Shown piece after piece: positions 1 through 56,752 of a stretch of DNA of 56,752 nt. The DNA comes from Okeania sp. SIO2C9. Lineage in GTDB: Bacteria > Cyanobacteriota > Cyanobacteriia > Cyanobacteriales > Microcoleaceae. The notes beneath the pieces are model-generated. The model saw only the letters and a list, made by a program, of their open reading frames with translations, did not search any database and was not told the origin of the DNA. Made by a program: the position numbers and the translations under genes. The first letter of the stretch is position 1. Each line of letters opens with the position of its first letter. Location: positions 1 through 56,752 of the forward strand of contig NZ_JAAHGO010000056.1 in assembly GCF_010672455.1 (NCBI RefSeq), given 5' to 3'.

Positions 1-30
1 AAGAGTGGGTGGAGGTCAGAGGTGTGCGTG

Positions 31-299
31 GGGAGATTGGGAGAGTGGGAGATTGGGAGATTGGGAGAGTGGGAGATTGGGAGATGGGGAGATTGGGAGA
101 TGGGGAGATGGGGAGATTGGGAGATGGGGAGATTGGGAGATTGGGAGATGGGGAGATGGGGAGATGGGGAGATGGGGAGATGGGGAGATGGGGAGATTGG
201 GAGATTGGGAGATTGGGAGATTGGGAGATTGGGAGATGGGGAGATGGGGAGATTGGGAGATGGGGAGATGGGGAGATTGGGAGATTGGGAGATGGGGAG
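31..299. repeat. 8-bp minisatellite (GGGAGATT/GGGAGATG)
   Basis: About 33 tandem copies of GGGAGATK, with a few GGGAGAGT variants. Because 8 is not a multiple of 3 and the unit makes no stop codon, several frames on both strands stay open for about 100 codons. These are artefacts of the repeat, not genes. The strand asymmetry (purines on plus, pyrimidines on minus) matches the many CTCCCC/CTTCC tracts elsewhere in the window. Confidence 0.95.
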
Positions 300-486
300 T
301 GAGAGAAATATTTGGTAATGGTTGAAGATAGAACATTTTTTACGTGCCGAATTAAACGGATTTGATATCAGGTAGGGGATGGGATTGGCGACGTACAGGA
401 GGAAAAACAGTTATAAAGATTTCCGGCATTGGTGAATCAAGCTATGAAAGCTAAATTTATAAAGTATAAAATGCTTTTTAATTAGT

Positions 487-599
487 CGGGACTTACGCAA
501 ATTGACTGTCAAACCACCATCTGTAGGGGCGAATGGCATTGGCTAACGCCAAGCTCCGCTAACGCCCTCTATATATATAGAGTTTCTGCGTAAGTCCTG
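487..599. mobile_element. MITE with CGGGACTTACGCAA ends, TSD TTAGT
   Basis: The 113-bp element begins CGGGACTTACGC and ends GCGTAAGTCCTG, so its ends are inverted repeats. It is flanked on both sides by TTAGT (482-486 and 600-604), a 5-bp target duplication. The ends, and a CTCTATATATATAGAG palindrome just inside the right end, match the layout of the complete IS at 21791-23303, which probably moved it. It has no coding capacity. Confidence 0.85.
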
Positions 600-664
600 T
601 TAGTATTTAGGCGATCGCCATTGAAAAAAATCATAGCCAAAATCACCAACGCCAGATTTCCTAA

Positions 665-889
665 TGGTTACGCAATACAGGATATACTGTTTCTACCGCC
701 ATTGATGGAGAAAGGGCACTCAAACGCCTGCAACATTATCAGCCAGATTTAATTTTACTGGATATTCAAATGTCTGGTATTGATTGCTTTGAAACCTATC
801 GTCGTCTCAAAGCAGATCGCAATACCAGCCATATTCCAGTTATTTTTCTCATCGTATTTGTTCAAAGGACAAGGATGTTAAGCATTTGA
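665..889 (+). pseudogene. Response-regulator receiver domain relic
   Basis: This open stretch of about 74 codons has no start codon; a TAA lies immediately upstream. It translates to the middle of a CheY-like receiver: a GYTVSTAIDGERAL segment, then PDLILLDIQMSG with the phospho-acceptor Asp, then FETYRRLKADRNTSHIPVIFL. It stops soon after the fourth beta strand, so the conserved Thr and Lys motifs are missing, as is the N-terminal acidic pair. A MITE lies just upstream. It is a decayed fragment of a two-component gene and no function is expected. Confidence 0.8.
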
Positions 890-908
890 ATGTTTAGACT
901 TATTTTCA

Positions 909-1045
909 ATAATTAATAATGAATAATGAATAATTAATAATTAATAATTACCTCTCCTTGAAAAGAAGAGGATTGACAAAGGGATGAAAATTTTTATTTA
1001 TTATCCCCTTAAAAGGGGAGGCGCGTACCCACAATTTTTCGGTAA
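909..1045. repeat. Dispersed repeat R1 (TTACCGAA...TTATTAATT family)
   Basis: An AT-rich ATTAATTATT tract leads into ACCTCTCCTTGAAAAGAAGAGG, then TTATCCCCTTAAAAGGGGAG and an end reading TTTTTCGGTAA. Related copies, often with internal differences, occur near 4440, 24625, 26219, 36336, 39296 and 46943. It contains two hairpins (CTTTTAAAAG type) and no gene. Confidence 0.75.
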
Positions 1046-1396
1046 ATTTGAATATTATCTTGAATAAACTTGTTTTTACTGGTTTTATGATCCAAGTAAG
1101 TGCGACAGATGCTAACCAATTATAAGTCTATATTTTTCTACCTTGAATTTCCCTGTCACCCTCAGAAAATCAAACTATCTAAGAACCCTGAATAAATATG
1201 CTTTTAAACTACTATTTATTATCTCTTTCCTGCTGCTTACTTTGTTAAAAGATTAATGGGAGTTGACAAAATAACTAAAATATAATAAAAAAGACTATAT
1301 ATTTGTATTCAGTTAGACAAGTTGATACAGTAAAGATTAAAAGATTATATTTTTATTGGTCAGCAGAAAATTATTTATTTGTGTGGGGCAAATTCA

Positions 1397-2701
1397 ATGC
1401 ATGGAAGACTAAAAATCAGACATATTCTGACTAGCACTTTAACAACAATAGCTAGTATTACTATAATTTCAATTGGGAATATAGAGATTTCCTGGGCAGA
1501 AGAATCTTATACTCAGTCTTTAAAAGAACTCTATGAACTGCGCGATCGTACAGTTGCGAAATTAGAATCTCTACCTACTCCCAGAAAGCAATTATTCTTT
1601 TCTGATGATAATAACACTGTATTAGAAAAGCAACAAAAATTGCTACAAAAATTACAAGAAATTGAAGTTCAAATATTAATTGAACAACGAGCAAATGATA
1701 ACTGGCGTCAAGCATTAACCCTTGGTGCTCAAGCATCAGAAGTAGGAGAAACGCCAAATGCAACTGTCAAAACGAGAGAAACAGAAAAACACCTCTGGCA
1801 ACAAGCTCTTTATAATTTAGAGGCAATTCCCTCAGATTCATTGATAGCAGAAAAAACTACTAAAAAGATCGAAGAATACCAGCGTAGTCTGGATGATTCT
1901 TATTATCAGTTAAACCTAACAAAATCAAACTTTTTAGAGAAAATTCGTAAAGACAGTGGTCTATCTAGCAGAGCAACGATCGCTATTTGTAACCTCCGGC
2001 GAGAATGTTTAGACCTAAACGGGAATAAACCACCCGCTAGTCCTGCTAGTTTAATTAAAGTTCCAATTGCTGTAGCAGCAATGCAGAAAGTATCCAAAGA
2101 AAATATCAGTTTAGATACTCCTATATATGTGAGTAGGGGAAACTTTACCGAAGATGCCTCAGAAATTAGGGCAAGAAAACCCTACCCCCTCAAAATTCTG
2201 GTTGGGCAAATGATTGACCACAGTAGCAATATTGCCACAAATCAACTTATTGATTATTTAGGACAACCTTATATTAATAAAGTTCTCAAAGACGATGGCT
2301 ACAAAGTGATGAGTGTCAACTACAAACTGATGGGGAACCGGATCATGCCCAAAAATCCTGGTAAAGGTCGCAATACTCTAACTAGCAACGAACTGACGGA
2401 TATGATGGTCTCAATATATAATTATGAGTATCCAAATTCTGATGTATTGATAGAAGCTTTAGCCCGTCAGAAGGATAGATTATTAGGATATGCTGCCCTA
2501 GAAGAATTACCTGAAGTCAAATGGTTGGGTGAAAAGACGGGAGAAAATTCTCGCGCTCTGGGTACTACTTTAGGATTAAGTATTAATGGTGAAGTGTATG
2601 TAATAACTGTAATTGATAGTCGTGGTGGGCGCGACCCCCAAATTCGTACCTCTATTAATAAGGTGGCAAAATATCTAATGGATAATGATGGTTTGCTCTA
2701 G
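1397..2701 (+). CDS. Secreted class A beta-lactamase-like serine hydrolase
   Basis: Predicted exported serine hydrolase of the class A beta-lactamase/PBP fold. I chose the ATG at 1397 rather than an in-frame TTG 18 bases upstream. It opens with a basic stretch, a hydrophobic segment (about residues 8-30) and a likely cleavage site after ISWA. Residues 40-190 are helical and charged, possibly coiled coil. The catalytic domain follows, with SLIK at 218-221 (nucleophile Ser and Lys), SSN at 276-278 and KTG at 380-382, the three hallmark motifs. I see no clear Glu166-type omega loop, so peptidoglycan processing or a non-lactam role is as likely as antibiotic hydrolysis. No operon partners are seen. 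Confidence 0.85.
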   Translation: MHGRLKIRHILTSTLTTIASITIISIGNIEISWAEESYTQSLKELYELRDRTVAKLESLPTPRKQLFFSDDNNTVLEKQQKLLQKLQEIEVQILIEQRANDNWRQALTLGAQASEVGETPNATVKTRETEKHLWQQALYNLEAIPSDSLIAEKTTKKIEEYQRSLDDSYYQLNLTKSNFLEKIRKDSGLSSRATIAICNLRRECLDLNGNKPPASPASLIKVPIAVAAMQKVSKENISLDTPIYVSRGNFTEDASEIRARKPYPLKILVGQMIDHSSNIATNQLIDYLGQPYINKVLKDDGYKVMSVNYKLMGNRIMPKNPGKGRNTLTSNELTDMMVSIYNYEYPNSDVLIEALARQKDRLLGYAALEELPEVKWLGEKTGENSRALGTTLGLSINGEVYVITVIDSRGGRDPQIRTSINKVAKYLMDNDGLL

Positions 2702-2810
2702 ATATTATGACTAACGACTCCACCTATTTTATGGAGTAGGGGAGTGGGGGGGGTAGGGGAGATGGGAGAATTTTTCAGTGGTGGTACATTTTCATTGGTC
2801 GTGCATTAGA

Positions 2811-2905
2811 ATTCTCCAAAAATGAAAAATAAAATCAATTATTATCCATAAATTATCAATTATTCCCCCCTATTCCCTGTTGCCTCTTTTGATGGAGATG
2901 TCTAT
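2811..2905. repeat. GGAGATGTCTA-family repeat
   Basis: It contains ATAAAATCAATTATTATCC, ATAAATTATCAATTATT, then CCCTATTCCCTGTTGCC and GGAGATGTCTA. Related copies sit at 12475-12546, 36540-36712, about 38045-38157 and about 38280-38360. The most complete, at 38045, has the inverse TAGACATCTCC at its other end, so the family has inverted-repeat termini around a variable TTCCC tract. Confidence 0.65.
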
Positions 2906-3228
2906 TGTTATTATTTTTGTTACGAGAACAGTGGGAGCATCTTGCTCCCGTGCCAGCTGTCCCTCGTTGTTGTAACCATTACGCGACATTTTGACTACTC
3001 CTCGCAGCTGTTGCCGAGGGGATTCTAAGTTGATACTACGCAACAGGATAAATCCTTGTTGCTTCGTTTTCTACTTAGCTGACCAAAGATATATTCTCTG
3101 GGGACAATTTCCGCGGTGCCCCTACACAGTCAGCATAGCGTCTCAACCTAGCTTTCTGTTTACTTTTGTCTAAACATTTGTACATTCAGATTATAGCACA
3201 GGACAACTTTAGAAGTCTTGTCTAAACG

Positions 3229-3264
3229 ACTCCCTTGTTTTCATCCCCCGGTTAAAACACAGGG
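3229..3264. repeat. Possible IS200/IS605-type end hairpin
   Basis: TCATCCCCCGG, a short loop and CAGGGGCTTTC form a stem like those at the right ends of IS200/IS605 elements. No TnpB coding could be read beside it. It may be a scar or a terminator for the acetyltransferase gene that ends at 3316 on the minus strand. Confidence 0.35.
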
Positions 3265-3315
3265 GCTTTCAACGTCGCTTTTCGGTAAATATTGTGTATA
3301 CTTAGAAACTTTTTC

Positions 3316-3888
3316 TCATTCAATTTCTTTGATTACGCGACAGGGGTTCCCTACTGCAACAACATTTTCAGGAATATCTTTTGTTACCACACTTCCAGCC
3401 CCAATAACTGTATTATTTCCCACCTTTAAACCAGGAAGAATGATACAACTCCCTGCGACCCAAACATTATTCCCTATTTCAATGGGATAAGCCATTTCTT
3501 TACCTGCAATTCTTTCTGTCACATTTATTGGATGAGTAGCAGTATAAATTTGTACATTAGGACCTAACTTTACATTACTACCAATTTTCACAATATTGCA
3601 GTCAAGAATAACACAACCAAAGTTGGCATAAAAATTATCTCCAATTTGGATGTTATACCCGTAGTCACATCTAAAAGGAGATTCTATCCAACAATTTCGA
3701 TCGGTTTGGAATAAATCTTTGATAATTTTGACCCTTTCTTCTTGACTACCATCTGGAATACTATTCAATTTTTGACATAAACCTTTAGCTCTTTGTCTAT
3801 CTTTTAGTAAGTCTTGATCAAAGGCATTATAATATTGCCCGTTTAGCATTTTTTGCTTTTCTGTCATTTGATTTTGGTTTGACTTCAT
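3316..3888 (-). CDS. Sugar O-acetyltransferase (maltose/galactoside acetyltransferase family)
   Basis: A 190-residue left-handed beta-helix acetyltransferase of the LacA/NodL/Maa type, which moves acetyl from acetyl-CoA to a sugar hydroxyl. The N-terminal MLNGQYYNAFD segment is the usual helical cap. Hexapeptide repeats run from about residue 75 (IQIGDNF, VKIGSNV, VKLGPNV) to the end (GLKVGNNTVIGAGSVVTKDIP). The catalytic His lies in TATHPIN, near residue 117. An internal Met at residue 8 (MTEKQK) matches the usual family start and may be the real one (3867). It stands alone among repeats. The acceptor sugar cannot be told from sequence. Confidence 0.88.
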   Translation of the reverse strand: MKSNQNQMTEKQKMLNGQYYNAFDQDLLKDRQRAKGLCQKLNSIPDGSQEERVKIIKDLFQTDRNCWIESPFRCDYGYNIQIGDNFYANFGCVILDCNIVKIGSNVKLGPNVQIYTATHPINVTERIAGKEMAYPIEIGNNVWVAGSCIILPGLKVGNNTVIGAGSVVTKDIPENVVAVGNPCRVIKEIE

Positions 3889-4056
3889 ATTATAGATATT
3901 AATACTTAGGATTGAACAAGGAAGAAGGAAAAAGTTGATGGGGACTCAAACCCAAACTAATTGTAAACACCGCGAGTGGCGGCGGGATATTAAACCCAAA
4001 AGATAAAAATAAAAAGGGTTGAGTAAATTTTTTATCTGAATTATGGTTATTAGGAT

Positions 4057-4301
4057 CAGGACTTACGCAAATTGACTTTTAAACCAACATTTGTAGGGAC
4101 GAATGGTATTTGCGTTCCGCAAAGCTCCGAATGGCGCCCTCGCTATATGTAGAGTCTCTGCGTAATACCATGTTCGGATGATTAGTTATAATAAAATTCT
4201 TGTTTGTAGTAGGGCTTTAGCCCTTACAATACTTATAGCTGGGCTAGAGCAAAACTACAAGTCTAATTATAACTGTTCTACCGAACATGATATAAGTCCT
4301 G
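4057..4301. mobile_element. MITE with CAGGACTTACGCAA ends, TSD AGGAT, interrupted by a second element
   Basis: It starts CAGGACTTACGCAA at 4057 and ends AGTCCTG at 4301, flanked by AGGAT at 4052-4056 and 4302-4306. Its right terminal repeat is split by a 128-bp element (4165-4292). Removing that element and one TA restores GCGTAAGTCCTG and a MITE of about 115 bp, the same size as the copy at 487-599. Confidence 0.85.
4165..4292. mobile_element. Nested TA-flanked miniature element
   Basis: The ends are ATACCATGTTCGG and CCGAACATGATA, inverted repeats of each other. TA flanks both sides (4163-4164 and 4293-4294), as in IS630/mariner-type targeting. The interior (TTGTTTGTAG...GGGCTTTAGCCC, AATTATAACTGTTCTACC) recurs at about 7545-7660. 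Related TATCATGTCCGG-ended elements lie at 7337, 7779, 12273 and 44587. Confidence 0.8.
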
Positions 4302-4449
4302 AGGATGTAATTTACAGCATATTTCATATTAGTGAGGTACACCAGTCGCGGGTAAGATGCCCGCACTACAAAGACTTTACTATTTATACTTGTACCTCAT
4401 CTACCTGCAATCTGCTGTAAGTATATTAACTAGACTTGAAAGCAAGTTC

Positions 4450-4626
4450 AACAATGAATAATGAATAATGAATAATTACCTCTTCTTTTCAAGGAGAGGA
4501 TTGACAAATTCATGAAAATTTTTTTTCACAGGAGTCGATTGGATATGGCGCAGGTTTCCTCGCCATCCCTCGACCGCTTATTATCCCCTTAAAAGGGGAG
4601 GCGCATACCCACAATTTTTCGGTAAG
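4450..4626. repeat. R1 repeat carrying a nested palindrome (4532-4578)
   Basis: The outer sequence matches R1 (ACCTCTTCTTTTCAAGGAG, TTATCCCCTTAAAAGGGGAG, TTTTTCGGTAA). Between the two halves sits GTCGATTGGATATGGCG (4534-4550), a 10-base loop and CGCCATCCCTCGACCGC (4561-4577), an imperfect palindrome absent from the R1 copy at 909-1045. Confidence 0.75.
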
Positions 4627-4659
4627 GTATATAAAAAAAGTTTTACAGAAAATATAATC

Positions 4660-5478
4660 ATGGTCTCATCATTACCACTACATTTTCAAGTCAAAGGAGA
4701 AGGTTTTCCCATTCTTTGCCTCCATGGACATCCTGGTTCTGCCCAATGTATGTCAGTGTTTACCAATTCCCTCTGCGAAAACTTTCAAACTATTGCTCCT
4801 GACTTAAGAGGTTATGGCAAAAGTTATACGAAAAAAGACTTTGAGATTACTCAACATTTAGTAGATTTAGAAACACTCCTAGACCAACTTCAGATCCCCA
4901 AATATTTTATATTAGGATGGTCGTTAGGTGGAATTATAGCAATGGAGTTAGCTCTAAAAAACCCAGAGAAAGTTGCAGGTCTGATTTTAATAGGTACCGC
5001 AGCACGACCTAGAGGCAATCATCCACCTATTACTTGGCAGGATAATTTTTATACTGCTTTAGCAGGGATCATAAATTTGTTTATGCCTGGATGGCAATGG
5101 AATATTGATACTTTTGGCAAGCGATCGCTATTTAGATATCTCATTCAACAACACACTCCTGCCACCTATAGATATTTAGCAAAAGAAGCCGTTCCTGCCT
5201 ATTTACAAACTTCTAAATTTGCCACTAGAGCATTAAATCAAGCTTTAAGAAGTGGCTATAACAGATTGAGCGCTCTGCCACAAATTCAATGTCCTTGCTT
5301 AGTATTAGCTGGGGCAAGCGATCGCCATATTACACCTGAGTCTAGTCAAGAAACAGCTCTACATCTCAATTATGCACATTGGCAATGCTATCCTAACACC
5401 GCTCATCTTTTTCCTTGGGAAATTCCTCAGCAAGTACTAACAGATATTAAAAAATGGATACAGCATCAGCAAAAATAA
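4660..5478 (+). CDS. Alpha/beta-fold hydrolase
   Basis: A 272-residue single-domain alpha/beta hydrolase. It has an HG oxyanion motif (CLHGHPGS, about 20-27), a nucleophile elbow GWSLGG with Ser88, the acid in LAGASDRH (Asp221) and the His in NTAHLF (His249). Residues 115-195 form the variable cap. There is no signal peptide, so it is probably cytoplasmic. Close relatives include epoxide hydrolases, haloalkane dehalogenases and uncharacterised esterases. The substrate cannot be assigned. It starts just after a repeat (ends about 4626) and stands alone. Confidence 0.88.
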   Translation: MVSSLPLHFQVKGEGFPILCLHGHPGSAQCMSVFTNSLCENFQTIAPDLRGYGKSYTKKDFEITQHLVDLETLLDQLQIPKYFILGWSLGGIIAMELALKNPEKVAGLILIGTAARPRGNHPPITWQDNFYTALAGIINLFMPGWQWNIDTFGKRSLFRYLIQQHTPATYRYLAKEAVPAYLQTSKFATRALNQALRSGYNRLSALPQIQCPCLVLAGASDRHITPESSQETALHLNYAHWQCYPNTAHLFPWEIPQQVLTDIKKWIQHQQK

Positions 5479-5759
5479 TCAAACATATTAGAAATTCTTG
5501 TAAAAGTCAATTAAAAGTCAAAATTCAGAAAAATTGATAATTTCCTAATTATAATTTATTGGCATTGCTGAAAACAGATATCAAGACTGAAATTAAAGTA
5601 AATCAAGAGTCATGAATAAGCTTTACTATTTTTCTATCTAGTATCAAGCAATTAGTAGTTTATTTAGTATCTTTGACTCTTATCGACTACTGACTTCAAA
5701 GTTATACTATTATTCAGCAACACCATTTATCTTCAAATTTTATAATTTCCTGAAAAGGA

Positions 5760-6044
5760 TTAAGTTTGGGGACTAAAAGCAGGATTTATTACTGTTTCAT
5801 TACTACTATTTTCTAATTCATCATAAATAGTTAACTCCACAGGTTTAGACTGCTCAATAAACACCTGAATACCCTGAGCACTTTCGTCTTTTAAATCTTC
5901 TATATAGCCAGCTTCAGCAGATTTTGCTTCTTCAGGTGTCAAAAAAGGTCCAAAATAATAAGTGCAACTAGGGTTAGCAGTAGAAATTTTAACCCACCAA
6001 GCCAAACCAGAGAAATTTAATAAGTTTACCAATGTTTCTTTCAT
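5760..6044 (-). CDS. DUF1816 domain protein
   Basis: A 94-residue cytoplasmic protein matching the DUF1816 family of cyanobacteria. Its core reads WWVKISTANPSCTYYFGPF, then EEAKSAEAGYIEDLKDESAQGI, and ends in a polar tail. Members are short, and some occur near phycobilisome or stress genes, but the function is unknown. Start and length fit the family. It sits alone, convergent with the upstream hydrolase. No regulatory signal was recognised. Confidence 0.85.
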   Translation of the reverse strand: MKETLVNLLNFSGLAWWVKISTANPSCTYYFGPFLTPEEAKSAEAGYIEDLKDESAQGIQVFIEQSKPVELTIYDELENSSNETVINPAFSPQT

Positions 6045-6344
6045 ACGATGTTAATAATTGTTGTATTAGTAGTTGCTTTTGAAGTTACTGATCCTCACAT
6101 CTGCCAATGTTTGTAACTTTATGAGCAAAAGTTCTCAACAAACTACCAGGAAAAATGTGAATCAATAACTAAACTATACAAATTATAAAGAGTGTTTATG
6201 ATAGTGAACTGGGAGTTTCAAAATCTATTTCGTTGGTAGTAACGAAGTAGCTTATAGAAAACTGTTTTACCCATGTTAAGCTATACTTTTCCTCTCTATT
6301 TTTGTTATACTACGCAACTTCTATTTTTTCAATTATATTTTTCA

Positions 6345-7208
6345 CTATATACGCAAACTTTTTGACCAGCGTTGTCTATGAATTTCATAAAGAGCCATAC
6401 CAGTTGCTACCGATACATTGAGACTAGGTGTATTCCCTGACATTGGTATAGATACTAAGGCATCACAATTTTTTTGGATGAGAAGGCTTAAACCCTCTGC
6501 TTCACTGCCAATAACTAAAACAATAGCTCCTGTAAACTTTACGGTATGAATCAGATCCCCATTATCAGCGACAGTACCATATATCCAAAATCCCTCTTTC
6601 TTCAATTCTTCCAAAGCACGACTCAGATTAATAACTCTAGCTACCGGAAAATTTTCCAAAGCTCCTGCTGCAACTTTTGTTACAGTCGAAGTTATTCCTA
6701 CTGCTCGTCTTTGTGGAATAATTAAACCTTGCACTCCCATAGCTTCTGCCGTTCTAATAATGGCTCCTAAATTATGGGGATCGTTGAGACCATCAGCTAC
6801 TAGCAATATAGGTTGCTCAGTTTTAGACTTAGCTTGAGAAATTAGTTCGTCAAGCTCTTTGTACTCGTAAGGAGATATTTGAGCAGCAATACCCTGATGA
6901 TTTTTTCTGTGGGTAATTTGATCTAGACGTCTATCGTCTACTTCATCTATGATTGTACCTCTAGCTTTAGCCTCATTGAGCAATGTATGAAACCTGGGAT
7001 CGTATCTTAGTGGCGGAATAACCCAAATGCGGTTTAAGGAACGCTCACTTTTGAGGGCTGCTTGTACAGTATGTCGTCCATAGATTAGATCGTCATCTTC
7101 CCTTGTAGCCTCTAAATTATCATTGCTTGACTGCCTACTTTTGAGTTTAATTGATTTCTGTTTTTGGGGTTTATCTTGATAGTTAAATTTTGAAGGTTTT
7201 ATAGGCAT
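6345..7208 (-). CDS. rlmB: 23S rRNA (guanosine-2'-O-)-methyltransferase RlmB
   Basis: A SpoU/TrmH-family enzyme that uses S-adenosylmethionine to methylate the ribose of a guanosine in 23S rRNA (G2251 in E. coli). After a basic, low-complexity N-terminus (1-38) comes the substrate-binding domain starting at [12 protein letters not shown]. The knotted SPOUT domain carries motif 1 [16 protein letters not shown], motif 2 [10 protein letters not shown] and motif 3 [17 protein letters not shown]. The 287-residue length is normal. The next gene upstream on the same strand is mrnC (8445-8846). The pair is adjacent in many bacteria, but here 1.2 kb of repeats separates them. Confidence 0.95.
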
Positions 7209-7336
7209 AGCTCATATCAAATCTAGTTTTATTCTTAATACAGGGGGCATAGGCCATAAGGCCCCAGGTAATATAAATACTTGTTCAAAATTAATTTAAC
7301 ATTTATAATAAGTAGATACCAGGGAGTAGGGAGTAA

Positions 7337-7485
7337 TATCATGTCCGGTAGCATCGGTATTGTATAGCAAAGGTAAGGAAGAAGCAAGAAGCAAGAGGGA
7401 AGAAGCAAGAGGGAAGAAAAAAACCTAAATTTCCTGTAGATATTCACCCTTGGGTTTACACAAACGATTGCCTTCGGACATGATA
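7337..7485. mobile_element. TATCATGTCCGG-ended miniature element
   Basis: This 149-bp element opens TATCATGTCCGGTAGC and ends CGGACATGATA. The middle holds a GAAGAAGC/AAGAGGG tract followed by ACCTAAATTTCCTGTAGATAT and CCCTTGGGTTTACACAAACG. The copy at 7779-8082 shares the order but carries insertions. Confidence 0.75.
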
Positions 7486-7544
7486 TAATATCATCTGCCC
7501 CCTCCGGGGGAGCTACGCTAACGGATAATTACTGATAATTTCTG

Positions 7545-7660
7545 ATAATTACTTATAGTAAAGTTTTTGTTTGTAGTTTTGCTCTAGCCCTTGCAATACT
7601 TATATTATTGCTCAAGCAAAACTACGAGCCTAATTATAACTGTTCTACCGAACATAATAT
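7545..7660. repeat. Partial copy of the 4165-type miniature element
   Basis: It shares TTTTGTTTGTAG, the GCTCTAGCCCTTGCAATACTTAT core, CAAAACTACRAGYCTAATTA and the right end GTTCTACCGAACATRATAT with the element at 4165-4292. The left end is not clearly preserved. Confidence 0.6.
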
Positions 7661-7778
7661 AAAAACTACTCTAAAGGCTAATTTTAAAAGTAATGGTATT
7701 TACAAATTACTTAAATTTTCGAGCGAAAATTACTATTTGTTGTACATTAACCCGATAGGGAGCAGAAAATATATCTTA

Positions 7779-8082
7779 TATCATGTCCGGTAGCATCGGT
7801 ATTGTAAGCGCGAAGGTAAGGAAGAAGCGGTGCGACCCGCGTCGGCGACAGACGCACCTGGTAGCGCACCAAGAGAGGAAGAGGGAAGAAGGAAGAAGGC
7901 TTACAGCGGTTTTCATTTGGGTAGACCACAGTAAGGACGTTCCATGGAACGTCCCTACAAGATTTTGCTTGTGAAGATGTGGTTCATCAATTTGAAAAGC
8001 GCTGTAAAAGCTTGAAAAAACCTAAATTTCCTATAGATATCCACCCTTGGGTTTACACAAACGCGCCTCAGCGGACATGATA
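7779..8082. mobile_element. TATCATGTCCGG-ended element with two nested insertions
   Basis: The ends match the 7337 copy. Compared with it, this copy has gained a GC-rich palindrome (7829-7870, GGTGCG...CGCACC) inside the purine tract, and a 101-bp TA-flanked MITE (7904-8004). Confidence 0.75.
7904..8004. mobile_element. 101-bp MITE (CAGCGGTTTTCA ends), TSD TA
   Basis: It starts CAGCGGTTTTCATTT and ends TTTGAAAAGCGCTG, flanked by TA on both sides (7902-7903 and 8005-8006). A GGACGTTCCATGGAACGTCC palindrome lies in the middle. The copy at 23847-23947 is the same length, in the opposite orientation. The TA target suggests mobilisation by an IS630/Tc1-mariner transposase not present in this window. 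Confidence 0.85.
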
Positions 8083-8444
8083 TTATACCAAATCTCACGC
8101 AAGAGCAGGGAGTAGGGGAGTGGGGGAGATGAGGAGATGGGAAGACGGGGAGTGAGAAAGAAACCGAAATACATCCTCTCTCTTGGTCGATTGGATATGG
8201 TGAGGAGACCCGAAGAGAGACAAAGCCACTCCGAATGGCGCCATCCCTCGAAGGCTTTCTTTTAATTGGAGCTGAGGTAATAATAGCTGACATCATTAGG
8301 TAATTTGTCCTAAATTCAATCAATACCGTTACCGTTGCAGGACTGCCAAAATTTGAAAAATAGTAGGGAAAGAGTATATTTAAGTAGGATTTGGGCTTCT
8401 GTTTTTACCCCTTTTTAATTAACCTTTTTAATTCTTTCTATTCT

Positions 8445-8846
8445 TTAATCTAATTCTATATAGCCTAGTAATTGATTTAATCGTTGAGGATCTGTTAAAT
8501 ATAAGTACCCAATTAAAGCTTCTAAACTTGTAGCCTGTTGATAAACTTCTGGGTCTAATCTTTTCGGTTTCCCAAAAGCAGCGTTGCGTCCTCGCTTGAG
8601 AATATCTAACTCTAAACTAGTAAGATGAGGTTTTAAATTATGTAAATGATGAGCTTGACTTTCTGCTCTAACTTGCGCTACCACCAGTTGATGATAAGAC
8701 CGTGATCGCTTGGCTGGTATTAAGTAGTAGCTCCGAACATACAATTCATAAATAGCATCCCCCAGATATGCCCAAGCTGAGGGTGTAGTTTTTTGAATTT
8801 CTGTTGGTGTTAGCGCGACAAGGTTTAATTGTTGCAAACCGAGCAT
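8445..8846 (-). CDS. mrnC: Mini-ribonuclease III
   Basis: A 133-residue RNase III catalytic domain without a dsRNA-binding domain, as expected for Mini-III, which trims the ends of pre-23S rRNA. The signature AWAYLGDAIYELYVR carries the catalytic Asp near residue 29. RGRNAAFGKPKRLDPEVYQQATSLEALIGYLYL includes the second acidic site in the final helix. Length and start (MLGLQQL) fit the family. It lies upstream of rlmB on the same strand, a common pairing, which suggests a former rRNA-processing operon now separated by repeats. Confidence 0.93.
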   Translation of the reverse strand: MLGLQQLNLVALTPTEIQKTTPSAWAYLGDAIYELYVRSYYLIPAKRSRSYHQLVVAQVRAESQAHHLHNLKPHLTSLELDILKRGRNAAFGKPKRLDPEVYQQATSLEALIGYLYLTDPQRLNQLLGYIELD

Positions 8847-9018
8847 TCTCCTTATTAGACCAGCTTTTCTACTCGATCAAATATTAATTGTCCTTCTTCT
8901 AAGATCCCCGTAGAAAAATTTTTGCTTAACTTAAGTTTTAGTTTCTATGTAACAATACAGGCCAAATTTTGTTTTCACAATCTTTCTAGTTTTTTCTATC
9001 TCAATCAGGCTTGACCAA

Positions 9019-9050
9019 CTCCCGTCTAGCCCTTTGATTTTTGACGGGAG
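9019..9050 (-). terminator. Stem-loop downstream of the STAS gene
   Basis: CTCCCGTC (9019-9026) pairs with GACGGGAG (9043-9050) across a 16-base loop. It lies 47 bases past the STAS stop codon on the minus strand and is a plausible transcription end, though no strong T-run follows. Confidence 0.55.
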
Positions 9051-9096
9051 ATAGCATCTATAGCTATATTAAACAGTCGGTCATTGCCTGGCCTTG

Positions 9097-9474
9097 TCAA
9101 GAACTCTTGACATTCTCTATAGCTTCATCTAATGAAGACCGTAAAGACAAAAATTTCTCTAAACGAACCAATTTAACAGTTTGATTTACACGGGCATTGG
9201 AGACTATTTGCAACGTACCTTCTTCATATCCTTTGGTATGCTTTACCAGTTGTACGAGTGCTCCTAACCCAGAGCTATCAACAAAGTCTATTTTGGACAA
9301 ATCCAAAATAATGTTTTTTGGCCCTTGATCGATTTTTGTCTTCAGCGTTTTGTTAAAAGTACCTTCTGAAAAGGCATCTAGTAACCCTGTTAGGCGGAAT
9401 AGCTGGTAGTTATTCCTCTCTTCATGAGTGCATCTCAGGCTAACAGTCAGGGCTAATGGCTTAGGCTCAGGAAT
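9097..9474 (-). CDS. STAS-domain anti-sigma factor antagonist-like protein, probable ATT start
   Basis: A single STAS domain of about 125 residues, of the type found in SpoIIAA-like partner-switch regulators. The core reads LFRLTGLLDAFSEGTF, IILDLSKIDFVDSSGLGAL (the DSSGLG loop holds the phosphorylatable Ser) and VKLVRLEKFLSL. The first conventional start, a TTG, would give only 69 residues and cut off the first two strands. The frame stays open and family-like upstream to a TAG at 9483-9485. The only good start there is ATT (9472-9474), preceded by AGGAGG at 5-6 bases spacing. Its kinase or phosphatase partner is not in the window. Confidence 0.8.
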   Translation of the reverse strand: MPEPKPLALTVSLRCTHEERNNYQLFRLTGLLDAFSEGTFNKTLKTKIDQGPKNIILDLSKIDFVDSSGLGALVQLVKHTKGYEEGTLQIVSNARVNQTVKLVRLEKFLSLRSSLDEAIENVKSS

Positions 9475-9629
9475 AACACCCTCCTAGCTTGATTTTGCAT
9501 AAGTCGAATATCAATTATACTTTCTTATGTGCAATTTGTCTACTCCTACAGATAACTTATTTTCAAAGACAAATGATGCAAAAATTTTACAATTTAAGTA
9601 AGGAATACACAAAATTTGCAGGTAAAATC

Positions 9630-10790
9630 CTACTTTGATTTCGAGGCTTTAGCTTTCCGCTCATCTTGCATTACCTGGACAAAACGTTCAAACAAGTAAT
9701 CAGCATCGTGAGGACCAGGACTTGCTTCGGGGTGGTATTGTACTGAGAACAAAGGTAAAGATTTATGTCGTAAACCGGCAACAGTTTGGTCATTCAAGTT
9801 AAGATGCGTAATCTCTACCTCAGTAGCTAAAGAATCTGGATTAATTGCAAATCCATGATTTTGACTTGTAATCTCTACTTTTTGCTGTAAACCTGCTGGC
9901 TGATTGAGACCACGGTGGCCAAACTTTAATTTAAAAGTGTCGGCTCCCAAAGCAAGACCGAGGACTTGGTGTCCCATACAAATGCCAAAAACAGGTTTAG
10001 ATGATTTTAGTAACTCTTTAGTAGTCTCAATACCTTCGTTAACAGCAGCTGGGTCTCCTGGACCATTGGAAAGGAAAATACCATCAGGGTTATACTTGAG
10101 AATTTCTTCTGGTGGCGTATTAGCAGGAACAACTACAACTCGACAACCATAGCTAGCTAAACGTCGTAGGATATTTTTTTTCACTCCAAAGTCAATGGCC
10201 ACGACTGTATACTGTTCTCCACTGTAACCAGAAACAGAAGGATTAAACTCCCAAGTTGCATTAGTAGGTTCAGACCATTGGTAAACTTCTTTAGTTGTTA
10301 CTCCCTGAACTAAATTCAATCCTGCCATACTAGGGGCAGACTGAACTTTTTGTAGCAATTCAGTTGGGTCTAGAATTTCTGTAGAAATTGCCCCATTCAT
10401 TGCTCCTAAAGTCCGAATTTTTTTGGTCAAAGCACGGGTATCAATACCATAAATTCCAGGAATTTTATGTTCTTGAAGATACTCTGACAAAGACTGAGTA
10501 GAGCGCCAGTTACTAGGACGTGGACAAATATTACGAGCGATCGCGCCCTTGATTTGTGGCTCATTGGACTCTTCATCTTCAGGATTTACCCCTGTATTTC
10601 CCAACTCTGGGTAAGTGAAAGTAACAATTTGCCCACAATAACTTGGGTCTGTCAGAACTTCCTGATAACCAGTCATTCCTGTATTAAATACTACTTCTCC
10701 AATAGTAGTTCCAGGGGCACCAAAGGAAAAGCCTTGGTAAGTAGTTCCATCTGCTAGTACCAGTAATGCAGGTTGAGCTGAGATTGACAT
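9630..10790 (-). CDS. carA: Carbamoyl-phosphate synthase small chain
   Basis: The glutamine amidotransferase subunit that delivers ammonia to CarB for carbamoyl phosphate, feeding pyrimidine and arginine synthesis. The N-terminal CPSase_sm domain ([34 protein letters not shown]) is followed by a class I GATase with [14 protein letters not shown] (nucleophile Cys), and His and Glu in [14 protein letters not shown] start at the ATG at 10788-10790, which has GAGGAAT upstream; a TTG five codons earlier is less likely. The 386-residue length is typical. carB is not in the window. Confidence 0.96.
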
Positions 10791-10989
10791 TTTAATTCCT
10801 CTCAATTAATTAGTATTTAAAGATAGCCTCAAAATATCTACTTAGGTTATAGAGAGTATATTAAGTTAACAAAATATGTAGTAGTCACAAGTACAGATTA
10901 CACTCACTATTCAAATAAGATAAAATTAAGTTAAGCCATTAAATATTACAGTAAATAAATAGTTAAAATTCTTAAAAAATTTAGTAATT

Positions 10990-11679
10990 ATGATCGAAAA
11001 TTATTCACTCTACAACTCTAGCAATAGAAGTCAGGTAAAGCAGATGAAATCGGATACTGAAAAAAAGCAACAGGTTAAAACAATATTTGGATTTGGGCAA
11101 ATACAATCAATATTGCTGACAACATTACTTTCTATAACAGGGTTTGGCCTTGGCTATAGCGCTGCCGCGATCGCCCAAGAATATCCAGGATGTTTTCTGC
11201 TTGATGAATTTGGAAATAGGAGAGATTTAACAATATCAGTTTGTGGTCTGTTTCCAGAAGAGTTACCAGAAGAAGTATCAACTTCGAGTACGGTGGCGGA
11301 AGGAATATACGAAATTCCGATTAAAAGTCGTCGGGGTGGTAGTCCTGTAATTGATGTTACTTTTAATGGTAATCAAACTTATGAAATGATACTGGATACT
11401 GGTGCTAGTTCTACTTTAATCACTCAAGAAATGGCAACCGCTTTGAAAGTTTTGCCTTTTGACAAAAGAACTTTCACTTTAGCTGATGGTAAAAATGTAG
11501 AACTAGGAATTGGTATCGTCAGTTCTATTTCTGCAGGAGGTTTAACAATTAACCAGTTTAATGTTGCTGTTGCTCCTCCAGATAAAGAAAAGGGTTTACT
11601 AGGACAAAACTTTTTTGGTAGTTATGATATGACAATTAAGGAAGATGTAGTGGAGTTACGAGCACGTTCTAATAGCTAA
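10990..11679 (+). CDS. Retropepsin-like aspartic protease, exported or membrane-anchored
   Basis: A 229-residue protein with one retroviral-type aspartic protease domain. Residues 1-35 are polar, and about 36-62 form a hydrophobic segment ending AAIAQEYPG, which looks like a signal peptide or anchor. The protease domain (about 102-225) carries MILDTGASSTLIT (active-site DTG), then TLADGKNVELGIG and GLLGQNFFGSYDMTI. Such single-domain enzymes act as dimers; the substrate is unknown. The ATG at 11044 (MKSDTEKK) is an equally plausible start. It is transcribed away from carA. Confidence 0.82.
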   Translation: MIENYSLYNSSNRSQVKQMKSDTEKKQQVKTIFGFGQIQSILLTTLLSITGFGLGYSAAAIAQEYPGCFLLDEFGNRRDLTISVCGLFPEELPEEVSTSSTVAEGIYEIPIKSRRGGSPVIDVTFNGNQTYEMILDTGASSTLITQEMATALKVLPFDKRTFTLADGKNVELGIGIVSSISAGGLTINQFNVAVAPPDKEKGLLGQNFFGSYDMTIKEDVVELRARSNS

Positions 11680-11775
11680 TTTCATATCTGGTTGCATTAA
11701 AGTGTGGGGAGTAGGGGAGTAGGGGAATAGGGGAGTGGGTCCGATTAAATATTGAAGTAATTATAGAATTATCAA

Positions 11776-11890
11776 CAGGACTTACGCAAATTAACTTTTA
11801 AAGCAGCATTTGTAGGGGTGAATGGTATTGGCGTTCCGCCAAGCTCCGAATGGCACCCTCGCTATATGTAGGTTTGCGCTTCACTAGTCT
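11776..11890. mobile_element. MITE with CAGGACTTACGCAA left end, right end lost
   Basis: The left end and body (TTTGTAGGGGTGAATGG, CGTTCCGCCAAGCTCCGAATG) match the MITEs at 487 and 4057. The expected GCGTAAGTCCTG right end is missing after CTATATGTAGG, so this copy is truncated. Confidence 0.7.
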
Positions 11891-12272
11891 TTTAGTAGGG
11901 GTAGAAGACAGGAGACAGCTATACTGGAGACAGGAGAAATGGGAATGAGGGAGGAGCTAGTGTCTAATTGTATAAGTTAATATATTTATTATAAGAATGA
12001 AAAAAGCCTAAACTCACCTAAAATCAAATAAAGTCAACTCAAAAATAATATTACTAATTTTTGTAACTAGACACTAGGAGTAATATCATGTCCGGTAGCA
12101 TCGTTTGTGTATAATGGAAGAAGAAAAAAAATAATTGCCCGGAGCGATCGCCACTCTTCAAGCACTTGATAAATTATCAGTAGGCCACCAACGAAAACAA
12201 GTAAGACCTTGAATGAGCGATCGCTGTTTCATTAAGTTGATACATCGCTCAAAAACTATATCTTCCATCTCA

Positions 12273-12369
12273 TATCATGTCCGGTAGCATCATTTGTGTA
12301 TAAAATTAAGTTTCAATCTGCCCTCTGCCTTCCTTCCATTAAAGTATAAGTATTCAAGCGGACATGATA
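12273..12369. mobile_element. Short TATCATGTCCGG-ended element
   Basis: 97 bp from TATCATGTCCGGTAGC to CGGACATGATA, followed by TA. The interior includes GTGTATAAAATTAAG, which is also found near other copies. Confidence 0.65.
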
Positions 12370-12543
12370 TAAGTCCTGATCAACATATATTATATAACCG
12401 GATTCTATATCAGAAGGGAAGAAGAGGGAGTCTTAAGGCATAAGAAAGAGAAAGTTTTTTCGATCGCTTAATTTCACAGGACTATCGTACAGAAATTATC
12501 GATTATTTCTCCCTATTCCCTATTCCCTCTTTCCTGGAGATGT

Positions 12544-13650
12544 CTAATGATTTAAGAACTTAACTAACTGCTCTAATTTCAACCAAGCTGAACCATCCAG
12601 AAGAATATCTTTAGCCTTAGCAATACCTTCTGCATGAGCTTCTAGTGGTACAACACCTGCTACTTGTAGCGCTAGAGAACTATTCAGAGCAACTACATCT
12701 GTCTGTGCAGAAGTTCCCTTACCTTGGAGAACATTCTGCAAAATTTCAGCATTTTTTTCTACCTCCCCGCCCTGTAAGGCACTTATGGGAGCCAAATTTA
12801 ATCCTAAATCTTGGGGGTTAACGGTTGTCATTCGTACCTCACCATTGGATAAAATAGCTAGGTCGGTAATGTCGCCCAAACCAGCTTCATCTAGTTTTTC
12901 TCTACCGTGGAGAACGATCGCCGATCCTACCCCCAATATTCCTAAAGCTTGAGCTATAGTTTCTACTAGATGAGAATTGAACACTCCTATGACTTGACCT
13001 TGAGGACGTAAAGGGTTAACTAAAGGACCTAAAAGATTAAACACAGTTCGTACTTTTAAAGTGCGACGTAGAGGAACTACAGATTTCATTGCTGGATGCC
13101 AACCTGGTGCAAACAGAAAAGTTACTCCTACCTCAGATACTGCGGATATTACTTTTTCCGTGGGAGCGCTCAAACGTATTCCCAATGCTTCTAATACATC
13201 GGCAGAACCAACTTTACCAGAAGCAGAACGGTTTCCATGTTTAGCTACTGGCACTCCGGCCGCAGCTACGACAAAAGCAACAGCAGTAGAAATATTGAAT
13301 GTTGAAGCTCCATCTCCACCAGTACCACAAGTATCAATAACTGGATATTTGGAGTTGGTGATGGGAGCAGAGCGATCGCCATCTTCTTTTGTCAAGGATA
13401 AAGACTGTAATACTTTTGCCATACCTGCTAATTCTTCAGCAGATACACCTTTAGCTTGCAGGGCAGCTAAAATTGCTCCTGATAGAACAGGTGGAATTTC
13501 TTCTTGCAGCCATCCTTGCATTAAATTCGATGCTTGAGATGAAGATAAAGATTGGCCATCAAGTAACTGCTGTAATAAACTCGGCCATTCATTAGTAGAA
13601 GAGTTAATCATTGATGTACCTTGTTGGTTTTGAGCAATAGAACCAGTCAT
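12544..13650 (-). CDS. trpD: Anthranilate phosphoribosyltransferase
   Basis: Transfers the phosphoribosyl group of PRPP to anthranilate, the second step of tryptophan synthesis. The N-terminal helical domain leads to the PRPP loop [38 protein letters not shown] and [17 protein letters not shown] follow, all family signatures. The ORF is 368 residues; the family usually starts near the internal ATG at 13611 (MINSSTNEW), so the first 13 residues may not be made. It is monocistronic here, with a HIP1 site inside. No attenuator was recognised. Confidence 0.95.
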
Positions 13651-13960
13651 AGTCTAAAAGTAAATATACATTTTTCCACTATCTAATTATCTGATGTTTA
13701 TCTTGTATATATATCTTTGAAAAGAATATTTTACACAATTAAACATAAGTCTACAAAAAAAAGCCAAAAGTCAAATGCATTTATTTCCAACTTTCTCTAC
13801 AGTAATTTGATTTTTAAGATAATGGTCACATATTTAAGCCAAAAAGTTATAAATATGTCAAGATATATAATAACTAAAAGGGTGCATTGATTCAATAATA
13901 AACTTCTTAAGTAGGTAAAAATAGTTACATACAAGGATAAATCTGGAACGGAAAATTTGA

Positions 13961-16954
13961 ATGATTAATCGTCAGAAAAGTCAAGAGACATTACAGCAAA
14001 TGGAAGATAAATATGACAGTATATTTGAGAATAAAGTTGTAGGAATTTACCAAACAACACTTGAAGGACATTACATCAGCGCTAATGCTACACTAGCTCG
14101 CATCTATGGTTATGACTCTTCTACAGAAATGATTGCTGCTCTGGCAGATATTAAAAATCAACTTTATGTAGATTCTCAGCGACGTGACGAATTTGTTGAT
14201 ATTTTACGAAAAAAAGGAGAAGTTTCCGAATTTGAATCCCAGATTTATCGCAGAGATGGTACAATAATTTGGATTGCTGAAAATGCCTGGGTAGTTCGCG
14301 ATCGCCAGGAAAATTTTTTATATTATGAAGGATTTGTTGAAGATATTACCAGACGTAAACAGACAGAAGTTGCTTTGCAAGAGAGCGAAGAAAGACAAAG
14401 ATTATTAATAGAAAGTGTTCAAGATTATGCCTTATTTATGTTGGATGCTGACGGATATATAGTTAGCTGGAATCCTGGAGCAGAGCGTATTTATAAATAT
14501 AAATCCGAGCAAGTTATTGGTAGACATTTCTCGACTTTTTATACTCAAAATGATATTAAAAATCACTTACCAGAGAAAGAATTAAAAATTGCTAGAGAAA
14601 AAGGTAAATTTGTGATAGAAAATATCTGTTTGAGGCAAGACAAAACGCAATTCTGGGCTAATGTAATTACCACAGCTTTGTATGATGATAACCAACAATT
14701 ACGGGGTTTTTCTCAAGTTACAAGAGATATTACTGAGAGTAAACAAGCTATAGCTATCCAAACAGGATTAATTGCTACTATACAAGCTTCAGAAAAAAAG
14801 TTTCGCGATTTATATGAATCCACTCAAGATGCGGTTTTATTCATAAATGAACTAGGTTTTATTGATTGTAACTCTGCTGCATTAAAATTATTTGGCTGTA
14901 CTAATAAATCAGAGTTGTGTGGAAAACAGCCTTGGCAATTCAGTCCTCTAAAACAGCTTGGAAAAGAAGACTCAAATACGAAATTTAAACATTATTTAGA
15001 AATAGCATTACATAGAGGCATAAGTCGTTTTAATTGGCAATATAAACGTTTAGATGGTTCTGAATTTCCGGCAGAAGTTTTCTTAAGTTCTATGAAGTTT
15101 GATGGTAGAGATGGTTGGCAAGCAGTAGTTTTAGATATTAGCAATCGGTTGTTAAAAGAAAAAACACTAAAGCAGGCAAATGAGGAGTTAGAAAAGAGGG
15201 TAGAAAAACGAACAGTTGAACTACAGGAGGTCGTTGGGCGATTACAGAAAGAGATATCTGAACGTCAACAAGTAGAAGCAAAGTTACGATTATCGGAGGA
15301 AAAGTTCTCAAAAGCATTTCGTTGTAGTCCCAACCCGATCAGTATTACTACTTTTGAGAATGGACGGTTTATCGAAGTAAATGATGGTTTTTTGAAGATA
15401 ATGGGTTATTGCCGTGAAGAAATAATCGGTTTTACTGCACAAGAGTTGAAAATATGGGTATATCCAGAAGCAAGAACTGAATTTATGCAGAATTTACAAC
15501 AGCAAGGAGTTGTGAAAAATCAGGAATACGAGTTCAGAGTTAAATCTGGTGCAATTAGAGTATGGTTGTTGTCTGCAGAGATTATTGATATTGGTAATGA
15601 ACTTTGTTTGTTAGCAGTTATTACAGATATTACTGAACGCAAACATGCACAAGAAGCTTTATATGAAAGTCAAAGAAAATTAGCTACTTTAGTGAGTAAT
15701 TTGCCAGGTATGGCCTATCGTTTTCGCAACGATCTACATCGAAGTGTGGAATTTGTAAGTAAAGGTTGCTATTCATTAACTGGTTACCGAGTCAAAGATT
15801 TTTTTGGTTCACAGAAAATATTTTTATCACAATTAATTCATCGAGAAGATCGACAACGTTTATGGAATGCTATACGGTTTGCTATACAGGAAAATAAGCA
15901 TTATCAAGTAGTTTATCGAATTACTACTAAAACTGGAAAAATTAAATGGGTTTGGGAACAGGGAATAGGAGTATTTTCGGAGTCAGGAAATTTAATAGCT
16001 TTAGAAGGTTTTATTACAGATATTACTGAGAGTAAAAATGCAGAAGTAGCACTAAAGCAATCTCGAAATGAGTTAAGAAAACAAAAGCAAAAATTAGAAA
16101 ATACTTTGCAAGAACTGAATGAAGCAGAGACGACTTTAACTAATAGTGAAAAGATGTCTAGTTTAGGTCAATTAATCGCAGGAATTGCTCACGAAATTAA
16201 GAATCCTATAACTTCTGTCTATGGAAATATAGTGCATTTGAATCATTATGTTCAAGACATGATGAATTTACTAAATCTTTATGAAGAATATTGTACAGAC
16301 CCACCAGATTACATTAAAAAAGAATTTGAGGAGATCGATCTAGATTTTATGAGGCATGATTTGCCTAAGGTAATATCAGCAATGCAAATAGGAGCAGAAA
16401 GAATTCGTGATATTGTAAGTTCTCTGCGCAATTTCTCTCGTAAAGATGATGTGAAAAAAACTCTAATGAGTTTTCATGATGGTATTAATGGTACTTTAGT
16501 AATTCTCCAAAATCGTTTTAAAGGCCGTGGAAAAAAACCTGAAATTAAAATTTATAAGGAGTATGGAGCATTGCCTTTAGTAGAATGTTATGTAGGTATG
16601 ATAAATCAGGTATTCATGAATTTAATTGGTAATGCTATTGATGCTTTAGAAGAGGCTTGTGACAATGATAATTGCCAAGATAAAACTCCTACTATTAAAA
16701 TTAAAACAGAAGCTACATCAGACAAAGTTACAGTGAAGATTATAGATAATGGTTTAGGTATGGATGAGGAAGTTAAGAAGCGTTTATTTGAGCGATTTTT
16801 TACTACTAAACCAGCAGGGAAAGGTACTGGTTTAGGTTTGTCTATTAGTTATCAAATTATTGTGGAAAAACACAAGGGAAAGTTGAGTTGTAATTCTACT
16901 CTTGGTGAAGGAGCAGAGTTTATAATTGAAATTCCGATTACACAACCAGAATAA
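13961..16954 (+). CDS. Multi-PAS sensor histidine kinase
   Basis: A 997-residue soluble kinase with no transmembrane segment. About five PAS/PAC modules occupy residues 10-130, 140-265, 280-400, 445-560 and 575-700, each ending in DITxxK-type linkers. A coiled coil (about 405-445) lies between the third and fourth. The kinase core has the H-box SLGQLIAGIAHEIKNP (His near 744), N-box QVFMNLIGNAIDAL (about 885), G1 DNGLGMDEE and G2 GKGTGLGLSI (about 954). There is no receiver domain, so a separate response regulator must take the phosphate; none is adjacent. Cytoplasmic sensing by PAS, possibly of redox state or small ligands, is inferred. Confidence 0.93.
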   Translation: MINRQKSQETLQQMEDKYDSIFENKVVGIYQTTLEGHYISANATLARIYGYDSSTEMIAALADIKNQLYVDSQRRDEFVDILRKKGEVSEFESQIYRRDGTIIWIAENAWVVRDRQENFLYYEGFVEDITRRKQTEVALQESEERQRLLIESVQDYALFMLDADGYIVSWNPGAERIYKYKSEQVIGRHFSTFYTQNDIKNHLPEKELKIAREKGKFVIENICLRQDKTQFWANVITTALYDDNQQLRGFSQVTRDITESKQAIAIQTGLIATIQASEKKFRDLYESTQDAVLFINELGFIDCNSAALKLFGCTNKSELCGKQPWQFSPLKQLGKEDSNTKFKHYLEIALHRGISRFNWQYKRLDGSEFPAEVFLSSMKFDGRDGWQAVVLDISNRLLKEKTLKQANEELEKRVEKRTVELQEVVGRLQKEISERQQVEAKLRLSEEKFSKAFRCSPNPISITTFENGRFIEVNDGFLKIMGYCREEIIGFTAQELKIWVYPEARTEFMQNLQQQGVVKNQEYEFRVKSGAIRVWLLSAEIIDIGNELCLLAVITDITERKHAQEALYESQRKLATLVSNLPGMAYRFRNDLHRSVEFVSKGCYSLTGYRVKDFFGSQKIFLSQLIHREDRQRLWNAIRFAIQENKHYQVVYRITTKTGKIKWVWEQGIGVFSESGNLIALEGFITDITESKNAEVALKQSRNELRKQKQKLENTLQELNEAETTLTNSEKMSSLGQLIAGIAHEIKNPITSVYGNIVHLNHYVQDMMNLLNLYEEYCTDPPDYIKKEFEEIDLDFMRHDLPKVISAMQIGAERIRDIVSSLRNFSRKDDVKKTLMSFHDGINGTLVILQNRFKGRGKKPEIKIYKEYGALPLVECYVGMINQVFMNLIGNAIDALEEACDNDNCQDKTPTIKIKTEATSDKVTVKIIDNGLGMDEEVKKRLFERFFTTKPAGKGTGLGLSISYQIIVEKHKGKLSCNSTLGEGAEFIIEIPITQPE

Positions 16955-17225
16955 AGAAGGAAGAAGGAAGAAGGAAAAGTCATACTTGATCTGAGTTTTA
17001 AATTTTTGAACTATTCTAACCTTACCTTCGACTATTAACTATATGCAAGATTTCAATGATTAAGTAATTATTAGGATTCAATAACGTTTTCAACGATTAT
17101 TAGCCAGTGATTGTATATTATTCTTAATGTTTACTACTCCCCCACTCCCCCACTCCCCTACTCCCTCACTCCCCTACTCCCCCACTCCCCTACTCCCCCA
17201 CTCCCCTACTCCCAACAACTCTAAT
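16955..17225. repeat. GAAGGAA-family repeat and CTCCCC tract
   Basis: GAAGGAAGAAGG directly follows the kinase stop and continues into a repeat seen at 37882, 41763, 44818 and 48020, with CTGAGTTTTAAATTTTTGAAC. From about 17130 a pyrimidine tract of ACTCCCCCACTCCCCTACTCC units runs about 85 bases. No gene is seen. Confidence 0.7.
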
Positions 17226-17247
17226 AACTATTCAACCGGATTTGATA

Positions 17248-18795
17248 TTACATAATAGCTCCCAATGCTAGCAGAGTCTCTTTTTGACCCTCCGTCAAAC
17301 CTGTCGCATCTGTAATATTCATTCCTTCATAGAGGCGTTTTGCTTTCAGAGTTTTAATGCAGCTACCTGTTTGAGTATTCCACAGTCTAATAGTCTCGTC
17401 TTCGCTACCACTTGCAAGCATCGACCCGTCAGCACTAAAAGCAACAGATCGAATAGTATTTTCATGTCCCGTTAAAGTTTGCCAGAGGTTATCACTAGAA
17501 ACATCCCAGAGTTTAATTGTACATTCATCGCCACCAGTTGCTATCAGATTACTATTGGGACTAAATTCCATCGCTCTAATTTGCTTGGTATATTCTGCTA
17601 AAGTATGTAGACATTCTGTTGTACTGACATTCCAGAGTTTAACAGTGAGGTCATCACTAGCACTGGCAATAATTTTACCATTAGGACTCCAAGCAACTTG
17701 ACGCAACTTATCTTGATGTTCTCCTATATCTGTAAGTCTTCCAGTTTCAATATTCCATGTTTGTAATAATTTACCATCACTGGCGATCGCTAAATTCTGA
17801 CTATCCGGACTTACAGCAACTGACCACAACCAGTTTGGATAATCTTTGAAACTTTGCAGACAGCTATTTGTATTCATATCCCATAACTTGATACCGCCGT
17901 CGCTACCTACACTAATTAATTTTCTTCCCTCCTCATAAAAAGCTACTAACCATATCCAGTCTCTATCTCTTTCAGGGAGAATAGAACATTTCCCAGTAGC
18001 AAGATCCCATAACCTAATCTGACCATCATTTCCAGCACTGGCAATTTTTGTTCCTTGAGGATGGAAAGCAACGGACTGAATGCGCTTTATATGTCTGTCC
18101 AAGATTTTACAGTTACCAGTCTCAATATCCCATAGTCTAACCACGCGATCGTCACCACCACTGACCAGAGTTTTACCATCAGGAGAGAAAGCAACCGACC
18201 ATACTCTTTGAGTATAACCATTGATAGTCTTCAAAGATTCTCCTTTAGGGATATCCCACAACCTGACACTTTGATCGTCGCTCCCACTAATTAGAGTTTT
18301 ACTATCACTACTGAAGGTTATAGATCGAACTCGTCGATTTTGTTCTGGTAAAGTCAGTAATAATTCACCAGTTTCAATGTTCCATAACTTCACAGTTTGA
18401 TCCGCACTACCACTAGCTAGAATTTGATTATCGGGACTAAAAACAACTGACCACACTCGTCCATTGTGTCCCGGAATAGTTTTGATACATTTACCAGTAT
18501 GGATATCCAGTAATCTGACAAGATTATCATCGCTACCAGTAGCTAGAGTTTTTCCATCAGGACTAAAAGCGATGGCACGAACAACATGATTGAGTTGTTG
18601 CCAAGTTGTGAGACATTTACCACTCTGAACATCCCACAATTTTACAATTTGCTCCATTACACTACCACTAGCAACTTTTGTTCCTTGAGGATCGAAAGCA
18701 ACTCCTCGTACCCAGAAACCATGTTCCTGTAAAACGTGAAGACATTGATGAGAGTTAATATCCCACAATCTTACACCTTCTTGAAAACTAGACAA
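17248..18795 (-). pseudogene. WD40 beta-propeller, 5'-truncated remnant of a larger STAND/WD40 gene
   Basis: About twelve WD40 repeats ([23 protein letters not shown] pattern) run from the first residue, ending in [18 protein letters not shown], a tail typical of cyanobacterial NB-ARC/WD40 proteins of over 1000 residues. There is no N-terminal signalling or NTPase domain. The only start is a TTG, and the frame reads on upstream as propeller-like sequence ([16 protein letters not shown]) until it meets the TnpB-related gene, whose stop codon overlaps this region. The start is therefore artificial and the gene has lost its 5' part. A residual propeller could still be made. No repeat is obviously broken. 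Confidence 0.75.
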
Positions 18796-18797
18796 AG

Positions 18798-20399
18798 CTA
18801 GACATTTGCCATCGGTGAGTGCAAATGATTTCGTGGCTCACCCGTTTCAATGTGTACTTGCTGTGAAAGTTGATGTTCCGCCCACAAGCTATGGGTTAGG
18901 ATACCCTCAAGGGCTTTCCTCCATTGAAAAAGTTGAGTCCGGCGAATACGATGTAGTTTAATAAAACTAGCAACTCGCCTCCAATGACTCCAATCATGTT
19001 TGTTGACATCCTCCGGTCTCAACAAACACTGCGGGATTTTTTCAGATAACTTTAAGGCTCTACGGCCAACGACTAAAGCAGCAGCAGTACCACTATTTAG
19101 GCCGTATTTAGCCATATAATTAACCATTCCGATCACGCTAGTAAAAGCAGGGTTAACTTTGATTAATTCAACCCCAAATCTTCTACAGCATGACTCTAAA
19201 GCCTCTCTAAACATTCCTGTAGACAAGTTAGAAAGCATTGCATTATAAATTTTACTTTCCTCACTCATCTTTGCTTTTTTCTTGGTAAAATCCAGAGACT
19301 CAATAGCAATAGCGCACTCAAAAAAATCTGCTAATTTGACAATAGTCGCGACAATATTCCTCATAGTTGCTTGTCGTTGCCCAGTAGTTTGATTTTTCCA
19401 CTTTCTAGGTAGCTCTTCTAAATATTCAATATTGCCATCCCACTTAACATAAGTAACTGAAATCAACTCGGCATTAAAATCAATGCCTATACAACCATTT
19501 TTTCTAGTATGAACTACTGGAATTTCTTGTACATAAGTAGAAAGATGTACATACCAATTGTCTTGTTTGTGTTCTCTACGAAAAATAGAAATTGTGATTG
19601 GTTTTAAACTATTGATGGCATAATCTAAATCTGTGGCTCTAGATCGGCCATTTCTATCTGAAACACTAAATTCTAACTGTATTTTTTGACCATACTTATC
19701 CTGTAATGGTCTCGGTAGTTGAACTTGTAATTGATATAACCCATCCTCTTGTAATGAGAAAACTTTGATCATAGTTCCACCGCCTGGCTGAGATTTTCCT
19801 ATACAGAAAAACCTGCCTGACCGTTTCTTACTCCAATCTATACTCCATCGTGATCGGGTTTTATATCCATTTTCTGCTAAATTATGTTGAGCATTAAATA
19901 ATTTCTGTGAGCCAAAACAAATATGTAAACGTTCTGTGTTTTTTAACTTCTTTAATTTTCGTTTCAGGTTAGCTATTTTCTGAATTTTACTTTTTAAACC
20001 CAGTAATTGATGAAAAAATTTATTTCGAGCTTGTGTATGTGGAAAACCTTTTTTTGTTGCTAATTTTAATGTTTTTTCTAGTTTAATGATGAGTTTTTTG
20101 GCAGCAGTTGTTTTAGCTTGAATTTGTAACTCTAATTTAGAATAATGGTTTTTTTTAGCTGTTTTTAATTGGTTTAAACATGTTCGTGCTTCAGTAGCGA
20201 TTGAGTCAGCCCATGCCCATTGAATGTTAAACTGCTTCATAAGACGCTTTTCTAGTTCAGATTCTGATAATTTCTCAGTTTGCATCCAGTTAACAGCAGA
20301 ACGTTTCCAGGATTCATATAATGCTCCGAGTTCCTCAAATGCAGGATGGTATTCAATTTTAGCTTCTATTCCTGTCAAGGAACCGTGAGATTTGGCCAT
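18798..20399 (-). CDS. TnpB-related (OrfB/IS605-type) RuvC-fold protein
   Basis: A 533-residue TnpB-related protein, longer than the usual 370-400. Residues 1-200 are basic and helical. The RuvC-like part has GIDFN (Asp307) and AIESLDF (Glu367). In the third RuvC segment the stretch [17 protein letters not shown] (433-449) lacks the Asp of canonical DxNAA motifs, and no CxxC zinc ribbon is visible. It belongs to the divergent TnpB-related group, which may bind DNA or RNA without normal nuclease activity (inference). No tnpA is adjacent. A TTGACA lies 49-54 bases upstream of the ATG, with a weak -10. Its 3' end merges into the truncated WD40 gene, marking an insertion edge. Confidence 0.82.
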
Positions 20400-20534
20400 T
20401 ACTCACATTGAATTACTTTACTCAAGGTTAGCACAGCTTGTCTTTTTGTGTCAATAATATTTGCGCTTTGCTTTGACATGAACTCAAGTTTCGTGTCTGG
20501 TTCCTAATTTTTCTACCTATTTGCCATTGTGTAA

Positions 20535-20569
20535 TATCCTAGACATTTTGTAGATGTTTGTCTAGGATA
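20535..20569. repeat. 11-bp perfect inverted repeat
   Basis: TATCCTAGACA, a 13-base loop and TGTCTAGGATA. It lies between the TnpB-related gene and the trypsin-co-occurring-like fragment and may mark the left end of the TnpB-related element, since IS605-group ends carry subterminal hairpins. Confidence 0.6.
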
Positions 20570-20570
20570 G

Positions 20571-20858
20571 TCCATATTTTTTGGTGTTAGCAAGCAACAG
20601 CCAAAAGTAGTTTTTACCCAAAAAAGTGAACAACAAGAAGAAGTAACAGAGTCAGTAGAAGAAGAAGCTATTCAGGCTTCATTTATGATAGATGAAGAAC
20701 AAGTAATAGAAGATTTGAGCGAACTTGTAGATAAGGTTTATGAAGAATTTTCACGAGCTTGTGAAAAGCCAAATTTGACATGGGAAGCAGAGTTGGAACT
20801 GGGAATGGAATTTGGTGTTAAGTTTACAGCTAAATTAAAAATAGCTCCCAAGTCTTGA
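20571..20858 (+). pseudogene. Trypsin-co-occurring-like (Trypco1/CU044_2847-type) fragment
   Basis: An open frame of 95 codons with no ATG before an internal Met at about residue 40; TAG precedes it. The C-terminal half, DLSELVDKVYEEFSRACEKP then LELGMEFGVKFTAKLKIAP, resembles the helix plus LxFGVKLxA strand of Trypco1-type domains. Those domains accompany trypsin-like proteases and STAND NTPases in bacterial conflict systems. The 5' part is missing beside the TnpB-related element. The family call is by eye and tentative. Confidence 0.5.
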
Positions 20859-20919
20859 AATTATTTGAGTAGTTAATTAGGGCACATCATATCATATTCG
20901 GATAATTAATTATAATACT

Positions 20920-21079
20920 GTAGGTTGGGTTAAGCGATCGCGCAACCCAACAAAAATATATTGATGTGGGATTTAATTCCTGATATTTATGTGGAGTTTA
21001 TACTCCGGATAAGCAGCGCCAACATTCCTCATATTGATGATTGATGTTGGGTTTCATTCTTCAACCCAACCTACAAAAC
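20920..21079. repeat. GTAGGTTGGGTT inverted-repeat element
   Basis: It begins GTAGGTTGGGTTAAGCGATCGC and ends CAACCCAACCTAC, with an inner GCAACCCAACA/TGTTGGGTTTC pair. A second, diverged copy lies at 24050-24190. It replaces the 5' end of the gene fragment that follows. Confidence 0.75.
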
Positions 21080-21854
21080 TGGTATTAATTCTCAGGTTGA
21101 GGAAGAAACATATAATCTGTCAGGCAAACCAAAACCTATTAACTTCGACTTTGCCCAATCTATTATTCAAGCTGTTACTTCAGGAAATGATTTTGAAGGC
21201 ACGCAATTTACTAACAGTGTAGTGGAAAGAATTCAAAACATTGACCAAGAAAATAGTTTGGAAGATAAATTTTTAATTATTGCTCACTCCCAAGGCAACT
21301 TCTTTGCTGAAGATATTTTTAATCAACTACCTGAAAGTATTCAACAAAGAACAAGAATATTAGCTTTCTCTCCCTTTACAAATTTCCAGGGAATTAGTTC
21401 CGATAAATATGACTACTTATTACGAGAAGATGATTTTCCTAACCGCCTGAAAAACCTACCAGCAATAGCTGTTCCCGAAGACCAACATAATCTTCCTAGC
21501 TGGCCAGGAAACTCTCTACTATCCTTCTTTCCAGGAGATAGAGACTCACATAAAATCGAAAATTATCTAGATATCAATCAATATCCCCAGGGAAGTCAAG
21601 AGGATTTATTAGTTGAAGAATCATTTGAACAAGCGAAGGTTAAAATTCAGGAATTACTTAATTTTGACTCTGGTGTATATCAAGATGAACAGATAATTGA
21701 TCCAGGATTTGAAGATTCATCTTCAGACTCATTTTTTGGATTCCCAATTGAAGATAATAATGATATTTTCTCTGGTATAAGTAATTTAATCAGGACTTAC
21801 GCAAAGACACTATATATAGTGTATGGCAAACTGAGTGATAGCTATGATTTTTAA
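21080..21854 (+). pseudogene. Lipase-like alpha/beta hydrolase fragment, cut at both ends
   Basis: The frame is open from 21045 but has no ATG. Host sequence starts after a GTAGGTTGGG repeat and includes LIIAHSQGNFFAEDIF, a GxSxG-like elbow (HSQGN), followed by FSPFTNFQG and an acidic C-terminus. From 21791 the codons belong to the inserted IS, giving an artificial IRTYAKTLYIVYGK tail. Joining 21790 to 23309 restores the end ISEGSSFLFGW and a stop at 23340-23342. A GTG at 21222 is the first available start, but essential strands lie before it. It is probably inactive. Confidence 0.75.
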
Positions 21855-23303
21855 GCGATCGCCAGAGCAACAAAATTATTATAACTTATACCAAAACGCT
21901 ATATATAACGTATACTGAATAGAGCGAACTCTTAAAAATTTATAGCGATCGCCTGCACAAAAACATTATTATAACTTATATTAAATATAATCTAGTATAA
22001 TTAATTTTAGCTCTATGATATGTGGCTAATTGTAAATAAGTTTGGCTCAAATACCCTGATTATTGTACAATAATATTACTGTTAATTTGAGCTAATAAAA
22101 TGAATTTTAACTATATTGATCCCATACCAATATTTACTAAATTATCATACAAATTATACCATCACAAATTTAGCAAATCACCTAGAAAACATTAGCCATG
22201 ATACGATTAATCGTTATTTAAGAACAGAATCTCTAAACTCACAAGATTTATGGGAAAATGTCAAAAAGGAAATTGTCCAAAATACGGAAGCATACCTGAT
22301 TTTTGATGATACAGTAATTAAGAAAAAATATGCTAATAAAATTGAACTTGTGCGAAAACAATATAGTGGTAATGAACATCAAGTAATTCAGGGTATAGGA
22401 ATAGTTAATTGTATCTATTTAAATCCCCAAAACGAACAATTTTGGATAATAGATTACCGTATTTATGATCCAGAAAGTGACAAAAAAACTAAAATAGATC
22501 ATGTTGAAGAAATGATATTAAACGTGGTAAATAAAAAGAAATTACCATTTAAAACTGTACTAATGGATAGTTGGTATGCAATACAAAGATTAATGGGACT
22601 GATAGATAACTTAGGAAAAATTTATTATTGCCCCTTAAAAATTAATCGTTTAGTAGATGATACTGGTGGTGCAGAAAAATATAAAAGTATTGCTAAATTA
22701 AGCTGGAATAAATCAGAAAGAACATCAGGTAAAATAATAAAAATTAAAGGTTTTCCAAGAGATAAAAAAGTCAAACTATTCTGGGGTACTATTTCTGCCA
22801 ATAGAACAGAATACATTGTCACTAATGACTTAAGTCAATCTTCGACAGATGATGTAGAATTCGAGTCGCAAACTAGATGGAAAATCGAAGATTTTCACAG
22901 AGAAATCAAGCAATTAACAGGAATAGAGTTTTGTCAATGTCGCCTGGCAAAAATTCAAAAAAATCATATTGCCTGTGCTATGTTAGTTTGGAATAATTTA
23001 AAAAAACTAGCTTACATTCTGGGAAAAACTATTTATCAACTCAAACATCAATTATTATCTAAATATCTAGTATCTGAACTCAAATATCCTGCAATTAAAA
23101 TGACGGCTATTTAAGTTTTTATCACTAGAGAAATGCTCGGCGATCGCTCTCTAAAAATTATAGCTATCGCTCAGTTTGCCATACACTATATATAGTGTCT
23201 TGGTATAAGTTATAATAATTTTGTTGCTCTGGCGATCGCTTAAAAATTATAGCGTTCGCTAAGTTTGCCATACACTATATATAGTGTCTTTGCGTAAGTC
23301 CTG
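21791..23303 (+). mobile_element. Complete insertion sequence, 1513 bp, TSD TTAAT
   Basis: Inverted terminal repeats of 102 bp (21791-21892 and 23202-23303): the outer 41 bases are identical and only about five mismatches follow. TTAAT flanks both ends (21786-21790 and 23304-23308). The outer end is CAGGACTTACGCAA, then a CACTATATATAGTG palindrome. Just inside each terminal repeat is a second, diverged copy of its palindrome/GCGATCGC section, so the ends are doubled. It carries one transposase gene and matches MITEs at 487, 4057 and 11776. Confidence 0.93.
22116..23114 (+). CDS. DDE transposase (IS4/IS701-like)
   Basis: A 332-residue transposase of the IS4-like DDE group. AYLIFDDTVIKKK supplies the first Asp, TVLMDSWYAI the second, and WKIEDFHREIKQLTG the Glu in a Y/HREK-type signature. 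NHIACAMLVWNNLK follows, as in IS701-like proteins. The frame starts only at TTG. An ATG at 22100 reads MNFNYID and would join this frame if one C of the CCC at about 22119 were absent, so this copy may carry a one-base frameshift near its start. It lies inside the IS at 21791-23303, flanked by that IS's own repeats. Confidence 0.85.
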   Translation: MIPYQYLLNYHTNYTITNLANHLENISHDTINRYLRTESLNSQDLWENVKKEIVQNTEAYLIFDDTVIKKKYANKIELVRKQYSGNEHQVIQGIGIVNCIYLNPQNEQFWIIDYRIYDPESDKKTKIDHVEEMILNVVNKKKLPFKTVLMDSWYAIQRLMGLIDNLGKIYYCPLKINRLVDDTGGAEKYKSIAKLSWNKSERTSGKIIKIKGFPRDKKVKLFWGTISANRTEYIVTNDLSQSSTDDVEFESQTRWKIEDFHREIKQLTGIEFCQCRLAKIQKNHIACAMLVWNNLKKLAYILGKTIYQLKHQLLSKYLVSELKYPAIKMTAI

Positions 23304-23389
23304 TTAATATCAGAAGGAAGCAGCTTTCTTTTTGGCTGGTAAATTATTAGAAATATCCAGCAAATAAATAAAGTATTGATGAAAGCTTT

Positions 23390-23417
23390 GTAGGGATGTT
23401 CCATGGAATCTCCCTAC
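23390..23417. repeat. GTAGGGAYGTTCCATGGAAnnTCCCTAC palindrome
   Basis: A 28-base near-palindrome related to the centres of the 101-bp MITEs and to the GGACGTTGCATGCAACGTCC site near 38366. It occurs alone here, without MITE ends. Confidence 0.55.
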
Positions 23418-23643
23418 TTTATTTGTCAGAGATGCTTAATGTTTTTTGAAGTTGGTGCCAGGAGTAGACAATCTTACCAAAGCAACTAGATTTTTATTCG
23501 GTGTTGAACTGTATAATACAGCAAATTCCTCGCATAAGAAGTACAGATATTAACAATTAAATGCTCCCAGTGTGGGCATCTTGCCCGCGTGGGTTTACCT
23601 CACGCTGGAATCTGCTGTATTATGTGGAAAAGTTCTAATAAAA

Positions 23644-23980
23644 ATGTTTAAAATGATTGAAAAATCTCAAGAATTAAAAATATCGGAAATCAAAGAAAAA
23701 TATCCTAAACAATGGGTAACAGTAGAAATTACCGAAAGAGATATTTATGATTTTCCTGCTAGAGGAAAAGTATTATTGCAAGGGAGTTCGATTGATTCGA
23801 TACTGGACAAAGTTAAATTTTTTCAAGGCAATTTGTACACATTCTACAGCGCTTTTCAAATTGATGAACCACATCGTCATAACCAAAACCCTGTAGGGAC
23901 GTTGCATGCAACGTCCCTACTGTGGTTTACTGAAATGAAAACCGCTGTATACTGGTAGTATTGATGATAAAGTTAAGTGA
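23644..23980 (+). pseudogene. Small conserved protein gene interrupted by a 101-bp MITE
   Basis: The host gene encodes MFKMIEKSQELKISEIKEK, then YPKQWVTVEITERD, DFPARGKVLLQGSS and FFQGNLYTFY. At 23847 a TA-flanked MITE enters the frame and supplies a false tail to a stop at 23958. Removing the MITE and one TA gives TFYTGSIDDKVK and a stop at 23978-23980, a natural-looking ending. I do not recognise a named family. The restored protein would be about 78 residues. An orphan UPF0175 antitoxin gene lies downstream on the other strand, but I have no evidence that they are partners. Confidence 0.75.
23847..23947. mobile_element. 101-bp MITE (CAGCGCTTTTCA ends), TSD TA
   Basis: The ends CAGCGCTTTTCAAATT and AAAACCGCTG are inverted repeats, with TA at 23845-23846 and 23948-23949. 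The centre is GGACGTTGCATGCAACGTCC. It matches the copy at 7904-8004 in length and layout. The central palindromes differ (CATG core flanked by G/C versus C/G) but both remain perfect. Confidence 0.9.
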
Positions 23981-24049
23981 GGTAAACTCAAGCTTTAAAT
24001 ACTACATAGATAATGAGTGTAATTTTAGTAAGGAAAGAGTTTGTCAGGT

Positions 24050-24190
24050 GTAGGTTGGGTTAAGCGATCGCGCAACCCAACAATAATATATTGACGTGAG
24101 ATTTAATTCCTAAGATTAATGTTGGGTTTCCCAACCTCAACCCAACCTACAAAACTGCGCTAACATTCTTCAACCCAACCTACAAAACTC
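24050..24190. repeat. GTAGGTTGGGTT inverted-repeat element, second copy
   Basis: The same start as the 20920 copy (GTAGGTTGGGTTAAGCGATCGC). Its right end is partly duplicated, with CAACCCAACCTACAAAACT appearing twice. It overlaps the last codons of the UPF0175 gene. Confidence 0.75.
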
Positions 24191-24425
24191 TAGATTTTTG
24201 TAAGTTATAGAAATCTTCCATCAATTCTTTCATACCATAATGCAAAGGAATTTGACGATTTGCAAGTAACTTTTGAAATGCTAACTGATTCAAACAAGCA
24301 AAACGAGCAGCTTGTGCAAGGGTAAAACGTTCATGTTGAAATAACATAACTGCTATTTCTATTTGCAATTGCCCTTCCGACATCTCAATTTTTTCTAATA
24401 CTTCGTTTGATATAACAACACTCAT
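24180..24425 (-). CDS. UPF0175 family (VapB-like antitoxin) protein
   Basis: An 81-residue protein of the UPF0175 family: LQIEIAVMLFQHERFTLAQAARFACLNQLAFQKLLANRQIPLHYG. These proteins have a small ribbon/helix-turn-helix-like fold, often sit beside a DUF3368 PIN-domain toxin, and are treated as antitoxins. No PIN toxin is found within several kb on either side, so this one is an orphan. Its last codons (RVL and stop) are formed by the adjacent GTAGGTTGGG repeat, so the native C-terminus has been replaced. It may still fold. Confidence 0.83.
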   Translation of the reverse strand: MSVVISNEVLEKIEMSEGQLQIEIAVMLFQHERFTLAQAARFACLNQLAFQKLLANRQIPLHYGMKELMEDFYNLQKSRVL

Positions 24426-24456
24426 CGGATATAATTTTTGATATTTTTCTTAGTGG

Positions 24457-24600
24457 CGTTGCTGATTCTGGGTATGATTTTGCCCCCCTAGCACCCCAAA
24501 ATTGGGGGGAATAAAACTCTAAAAGTCCCCCAATTTTGGGGGATTTAGGGGGCTTGAATAGAACCAAAGAATCGCGCATTCATACTTCAATTCAGCAACG
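24457..24600. repeat. CGTTGCTGAATT-ended repeat with CCCCCAATTTTGGGGG core
   Basis: The ends are CGTTGCTGATT and AATTCAGCAACG, inverted repeats. The inside has CCCCAAAATTGGGGGG and CCCCCAATTTTGGGGG palindromes. A related core without these ends is embedded in the R1 copy at 26219-26500. Confidence 0.7.
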
Positions 24601-24732
24601 TCTTCTTAGTTTATCATATATTTACCGAATAATTAAAGCCTCTCCTTTAAAGGAGAAACAAGAAAAAACGCAAGCCCTAATTATTAATTATTAATTATTA
24701 ATTATTAATTATTGACCCCTACTCCCTCTTTT

Positions 24733-25854
24733 CTAAAATTCATCAAATTCTTCACACAAATCTTGTAACTGCTGATGCTGCAATCTTCTCGAAGAACGCC
24801 GATACTTTTTACTAGCTAACTTCGGTTCCAACTTCTGTTCGCCACCTGACTTCATTTTTGCCTTCCAGTTTGACTCAACATCAGGTTTTTGTTGCAAAGC
24901 TTCTTGATGCGCGATCGCCTCTTCTAAAAACATCAAATAATACTCATACCTATCCCAATCACCCCTGACTACACAGTTAGGTTCATCCCGATGCAAACAA
25001 TCACTAAATTGACAACTTCCTTCTTCTAAATACCGTCGCACTTCTGGAAACAAATACCCCAACTCCAAAGGTTCGCACTCTAATTGTGGTTGATTAAAAC
25101 CAGGTGTATCTGCTAATAAACCCCCAGTCGGTAGCTCAAATAATTCAACGTGACGAGTAGTATGTCTTCCTCGCGACAACTTTCCTGATACAGCAGCGAC
25201 TCTTAAATTAACATCAGGAATCAAATAGTTAATTAAACTTGACTTCCCAACTCCAGAAGGACCAGAAATTACCGTAATTTTATTTTTCAGTTTTTCCCAC
25301 AGAGAAAGCGAATTATCTTTTGTTATCCCCAAACCTACATCTGTTTCCACACTAATAAAAAATGGATCGTAACCCCACTGAGAAATTTTATTCCGCCATC
25401 TCTCTATTTGCTCTGACGTGACCAGATCGCATTTATTCAAACATAAACATACCTCTAAACCTGTTGACTCTGCCTTCACTAAAAATCTCGTCAAAGCAAC
25501 AGGGTCTAAATCTGGTTCTGCCATAGCAAACACTAACATTACCTGATTAGCATTAGCTACAGGAGGACGGTCTAATTCTGTTGTTCTTGGCAAAACCTCA
25601 GCAACAGCTCCTCGTCCACCTGTCCAGTCAGGATCTTCTACCACCACGCGATCGCCCACCATCACTTTCTGACCAATTTTTTTCAATCGCGATCTACGGG
25701 TACAGAGGAGTTGGGTAAAATTTTCTGTTGTTTTTTTTACCAAATCATCTTTTGTATCGAGCTTAACTTGGTAAAAATTTGCTTGGACTGCGACAACTGT
25801 CCCTACCAAATCCTTATTTGCTTCTAAGATAGCACCCTCTTCTGAACCACTCAT
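24733..25854 (-). CDS. rsgA: Small ribosomal subunit biogenesis GTPase RsgA
   Basis: A circularly permuted GTPase that checks late 30S maturation at the decoding centre. The N-terminal OB fold (GTVVAVQANFYQV, RSRLKKIGQKVMVGDRV) is followed by permuted G motifs: G4 NKCDLV, G1 GPSGVGKSSLIN and G3 DTPGFNQP. The C-terminal zinc site is CQFSDCLHRDEPNC. A basic, Gln-rich tail extends beyond residue 320. The 373-residue length is normal for cyanobacteria. Its ATG overlaps the tusA-like stop by four bases (ATGA), so translation is coupled. Confidence 0.96.
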   Translation of the reverse strand: MSGSEEGAILEANKDLVGTVVAVQANFYQVKLDTKDDLVKKTTENFTQLLCTRRSRLKKIGQKVMVGDRVVVEDPDWTGGRGAVAEVLPRTTELDRPPVANANQVMLVFAMAEPDLDPVALTRFLVKAESTGLEVCLCLNKCDLVTSEQIERWRNKISQWGYDPFFISVETDVGLGITKDNSLSLWEKLKNKITVISGPSGVGKSSLINYLIPDVNLRVAAVSGKLSRGRHTTRHVELFELPTGGLLADTPGFNQPQLECEPLELGYLFPEVRRYLEEGSCQFSDCLHRDEPNCVVRGDWDRYEYYLMFLEEAIAHQEALQQKPDVESNWKAKMKSGGEQKLEPKLASKKYRRSSRRLQHQQLQDLCEEFDEF

Positions 25855-26120
25855 GCCACCGTTTCCGGACGACGTACCTTCAGGATAAAATATTCAGAGC
25901 GATCGCTTATTTCTTCTATTTGATAACCTTCTATAATTAAACTATCAGGTACTTGCTCTATAGGTTCTCCTGGGTCTAGCCAAACTTCCAAAATTTCTCC
26001 AGGCATCATTTTTTCCAGGTGTAGTTTTGTCTTGACAAAATTAATTGGACAGGGAGTACCTCGCAAATCTATTTGGGCATCTGGTATTTTTTGCTGCTGA
26101 ACTTGAGGTTGAGAATCCAT
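25851..26120 (-). CDS. TusA/SirA-family sulfur-carrier-like protein
   Basis: An 89-residue TusA/YedF-type protein with the signature DLRGTPCPINFVKTKLHLEKM, whose Cys in CPxN would carry persulfide sulfur in sulfur relay or redox roles. The second half (GEILEVWLDPGEPIEQVPDSLIIEGYQI) fits the two-layer alpha/beta fold. It lies between dnaJ and rsgA, an order I recall as common in cyanobacteria, and overlaps rsgA by four bases. The substrate is unknown. Confidence 0.9.
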   Translation of the reverse strand: MDSQPQVQQQKIPDAQIDLRGTPCPINFVKTKLHLEKMMPGEILEVWLDPGEPIEQVPDSLIIEGYQIEEISDRSEYFILKVRRPETVA

Positions 26121-26218
26121 AATTTAATATTGTCTCTCCAATCTTTTAATTTTTAATAGTATAGTTCCAATCAATTATTATCAGGAAATGCAGAGAGAAA
26201 GAGGCAGAAGGGAATTCT

Positions 26219-26500
26219 GACCGAATAATTAAGGATTAAAGCCTCTCCTTTAGAGGTTGTCTGAGAAGTCCCATTTGCTATATCCAAGCCCCCGAGCATC
26301 CCCCAAAATTGGGGGACTAGAGCAAGGAAATTGACTCTTGTTCCCCCCCCACAGTTGGGGGGCTAGGGGGGCAAAATTCACTATCAAAAAAATTTTCAGA
26401 TATCCTTCTCAAGGAGAAACAAGAAAAAATTTTCCTTAAGCGTCAATCCTCTTCTTTTCAAGGAGAGATAATAATTAATTATTAATTATTAATTGTTGAA
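26219..26500. repeat. R1 repeat split by a CCCCCAAAATTGGGGG insert
   Basis: The R1 halves (GACCGAATAATTAAGG...CTCCTTTAGAG and AAGGAGAAACAAGAAAAAAT...CAAGGAGAG) are separated by about 150 bases that carry CCCCCAAAATTGGGGG and CCCCCCCACAGTTGGGGGGC. An uninterrupted R1 copy at 24625 reads CTCCTTTAAAGGAGAAAC straight through. Confidence 0.65.
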
Positions 26501-26515
26501 TATTCCCTTTCTAGA

Positions 26516-27643
26516 TCATTTTTGGTGAAATAAGTTTCCTAAAAACCCTTCTATACCACCTTTTCCTATACGATCGCCCTTAATACTTGCCAGTTTTTCC
26601 AGCAACTCACGTTCTTCTGTCGTAATTTTTGTGGGAATATCTATTGCTATTGTAATCAGATGATCGCCACGACTTACAGGGTTACCCAATCTCGGTACTC
26701 CTTTATCTTCTAAAGTTAGAACAGTATTTGGTTGAGTACCTGCTGGAATTATTAATTCTGCTTTGCCATCAACTGTATTTATCTCCAGACTACAGCCCAA
26801 AATTGCTTGTAAATAACTAATTTTTATTTCAGACAGAATATTAATTCCATCTCTTCTAAACTCTGAGTCTTTTTTGACCCCCAAGAAAACATACAAGTCT
26901 CCAGGTGGTCCACCCATCTTACCTGCATCTCCTTCCTTAGATACTCGTAGCTGAGTACCATTATCCACCCCTCCTGGGATAGTAATTTTTATCTTTTTAG
27001 TAACCTCATTTTGCCCACGACCGCCACAGGTTGGGCACTTTTCTTCTATTATTTGCCCAGTACCATTACACGAAGGACAAACGGAAACTTGAGTGAAACT
27101 ACCGAAAGGAGTCCTTGTCGCTCGGCGTACTTGGCCTTGTCCCCCACAGGTAGAACAAGTTTTAGGTTTTGTACCTGGTTTCGCCCCTGAACCGTTGCAA
27201 GTTTCACAAACCTCTAAATGTTTGATTGTTAGTTCTTTATCCCCGCCAAATACAGCTTCGTGGAAATCCAGATTCAGGTCTATGCGTAGGTCATCACCTC
27301 TAACTGGACCTGTACGCCTACGCCCTTGTGTCCCCATTCCTCCAGAAAATCCACTGAAAAAGCTTTCAAATATATCAGCGAAGCTGTCTGAAAAATCTGT
27401 GGAGAAACCTTGTGCTCCTGCTCCTGATACTCCTGCTTCCCCAAAGCGGTCGTAACGAGCTTTCATTTCTTGGTCTGAGAGAACTTCGTAAGCACGATTT
27501 ATTTCTTTAAAGTTTTCTTCTGCTCCTGGCTCTTTGTTCACGTCTGGGTGGTACTTACGAGCCAAGCGACGGTAAGCACGCTTTAGTTCCTCTTTATCTG
27601 CTGTACGAGAAACACCTAGAATTTCATAATAATCGCGGGCCAT
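26516..27643 (-). CDS. dnaJ: Chaperone protein DnaJ
   Basis: The type I J-protein that delivers clients to DnaK and stimulates its ATPase. The J domain (1-70) has the HPD motif in [11 protein letters not shown] Gly/Phe-rich linker ([11 protein letters not shown]) follows. The four zinc repeats are [24 protein letters not shown] and CPTCGGRG (about 148-212). The C-terminal substrate-binding barrels run to the end, closing [14 protein letters not shown]. The 375-residue length is standard. It is third in grpE-dnaK-dnaJ-tusA-rsgA on the minus strand; 700 bases of transposon debris separate it from dnaK. Confidence 0.97.
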
Positions 27644-27689
27644 AGAGCTGATTGCCTAGAATTAGTGTTAATATGTGTACTTTTGAACT

Positions 27690-27830
27690 TTTATCTTTGA
27701 AGTACCTAACACCAAAGCTTTCGCTAGATGGTGTCAGATATCCTGCTTCAACCGCCAATGTCTCCGTAGTCCGAAAACTATCTTGGTCTTACACAGCGTC
27801 CGCAGGCTAAATTTTTATTTATATGATTGC
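27690..27830 (-). other. Possible tnpB 3'-end relic
   Basis: On the minus strand a short reading, ACGRCVRP, resembles the C-terminal CGxxVRP segment of some TnpB proteins, but it stops at once and nothing upstream reads as TnpB. It may be a remnant distinct from the one at 27991-28343. Confidence 0.3.
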
Positions 27831-27990
27831 TTGTAACTTTTACAACTAGAGTTAGCTGCAAGTACTACATTATATTATTTTATATTATTATATCAAAAAT
27901 TTCATCCGCATTTCCATAAAACTTCAAGTAAGTTGCCAATTTAACGGCCACCCAATTACTATGAAGCGATACTTTTTGCGACTGAAGGGT

Positions 27991-28343
27991 GACATCCTCC
28001 CAACCCTGACTTCTACGAAGTACAGCGCGGGGTTCCAACATCGCTATTAGACATTGCTGCCCTGCGCCACTTGTCTAGAAAAAAAGTCCCCGAAAGCTCA
28101 ACTTGACCAAGAAATAAGGTCTCAAGTCTCCCCTTTCAAGGAGATTAAAAAAAAATAAACTTCAATATTTCAAGCCTCTGACTTCAGGCAGAGGTACTGA
28201 TAACTGATAACTGAAATGACAGCCTATTTCTTGTCCCCAGAGTCCCTGAGTAGTTAGTTGCTCATAACCTCGGTTAAAGAATTTCCTGTGCTGAAGCTAC
28301 GTCTCTATCAGCCTCATATTTGCATTCTGGACAGCTATGCCAT
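27991..28343 (-). pseudogene. IS200/IS605 tnpB 3' relic with right-end hairpin
   Basis: On the minus strand, right after the dnaK stop codon, the frame reads [20 protein letters not shown], the second half of the TnpB zinc ribbon with the last RuvC Asp. After an in-frame TAA it goes on as RGYEQLTTQGLWG. A GACTTC/GAAGT plus AACCC/GGGTT stem with GGAGGATGTCA marks the element's right end at 27991-28036. Another repeat is embedded between. The rest of tnpB is gone. Confidence 0.75.
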
Positions 28344-30362
28344 CTAAAGGAATGGATTTTTTCCAAATTCACTCTCAGGCTCTTCAGTTGATTCTTCAAC
28401 CTTAACTGAAGTGACCTCATTTTTAGTTAGGTTACTATCAATTGGTGTATTAGTTTCTTGTTCTAAAGTTTCTGGTTCTGTAATTTCTGAATCTTGAGGA
28501 AGCTGAGTAATTTTCTCTTTTTCTGGTGAATCTATCTTTTCACCCCCACTTCGGTCGTATAAAGTTTCACCTAAAGCAAAAAGCTTTTGCCTGAATTCTT
28601 CAATGTGTTGATTTAACTGGTCATAATTATTTTCAGTTCTTGAGCTAATAAGAACTTGCTTGAAATGTTCATAGCTTTCTTCAAGTTCTGTTGCTAACTG
28701 TTCATCAATAAAATCACCATGTTCTTTGATAGTTGCTTCGTAATTGTATAGAAGAGTATCTGCTTGATTTCTCAATTCTGCTAATTTTTGTTGTTGAATA
28801 TCCTGTTCTGCATAAATTTCTGCTTCTTGTTGCATTCGTTGAATTTCTGCTTCATTCAAACCACCTGTATTACTAATTTCAATACTTTGTTCTCTACCCG
28901 TGCCCAAATCTAAAGCCTTAACTTTAAGAATTCCATTAGCATCAATATCAAAGTTAACTTCTATTTGAGGCACCCCTCTAGGAGCTGGAGGAATTCCTTT
29001 CAGTAAAAACTTACCTAGACTTTTATTATCTTTCACCATTGCCCGCTCACCTTGAAGGACATGAATTTCTACAGAAGTTTGTCCATCCACGGCAGTAGAA
29101 TACATCTGAGAGCGACTGGTAGGAATTGTAGTATTCCTTTCTATCACCTTGGTATATATCCCCCCCAAAGTTTCCAACCCCAGGGATAAAGGAATCACAT
29201 CTAATAGCAAAAGGTCTTTAACTTCACCACCTAAAATACCAGCTTGAATTGCTGCTCCCGATGCCACAGCTTCATCGGGATTCACGGAAGTATCAGGAGT
29301 TTTAATGTTAAAATAATTACTTATTGCTGCTTGAACTACTGGTATTCTAGTAGAGCCTCCCACAAGAATAATTTTATCTATATTTTCTGATGTCATACCA
29401 GCATCTTTAAGAGCTTGTTCCACTGGTTTAACCGTGCTTTTAGTAAGACTTTGTACTAATTTTTCAAATTTAGCACGAGTTAATTGGGTCTCTAAGTGTT
29501 TTGGCCCTGTTTCGTCAGCAGTGATAAATGGTAAATTTATATTGGTAATCTTGGCAGAAGATAGTTCGATTTTAGCCTTTTCTGCTGCCTCTCGCAGTCT
29601 TTGTAGCGCCATTTTATCTGCGGATAAGTCAGTACCTTCCCGGTCTCTAAACTCCTCTACCAACCAACGGACTAAATAATTATCAAAATCATCTCCTCCT
29701 AGATGGTTGTTACCGGAGGTTGCCTTAACTTCAAATACACCATCTCCTAACTGTAAAATCGAAACATCAAAAGTCCCACCACCAAGGTCAAATACCAAAA
29801 TAGTCTGATCTTGGTCTTGCTTATCTAATCCATAAGACAAAGAAGCAGCAGTTGGTTCATTAATAATTCGCAGCACTTCTAGACCAGCAATTGTCCCTGC
29901 ATCTTTTGTCGCTTGTCTTTGTGCATCTGTAAAATAAGCTGGTACTGTGATTACTGCTTGAGTAACAGATTCTCCTAAATATTTTTCAGCATCCTGCTTC
30001 ATTTTTTGCAGAATCATTGCTGAAATTTCTTGAGGTGTATAATTCTTGCCTCGTATCTGGACATTTACAGTATCATCTTTACCCTTAATACAGGTATATG
30101 GAACTCGGGAGCGCTCTTCTTCTGTATCGTCCCATCTTCTCCCAATAAACCTTTTAATACTGTAAACTGTATTTACTGCATTGGTTACTGATTGTCTCTT
30201 TGCTAGTTGGCCTATTAAGCGTTCGTTCCCTTTCGCAAATCCCACAATACTTGGTGTTGTACGCCCACCTTCTGAGTTGGAAATTACAATTGGTTTGCCC
30301 CCTTCTAAGACGGCCACACAACTATTAGTTGTCCCTAAATCAATGCCAATGACTTTTCCCAT
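28344..30362 (-). CDS. dnaK: Chaperone protein DnaK (Hsp70)
   Basis: An ATP-driven chaperone, 672 residues. The nucleotide domain opens [20 protein letters not shown], with the phosphate loops [14 protein letters not shown] and [14 protein letters not shown], and [11 protein letters not shown] near 340. The interdomain linker is [15 protein letters not shown]. The substrate domain and helical lid follow, then an acidic, low-complexity tail ending GKNPFL. It is flanked by grpE upstream and dnaJ downstream. The stop codon directly abuts a tnpB remnant, so the last residues may have been altered by that insertion. Cyanobacteria have several DnaK paralogs; which one this is cannot be told here. 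Confidence 0.97.
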
Positions 30363-30988
30363 AGTGCTTCGGCGTTCTTAAATAGTCAAAAATATTTTGA
30401 GTTTTTTAGTAAAGTTGTATTCAGAACAAATCAAGTAATCTCGGTAAGATTTTAGATGGACATTTTTACACTTGTATTTTCTTTTAGCTGATTTTGAATA
30501 GTCTGAATACAGCTTACTAAGTGTGGTGATTAAACAACAATATGGAACTGCTTTAACATATCCAGGGGTTGAAACACCCTAGATTTTGTGGTTAGGCTAC
30601 CGCATATAGGGATAAATCCGCTTATGCTTGAAACCTGTCAACAGAATCCTAGACTCCTCGGCATAGATTAAAATCTAGCTGTGAGCTTACTTTTTTTTAG
30701 TTTTGAGAGTGGTTTTACTCAAAATGCTGGAGCAATAAATCGCTGCTTTAGCTGCCTTCTTACTTTTCAGTGTCGAATGCGGAGCTAACAGCCGTCCTAG
30801 GAAATATCATTCCCGTCTCCTGTCCACCGGAGTTTCACTCCAACTAGCAAAAGGTCTATGGCGAAAAACCTTATTTTTACTCGCATTCAACAATTATACC
30901 AGACTTTGACACTGGGATAAATCCCGCGTGTCGTTATTCTACCAGGGGATAACTCTTCCGGGAACTTTCGGACTGCCATTTTTTAGCT
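30363..30988. other. dnaK-grpE spacer, unresolved structured sequence
   Basis: 626 bases with no gene-like frame of useful length. Short hairpins are visible, such as GGGATAAATCCC near 30916 and GGGGTTGAAACACCCT near 30565, and GC content is raised at 30770-30840. A minus-strand reading with WSETPVDRRR could be a tnpB tail but is too short to call. A non-coding RNA or transposon remnant are both possible. Confidence 0.4.
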
Positions 30989-31705
30989 TTAATCTTCTGC
31001 ATCAGTTTGAGCTTCTTCTGTAGATTCTACAGGTTCTGGAGCTGTCGCTACTTTTACCATTGCGTGTCGGAGGACACGATCTCCGAGAGTATATCCCCGC
31101 ACTAACTCTTCTGTCACAGTTCCTTCTGGATATTCTGTTGTTGCTTCTCGCATTACTGCCTCATGTAGATTTGGGTCAAACTCTTGACCTTCTGGGCGCA
31201 TAGGAGAAACTCCCAGTCGTTTGAGAGTATCTACCATTTGTTTATAGACAGTCTGATAGCTCTTGTGGATATTCATTTCTCCATCATTAGCTGGTTTAAT
31301 TTGGGAACGAGCACGGTCAAAATTGTCAATTACTGGTAATAATTCGATGATTGTGGAGCACTTCACTTGTACATCCAGTTCTTCTTTTTCTTTTTGTGTA
31401 CGTTTACGGAAGTTCTCAAAGTCTGCTGCTAGTCTTTTGTATTGAAGATCTTTCTCTTCTAGCTGAACTTTGGTAGTTTCTACCTGAGTTTGCAGAGATT
31501 CATTGGCCTCTTTTAAAAGGACTATATTCTGTGACATTTGCTCGAAGCTCTGTTGGTCTGTATTTACAGAACCATTATCTTCAGACGCTTCCTCAATATT
31601 CTCAATTTTTTGAGATGAGTCTAATTCTGCGTTTGCCTCAACCACTTCCATATTTTCATGTATTTCTTGATTTGTTGTTTCTGCTGATGGTATCTCTCCT
31701 ACCAT
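30989..31705 (-). CDS. grpE: Nucleotide exchange factor GrpE
   Basis: The cochaperone that releases ADP from DnaK. Residues 1-60 are acidic and disordered. A long coiled coil (about 60-125) includes [21 protein letters not shown]. The four-helix and beta domain carries [24 protein letters not shown] and [24 protein letters not shown]. The tail is acidic. At 238 residues it is typical of cyanobacteria. It is preceded by a good CAGGAG ribosome site and is the first gene of the minus-strand chaperone cluster, divergent from pilB. Confidence 0.96.
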
Positions 31706-32640
31706 TTAATTTTCTCCTGGATACTGACGGTTGTTACTGCTTTTAATTTTGCTTTTTTCCTCTGATTTATTCAGAATAAAAAGCACTATAGACACACTAA
31801 TTTTTAACTGCACTATTATGATTATTACTACCTTTAAACTTATTAGTTCTCAGGTTTTTAGCGCCAAGCTTATAAGCTTAATATATTAGCAAGTATAGTG
31901 GTTTATAGAAATTCTAGGGTACTTGATTTTTTCGCAAAATACCTAACCAATTTCTTTGCTAAAAATTTGCTAATATTACTAATTAAGTCTATGTCACAAA
32001 TAAAATTATGGTTATCACTAGGAAAAAACTTAGTTATACTAAAGACAAAGACTCTTTTAAGGTTAAGATTGTTGAATTGGTCAACCATTAACATTAGTTT
32101 ATTATATAATAGTTAGACTCTTCTTTAAAATTAACATAGATTGCAATACTATCTCAGTAACTCTGAAGTAGTTCCTGAGACCTCAACAATCAATAATAGG
32201 CTTTCCTAGTTCTATGGCCTGATGTTTTTCGTAAACATTGTGTCCCTGGAGATTTATTGACTCTAGTTTCAGATTATACCGAATTATTTCATATTAACCA
32301 AAACATTTTTCTGGTCGATATTTTTACTGGCTATAGCTGATTGTAGCTGCTATATCAAACAAAAGAAAAAGTATTTCTATGCTATGTGAATTAAATTGCT
32401 AAGGTTTTTACAGTAACATGGTAATTACTGGCCTTAGTTCTAGTTTAGGAGTTTTGTATAATTGTAGACTATCCCTAGATTAACTTAACTAAAGCTATTC
32501 AGATACTCACAGACAAAATATTAAACCAGGAAACAGGAAATACTTAATCAGTAAACTAAGTTAACGACTTGTTAAGCTGGTGTAAATTTTATCAAAAACT
32601 TAGGGAATACTTAGATTCAGGAGAATTTAATTTATCAGCC
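31706..32640. other. Divergent intergenic region between grpE and pilB
   Basis: About 0.9 kb, very AT-rich, presumably holding the promoters of both divergent operons. Reading it through I see no convincing gene. A 42-codon open stretch near 32206-32340 has no start codon and matches nothing I know. No repeat family from elsewhere in the window is evident. Confidence 0.5.
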
Positions 32641-34812
32641 ATGGCCCAAAGCTCTTCACGGAATTCACGCACCGCTATAGTTGCCCTTAGCAATCTTTCT
32701 CCTTTTGGGAATAAACTAGTTCAGGCAGGCTATGTTAACATTGAACAATTCCAAAAATGTCAAGTTGAAAGCCGTAAAACGGGTAAATCTTTGACAGATT
32801 TGCTCCAAGCTCTAACAGGACAAGCTTTACCTCCAGAATTACTGAGGCATTACAAAAAGCAGCAGCTATTTGAACTAATGATTTTCTATGGTGTAGCTGC
32901 CTTTGACCCAGAAATAACTCAAATTCCACCACAACAAGTATGTTATCTAATTGACAAAGTAATTCCAATAGAAACTTGTCGTCGTAACCGAATCATACCA
33001 CTATTTAGCCACGAAACTCATTTGGCAAATCAGTTAGTCCAAGCTGGCAAAATAGATAAAAACCAAATGTTAAAAGTTTTGACTCAAAGCATTGGTTCAC
33101 AAGGTACATTCGTTGAGGAATTAGAGAAGTTTGCTGGAGATTCACTGCCGTCAAATTTGCTGAATGAATATGAAAAACAGCAACCCTTTGTGATGGTGGC
33201 AATGGCCGATCCTGATAACCTCCAAGCTTTGGATGAACTGAAAAATAAAATTCTCAGACATCGTGGATTAACTTTACAACGTCTGGTCATTACTCCAGAA
33301 GATTATCAACACCTAATTAACTACTACTTAGACGAGCAAACGAAAAAGGATGCTGTTGCTGCGAAAAAGGCAGAAGAAAAAGAGTTAGAGCTGGAGTCAG
33401 GATTTTTTGAGACTCAGCAATTAGAAGAAGCTGAAGATGAGACGGCGGTAGAGGACATAGCACAAAGCATTTCTGAGGCTGAAGATGCTCCTGTAATTAA
33501 GGCTGTTAATGTAATTTTAGTGAAAGCTCTGACTGAGGGGGTATCAGATATTCATGTGGAACCCCAAGAGGAGTTTATCAGAGTTCGGATGCGTAAAGAT
33601 GGGGTATTACAAGAATATTTTCGGTTTCCGAAAAAAGTTATCCCAGCTATTACTTCCCGCTTCAAAATTATTGCTAACTTAGACATTGCTGAACGACGGC
33701 AAGCTCAAGATGGTCGTATTCGTAAGGTATTTAAGGGACGTACTATTGACTTTCGGGTAAATAGTTTACCTAGCCGCTATGGTGAAAAGATTGTTTTACG
33801 GATTTTGGACAGCTCTAGTACCCAACTAGGGTTGGATAAGTTAATTACAGACCAGGATACTTTGGCTTTAGTGAGGGAAACTGCTAGTCGTCCATTTGGA
33901 TTAATTCTGGTGACTGGGCCTACTGGTTCTGGTAAGTCCACTTCTCTATATTCTGTCTTGGCAGAACGAAATGACCCAGGAATTAATATTAGTACGGCAG
34001 AAGACCCAATTGAATATGCTTTACCTGGGATTACTCAGTGTCAGGTGATTCGAGAAAAAGACTTGACTTTTGCTAATATCCTCCGGGCGTTTCTACGACA
34101 AGACCCTGATGTTCTACTGGTGGGTGAAACACGGGATAAGGAAACAGCAAAAACGGCTATTGAGGCGGCATTAACTGGACACTTAGTTTTAACAACCCTA
34201 CATACTAATGATGCAGCAGGGGCGATCGCTCGACTTGATGAAATGGGGGTCGAGTCTTTTATGGTCTCTGCCGCTTTGTTGGGTGTTTTGGCACAACGTC
34301 TAATGCGTAGGGTTTGTAGTGAATGTCGAATTCCCTATACTCCTGAACCTAAGGAGTTGACTCGCTATGGTTTAGTTCCTTCTCAGGAGCAGGATTTTAC
34401 TTTTTACAGAGCAAATACTATACCAGTTGAAGACCGGAGGGTATTGGCAGAAAGGGACGAACTTTGTAAAAAATGTAATGGTCTAGGTTACAAAGGTCGT
34501 GTAGGTGTTTATGAGTTTATGAAGTCTACAGAGCGACTACAAACTCTAATTACTCAAAGAGCACCTACAGAGCAAATTAAGGAAGTAGCAGTTGAAGAAG
34601 GAATGACTACTTTATTGCAGTATAGCTTGGATTTGGTGCGACAAGGTTATACCACTTTTGAAGAGGTAGAGCGGGTAACATTTACTGACTCTGGTCTGGA
34701 AGCAGAAATGAAGCGCCAAGCTAAACAGAATCTAGTTTGTAAGTCTTGTAATGCTGAATTAGAGGCAGAATGGCGATCTTGTCCATATTGTATGACACCC
34801 CGCTTTGAGTAG
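32641..34812 (+). CDS. pilB: Type IV pilus assembly ATPase PilB
   Basis: The hexameric GspE-family ATPase that powers pilus extension from the cytoplasmic side. I chose the ATG at 32641 (MAQSSSRNS) over an in-frame TTG 24 codons upstream. Two MshEN-like N-terminal modules cover about 30-240. The motor domain has Walker A GPTGSGKS near 426, DPDVLLVGETRD near 490 and HTNDAAGAIARL. A zinc site CSECRIPY...CKKCNGLGYKGRVGVYE follows, and the protein ends in a second ribbon, CKSCNAEL...CPYC, seen in cyanobacterial PilB. First gene of pilB-pilT-pilC. Confidence 0.95.
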   Translation: MAQSSSRNSRTAIVALSNLSPFGNKLVQAGYVNIEQFQKCQVESRKTGKSLTDLLQALTGQALPPELLRHYKKQQLFELMIFYGVAAFDPEITQIPPQQVCYLIDKVIPIETCRRNRIIPLFSHETHLANQLVQAGKIDKNQMLKVLTQSIGSQGTFVEELEKFAGDSLPSNLLNEYEKQQPFVMVAMADPDNLQALDELKNKILRHRGLTLQRLVITPEDYQHLINYYLDEQTKKDAVAAKKAEEKELELESGFFETQQLEEAEDETAVEDIAQSISEAEDAPVIKAVNVILVKALTEGVSDIHVEPQEEFIRVRMRKDGVLQEYFRFPKKVIPAITSRFKIIANLDIAERRQAQDGRIRKVFKGRTIDFRVNSLPSRYGEKIVLRILDSSSTQLGLDKLITDQDTLALVRETASRPFGLILVTGPTGSGKSTSLYSVLAERNDPGINISTAEDPIEYALPGITQCQVIREKDLTFANILRAFLRQDPDVLLVGETRDKETAKTAIEAALTGHLVLTTLHTNDAAGAIARLDEMGVESFMVSAALLGVLAQRLMRRVCSECRIPYTPEPKELTRYGLVPSQEQDFTFYRANTIPVEDRRVLAERDELCKKCNGLGYKGRVGVYEFMKSTERLQTLITQRAPTEQIKEVAVEEGMTTLLQYSLDLVRQGYTTFEEVERVTFTDSGLEAEMKRQAKQNLVCKSCNAELEAEWRSCPYCMTPRFE

Positions 34813-34821
34813 TAGAAGAAG

Positions 34822-34910
<89 letters not shown>

Positions 34911-35226
34911 TATGAATAGTTTTCGACACGCCACTTCGTGTCTTATAACCCCAAAAAATTTTAGGCACTGTGCAAAGGTGGGGATTTATACCCCATAAGG
35001 CTTCCAGCTAGGAGCCATATCCGATGAGCAAAGCCAAAAAATTCTACTGACTCGGTCCGACTGACTACTGACTTCCAGTCGTTTTGCTAGCGCACAACTT
35101 TCCTAAGGTCATGCTACCGCAAACGTTAACGCTCCGCGACATGTAACGCGCAGCGTATCCGTCAGGAGAAGGCTATAAATTTTTTTAAGTACAGCAAATC
35201 CAACTTTTTTTCAGGAGATTTAAATT

Positions 35227-36330
35227 ATGTCTTTTATGATTGAGGATGTGTTGGAGTCCCTTGTAGAGCAGGGCGGTTCAGATGTACATATCCAAGCTCG
35301 CGCTCCAGTTTTTTTTAGAATTAGTGGCCAACTTATGCCTCAGCCACAGTTTGGAGAAAATCTTGACCCACTGGAAGTGCAAAATCTGATTTTCCAAATG
35401 CTTAACAATATGCAACGTAAGCACTTGGAACAAAATTGGGAACTTGACAGTGCTTATGGTGTTAAGGGGTTGGCTCGTTTCCGTTTAAATGTTTATCGGG
35501 AGCGGGGTAGTTGGGCAGCTTGTATGCGTGCTTTGGCTTCTCAAATTCCTAATGTTGATAAGCTTGGGGTGCCAATGATTTTACGGGAGATGACTGAGCG
35601 ACCAAGGGGACTTTTTCTAGTGACAGGGCAGACTGGATCTGGAAAAACAACTACTATGGCGGCTTTGCTAGATTTGATTAACCGTACCCGTGCTGAACAT
35701 ATTCTTACTGTTGAAGACCCTATAGAATATGTTTTTCCTAACGTTAAAAGTTTATTTCATCAACGGCAAAAGGGAGAAGATACAAAGAGCTTTTCTAATG
35801 CTCTGAAAGGGGCACTTCGTCAAGACCCGGATATTATTCTGGTGGGGGAAATGCGTGACTTGGAAACTATTGCTTTGGCTAGTACCGCAGCAGAAACAGG
35901 TCACTTGGTATTTGGGACTTTGCACACTAACTCTGCTTCTGGTACGGTAGACCGGATGTTGGATGTTTTCCCACCAGAACAACAACCTCAAATTAGGTCA
36001 CAGTTGGCTAATTCTATTGTTTGTATTTGTAGTCAAAACTTGGTGAAAAAAGTTGGTGGGGGTCGCTGTGCTGCTCAGGAAATTATGATTAATACTCCGG
36101 CGATCGCTAACTTAATTCGGGAATCTAAAAATGCTCAACTTTATTCTCAAATTCAGATGGGCAAGAAGTTAGGTATGCAGACTATGGAAATGGCTCTTGC
36201 CGATCTATATAAAGAAGGAAAGGCGACTTGGGAGAATGTGATGGCTAAAGCAGTAAAGCCAGATGAGCTAGCAGCTTTGATTGGTCCAGAACCTAAAGGG
36301 AAGGTAGAAAAGGCTAAGGCTCGTCGTTAG
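35227..36330 (+). CDS. pilT: Type IV pilus retraction ATPase PilT
   Basis: Drives pilus disassembly and twitching, opposing PilB. The N-terminal PAS-like part (GGSDVHIQARAPVFFRISG) leads into the RecA-like core with Walker A GQTGSGKTTTMAAL near 135-146, the Asp box AEHILTVEDPIEYVF, Walker B DPDIILVGEMRD and the His box TGHLVFGTLHTNSA. A basic C-terminal tail follows. The 367-residue length is normal. CAGGAG lies just upstream of the ATG. It is second in the pil cluster. Confidence 0.96.
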   Translation: MSFMIEDVLESLVEQGGSDVHIQARAPVFFRISGQLMPQPQFGENLDPLEVQNLIFQMLNNMQRKHLEQNWELDSAYGVKGLARFRLNVYRERGSWAACMRALASQIPNVDKLGVPMILREMTERPRGLFLVTGQTGSGKTTTMAALLDLINRTRAEHILTVEDPIEYVFPNVKSLFHQRQKGEDTKSFSNALKGALRQDPDIILVGEMRDLETIALASTAAETGHLVFGTLHTNSASGTVDRMLDVFPPEQQPQIRSQLANSIVCICSQNLVKKVGGGRCAAQEIMINTPAIANLIRESKNAQLYSQIQMGKKLGMQTMEMALADLYKEGKATWENVMAKAVKPDELAALIGPEPKGKVEKAKARR

Positions 36331-36335
36331 ATATT

Positions 36336-36747
36336 GTTTAAATAATTAATAATTAATAATTAATAATTAATAATTACCTCTCCTTTCAAACGGATAGGAT
36401 TGACAAAAATTTTCTTCTCTTGGTCGATTGGATATGGCGCAGGTTTCCTCGCCATCCCACCCTACGGGAAGCTCTGCTTTTTCCGACGGAATGCATAGTA
36501 ATTAAAAACTTTTTCAACATCAATTTAAAACAACGCAACCCAACCTAAAAGACATCTTCAGTAATAAAAAATTAAATCAATTATTGCACTATATACATCA
36601 ATTATAGCAATTCCCAAAAAGCGTACTGTACCTCACGACCTTGGGAAACGCTATATTTCCCCCCTACTTCGTACTCCTTACCCCCTATCTTGGTGGAGAT
36701 GTCTAATAGTAATTTATTCAAGATTAAATAAATGAGGAAACTAAACT
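36336..36747. repeat. R1 fragment with nested palindrome, and GGAGATGTCTA-family repeat
   Basis: The pilT-pilC gap. An ATTAATTATT tract and ACCTCTCC start an R1 copy whose inside is TCTCTTGGTCGATTGGATATGG (36417-36458, with CGCCATCCC arm); the rest of R1 is missing. From about 36540 the GACATCTTCAG...TGGTGGAGATGTCTA repeat follows, ending 36 bases before pilC. Confidence 0.65.
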
Positions 36748-37881
36748 ATGACTAGCAATTTAGCCAGGAAAAAATCTAAAGGTGGATTAGAGGAAAAGTT
36801 AAAAGAATTTGAAGAAAAATTAAACGTCGCCCTTGCTACGATTACAGTTAAAGATTTAGCTGTATTTGCACGTCAATTTGCTGCAATGTTTAATGCAGGT
36901 GTGCCGATGGTTAGGTGTCTTAAAGTATTACAAGAACAAAGCTCTAATTATAAGATTAAATATGCTCTGAAAATGATTAGTGCAGAAGTAGAAGAAGGTA
37001 CTGAATTATCAGAAGCAATGAGGAAACATCCTGCTTGTTTTGATGAGTTATTTCTGAGTATGGTAGCTGCTGGAGAGGTGGGTGGTGTCCTTGATGAAGT
37101 ACTAGAACGTCTGGCGGTTATGTTGGAGAAAAATGCTAAGACTTTGAGTGAAATTAAGTCTGCTATGTCTTATCCAAAAACTGTTATGTTTATTGCTTTG
37201 GCAGTATTTTTTGGGATGACGACTTTTCTATTACCAACTTTTGCCAAAATTTTTGAAGAAATTGGTACTGAGTTGCCAGCTTTTACTGTTTTTATGTTAG
37301 GTATTAGTGCTTTTTGTAGAACTTGGCCTCCTATTCCTCAAGTAACGGCAATAGGCACAATTATTTTTATTTACGTTGTTTATACAATGGTTTATAAAAC
37401 AGACCAAGGTAGGCTATTTTTTGACAAAATATTTCTGAAACTTCCTATTTTTGGAGATATTATTGAGAAGTCGGCAGTGGCTCGTTTTTGTATGATTTTT
37501 GGTACTTTGACTCGCTCCGGTGTACCAATGTTGAAGTCTCTAGAAATTGTGAGAAATGTGGCAGGAAATGCGGCGATCGCTGAGTCTGTTGAGTATGCAA
37601 GGCAAGAAATTCAAAGTGGGGGAATGATTAGTATAGCTCTGCAAGAAAAGAAAGTTTTTCCTTCTTTGGCAGTGCAAATGATGGCTATTGGAGAGGAAAC
37701 AGGTGAGTTGGATGCGATGTTGATGAAGGTGGGTGCTTTTTATGAACAAGAAGTTGAGGAAGCTGTTAAGTCTTTGACAAGTATGTTGGAACCTTTAATG
37801 ATTGTTGTTATTGGTGCTATGGTTGGTGCGATTTTGCTTTCTATGTATTTGCCTATGTTTAAGGTGTTTGAAGATTTGTAG
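36748..37881 (+). CDS. pilC: Type IV pilus inner-membrane platform protein PilC
   Basis: A polytopic GspF-family protein that couples the ATPases to pilin assembly. A short basic N-terminus is followed by two GspF repeats: VKDLAVFARQFAAMFNAGVPM (about 31-52) and VARFCMIFGTLTRSGVPML. Hydrophobic segments lie near 145-165, 195-215 and 345-368. The signatures AAGEVGGVLDEVLERLA and AIGEETGELDAMLMKVG are typical. The 377-residue length is slightly short but within range. Third gene of the pil cluster. Confidence 0.95.
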   Translation: MTSNLARKKSKGGLEEKLKEFEEKLNVALATITVKDLAVFARQFAAMFNAGVPMVRCLKVLQEQSSNYKIKYALKMISAEVEEGTELSEAMRKHPACFDELFLSMVAAGEVGGVLDEVLERLAVMLEKNAKTLSEIKSAMSYPKTVMFIALAVFFGMTTFLLPTFAKIFEEIGTELPAFTVFMLGISAFCRTWPPIPQVTAIGTIIFIYVVYTMVYKTDQGRLFFDKIFLKLPIFGDIIEKSAVARFCMIFGTLTRSGVPMLKSLEIVRNVAGNAAIAESVEYARQEIQSGGMISIALQEKKVFPSLAVQMMAIGEETGELDAMLMKVGAFYEQEVEEAVKSLTSMLEPLMIVVIGAMVGAILLSMYLPMFKVFEDL

Positions 37882-37990
37882 AAGGAAGAAGGAAGAGGGA
37901 AGAGGGAAGAAGGAAGAAGGAAAAGTATTATGTTGTCTGAGTTTTAAATTTTTGAACTTCTGCACCCTTTCCTTCAACTGCTATAACAAC
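37882..37990. repeat. GAAGGAA-family repeat
   Basis: It begins at the pilC stop codon with GAAGGAAGAAGGAAGAGGG, then TGTCTGAGTTTTAAATTTTTGAAC, and ends CAACTGCTATA. Copies at 41763-41850 and 44818-44936 are in the opposite orientation. Confidence 0.7.
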
Positions 37991-38044
37991 TTGTCTTCCC
38001 TACTTCTCTCCTAATTTTATAGATAAATTAGCTCTATTTTAAAT

Positions 38045-38157
38045 AGACATCTCCAGAAAAGAGGGAATAGGGAATAGGGAATAGGGAATAGGAAGAAATT
38101 ATCAATTATTTCTATACGATAATTGATTTTATTTTTTATTTTTGGAGATGTCTAATA
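38045..38157. repeat. TAGACATCTCC...GGAGATGTCTA element (both ends present)
   Basis: TAGACATCTCCAG at one end and TGGAGATGTCTA at the other, enclosing a GGGAATAGGGAATA pentamer/hexamer tract and a GAAATTATCAATTATTTC...ATAATTGATTTTATTTTTTA stretch. It is the best-preserved member of this family here. Confidence 0.75.
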
Positions 38158-38159
38158 GT

Positions 38160-38479
38160 AGAAAATTATAAGTTATATCATGTTTGTTGGTATCGTTTGT
38201 GTAAAAGTTAGCGTGAATATCTACAGGTAATTTAAGTTTTTTTCTTACTCTTTATGAAGCTTTTTTGCCTGTTCCCTGTTCCCTACCTTTGCTACACAAT
38301 AGATATCTCCGATAATCAAAAATCCAATCAATTATCGTGCATAAATTATCAATTATTTCCCCCTACGGACGTTGCATGCAACGTCCCTACTCCCCACTCC
38401 CCACTCCCCACTCCCTACTTCCTACTCTCTACTCCCTACTCCCTATTTGAAATAAATATAAGAAAAAATTAAAATTATT
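38160..38479. other. Spacer with mixed repeat ends
   Basis: It contains a degenerate TATCATGTTTG end, a fragment of the GGAGATGTCTA family (GATATCTCCGATAATC), a GGACGTTGCATGCAACGTCC palindrome (about 38366) and a CCCCACTCCCC tract. No gene is seen. Confidence 0.55.
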
Positions 38480-39073
38480 ATGGTTATAAAAAAATCAGAT
38501 TACGAAGCATTACTAGCAGAATATAGTAATTCACAAGCAACAATTGCACTACTTAAACAACATAGACCATACTTAGAAATGCTTCCTAGTATGCGTCGTC
38601 CAGAAGATAGTTTAGTTGTGATTCCTTTACCTATTATTAGGTTAAGAAAACAGGGTGATGAGTCAGGAAAAACTGTGAATTTGCCTTGCGATATAGGCAT
38701 TTTTATGTGCGATCCTGAGTGGAAGGTTAAGACAGGAGCAGAAATTTTTATTTTTATTTATAGACCCCAGGAAGACTTTTCCGATCTTCTTAGTCGTTGG
38801 CGACAAACTCAGATTTTATTAGATAAGGAATATGAATGGGTAATGCCTCAAGATTATAAACATATTTACTCTCAAGAAACGGAAGAAGTTTATCCTTTAT
38901 TTGTTTTATTTTCAGAGACTCCAGAAAGGATTAAAAGAGGATTGATAGGAGCAGCTTTACCTTTTGTTGTACAGCCTACTTTTGATTCCATAGAAATGGA
39001 AGTTGAGGAGTCGAATATTGAGATACAGACAATGTTATCTCAGATGGATGATGGGGTTAATGATGGTTTATGA
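38480..39073 (+). CDS. Uncharacterised 197-residue protein
   Basis: Not recognised. It is a soluble protein without signal or membrane segments. An N-terminal helical part (about 1-35) is followed by mixed sequence with LVVIPLPIIRLRKQG, FMCDPEWKVKTGAEIFIFIYRP and YPLFVLFSETPERIKRGLIGAALPFVVQP, then an acidic C-terminus. Codon use matches its neighbours and the frame is clean, so it looks like a real gene. It follows pilC on the same strand after 600 bases of repeats, which gives no safe clue to function. Confidence 0.65.
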   Translation: MVIKKSDYEALLAEYSNSQATIALLKQHRPYLEMLPSMRRPEDSLVVIPLPIIRLRKQGDESGKTVNLPCDIGIFMCDPEWKVKTGAEIFIFIYRPQEDFSDLLSRWRQTQILLDKEYEWVMPQDYKHIYSQETEEVYPLFVLFSETPERIKRGLIGAALPFVVQPTFDSIEMEVEESNIEIQTMLSQMDDGVNDGL

Positions 39074-39295
39074 TAAAAAAGCGGTTAGCACTCAGCAGTC
39101 AGCACTCAGCAGTAAACGTTTAGAAGGGGATTTAAACCAGAGCTGCTAAAAGCTGTTAACGGAGTTTCTCTGCAAGAAGCTAGCTGTTTGCGGAGCATTC
39201 CGTCAGGAAATGCTAAAAGCTAATAGCTAGTTAATTGATAAAGAATCTATACTATGAGTTTTTATTTAGTTAAAAAATCATCTAATAGGGTAGCT

Positions 39296-39515
39296 TGACC
39301 GAATAATTAAGGTAAAAATCCTCTCCTTTAAAGGAGAAACAAGCGGTCGAGGGATGGATGGGTTTCCTAACCATATCCAATCGACCAAGAGAGAAAAAAT
39401 TTTCTTTTGAATCAATCCTATTCTTGAAAAGAAGAGGATTGACAAAGAGATGAAAATTTTTTTTTATTATCCCCTTAAAAGGGGAGGCTTTAAAACATAA
39501 TTTTTCGGTAAGTAT
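39296..39515. repeat. R1 repeat, complete, with nested palindrome in reverse orientation
   Basis: TTGACCGAATAATTAAGG at one end and TTTTTCGGTAAG at the other. Inside, after GGAGAAACAA, lies GCGGTCGAGGGATGG...CCATATCCAATCGACC (39343-39391), the reverse orientation of the palindrome in the 4450 and 36336 copies. Confidence 0.75.
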
Positions 39516-39522
39516 AATTAAT

Positions 39523-39855
39523 CGGGATGTTTGGCGTGTTAACCGTGCTACTTATGCTGCTTTAGACGAACCAATTCAATTAGCTGTAGAAGTCGTTTCT
39601 ACTAATTGGGAAGATGATTATGTTGATAAATTTGAGGAATATCAACGTTTGGGAATTTTAGAGTATTTGATTGTTGATTATTTAGCTATTGGTAGGAGAA
39701 AATATTTGGGAAAGCCGAAATTTCCGAGTGTATTTGTTTATATTTTAAATCAAGAAAGTCAATATAACATGACTCAGTTTAGAAGTCATGAAAAAATTGT
39801 GTCTTTGACTTTTCCAGAATTTTCTTTAACAGCAGAAGAAATTTTAAATGCTTAA
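39523..39855 (+). pseudogene. Uma2-family (DUF820) protein, 5'-truncated
   Basis: An open frame from the edge of the R1 repeat reads RDVWRVNRATYAALDEPIQL, AVEVVSTNWEDDYVDKFEEY, LGILEYLIVDYLAIGRRKY and ends FPEFSLTAEEILNA. This is the C-terminal two thirds of a Uma2-type restriction-like fold; the ExE...Dx3K-like core (EVVSxNxxDDYxxKxxEY, LGIxEYLIVD) is present. The N-terminal region and start codon are missing, replaced by the R1 repeat. These proteins are abundant in cyanobacteria and their role is not known. Probably inactive. Confidence 0.78.
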
Positions 39856-40074
39856 TATCATTTTTCGGGTAATGTAGTGTTTGCTGAAAAAGTCTTTTTC
39901 AGGAGTAGGGGAGCGGGGGAGTAGGGAAGTAGAGAGTACTTAGAACCCGAATTCCGAACTTCAATTTGTAACATAAAAATTAGTATAAAATCCGTAGCTT
40001 GCTTAAGTATTTATACTATATAAATTATCTTCATTTACCGAAAAATTGGGTTTAAAGCCTCGCCCTTGTAGGGC

Positions 40075-40276
40075 GACTTTTTATTTTATCTGCAAGTGAA
40101 TTGAATATGTGGTACAGTGTTATTAGTTGCCGGGGGGCACTCGGAAACTCGTGCGCGGACGTGGAGGGAAGCGTTAGACTACCGCCAAGGAAGCAGCACC
40201 CTGTGAAGCGTCAACCCGCCGAGGAGCTACGGCTCAGTAGGAATCCCCGTGCCTTTAGGCCGGGGAGGATGTCAAA
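40075..40276 (+). ncRNA. Orphan TnpB guide-RNA-like (omegaRNA) scaffold and IS200/IS605 right end
   Basis: GC-rich sequence in an AT-rich setting. It ends GGAATCCCCGTGCC, a TTTA loop, GGCCGGGG and AGGATGTCAA (stem 40245-40265), the typical right end of IS200/IS605 elements, where the guide-RNA scaffold of TnpB terminates. The upstream part has paired segments (GCACTCGGAAACTCGTGC). No tnpB reading frame precedes it, so either the gene was deleted or the RNA is free-standing. The bases after 40276 would form its guide. Confidence 0.55.
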
Positions 40277-40405
40277 TTGATCAGGAGTCAAATTCTCAGT
40301 TAAATATTCAGTATAAATACTTACTAAATCGTTGACTCCTATTGACCACTATAATTTTTTTCTGACTTTTGACTTTTAAATGCATGACTTTTGACTTGTA
40401 TTTTT

Positions 40406-41635
40406 ATGCTACGTTTTTTCTTCCGGAATTTAGGTTTATACCGTGAATTAATTATTCGGTTGGCTCACATTATTAAAAGGCGTTGGTAAATCACAGGATT
40501 AAATTTTTAGGAACAATTCCCCTGTGGTTATCAATCATTCACCTTGGTAGGCACGAGGACGCTACTCCAAAAGATAAATCATCCCGTCAATTACCAACAC
40601 CTATTAATACTGTAATTTTACTGGAATCTACCGATTTGTTTGTGGCACAACCAATAACTTTTTAGACTATGAAAAATGCTCAAGTTTAGACACAAGGAAA
40701 AGTTAATATGACTTTATATTCAGCTCAGTATCCTGAAAAAGTTTTAAACCTAGCTCACATTATTAATCCTGTGATTGTACCGGAATCTTCCGATTTGTTT
40801 GTAGCACAACCAATAACTTTTCAGACTATGAAAAATGCTCAAGCTCAGGCACAAGGAAAAGTTAATGTTACTTTATATTCAGCTCAGTATCCTGAAGATG
40901 AATCTATAGTTCCTGATGGTTTTGTGAAAGCACCAAATTTGGAAGCTTCTGTGCTGGATGTGGGAAAATTTGCAGTTCCTAGAAAACTGCCATTCATTAA
41001 GGATATATTAGACAGACTGCATGAAGCTTCTCAAAATGCAGATTATTTAATTTATACAAATGTAGATATTGCTTTACAACCTCATTATTTATACAGAGGT
41101 AACTAAATTTATAGAGCAAGGATATGATTCTTTTATAATTAATCGACGGACTATATCTAATTCATATAAAAGTGTCGCAGATATACCTTTAATGTATGCT
41201 GAAAAAGGGGAGCGTCATCCTGGTTATGATTGTTTTGTGTTTAAGAGAAGTTTATATCCAAAGTTTAATTTAGGTTTGCTTTGTATTGGTGCAGTCTATT
41301 TTGATAGATGTCTTTATATAAACTTTTTATTAAATTCAGATAAGTTTGCTGAGTTTAAAGATTTATATCTTACTTTTCATTTGGGGGACGACAGACGTTG
41401 GACAAATAAGAAATTGAAAGATTATCGTCTACATAATTCTAAGGAAATAATTAAGATCATCAGAAAATATGAAGAGATTCAGCAGCTTCGTGACGATCGC
41501 TTTGCTTTTTTTGAAAGAGCTGTGGGATTAGCTGATCGCCTAGAACAAGATCAAAAGTGGTATAGCTTTATCATAAAATTGCAGCGACTGTTTAAAAATT
41601 GGTTAGTAACTTTACTAGATAATGGAAAGCGTTAA
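40406..41635 (+). pseudogene. Broken glycosyltransferase-like gene with an internal tandem duplication
   Basis: Three pieces of one gene. An ATG at 40406 reads MLRFFFRNLGLYRELIIRLA, then a frameshift. From 40483 the frame reads GTIPLWLSIIHLGRHEDATP, VILLESTDLFVAQPITF, two TAG codons (40663-40665 and 40687-40689), then a second copy of LESSDLFVAQPITFQTMKNA-like sequence. It then gives FAVPRKLPFIKDILDRL and LIYTNVDIALQPH. A frameshift near 41090 moves to the frame that ends at 41635 (EVTKFIEQGYDSFIINRRTI). YTNVDIA resembles a nucleotide-sugar DxD-like site, so glycosyltransferase is a guess. Not functional as it stands. Confidence 0.65.
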
Positions 41636-41725
41636 ATTCACAATATTTATTGGTAATTAAAAATGTTGATATTTGGGAAATACCTCAATTTGTATGGGTA
41701 TTTTCATAGTTGAGTTTCTGTGAGA

Positions 41726-41855
41726 ACGGGAGCAAGATGCTCCCACTGGGTATACTATTATAGCAGTCAAAGGAAAGGGCACGGAAAGTTCAAAAGTTTA
41801 AAACTCAGACAACGTAATACTTTTCCTTCTTCCTTGTTCCTTCTGCGATGCAATG
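41726..41855. repeat. GGGAGCAAGATGCTCCC palindrome and GAAGGAA-family repeat
   Basis: A CGGGAGCAAGATGCTCCC hairpin near 41727, then TATAGCAGTCAAAGGAAAGGGC...AAAGTTTAAAACTCAGACAACG and a CTTCCTTCT tract (41763-41850). The repeat is the inverse of the copy at 37882. Confidence 0.65.
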
Positions 41856-41957
41856 CACCACTACCAAATTTTATATGCTTAATAAATGATATTATATTAA
41901 ACGTTATTGAGGGGTTTAGAGACCAAAAATCCCTACTTTTTATACTCACTCTAAAAT

Positions 41958-43211
41958 TTATTTAGAAGTAAATAATTTAAAGTAAGTAGAAACTAAAAAT
42001 TCTTTGATAGGAATTGCTACAAAAGTTAAAGGATTAATTGTGACAATAATTGTTCTAACGTCTGCTTTTGCTAATTTTACTATCTGTTTTGCCACCCGAT
42101 CAGCAGACATAATTCCGATGGGATTAAGATTGCTTTTAAACGGACCTAATATTAATTTCCGAATGACACAGGGAGCATCTAATTTTCGTAAAGTAACTAA
42201 ATCTCCAAGAGTTCTTTTTGTGAGTTCATATAGAGGACTAAATGCTGGAGAAACTTCTGCTTCTGATGTATTAACCCAGACTTCTTTACAAGCAATATCA
42301 GAATTTGTTCTTACAGTTTTGAGGAATATTTCTAACATTCGCCAGCTAGAAAAAGTATTAATTTCGTAAGATTTAGCGATCGCTTCTGCTGTTTTTTCTC
42401 CATGTACATTAATACCGTGATTTAATACTAAAATATCTACTTTTTCAAATAAATCTGCTAAATTATTTTCTTGACTTACTTGCCAATTTATGGTATTAAT
42501 TTCTAAATCTTTACCATCTATATTTAAGGTAATAGTTTGATTTCCAGAAGTAAGGGCAATTACTTTTGCACCTGCTTTGTGAAGATGTAGGAGAAGCGAT
42601 CGCCCTAAACTTCCAGAAGCACCCGTAACAGCAATAGTTTTACCTTTGAGAGAAAGTGCTGTTCCCATAAGTTTATCTACCAGACTCAGAGTGCCGCAAA
42701 AATAAGCATTTTGATTATCGAAGTGGTGTCGCCAATGATAAGGACGGTTGACAAACCAATTAGTTGGAGGCTCTGAGAATGCACCGGGAAGATGATTTAA
42801 GTCTGTAAGTTGGTCAGCATTAGGAATACCAATAGCACGAGCGATCGCCGGAAACAAGAAACTTAAAGTATAAACAAAACCTGCTAAAGTAGCCCAATGA
42901 TAAGAAGGTATCCAGACAAAAGTTAGTGCCCAGAGAAACAGACTAAAAGTCAACATGACCAGAGATTCTGGCACATCGTGATACCAAGTAGCTTTTTGAT
43001 AAATCTCTGTACTAACTGAAGTCAAGTCTGGACGGAAAACACGATGATGCCAACCGTGCCATTTATATAAAGGCGACCAAATATGAGAAACAACATGATA
43101 AATATCTCGCACCAGTTCCACAAATAATATAGAACCGAGAACCCAACAAATGTTTGCTATCCAAGGGTTGACCAGATAAAACTGCTTCATAAAACCGATA
43201 TAAAACGTCAT
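41958..43211 (-). CDS. Sterol desaturase-like / short-chain dehydrogenase fusion
   Basis: A 417-residue two-domain protein. Residues 1-185 are a membrane-bound fatty acid hydroxylase/sterol desaturase-like part with hydrophobic segments near 15-35, 83-122 and a His cluster: HVVSH (39-43), HGWHH (52-56) and HWRHH (159-163), expected to bind two irons. Residues 188-417 form an SDR domain with TGASGSLG (196-203) and a possible YxxxK in YELTKR. The fusion is known in cyanobacteria under that descriptive name; the substrate is unknown, a lipid or carotenoid being plausible. A frameshifted tnpB lies 20 bases upstream and may have displaced the promoter. Confidence 0.88.
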   Translation of the reverse strand: MTFYIGFMKQFYLVNPWIANICWVLGSILFVELVRDIYHVVSHIWSPLYKWHGWHHRVFRPDLTSVSTEIYQKATWYHDVPESLVMLTFSLFLWALTFVWIPSYHWATLAGFVYTLSFLFPAIARAIGIPNADQLTDLNHLPGAFSEPPTNWFVNRPYHWRHHFDNQNAYFCGTLSLVDKLMGTALSLKGKTIAVTGASGSLGRSLLLHLHKAGAKVIALTSGNQTITLNIDGKDLEINTINWQVSQENNLADLFEKVDILVLNHGINVHGEKTAEAIAKSYEINTFSSWRMLEIFLKTVRTNSDIACKEVWVNTSEAEVSPAFSPLYELTKRTLGDLVTLRKLDAPCVIRKLILGPFKSNLNPIGIMSADRVAKQIVKLAKADVRTIIVTINPLTFVAIPIKEFLVSTYFKLFTSK

Positions 43212-43231
43212 AATTAGTGATATTTTAATGT

Positions 43232-44423
43232 TTACTTCCTGCTTCTACCGGAACTGTCGGCAGCACTCCGTCCACAAGCATCAACGGTCAAGCCGACCGC
43301 ATGTCTTGAGTGCGTCTTACATTCTGAGGAAACCTCGCCAATTAGCACTCGCTTTCTTAAATTAATTGAAGCATTCAAGTCTCGCTCAATTGATAGACTG
43401 CATTCTGGGCAATCATAAGTTCTGATGTTCAAAGGCATATCCTGTATATGACCGCAATTAGAGCAAGTCTTAGATGATGGAAAAAATCTGTCTACTACTA
43501 CTAATTCACAGCCGTACCATTGACACTTGTATTCAAGCTGTCTTCTAAACTCATAAAAGCCTTGGTCTGCTATTGACTTAGCTAGCTTATGGTTGCCTAA
43601 CATTCCAGATACATTTAGGTCTTCTATCACAACAATGCCGTGGTTCTTGGCTAGATATGTTGTCACTTTATGAAGTGCATCTCTACGGATATTAGCTACT
43701 CGTCTATTTTGTTTGCCTAGCTTGACTACAGCTTTGTACCAATTGCTTGAATGCTTAACTTTCTTACTCAGTTGTCGTTGTAATTTAGCTAGTTTGTTTT
43801 GCGCTTTTTTGTAAGGCAAAACACTCTTTAAGACTTCACCTGTACTTAGTGTCGCTAATGTTTTAATGCCTAAATCTACACCTACAACTTCTATAGTTTT
43901 ATTATTTGCACTCGGAGTAAATTCATAACTACAGCTAAGATACCAATCGCCAGCTTGTTTGCTGATAGTTATTTTCTGAGTAGTTGCTTCACTCTTGTTC
44001 ATAAGTTTTGACAATACCAATAAAAGGTAATTTGTGACTCCATCCGTTTAGTTCTATTGGTTTTCCACAATTATCTATTGTGAATGAATCAGACTTACTT
44101 TTCTTCTTAAACCGTGGGCGTTTACCTAACCCTTGTTTGCGAAGCATTCCGAAGGAAAAAAACCTTTTAAATGCTTCACCCAAGTTAATAAAAGCATATT
44201 GATAAACTTTAGATGAGAGATTTTTCATCCAGGGGTAGAGGGGTTTGGTGTGATTAGTAAAAACCTCTCTGAGTTTACGAGGGTTGGGCTTGTAACCATC
44301 TGTGTAAGCAGCATTCCACAAACTTAAACCCCAGTTATAGCACCATCGAGAGTAGCCCGCGTGTTGAGCAAAGAGCGTTTTCTGCTTATTATTTAATTTG
44401 AGTTTGGTTCTAATGGATTTCAT
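43232..44423 (-). pseudogene. tnpB: tnpB (IS200/IS605 OrfB), split by a frameshift
   Basis: An RNA-guided nuclease of the TnpB family in two frames. The first 144 codons (MKSIRTKLKLNNKQKTLF to GIVKTYEQE) stop at a TGA near 43990. The rest continues one base out of frame (SEATTQKITISKQ onward). All active-site parts are present: GVDLGIK (RuvC Asp), VVIEDLNV (Glu), the zinc ribbon CSNCG...CPEC and ERDLNASINL (Asp). A single indel thus seems to be the only defect. No tnpA is adjacent. It was inserted directly upstream of the desaturase/SDR gene. Confidence 0.85.
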
Positions 44424-44586
44424 ATATGGGTGAGTGCAACCTGTCTAAAAGTATGGTTCAGTGCGTATTATATCATTACTCTTTGATTAAGTCAATGCTC
44501 CATAAACCTCACTATCAAATATGTTATACAAATATACTTTAAACTAACACTAGAAGTATTGCTTTTCTGACAGGAAGTCTAAAGTT

Positions 44587-44810
44587 ATATCATGTCCGGT
44601 TGAATAGTTATAAAAAGCGACGGAGGAGTCAGGAGTCAGCAGAGAAGAAAGAAGAAGGAAGAATGAGGAATTTTTTTTCATAAAAAAAGCACTACGTCTT
44701 TTGGTTAAAACAATTATTTAGTTGTAAGGTAACAGGGAACAGGGAGAAATAATTGATAATTTTTTGATTTTTGATGATCACGCCTATGTCTATTTAGCCG
44801 GACATAATAC
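44587..44810. mobile_element. TATCATGTCCGG-ended element, divergent
   Basis: It opens TATCATGTCCGGTTGAATAG and closes AGCCGGACATAATA. The inside has a GAAGAAGGAAGAA tract and ACAGGGAACAGGG. It is longer than the 7337 copy and little of the interior matches it. Confidence 0.55.
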
Positions 44811-44817
44811 TATAGGA

Positions 44818-44936
44818 GTCTAAGGAAAGAGCGCGGACAGATCAAAAGCTGAAAACTCAGACAAGGTAAGATTTTTCCTTCTTCCCTCTTCCCTCTTCCC
44901 TCTTCCTTCTTCCTTCTTCCTTCTGCTATACTATTT
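44818..44936. repeat. GAAGGAA-family repeat, inverse orientation
   Basis: GAGTCTAAGGAAAGAGCGCGG, AAAGCTGAAAACTCAGACAAGG, then CTTCCCTCTTCCCTCTTCC repeats ending CTTCTGCTATA. It overlaps the mrdA stop codon region. Confidence 0.7.
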
Positions 44937-46724
44937 TCCTTTATTAGCAAAATAAGCATCAAAAATAGCTTTAGCAATTGGTGCCGCACCTACCGAACCG
45001 TAACCACCCTCCTCAACTGCAATTGCTACAGCGATTTCAGGATTATAAGCAGGTGCAAACCCAATATACATCGCATTATCTGCCTGTCCAGGAAGTTCCA
45101 CCGTGCCAGTCTTGCCCCCAGATAGTGGGATAGTACCATCATTCAAACTCCGACCAGTACCCTTCCTCACCACATCAATTAATCCTTCGCGTACTGTATT
45201 AATAGTTGAAGGTTTCAGACCAGTTTTGACTGATTTAGTAGCCGCAGTCCCAGTTTGAGATGCCAATAAATGAGGTTGTACTCGATACCCACCATTAGCG
45301 ATCGTGCTGACCATCACTGATGATTCTAAAGGAGTTACCAACACCAAACCTTGACCTATACCCATAGTCACAATATCAGCAATATGCCAAGGTTCTCCAT
45401 AAATCTCTTCTTTTTGTTTAGGAGTGGGGATCTGACCATGATTACCATCTATCCCCAATAGTTTTAAGTCAATACTGCCACCAATACCTAACTCTCGCCC
45501 CCACTTAGAAATTGCTTCCGGGCCAATATTCACAGCCATTTGATAGAAAAATGTATTGCTACTGTAAGCTAAAGCATCCCTGAAACCAATTAACCCATAA
45601 CCTCCACTATGTTCATTAAAAGTGATGCCACCAATAGTGACAGCATTATAAGTTCTCACTCTAGAATTAGGAGAATACTTACCAGACTGTAGTCCGGCAA
45701 CAGAAGTAACAGGTTTGAAAGTGCTTCCTGGGGGATAACCCTGGAGGGCACGATTCAAAAAAGGCTTACTTGCACCTTGCAGACGTTGCCATTCTGAGGT
45801 TGTCATCTTACCAGCAAATAGGCTAGGGTCAAATGTAGGCCCGCTTGCCATTGCTAAGATTTCCCCTGTTTTGGGATTGATGGCAACTGCAGCACCCCGG
45901 CGGTTTCCGAGGGCTTTTTCTGCTGCTTTTTGAATATCAAGATCGATAGTTAATTTCACTGATTTGCCTGAAGTCGGATTTTGGACTCCCAGTTCCTGGA
46001 TTTCGCTACCTTTAGCGTCAACTTCAATCAAACGATTACCCCAAACTCCCTGCAACGTAGAATTTTCGGTACTTTCTATCCCCATTTTACCAACGATCAT
46101 TCCCATTGGGTATTCGGGGTTAGATATCAATTCTTCTTTGGTTGCTTCGCCAGTGTATCCAATCAGATGAGCTGCTAAATTGCCATTAGGATAGTGGCGA
46201 ATATTTTCGGTACGCACTTCTAGTCCTCGTGTTTCACCAGCTTTTTCTGCTAATGCTATGAAGGTAGTGGGATTGAGATTAGAAATAATTCTGACTGCTA
46301 GGGGTGAATTATAGCCAACCTCTTCTAACTTGTTGATAATATCGCTGGCGGAAATGTTTAAAATTGAACTTAATTCGGTTGCAACTTCTGACCACTCTGT
46401 AGGTGAGTATTCTTGAGGCCACAAATATACGGAGCGAGAGAGCTGGTTACCCGCTAAGATTTTACCTTTACGGTCATAAATTGTGCCACGACTCGCTGCT
46501 ACTGGCACTAGACGAATGCGGTTGTTTTCTGCACGTTCCCGGTTATACTCTCCCTGAATTAATTGTAGTTGTACTACACGATAAGCATTGATACCAATTA
46601 AGCTGGTAATTATTAGCATCATTGTTAATGCTTGCACCAAGCGACTACGTTTCGATACAATTTGTTGCGCAGCATTTCTGGCAACGTAAGGAAATTTAAA
46701 ATATAAACTAATATCTTGAGCCAT
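44931..46724 (-). CDS. mrdA: Penicillin-binding protein 2 (elongasome transpeptidase)
   Basis: A class B PBP that crosslinks lateral-wall peptidoglycan with RodA. A membrane anchor lies near residues 30-52, then the PBP dimerisation domain (AASRGTIYDRKGKILAGN onward). The transpeptidase domain has STFK at 334-337, SSN at 388-390 and KTGT near 535 in LSGGKTGTVELPGQ. The 597-residue length is standard. It is monocistronic here, flanked by repeats on both sides; no mreBCD or rodA is in the window. Confidence 0.94.
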   Translation of the reverse strand: MAQDISLYFKFPYVARNAAQQIVSKRSRLVQALTMMLIITSLIGINAYRVVQLQLIQGEYNRERAENNRIRLVPVAASRGTIYDRKGKILAGNQLSRSVYLWPQEYSPTEWSEVATELSSILNISASDIINKLEEVGYNSPLAVRIISNLNPTTFIALAEKAGETRGLEVRTENIRHYPNGNLAAHLIGYTGEATKEELISNPEYPMGMIVGKMGIESTENSTLQGVWGNRLIEVDAKGSEIQELGVQNPTSGKSVKLTIDLDIQKAAEKALGNRRGAAVAINPKTGEILAMASGPTFDPSLFAGKMTTSEWQRLQGASKPFLNRALQGYPPGSTFKPVTSVAGLQSGKYSPNSRVRTYNAVTIGGITFNEHSGGYGLIGFRDALAYSSNTFFYQMAVNIGPEAISKWGRELGIGGSIDLKLLGIDGNHGQIPTPKQKEEIYGEPWHIADIVTMGIGQGLVLVTPLESSVMVSTIANGGYRVQPHLLASQTGTAATKSVKTGLKPSTINTVREGLIDVVRKGTGRSLNDGTIPLSGGKTGTVELPGQADNAMYIGFAPAYNPEIAVAIAVEEGGYGSVGAAPIAKAIFDAYFANKGK

Positions 46725-47089
46725 TATTATTGCATAAGTGTTTCATCTTGTTTATTTTTCTTTACACCCTGCTTTTCGTCCGGAATATTAACCACTTTTA
46801 GTAGATGTATGTTTAAATATTGTGGTTAATTATTATTTATTCAATTGTATCTTTTGGGGTTATAGTTCGTAGTATATCTCACCACATTTTACTATGAGTT
46901 AAAAATGAATAGTTATAGCAGTTGCCATTACTACATTTGACCGATAAATTGTGGGTATGCGCCTCCCCTTTTAAGGGGATAAAAAAAGAGAATTCCCTAT
47001 TTCAAGCCTCCTTATTGCAGAGGTAATGTTAACCCCGCATTTCTCACAAATAATGCGGTCTCCAACCCCATAAGACTTACGGGATAATG

Positions 47090-47262
47090 GTTTGAACATA
47101 GCGATATATAGCGCTGTGCGCAGGCAAAAGCTCCGGAAAGCAACAGCTCCGGAAGGGGGAATAAATTGCCGATAACATAAGACTTTTAGCTCTTTGGCCT
47201 CTCCTGCAATTTGTAAATATACCAGCGCTCATTGCTATAGCTGCCGCACTTGCTCCCTCCGC
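47090..47262. repeat. GCGCTGTGCGCAGGCAA-ended repeat
   Basis: It begins ATATAGCGCTGTGCGCAGGCAA and ends CCAGCGCTCATTGCTATA. ATAAGACTTTTAGCT and TGCAATTTGTA inside are shared with the copy at 54064-54197. The insert between (AGCTCCGGAAAGCAACAGCTCCGGA) is present only here. Confidence 0.7.
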
Positions 47263-47460
47263 CAACGCCAATTAGAGAAAACCACAGTGTGTTGTTCTTT
47301 CTAGACTTTAGAACCCAATTGATTAGACTGTGGAAAAAGTAGAAATTAACCGCGATTTTTTCAAGAAAAATTAATTAATTTGTTCCTCAATCAAGAGTTG
47401 AATAAAATCACAAAACTTGCTATAATAAATTCCTAATAATTAGCCAAATTATACTCAGTT

Positions 47461-47742
47461 TATGACTCCAAGTTTTAGTCAGAAAATCAATGTAACCAAT
47501 TCAGACTTTGGTTGTGATCTTTTTGTGATGTTTTGATGCCAGCTTTTCCCCATCATTGTTTAAGTAAAACTTCTTTTGCCAAGGCTACAGTAGGAACAAT
47601 TCGTCTTAATTTCCTGAAGTTAGGAGCCAGGATTACTGGGGCCTGTCAGAGGAATTTTAATCGCTATTGCTAGTTCTTGTCCCTCTCAAGATATTTTGGC
47701 CATAGCTTACTCTAGGATTCAAGGGATTCAAGATACAAGTTA
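47461..47742 (+). pseudogene. IS1380-like transposase relic, internally deleted
   Basis: An ATG at 47461 reads MTPSFSQKINVTNSDFGCDL and stops. From about 47540 comes the C-terminal signature SKTSFAKATVGTIRLNFLKLGARIT, then after a frameshift ILIAIASSCPSQDILAIAYS. The TxRLxLLKxGARVxxSVRR pattern is typical of IS1380-group C-termini. The catalytic middle is missing, so it is a deletion derivative. Confidence 0.65.
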
Positions 47743-48264
47743 AGGTTTTTGTCCTTGCTTGATCACTAAATAATTCTGGAAATGACTAATAATAAATATA
47801 GTCTATTTTAGGGTGCAAAGTTTTGTGAATCAACTCAATTCAATCAGATAATTTATCAAGTTTTTGAGGATTTTTCTGAAAAAAAAGCCTCAGAACTTTC
47901 AAAATTTCTCTTGTTGGGAAAAACCACAAGTTTCAATTTGTTAATCGGGTTCTTAAATCAGTTTGTGAGAAATACAGGTAACGCAGTTCCTCCGGAGGAG
48001 GCTAACTGATAACTGAAATGACATATCAAAAGCTTAAAACTCAGACAACGCAAGATTTTTCTTACTTATTTCTTAATTCTTCCTTCTGCTATACAAAAAA
48101 GTTAGAGGAAAGACAGCAGAAGGAATCAAAGATATTTTTACTTTGCTAAAGAGTTGAGAGTAACTATGCCTCTTGGAGCAGAAAGCAATATTAGATTTGG
48201 ATAGCATCAGTATTATTAAATATTGAGGAATAAGAGTCATAAATAATTAGCATATTCAGCTAAT

Positions 48265-48975
48265 TTAAGAAATCATCTCCATTTTGTAAGCTTTGACTTT
48301 ACTATCAATTCCTGTAATATCTGTCCCGACAACAACAGCATTAGCTCCTAAATTCATAGCTTTTTTTGCCATTGTGGGAGAAGCAATACCTCCTTCACAA
48401 ATTGCTGGTACTTCTAAGTTTTCTACCATCTGTTTTAACAGCTCAAAACCAGGAGGAGATTTTGTAATTGTTTGCTCAGTATAACCATACAGAGTAGTGG
48501 CAACAAAATCCGCACCTTTTTCTACTGCTAGTTGTGCTGCTTCTATAGTATCTACATCGGCCATTACTGGTTTTCCTAATTTATTATGAATACGAGTAAT
48601 TAATTTTGCTAAAGTTTCTCCTCCTGGACGTTTTCTAGCAGTAGCATCAACAGCAATAATATCTGCTCCTGCTTCGGCGATCGCTTCTGCATCTGAAAAT
48701 TGGGGCGTAATATAAACTTCAAATCCTGGTATTTGTTGCTTCCACAAACCAATAATTGGTTGAGTAATTCTCTGTCGCACTGCTCGAATATGGGATGGGG
48801 TATCTATTCTCACTGCTGAAGCTCCCTGATTTATAGATGCTTGTGCCATAGCTGCAATAACTTCTGGATGATGTAAAGGGGAGTCAGTAGGAGCTTGACA
48901 AGAAACGATTAAACTTTGTGGTAATGATATATCGCAGTATTTATTAGTCATGGTTAAATAATTATTTTTTATCAA
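48265..48975 (-). CDS. nanE: N-acetylmannosamine-6-phosphate 2-epimerase-like protein
   Basis: A TIM-barrel epimerase that would convert N-acetylmannosamine-6-phosphate to N-acetylglucosamine-6-phosphate. Family features include LIVSCQAPTDSPLHHPEVI, GASAVRIDTPSHIRAVRQ, PIIGLWKQQIPG, ADIIAVDATARKRPGG, MADVDTIEAA and AICEGGIASPTMAKKAMNLGANAVVVGTDIT, with a C-terminal phosphate-binding loop. The ATG at 48949-48951 (MTNKYCD) is likely the real start; the first eight codons look non-native. No sialic acid genes are nearby, so it may serve amino-sugar recycling. Isolated on the minus strand. Confidence 0.88.
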   Translation of the reverse strand: MIKNNYLTMTNKYCDISLPQSLIVSCQAPTDSPLHHPEVIAAMAQASINQGASAVRIDTPSHIRAVRQRITQPIIGLWKQQIPGFEVYITPQFSDAEAIAEAGADIIAVDATARKRPGGETLAKLITRIHNKLGKPVMADVDTIEAAQLAVEKGADFVATTLYGYTEQTITKSPPGFELLKQMVENLEVPAICEGGIASPTMAKKAMNLGANAVVVGTDITGIDSKVKAYKMEMIS

Positions 48976-48987
48976 AATAACATGGGT

Positions 48988-49022
48988 CTAAAACCCCGCC
49001 TTTTAAGGCGATCGGGTTTTTG
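48988..49022 (-). terminator. Terminator-like hairpin
   Basis: AAACCCCGCCTT, TTA, AAGGCGATCGGGTTTTT: a nested stem (GCCTT/AAGGC within CCC/GGG) with T-runs on both strands. It lies between the hybrid kinase stop (49175, minus) and nanE, so it probably ends the kinase transcript. Confidence 0.55.
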
Positions 49023-49174
49023 GAGCGGGGCTTAATATCATGTTCGGACGGGTCAGTTATAAATAAAATTTAATGACTGACAGTATCGACAGTGCCAAAG
49101 AAATACTGACCTCCTGACTCGGTCTTCCTGACTCCTGACTCCTCTAAAATCATCCTGCATTTATGTAACGCTTA

Positions 49175-51709
49175 TTATTTAGTCAGCAAATTTATCATTT
49201 TACTCAATAAATATTCGAGATTAATTGGTTTAGTCAAACATTCATCAGCACCAACAGTATAACAATATTCTATATCTATTTGTGTATCAAAAGTAGTTAA
49301 TGCCAGAATTTTTGGATTTTCACTACTATTTGTTGTGCGTAACTGCTGGATAATTTCTACACCATCCATTCCTGGTAATTGCATATCTACAATTACAGCA
49401 ACAGGTTGCAACAAAATAGTTTGCTCCACTGCTGTAGAACCTTCTATTATCCATACAACTTTTAATCCTGCTGCTGTCAAAATATCACAAATTACTGTGG
49501 CAACATCTTCTTCTTGCTCAATCAATACTACGCTACCTTGCAAGGATAAAATATTAGGTGAATTTTCTTCTTTTTGTTTTAATTCTTCATTTTTTAATGT
49601 TAGGGGTTGTGCTGGTAATTTCACTGTAAAAGTAGAGCCAAAATCAATAGCAGATTCTACTTCAACAATTCCACCATGAAGTTCTACTAATTGTTTTGTT
49701 AAAGCCAGACCTAAGCCTGTACCACTTTGCTGACGATTATAAGGAGAATCTAGTTGTTGAAATTTCTTAAATAATAATGGTTTTTGCTCTTCAGAAATTC
49801 CTATACCAGTATCTTCTACTTGAAAAGTTACTGTATTTTTGTCTCTGATAACTTTAAGTATGACACTCCCCCCACTAGGAGTAAATTTAATTCCATTACT
49901 GAGAAGATTAAAGAGAATTTGTTTAACTCGCCTTTGGTCGGCAGTAAATAGATCTAGTTGTGGATTTATTGTTTGTTCTAAAGTTAATTTTACTTCGTTT
50001 TTTTCTGCTTTTTCTCTAAAAGTTTGCCAAATTTCATAACTTAATTTAGAGAGAGAAAAATCACCGATATTTAAAACTGCTTTGCCCGCTTCTACTTGAG
50101 ATAAATCAAGAATATCATTGATTAATTCTAGGAGATGTTCGCCACTATCATGGATTATTTGTAAATAATCTCTTTGCTTTTGTATTGGTATTGTTTTAGC
50201 TCCTCTATTGCCATAAGACCAGCGTAAAAGAGTTGAAGAAATACCAATAACACAAGTGAGAGGAGTGCGTAATTCATGGCTCATTGTGGCCAAAAATTCA
50301 CTCTTAGTACGATTAGCTGATTCTGCTGCTTGTAGAGCATCATAAAGGTCTTGAGTCCGCCTAGCTACTTGCTTTTCTAAAGTTTGTTTTTGCTTTTGCA
50401 ATTCTTCATATAATTGAGCTTGGTAAATAGCGATCGCTAAGTGTTCTGCTATTTCTTTGAGAAATATTTTTTCATTATCTTGCCACTCTCGAATCGAACA
50501 GTGATGGGCAATTAATAATCCCCATAATTGTCGATTGACTATAATTGATACTACTAATTTAGCTTTGACTTGATGTTGTTGCATCAATTCTACTAAACAA
50601 GGAAATTTACCATAAACTACTTCTGTATCAGCTATAGCACGAACAAATGTTTTACTATATTTCACGATCGAGTTATGGGGAGGAAAAAAGCAGTTTTCTC
50701 CTTCACTTAAACCTAATACTGAAGAAATTGTTTCGGATGCTAATGCTTCATATTTAACAGTACCTTTTCTTTGATTCTCTGTTGTAATATTATTTTTTTT
50801 ATTTGTTAATGATAAGGAAGAATTAAATTGATAAATTAATAATCTATCAACTTTAATCAATTTTTGAACCTGCTCTACAGTCGTTGATAAAATTTCTGGT
50901 AGTTCTAAACTTTGACGAATTTTAGTTGTGACTTGATTCAGAAGTATCTCTTGTTCTAGCTGTTGGTTTAGAGCTTGCTCAATAGGTTTACATACTAATG
51001 GATATTGTTGATTATTCAGTATTGAATCCGGTCTTGATAATCCATGAATACCAACTATTGAATCATTTATTGACAGTAAATTTGATGTCTGAGAATAAGA
51101 TTTTTTTTTCTTGATTTTTTGACTACTTGTTTGCTCTAAAATAGAATCTATATTTTCATCAGAAGTCAATAATTTTAGTAATTTCAAGGTAAATTCATCC
51201 TGGATATTTGGATTATTGACTTTAAGGTTATTTATTTGAGATTTAATTTGAGAGATGAGCGCTGAGTTACTATTGTCTTCTTCTATAATATTAAAAATCT
51301 GGTATACAAAAAGTGTGATTGTCTCTGGGTCAAAAGTTAAACCTACATTAAATTTTAAATTTCCCACATTTTCCCTTGAAAAAGGAAAGGTAAAAGAGTT
51401 AGATTGTAAATTATGATCTTTTTGTCGGTCTTCTATCTTCTGACTTTGATTATCTGATGACTCCTTGACTATTGTGCCCCACAAAAGTCCATTAAACTCC
51501 TCTGAAATGACTACTGTAAATTTTAGGTCTGGGAATTTATGAGATTGAGTGGTGGCAAGTATATCTTCCGTCATTAATATGGTCTTCAAACCTTGAGTTG
51601 TTTGTTGCAATAGCTGACTTAAAAGCTCAAGGGTATTTAAAGGTAAAATTAAGTTTGGTTTTGCAGGTGGAAACTGGGCATCCCCGGTGATTTTGGATAA
51701 AATGGCCAT
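49175..51709 (-). CDS. GAF-domain hybrid histidine kinase with C-terminal receiver
   Basis: An 844-residue cytoplasmic hybrid kinase. Residues 1-160 form an unassigned N-terminal domain (LILPLNTLELLSQLLQQTTQ, VVISEEFNGLLWG). A GAF domain (about 255-440) of the phytochrome/cyanobacteriochrome type has VRAIADTEVVYGKFPCLVEL, with Cys near 371 followed by Leu instead of the usual His, and LLIAHHCSIREW. Then a coiled linker, the kinase core (MSHELRTPL, His478; QILFNLLSNGIKFTP; DTGIGI; GTGLGLALTKQLVELHGG) and a receiver with EE acid pair, VIVDMQLPGMDG (Asp near 774) and LTKPI. Divergent from the 51862 gene, 150 bases away; they may act together. Confidence 0.92.
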   Translation of the reverse strand: MAILSKITGDAQFPPAKPNLILPLNTLELLSQLLQQTTQGLKTILMTEDILATTQSHKFPDLKFTVVISEEFNGLLWGTIVKESSDNQSQKIEDRQKDHNLQSNSFTFPFSRENVGNLKFNVGLTFDPETITLFVYQIFNIIEEDNSNSALISQIKSQINNLKVNNPNIQDEFTLKLLKLLTSDENIDSILEQTSSQKIKKKKSYSQTSNLLSINDSIVGIHGLSRPDSILNNQQYPLVCKPIEQALNQQLEQEILLNQVTTKIRQSLELPEILSTTVEQVQKLIKVDRLLIYQFNSSLSLTNKKNNITTENQRKGTVKYEALASETISSVLGLSEGENCFFPPHNSIVKYSKTFVRAIADTEVVYGKFPCLVELMQQHQVKAKLVVSIIVNRQLWGLLIAHHCSIREWQDNEKIFLKEIAEHLAIAIYQAQLYEELQKQKQTLEKQVARRTQDLYDALQAAESANRTKSEFLATMSHELRTPLTCVIGISSTLLRWSYGNRGAKTIPIQKQRDYLQIIHDSGEHLLELINDILDLSQVEAGKAVLNIGDFSLSKLSYEIWQTFREKAEKNEVKLTLEQTINPQLDLFTADQRRVKQILFNLLSNGIKFTPSGGSVILKVIRDKNTVTFQVEDTGIGISEEQKPLLFKKFQQLDSPYNRQQSGTGLGLALTKQLVELHGGIVEVESAIDFGSTFTVKLPAQPLTLKNEELKQKEENSPNILSLQGSVVLIEQEEDVATVICDILTAAGLKVVWIIEGSTAVEQTILLQPVAVIVDMQLPGMDGVEIIQQLRTTNSSENPKILALTTFDTQIDIEYCYTVGADECLTKPINLEYLLSKMINLLTK

Positions 51710-51861
51710 AAGAATATTCCGGACCAGGACAAAGAGTATTGCTTATGTAATTATTAAGCTTTTTTTTAGATTTTAGATTATTTAATCTAACTGTAAATTT
51801 ATCCAAGTTAACATATTCTCATAGCATATTTTTTCATACTGCTTATTCTTCATTATTTTCA

Positions 51862-52428
51862 ATGACCAACCTAGTTCAGCTTACACTCTATTCCACTGTT
51901 GGAAACTTACCCTTCCACGATTTTCAAGTTAATACTACTACTTTAGGAAAAAAAGTAGCAGAAAAATTTCGACAACAACCAGAATTACCAGGAGTTATCA
52001 TTACTAAAAGTACAAAAATGTTGGGTATGATTTCACAAGTCAGATTCTTAGAGTATATGAAATTCCCAGGAAATAAAGACTTTTATTCTAGGCAACCTGT
52101 TAGTGAATTGTTAGATTTTCTTAGCACTCCTCCTTTAGTTCTTTCTGAAAATTTTCAAATTAATGCGGCAGTACTAACTGCCCTAAATAGACCAAAAAAT
52201 TATATTTACGAACCAATAATTATAGTGTTGTCGAATGGCAATTTAAGATTGATAGATTTACATGATTTACTATTAGCACAATCGGAAATATTAGTAAAGG
52301 CGTATAAAATGATTCAAGATCAAACAGAGAAATATCAATCAGAAATTTCCGAATTATTTCCTCAATACGAGGATAATGATGATGAACCTACTGGTTTGCT
52401 GTTAGAATCAAAATCTCTGATCGACTAA
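51862..52428 (+). CDS. CBS-like domain protein
   Basis: 188 residues. The first part resembles a degenerate CBS-pair domain: LPGVIITKSTKMLGMISQVRFLEYM, then a DFYSRQPVSELLDFLSTPPLVLSENFQI linker and PIIIVLSNGNLRLIDLHDLLLAQSEIL. A helical, coiled-coil-prone region follows (about 140-170), with an acidic tail. Similar modules stand at the N-terminus of cyanobacterial hybrid kinases and GGDEF proteins. Its position divergent from a hybrid kinase supports a sensory or partner role (inference). Family name not certain. Confidence 0.7.
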   Translation: MTNLVQLTLYSTVGNLPFHDFQVNTTTLGKKVAEKFRQQPELPGVIITKSTKMLGMISQVRFLEYMKFPGNKDFYSRQPVSELLDFLSTPPLVLSENFQINAAVLTALNRPKNYIYEPIIIVLSNGNLRLIDLHDLLLAQSEILVKAYKMIQDQTEKYQSEISELFPQYEDNDDEPTGLLLESKSLID

Positions 52429-53165
52429 ATTAAAAACAAACTCAAACAGTGAGATAATAAGTCAAACTAACTGATAGAAAAAAAGCTGATTTTTGATCTA
52501 TTATTTCGATATTGTCTAATTGTTTCCAACAAATTTCTTAGGTGGTAGATGGTAGGTCTAAATTCAAGTGATAACACTGGAAACAGAGCATAAATTTGGG
52601 ATATTCCTTGTCGCTTCAATAGAACATTTTTATGATACTTAATCATCCGGATATGGTATAACTTAAAACAAATTTAATCTGTGTTCAACATTTAGTATTG
52701 TAATCCTTAAAGCGGTTGTGTAGATAATATCTGGAAATTAGGAAAAAGGGAAGATTTAACTAGGAACAGTGGTGAGTTTTTTATAAATTATGCACGATTG
52801 ATATAATATTCAGATTATTTACAATAGTCTATCAATGCAGTAAACTAAACCAAGATATAAGCTATTTTGCATTTAAACCATATATCTAAATTTGTGCCAA
52901 AAGGAACTCTTAACAGTGGTGCGACCCCGCGTCTGTAGCAGAGGCAAGGGAATGGGCGCTCCTGTGAAGGAATATAGAATTTAAATTATTCTTAGCTTAA
53001 TCAGGAATGAAGAGTTACTAAATCATCAGAATTTGTGGAAGATAGCTCTTAATAAATTATAATTTAAGCATCATGGTAAACTATACTCTAAACTCCGAAT
53101 TAGTAGTCTGAATACTTTTAATAATAAATATCTATATCTATAAGTTTAAATTTAGGAGAAATACA
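52429..53165. other. Gene-free region
   Basis: About 740 AT-rich bases. The only structure I see is a GC-rich patch at 52919-52975 (GGTGCGACCCCGCGTC), which resembles the palindromic insert at 7829-7870. No gene-like frame. The sequence just before 53166 has GGAGAAATACA, a good ribosome site. Confidence 0.55.
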
Positions 53166-54065
53166 ATGAAGTTACCAACTTTTCTAATAATAGGAGTACA
53201 GAAGGCAGGAACTACATCGGTCTATGGATATTTAAAGGAACATCCCCAGGTGTATATGAGTCCCATTAAGGAAACAAATTTTTTCGCTACAGATTGGGAA
53301 AACAATACAGAAAAAAAACCAGATACAGGAACAAGAAAAAGAATTAATAGCTGGGAAAGATACTGTGAACTTTTTATGAATGTAAAAGATGAGATTGCTA
53401 TAGGAGAAGCATCTCCTAACTATCTTGTTAACTATGAAACTTCATCGGAAATGATTCAACGTTATGTTCCTAACGTGAAAATGATTGCTATATTGAGAAA
53501 TCCTGTGGACAGAGCTTATTCTGATTATTTAATGCACCTTCGTGATGGGATAAATGTGGGAAAAGTTAGGTCTCTAAGCGAACAAGTTAAATTTCGGGCA
53601 GATAGTTCTTCAACAATCAAGAAAGGATTATATTATTCTCCTATCAAACATTATTTAGATACTTTTGACCGAGAAAAATTAAAAATTATTCTCCATGATG
53701 ATTTAACTAAAGATTCTTTAACGGTGATGCAAGAAATTTATAGATTTATTGGGGTAGATGATACATTTAATCCTGATACTTCAAAGCGTAGTCAAAGTGC
53801 GGCTGTACCTAAGAATCAAACATTGAATAATTTATTGCAAACAAAAAATCCAGTAAGGAAAGCTATTTCATCAACCCTCAAAGTATTAATGCCTTTAGAA
53901 ATGCGGCAGAAATTACGCTCTAATATAATTAAGTTAAATTCAGCAGGAAAAGAACTCAAACCTCTTTCTTCAGAAGAGCGTCAAGTATTAACTGAATTTT
54001 ACCGTGAAGATATTCTCAAGTTACAAGATTTGATTGACAGAGACCTTTCATCTTGGTTGGAATAG
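53166..54065 (+). CDS. Sulfotransferase (PAPS-dependent)
   Basis: A 299-residue enzyme of the sulfotransferase fold that transfers sulfate from PAPS to an alcohol or carbohydrate. The 5'-phosphosulfate loop FLIIGVQKAGTTSVYGYL (6-23) and the 3'-phosphate site ILRNPVDRAYSDYLMHLRDG (about 113-132) are both clear. IGEASPNYLV and KGLYYSPIKHYLDTFDREKLKIILHDDL follow, as in heparan-type bacterial relatives. There is no signal peptide. The usual PAPS-binding residues look intact. A GCGC-ended repeat and the hairpin array follow directly. Confidence 0.93.
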   Translation: MKLPTFLIIGVQKAGTTSVYGYLKEHPQVYMSPIKETNFFATDWENNTEKKPDTGTRKRINSWERYCELFMNVKDEIAIGEASPNYLVNYETSSEMIQRYVPNVKMIAILRNPVDRAYSDYLMHLRDGINVGKVRSLSEQVKFRADSSSTIKKGLYYSPIKHYLDTFDREKLKIILHDDLTKDSLTVMQEIYRFIGVDDTFNPDTSKRSQSAAVPKNQTLNNLLQTKNPVRKAISSTLKVLMPLEMRQKLRSNIIKLNSAGKELKPLSSEERQVLTEFYREDILKLQDLIDRDLSSWLE

Positions 54066-54197
54066 CGCTGCGCGCAGGCAACAGGCAACAGGCAACAGGC
54101 AATAGGGAGAGTAAAAAACTGATAATATAAGACTTTTAGCTATTGGACAATTCTTGCAATTTGTACATAAGCCAGCGCACATTGCTATATAGCAGGG
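54064..54197. repeat. GCGCTGCGCGCAGGCAA-ended repeat
   Basis: It starts TAGCGCTGCGCGCAGGCAACAGG at the sulfotransferase stop and ends CCAGCGCACATTGCTATA. Its interior shares ATAAGACTTTTAGCT and TGCAATTTGTA with the copy at 47090. It carries four GGCAACA units not found there. Confidence 0.7.
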
Positions 54198-54220
54198 AAT
54201 AGGGAATAGGGAACAGGGTG

Positions 54221-55405
54221 AAAACTACAACGTCTTAGTTTTTCTGCTGTTATAGCTTTTGTTATGGTGAAAAACCAGGCACTCAAAATTACAACGTCTT
54301 AGTTTTGCCATCTATTAGATGTTGTTGCCTCTACAAATCAGACACTCAGAAACTACAACGTCTTAGTTTTGCCATCTGTGTAGATGTTGTTACCTCTAGA
54401 AATGAGGCACTCATAACTGCAACGTCTTAGTTTTTCCATCTATTAGATGTTGTTACCTCTAGAAATCAGGCACTGAAAACTATAACGTCTTAGTTTTGCC
54501 ATCTGTGTAGATGTTGTTACCTCTAAAAATGAGGCACTCATAACTGCAACGTCTTAGTTTTGCCATCTCGTAGATGTTGTTGCCTCTAGAAATCAGGCAC
54601 TCAAAACTACAACGTCTTAGTTTTGCCATCTAGTAGCTTTTGTTGCCTCTACAAATCAGGCACTGAAAACTATAACGTCTTAGTTTTGCCATCTGTGTAG
54701 ATGTTGTTACCTCTAAAAATGAGGCACTCATAACTGCAACGTCTTAGTTTTGCCATCTGTGTAGATGTTGTTACCTCTAGAAATCAGACACTCAAAACTA
54801 CAACGTCTTAGTTTTGCCATCTAGTAGCTTTTGTTGCCTCTACAAATCAGGCACTGAAAACTATAACGTCTTAGTTTTGCCATCTAGTCAGTAGGTTGTT
54901 GCCTCTAGAAACCAGGCACTGAAAACTATAACGTCTTAGTTTTGCCATCTAGTCAGTAGGTTGTTGCCTCTAGAAATCAGACACTCAAAACTACAACGTC
55001 TTAGTTTTGCCATCTAGTTAGCAGGTTGTTGCCTCTAGAAATCAGACACTCAAAACTACAACGTCTTAGTTTTTCCATCTATTAGATTAGATATTGTTGC
55101 CTCTAGAAATCAGACACTCAAAACTACAACGTCTTAGTTTTGCCATCTAGTCAGTAGGTTGTTGCCCCTAGAAATCAGACACTCAAAACTACAACGTCTT
55201 AGTTTTGCCATCTAGTCAGTAGGTTGTTGCCCCTAGAAATCAGACACTCAAAACTACAACGTCTTAGTTTTGCCATCTAGTCAGTAGGTTGTTGCCTCTA
55301 GAAATCAGACACTCAAAACTACAACGTCTTAGTTTTGCCATCTAGTTAGCAGGTTGCCCCGAGAAACCAGGTACTCAAAACTACAACGTCTTAGTTTTTC
55401 CATCT
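54221..55405. repeat. 19-unit tandem array of a 62-68-bp hairpin-forming repeat
   Basis: Nineteen copies of CAACGTCTTAG, with first bases at 54231, 54295, 54359 and so on to 55387 (spacing 62-68). The constant core is CACTCAAAACTACAACGTC then TTAGTTTTGCCATCT, in which CAAAACTA pairs with TAGTTTTG around an invariant CAACGTCT loop. The middle third varies: CATCT...AGATG pairs in early units and TAGTCAGTAGG in later ones, and TGCCT...AGGCA or CCTC...GAGG forms a second stem. No open frame spans it. It is not CRISPR because the intervening parts are related to each other. Confidence 0.9.
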
Positions 55406-55610
55406 AAGAACTATTATATGATTTTTACTTAAAGAAATATTCTAGCACGTTGCTGAAATACTGAGAAAATTTTTGAGGCAAAACATCGGGTGGTTATGTA
55501 TAAGCATTTTTTGTAAATTGGGTTGAAGTAAGAAAGTTCTGATGGTTATGGAAAATCAATGTTTGTATTTGTAGGTATTACAATGATTGTAAAAATTATT
55601 TTATTGAGTT

Positions 55611-56752
55611 ATGACTTATCCTAGAAGAAAGAATAAGAATTATATACCAGCACATTTTCGAGAAAGAATACAAGTAGCTAAGGATAATAAACTTAAGGAA
55701 TTAGATTTAAGTAACAATTTTTCTAGCAGAGATTATAATAGATTAACCGAGATTCCTACTACAGTTTGGGACTTAGAGCAGCTAGAGTCATTAATTTTAA
55801 TTGGGAATCAGTTAAAAATCTCAAGGCTAATAACTAAACTTGCCAGTTTAACTTACCTTAATTTAAGTGAAAACCAACTAATAAGTCTGCCAGAATCAAT
55901 AACTCAGCTTACTAATTTAACGGCTCTTTATTTAGGTGGAAACCAATTAACAAATCTGCCAAAATCAATAACTAAGCTTACTAATTTAGCTGAACTTTAT
56001 TTAGGTGGAAACCAATTAACAAGTATTTCAGAGTCAGTAACTCAACTTACTAATTTATCTGAACTTTATTTAGGTAATAATCAATTAACATATCTTCCAG
56101 AATCAATTGGTGAATTTACGAATTTAACTATTCTTGATTTAGGTAGTAATCAATTGGAAACTCTCCCAGAATCAATTGGTAAACTTACCAACTTAACTCA
56201 CCTCGATCTTAAAGGGAATCAATTGACAACTCTCCCAGAATCAATTGGTAAGCTTACTAACTTAAATCACCTCGATCTTAAAGGGAATCAATTGACAACT
56301 CTCCCAGAATCAATTGGTAAGTTTACTAACTTAAATCACCTCGATCTTAAAGGGAATCAATTGACAACTCTCCCAGAATCAATTGGTAAACTTACCAACT
56401 TAACTCACATTAATTTAGGCTTTAATAATATTAAAAATCTTCCCAAATCCATCACTAAACTCACCAATTTAAATCATCTTAATTTAAGAGGCAATCCCTT
56501 AGAAACTCCACCAATAGAAATTGCTGAAAAAGGGATAAAAGCAATTAGAGAATTTTTCCGACAAGAAGAAGAAGAAGGAACAGATTATCTCTATGAAGCA
56601 AAATTACTAATTATTGGAGAAGGTGGCGCTGGTAAAACTACTCTAGCTAATAAAATTCAAAACCCAGACTATCAACTACAAGATGAAGATTCCACAAAAG
56701 GAATTGAAGTTTATCAGTGGAATTCTCCTACAACAAATCAACATAACTTTCA
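55611..56752 (+). CDS. Leucine-rich-repeat Roc-type GTPase (ROCO-like), 3' end outside the window
   Basis: The first 380 residues of a large signalling GTPase. After a 30-residue lead come 11-12 leucine-rich repeats of 23 residues (LTNLTxLxLxxNQLTxLPESI), the last few near identical. Then a connector (IAEKGIKAIREFFRQEEEE) and the Roc domain starting AKLLIIGEGGAGKTTLANKI (P-loop near 336-345). ROCO proteins normally continue with a COR domain and effector regions; these lie beyond the window. The ATG at 55611 fits. Homologs in filamentous cyanobacteria are often over 800 residues. Preceded by the hairpin array. Confidence 0.9.
   Translation, partial: MTYPRRKNKNYIPAHFRERIQVAKDNKLKELDLSNNFSSRDYNRLTEIPTTVWDLEQLESLILIGNQLKISRLITKLASLTYLNLSENQLISLPESITQLTNLTALYLGGNQLTNLPKSITKLTNLAELYLGGNQLTSISESVTQLTNLSELYLGNNQLTYLPESIGEFTNLTILDLGSNQLETLPESIGKLTNLTHLDLKGNQLTTLPESIGKLTNLNHLDLKGNQLTTLPESIGKFTNLNHLDLKGNQLTTLPESIGKLTNLTHINLGFNNIKNLPKSITKLTNLNHLNLRGNPLETPPIEIAEKGIKAIREFFRQEEEEGTDYLYEAKLLIIGEGGAGKTTLANKIQNPDYQLQDEDSTKGIEVYQWNSPTTNQHNF

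Follow-up and report, generated by a model that had tools for sequence, protein, structure and literature searches.

By analogy, the described kinds of sequence that come closest to the array analysed here are small dispersed repeats and tandem REPIN clusters. The small dispersed repeats (SDR) of Nostoc and its relatives, attributed to Elhai and co-workers in 2008, are reportedly 21-27 nt long, in some cases palindromic, and confined to clades; they are also said to occur within minitransposons and tandem repeats. A tandem small-RNA array upstream of a gene, NsiR1, is known from a filamentous cyanobacterium. REPIN clusters in Pseudomonas form ordered tandem series in which the flanks are repeated too, according to the accessible portion of PMC3116915. 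In the accessible portion of PMC3733652, the results list CGTC repeats in five phyla, Cyanobacteria not among them (the abstract is worded more loosely), and clusters are described as rare.

The array lies in the window, which is the whole stretch of 56,752 nucleotides of Okeania sp. SIO2C9 DNA that was analysed. The relevant unit is smaller than the repeat of the preliminary description; it is a 22-bp imperfect palindrome, AAAACTAYAACGTCTTAGTTTT, hereafter the core. Likened by description alone, the core resembles the SDR in size, palindromy, clade limit and minitransposon or tandem context, and it differs from them in being the common element of long, differently spaced tandem arrays in Okeania and Trichodesmium. 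As in REPIN clusters, a short palindrome is tandemly repeated together with its flanks, whereas the copies here are direct repeats of one core and REPINs, in the part of PMC3116915 available, are head-to-head doublets. REPs tagged with GTAG or CGTC are likewise short, mostly intergenic palindromes, and the core contains CGTC; its CGTC, however, lies inside the dyad centre, whereas theirs is unpaired at one end (PMC3733652, available portion). The array consists of tandem repeats of a size like those of NsiR1 and also stands upstream of a gene, but in contrast to NsiR1 it gave no RNA signal in our sequence analyses. An approximately 86-bp element with GGACTTACG ends and a perfect-palindrome core is a palindromic minitransposon (MITE); the units of the window array, inspected by eye, differ in having no visible GGACTTACG ends.

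Two further kinds were rejected. CRISPR requires unique spacers, and the spacers of the window array are near copies of one another. Partition or replication iterons were dismissed, as the array adjoins a sulfotransferase gene and a ROCO gene, with no par or rep gene, and the search of the array for plasmid or phage similarity gave no match.

Results

Architecture of the array in the window

The preliminary description had placed an array of 19 repeat units of 62-68 bp between a sulfotransferase and a ROCO-like gene, and this layout was confirmed. TRF reported a tandem array with a period of 65, 17.7 copies and a score of 1596 at 54272-55406. The noncoding array comprises 19 cores from 54221 to 55398, with a core-to-core spacing of 62-68 bp. 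The sulfotransferase is a PF00685 match (9.1e-15). The LRR protein on the other side, which is cut by the window end, has a Roc match of 25.2 bits, below the Pfam cut-off of 27 bits; its relative at locus L057 is a complete LRR-Roc-COR protein. The features are as follows.

53166..54065, plus strand: sulfotransferase gene, 5' of the array; also the neighbour in L055, L057 and L085
54221..55398, plus strand: tandem array of 19 cores of 22 bp and 18 spacers of 40-46 bp each
54221..54242, plus strand: core copy no. 1; left-flank likeness to the inner units stops 1 bp left of the 20-bp dyad
54285..54793, plus strand: early units, with CATCT..AGATG right of the core in most; 54603-54665 deviates
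54413..54434, plus strand: core with a changed left arm (ATAACTGC...), an example of three such
54857..55376, plus strand: later units, most of which carry CATCTAGTCAGTAGG or CATCTAGTTAGCAGG on the right side of the core; 55052-55119 is divergent
55377..55398, plus strand: final core copy; the conserved ROCO leader comes next
55399..55610, plus strand: ROCO leader of about 212 bp, alike after the last core at related loci
55611..56750, plus strand: LRR-ROCO gene, truncated by the window end

At the first core of the orthologous arrays, the left-flank likeness to inner units extends over 14 bp in L055, 49 bp in L057 and 51 bp in L085. Early units with CATCT..AGATG and later units with TAGTCAGTAGG, which had been taken as two subfamilies spread by local homogenisation, were both found. 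Adjacent units are more alike than distant ones (p = 0.004), and the likeness within four units was matched by none of 5000 shuffles. Since near units resemble each other more, local homogenisation holds. The loop had been called invariant; this was not the case, as it reads CAACGTCT in 15 of the 19 cores and TAACGTCT in the other 4.

Other repeats are present in the window. Positions 31-299 hold a long run of an 8-bp repeat, GGGAGATT, in 33.6 copies; ACTCCCCC, an 8/16-bp repeat, lies at 17136-17213; and 1.8 copies of an 89-bp repeat that includes GCGATCGC and an ACTATATATAGT palindrome lie at 23134-23299.

The core as a dispersed dyad

Outside positions -1 to +21 the information was 0-0.5 bit in a profile of 86 locus records, in which positions 0-19 were preselected by the search pattern and which include orthologs, overlapping fetches and coding coincidences, so that not all records are independent. 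Core variants retain the dyad around ACGT; they include the perfect palindromes AAACTATAACGTTATAGTTT and AAACTAAGACGTCTTAGTTT, whose counts are strand matches because palindromic variants were counted on both strands. The preliminary description was right about a repeated palindrome; its 8-bp stem is better seen as belonging to a DNA dyad of 22 bp with ACGT in the middle.

The genome of origin holds three core arrays besides that of the window (period about 65 bp): one of about 92 bp in contig C90, one of about 155 bp in C112 between genes whose translations read, by eye, as tyrS and pyrF, and a half-core array of about 125 bp in C101. The spacers differ between these arrays, as judged by eye. 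When up to two mismatches were tolerated, single sites outside the arrays also appeared, six of them non-coding and one coding, and the reversed pattern used as a control gave two matches. Like a small dispersed repeat, the core is a dyad in the 20-30 bp range that is present at many places. The same 22-bp core occurs in differently spaced arrays and in a minitransposon, which goes beyond what had been described for this locus. At the loci compared, no clean 22-bp insertion against an empty site was seen; one array appears to have come within a larger block.

The perfect-palindrome form of the core is the centre of the approximately 86-bp palindromic minitransposon. Twelve single perfect palindromes were fetched, and 9 of them (L234-L239, L241, L242 and L252) have both GGACTTACG ends, judged by eye with one or two mismatches allowed; L240 has one end, L244 is degraded and L243 has none. 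The minitransposon pattern occurs in 87 copies in the genome of origin, with various palindromic centres, and at least one of these, among the matches listed, carries this core. A sister palindrome with the same arms as the core, AACTATTGNNCAATAGTT, is found in further minisatellites and also serves as a centre of this minitransposon (L272, L305); a shorter form of it occurs in L291 and L296.

Distribution

A motif search with one mismatch allowed detected the core in 11 of 148 genomes, coding copies being included in this count. It was present in all five genomes of the same genus and in 6 of 7 of the Trichodesmium-type genus, which bears out the conservation in relatives that had been proposed as a check, and in none of the 136 other relatives searched. 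All 40 named stretches with the core, again counted with coding copies, belong to Okeania, Hydrocoleum or Trichodesmium. A looser dyad was found in 2 of 388 genomes of the class, namely the genome of origin, which was the sole member of the two genera in that draw, and one other genome with a single site. The exact core was not found in viral contigs. A literature search with the sequence string returned a 13-letter piece and no full core, and a search for Okeania repeats was likewise empty; within the reach of these searches, the core has not been described before.

Neighbour genes and turnover of sites

The preliminary description had also proposed to look for a constant neighbour gene, and the ROCO gene proved to be the usual neighbour of the window array family, which comprises thirteen loci chosen by eye. 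A ROCO open frame begins 211-213 bp past the last core at seven of them (the window, L051, L055, L057, L068, L085 and L089) and 390 bp past it in L053. L062 has a flank in common with the ROCO loci and is cut, and in L072 the DNA ends too soon; L071, L081 and L084 have no ROCO frame after the last core. The sulfotransferase is the upstream neighbour at four of the thirteen loci (the window, L055, L057 and L085). Further arrays or single sites lie near an apparent pyrF, a WD40 protein, a sugar kinase, an LCP protein, argG and others; all gene names besides sulfotransferase and ROCO (tyrS, pyrF, fabZ, argG, LCP, sugar kinase, symporter, Phd and so on) are by-eye readings of translations.

Orthologous core sites turn over. 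The LCP locus has the site, with 0-3 mismatches, in all seven Trichodesmium-type genomes, and the site was not found in the DNA upstream of the LCP gene in any of five Okeania genomes. The number of cores upstream of pyrF is 7-10 in G000, G002, G003 and G004 and five in G016; G021, G010 and G028 have one or two, and G025 and G031 have none. G001 has two cores about 1.5 kb upstream of pyrF on the same contig (L054). In Hydrocoleum CS-953, six cores lie beside tyrS (L056). At the sugar-kinase locus, in a comparison that leaves out G000 (contig end), the core and the DNA from it up to the start codon, about 46 bp further 3', are common to G001, G003, G004, G016 and G021, and on the left side of the core the sequence is different in several genomes. 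In G002 the left arm is replaced, and in G010 the site is absent. The sugar-kinase array of L060 (G001:C115) holds duplicated N-terminal fragments of the kinase gene.

The gap between a symporter-like and a Phd-like gene holds an array in G001 and G002, whereas G000 and G021 have the same two flanking genes without an array (8 of 14 fetched loci were read, and the G028 extract was misplaced). From this pattern we infer that an array block was copied into the gap in two species.

Some copies of the core are coding. At five Okeania loci (L014, L074, L079, L083 and L087) the exact 20-bp core lies in the coding sequence of a giant gene, and near matches are present in Trichodesmium-type orthologs. 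That the core is a short insertion in this gene was rejected, as the five loci align codon for codon with core-less orthologs; these copies are attributable to coding conservation. The site of L156 lies inside a 1044-aa frame, and L248 seems by eye to be the same coding stretch. The AAACTATAACGTCTGAGTTA site in G016 is similar to a site within a 680-aa frame in L013 and probably coding as well, which is a guess; such rows are part of the 86-record profile. L013 (contig C2 of the genome of origin) holds an apparent diversity-generating retroelement, with the reverse transcriptase, the avd-like gene and the target gene named by eye. Its target frame contains a core-like site, and one isolated core lies on the far side of the reverse transcriptase.

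Divergence, edges and flanks of the arrays

The core had diverged less than the spacer in all 22 measurable arrays, a comparison in which orthologous arrays are not independent and in which units begin at cores with at most one mismatch, which biases it towards low core divergence. Of the 27 arrays tried, L015, L141, L143 and L153 were without usable spacing and L151 had too few units. As many as 334 of 1325 spacer windows were conserved as well as the core. The better preservation of the core than of the spacers suggests constraint or repeated exchange.

Of 44 array edges, 6 were no more than 4 bp from a core and 38 were farther away, which speaks against a direct role of the core and indicates that it is generally inside the duplicated piece and not at its end. 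A role of the core as the cut point of duplication was not supported on this ground. Among 53,673 inter-locus pairs of sites (332 of the 341 sites, coding copies included), both flanks were alike in 745, the left flank only in 470 and the right only in 83. The periods of 19 arrays showed no significant helical phasing (R = 0.32 at 10.5 bp, p about 0.15).

Minisatellite controls

As a control sample, 40 stretches amounting to 791 kb (L268-L307) were picked by hand, not at random, from the larger contigs of G000 and G016. They contained 53 tandem arrays, 37 called noncoding and 16 coding, which make up 5.6% of the sequence; one noncoding minisatellite repeats a 78-bp unit 32 times. At two mismatches or fewer the core occurred in 2 of the 53 arrays and in 1 of the 37 noncoding ones; the core array of L294 qualifies only at two mismatches, so that at one mismatch L296 alone remains. 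Noncoding minisatellites are therefore common in these genomes and mostly without the core. Since 51 of the 53 arrays (36 of the 37 noncoding) lack it, duplication does not need the core.

In the same 791 kb, all six core copies (one mismatch) lay inside arrays, at one place, as did 16 of 19 copies of the sister palindrome AACTATTGNNCAATAGTT, at two or three places. Minitransposon ends were inside arrays in 0 of 52 cases, and two other palindromes of minitransposon centres in 0 of 7 and 0 of 1. The unrelated octamer GCGATCGC was also over-represented in arrays (36 of 317). These counts suggest that the core and AACTATTGNNCAATAGTT favour arrays, on few (3-4) places. The idea that any palindrome may seed an array fared poorly, as the unit dyad beat shuffles (p<=0.05) in only 4 of 37 noncoding arrays; the figure for coding arrays was 2 of 16.

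Y1 transposases gave 158 Y1_Tnp matches in 12 genomes, and about 1.5 kb around each of the 30 loci fetched contained no copy of the core (core 1), with up to two mismatches tolerated; the sister palindrome AACTATTGNNCAATAGTT occurred somewhere in the fetched 3.4 kb at 2 of the 30. No unpaired GTAG or CGTC tag was found at the foot of the stem, and there was no constant tag outside -1 to +21. In this sample, a REP/RAYT system was thus not supported.

RNA structure and signals

The second stem of the repeat had been described as having two sides that change together. In the three-stem structure, none of 18 pairs showed a two-sided change (shuffles 0.9), and the second stem (helix 3) was paired in 68% of cells; in the different structure that RNAalifold itself proposed, the count was 0 of 9. 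In the named structure 83.6% of cells are paired, and sliding it lowers this to 28-41%, so that the units are able to form hairpins. Such pairing is expected, because the structure was read from the same sequences and the unit is a repeated near-palindrome. A unit with the next core folded better than shuffles on either strand in all five cases tested (z -2.7 to -4.4). The array contains 2 promoter-like sites against 3.8 expected and 0 terminators against 0.9 expected. Rfam gave no match at gathering score and a single one at chance level (E 0.97).

Discussion

Our leading reading, put forward tentatively, is that a small dispersed palindrome specific to the clade provokes duplication of its surroundings, and that the array is a minisatellite which grew on it. 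The 22-bp dyad stands alone at some places, lies in the middle of a palindromic minitransposon at others, and is shared by arrays with different spacers. According to this reading, the palindrome, capable of forming a hairpin on single strands, would disturb replication, and the disturbance would lead, by slippage or template switching, to tandem duplication of the adjoining DNA. The array would next be expanded and homogenised by unequal exchange. In the window, such palindrome-driven growth would have taken place upstream of the LRR-ROCO gene. The enrichment of GCGATCGC in arrays slightly lowers this reading and raises that of a plain minisatellite.

By weight, the rivals rank as operator array, plain minisatellite, enzyme site and RNA. 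It is doubtful, though less so than for the other three, that the dyad is bound by a putative dimeric, clade-specific protein and that its numerous copies upstream of ROCO, pyrF and other genes are retained to regulate or to titrate that protein away. The sharp dyad in the 86-record profile, the low divergence of the core relative to spacers (22 of 22 measurable arrays), the 211-213 bp to the ROCO start at seven loci and the kinase core, kept about 46 bp before the start codon in five genomes though the DNA to its left differs in several, are what such operators would lead one to expect. They would not lead one to expect the turnover of sites (LCP site in 7 of 7 Trichodesmium-type genomes against none found upstream of the gene in 5 of 5 Okeania, kinase site absent in G010 and with its left arm replaced in G002); nor was helical phasing of the 19 periods significant, and the neighbour genes, named by eye, point to no regulon. 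A plain neutral minisatellite, in which the core was merely present when duplication occurred, is unlikely. It would agree with the 36 of 37 noncoding arrays without the core in 791 kb, with edges mostly off the core (38 of 44) and with the mild enrichment of GCGATCGC. On the other hand, one pattern in the genome of origin accounts for 4 arrays against 6 non-coding single sites, with 2 matches for the reversed control; the spacers are more diverged than the core, and a second palindrome with the same arms is likewise concentrated in arrays.

An enzymatic reading, in which a recombinase, nickase or transposase works at the core and exchanges or amplifies the DNA beside it, is quite improbable. 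Flanks do reassort at cores (745 pairs alike on both sides, 470 on the left only and 83 on the right only, of 53,673), the similarity between several species at the kinase locus ends at the core, and inside it in G002, and the core sits at the centre of a minitransposon. The reassorting pairs, however, come mostly from one array family, and where nothing but the core is shared, the same pattern results from ordinary homologous exchange; 6 of 44 edges are within 4 bp of a core, none of the 30 sampled Y1-transposase loci (of 158 matches) has core 1 and 2 have the sister palindrome, and by eye no recombinase gene was noticed beside the arrays. A repetitive non-coding RNA was among the candidates of the preliminary description; on the sequence analyses we consider it very improbable that the array is one, with small RNAs in tandem as in NsiR1. 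The folding of a unit with the next core and the 83.6% of cells paired in the named hairpins speak for it, the former being as expected of a repeated near-palindrome. Against it stand the two-sided changes in 0 of 18 pairs, the deficit of promoter-like sites (2 against 3.8) and terminators (0 against 0.9) relative to expectation, the lack of a gathering-score Rfam match, and spacers that are not alike from array to array. An RNA gene was rejected on the lack of covariation, of a promoter or terminator excess and of an Rfam family.

A bolder proposal, which we regard as improbable, is that the dyad is the recognition site of a putative clade-specific DNA-processing or DNA-binding protein that seeds arrays. 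The core would then be a mobile element reduced to one binding site, shuffling its flanks and turning unrelated intergenic DNA tandem.

The Trichodesmium genome is about 40% non-coding, according to the available portion of PMC4649490. A clade-specific palindrome common to different minisatellites offers a concrete handle on the growth of non-coding DNA. The core makes it testable whether a 22-bp dyad alone provokes tandem duplication or whether an additional protein is required.
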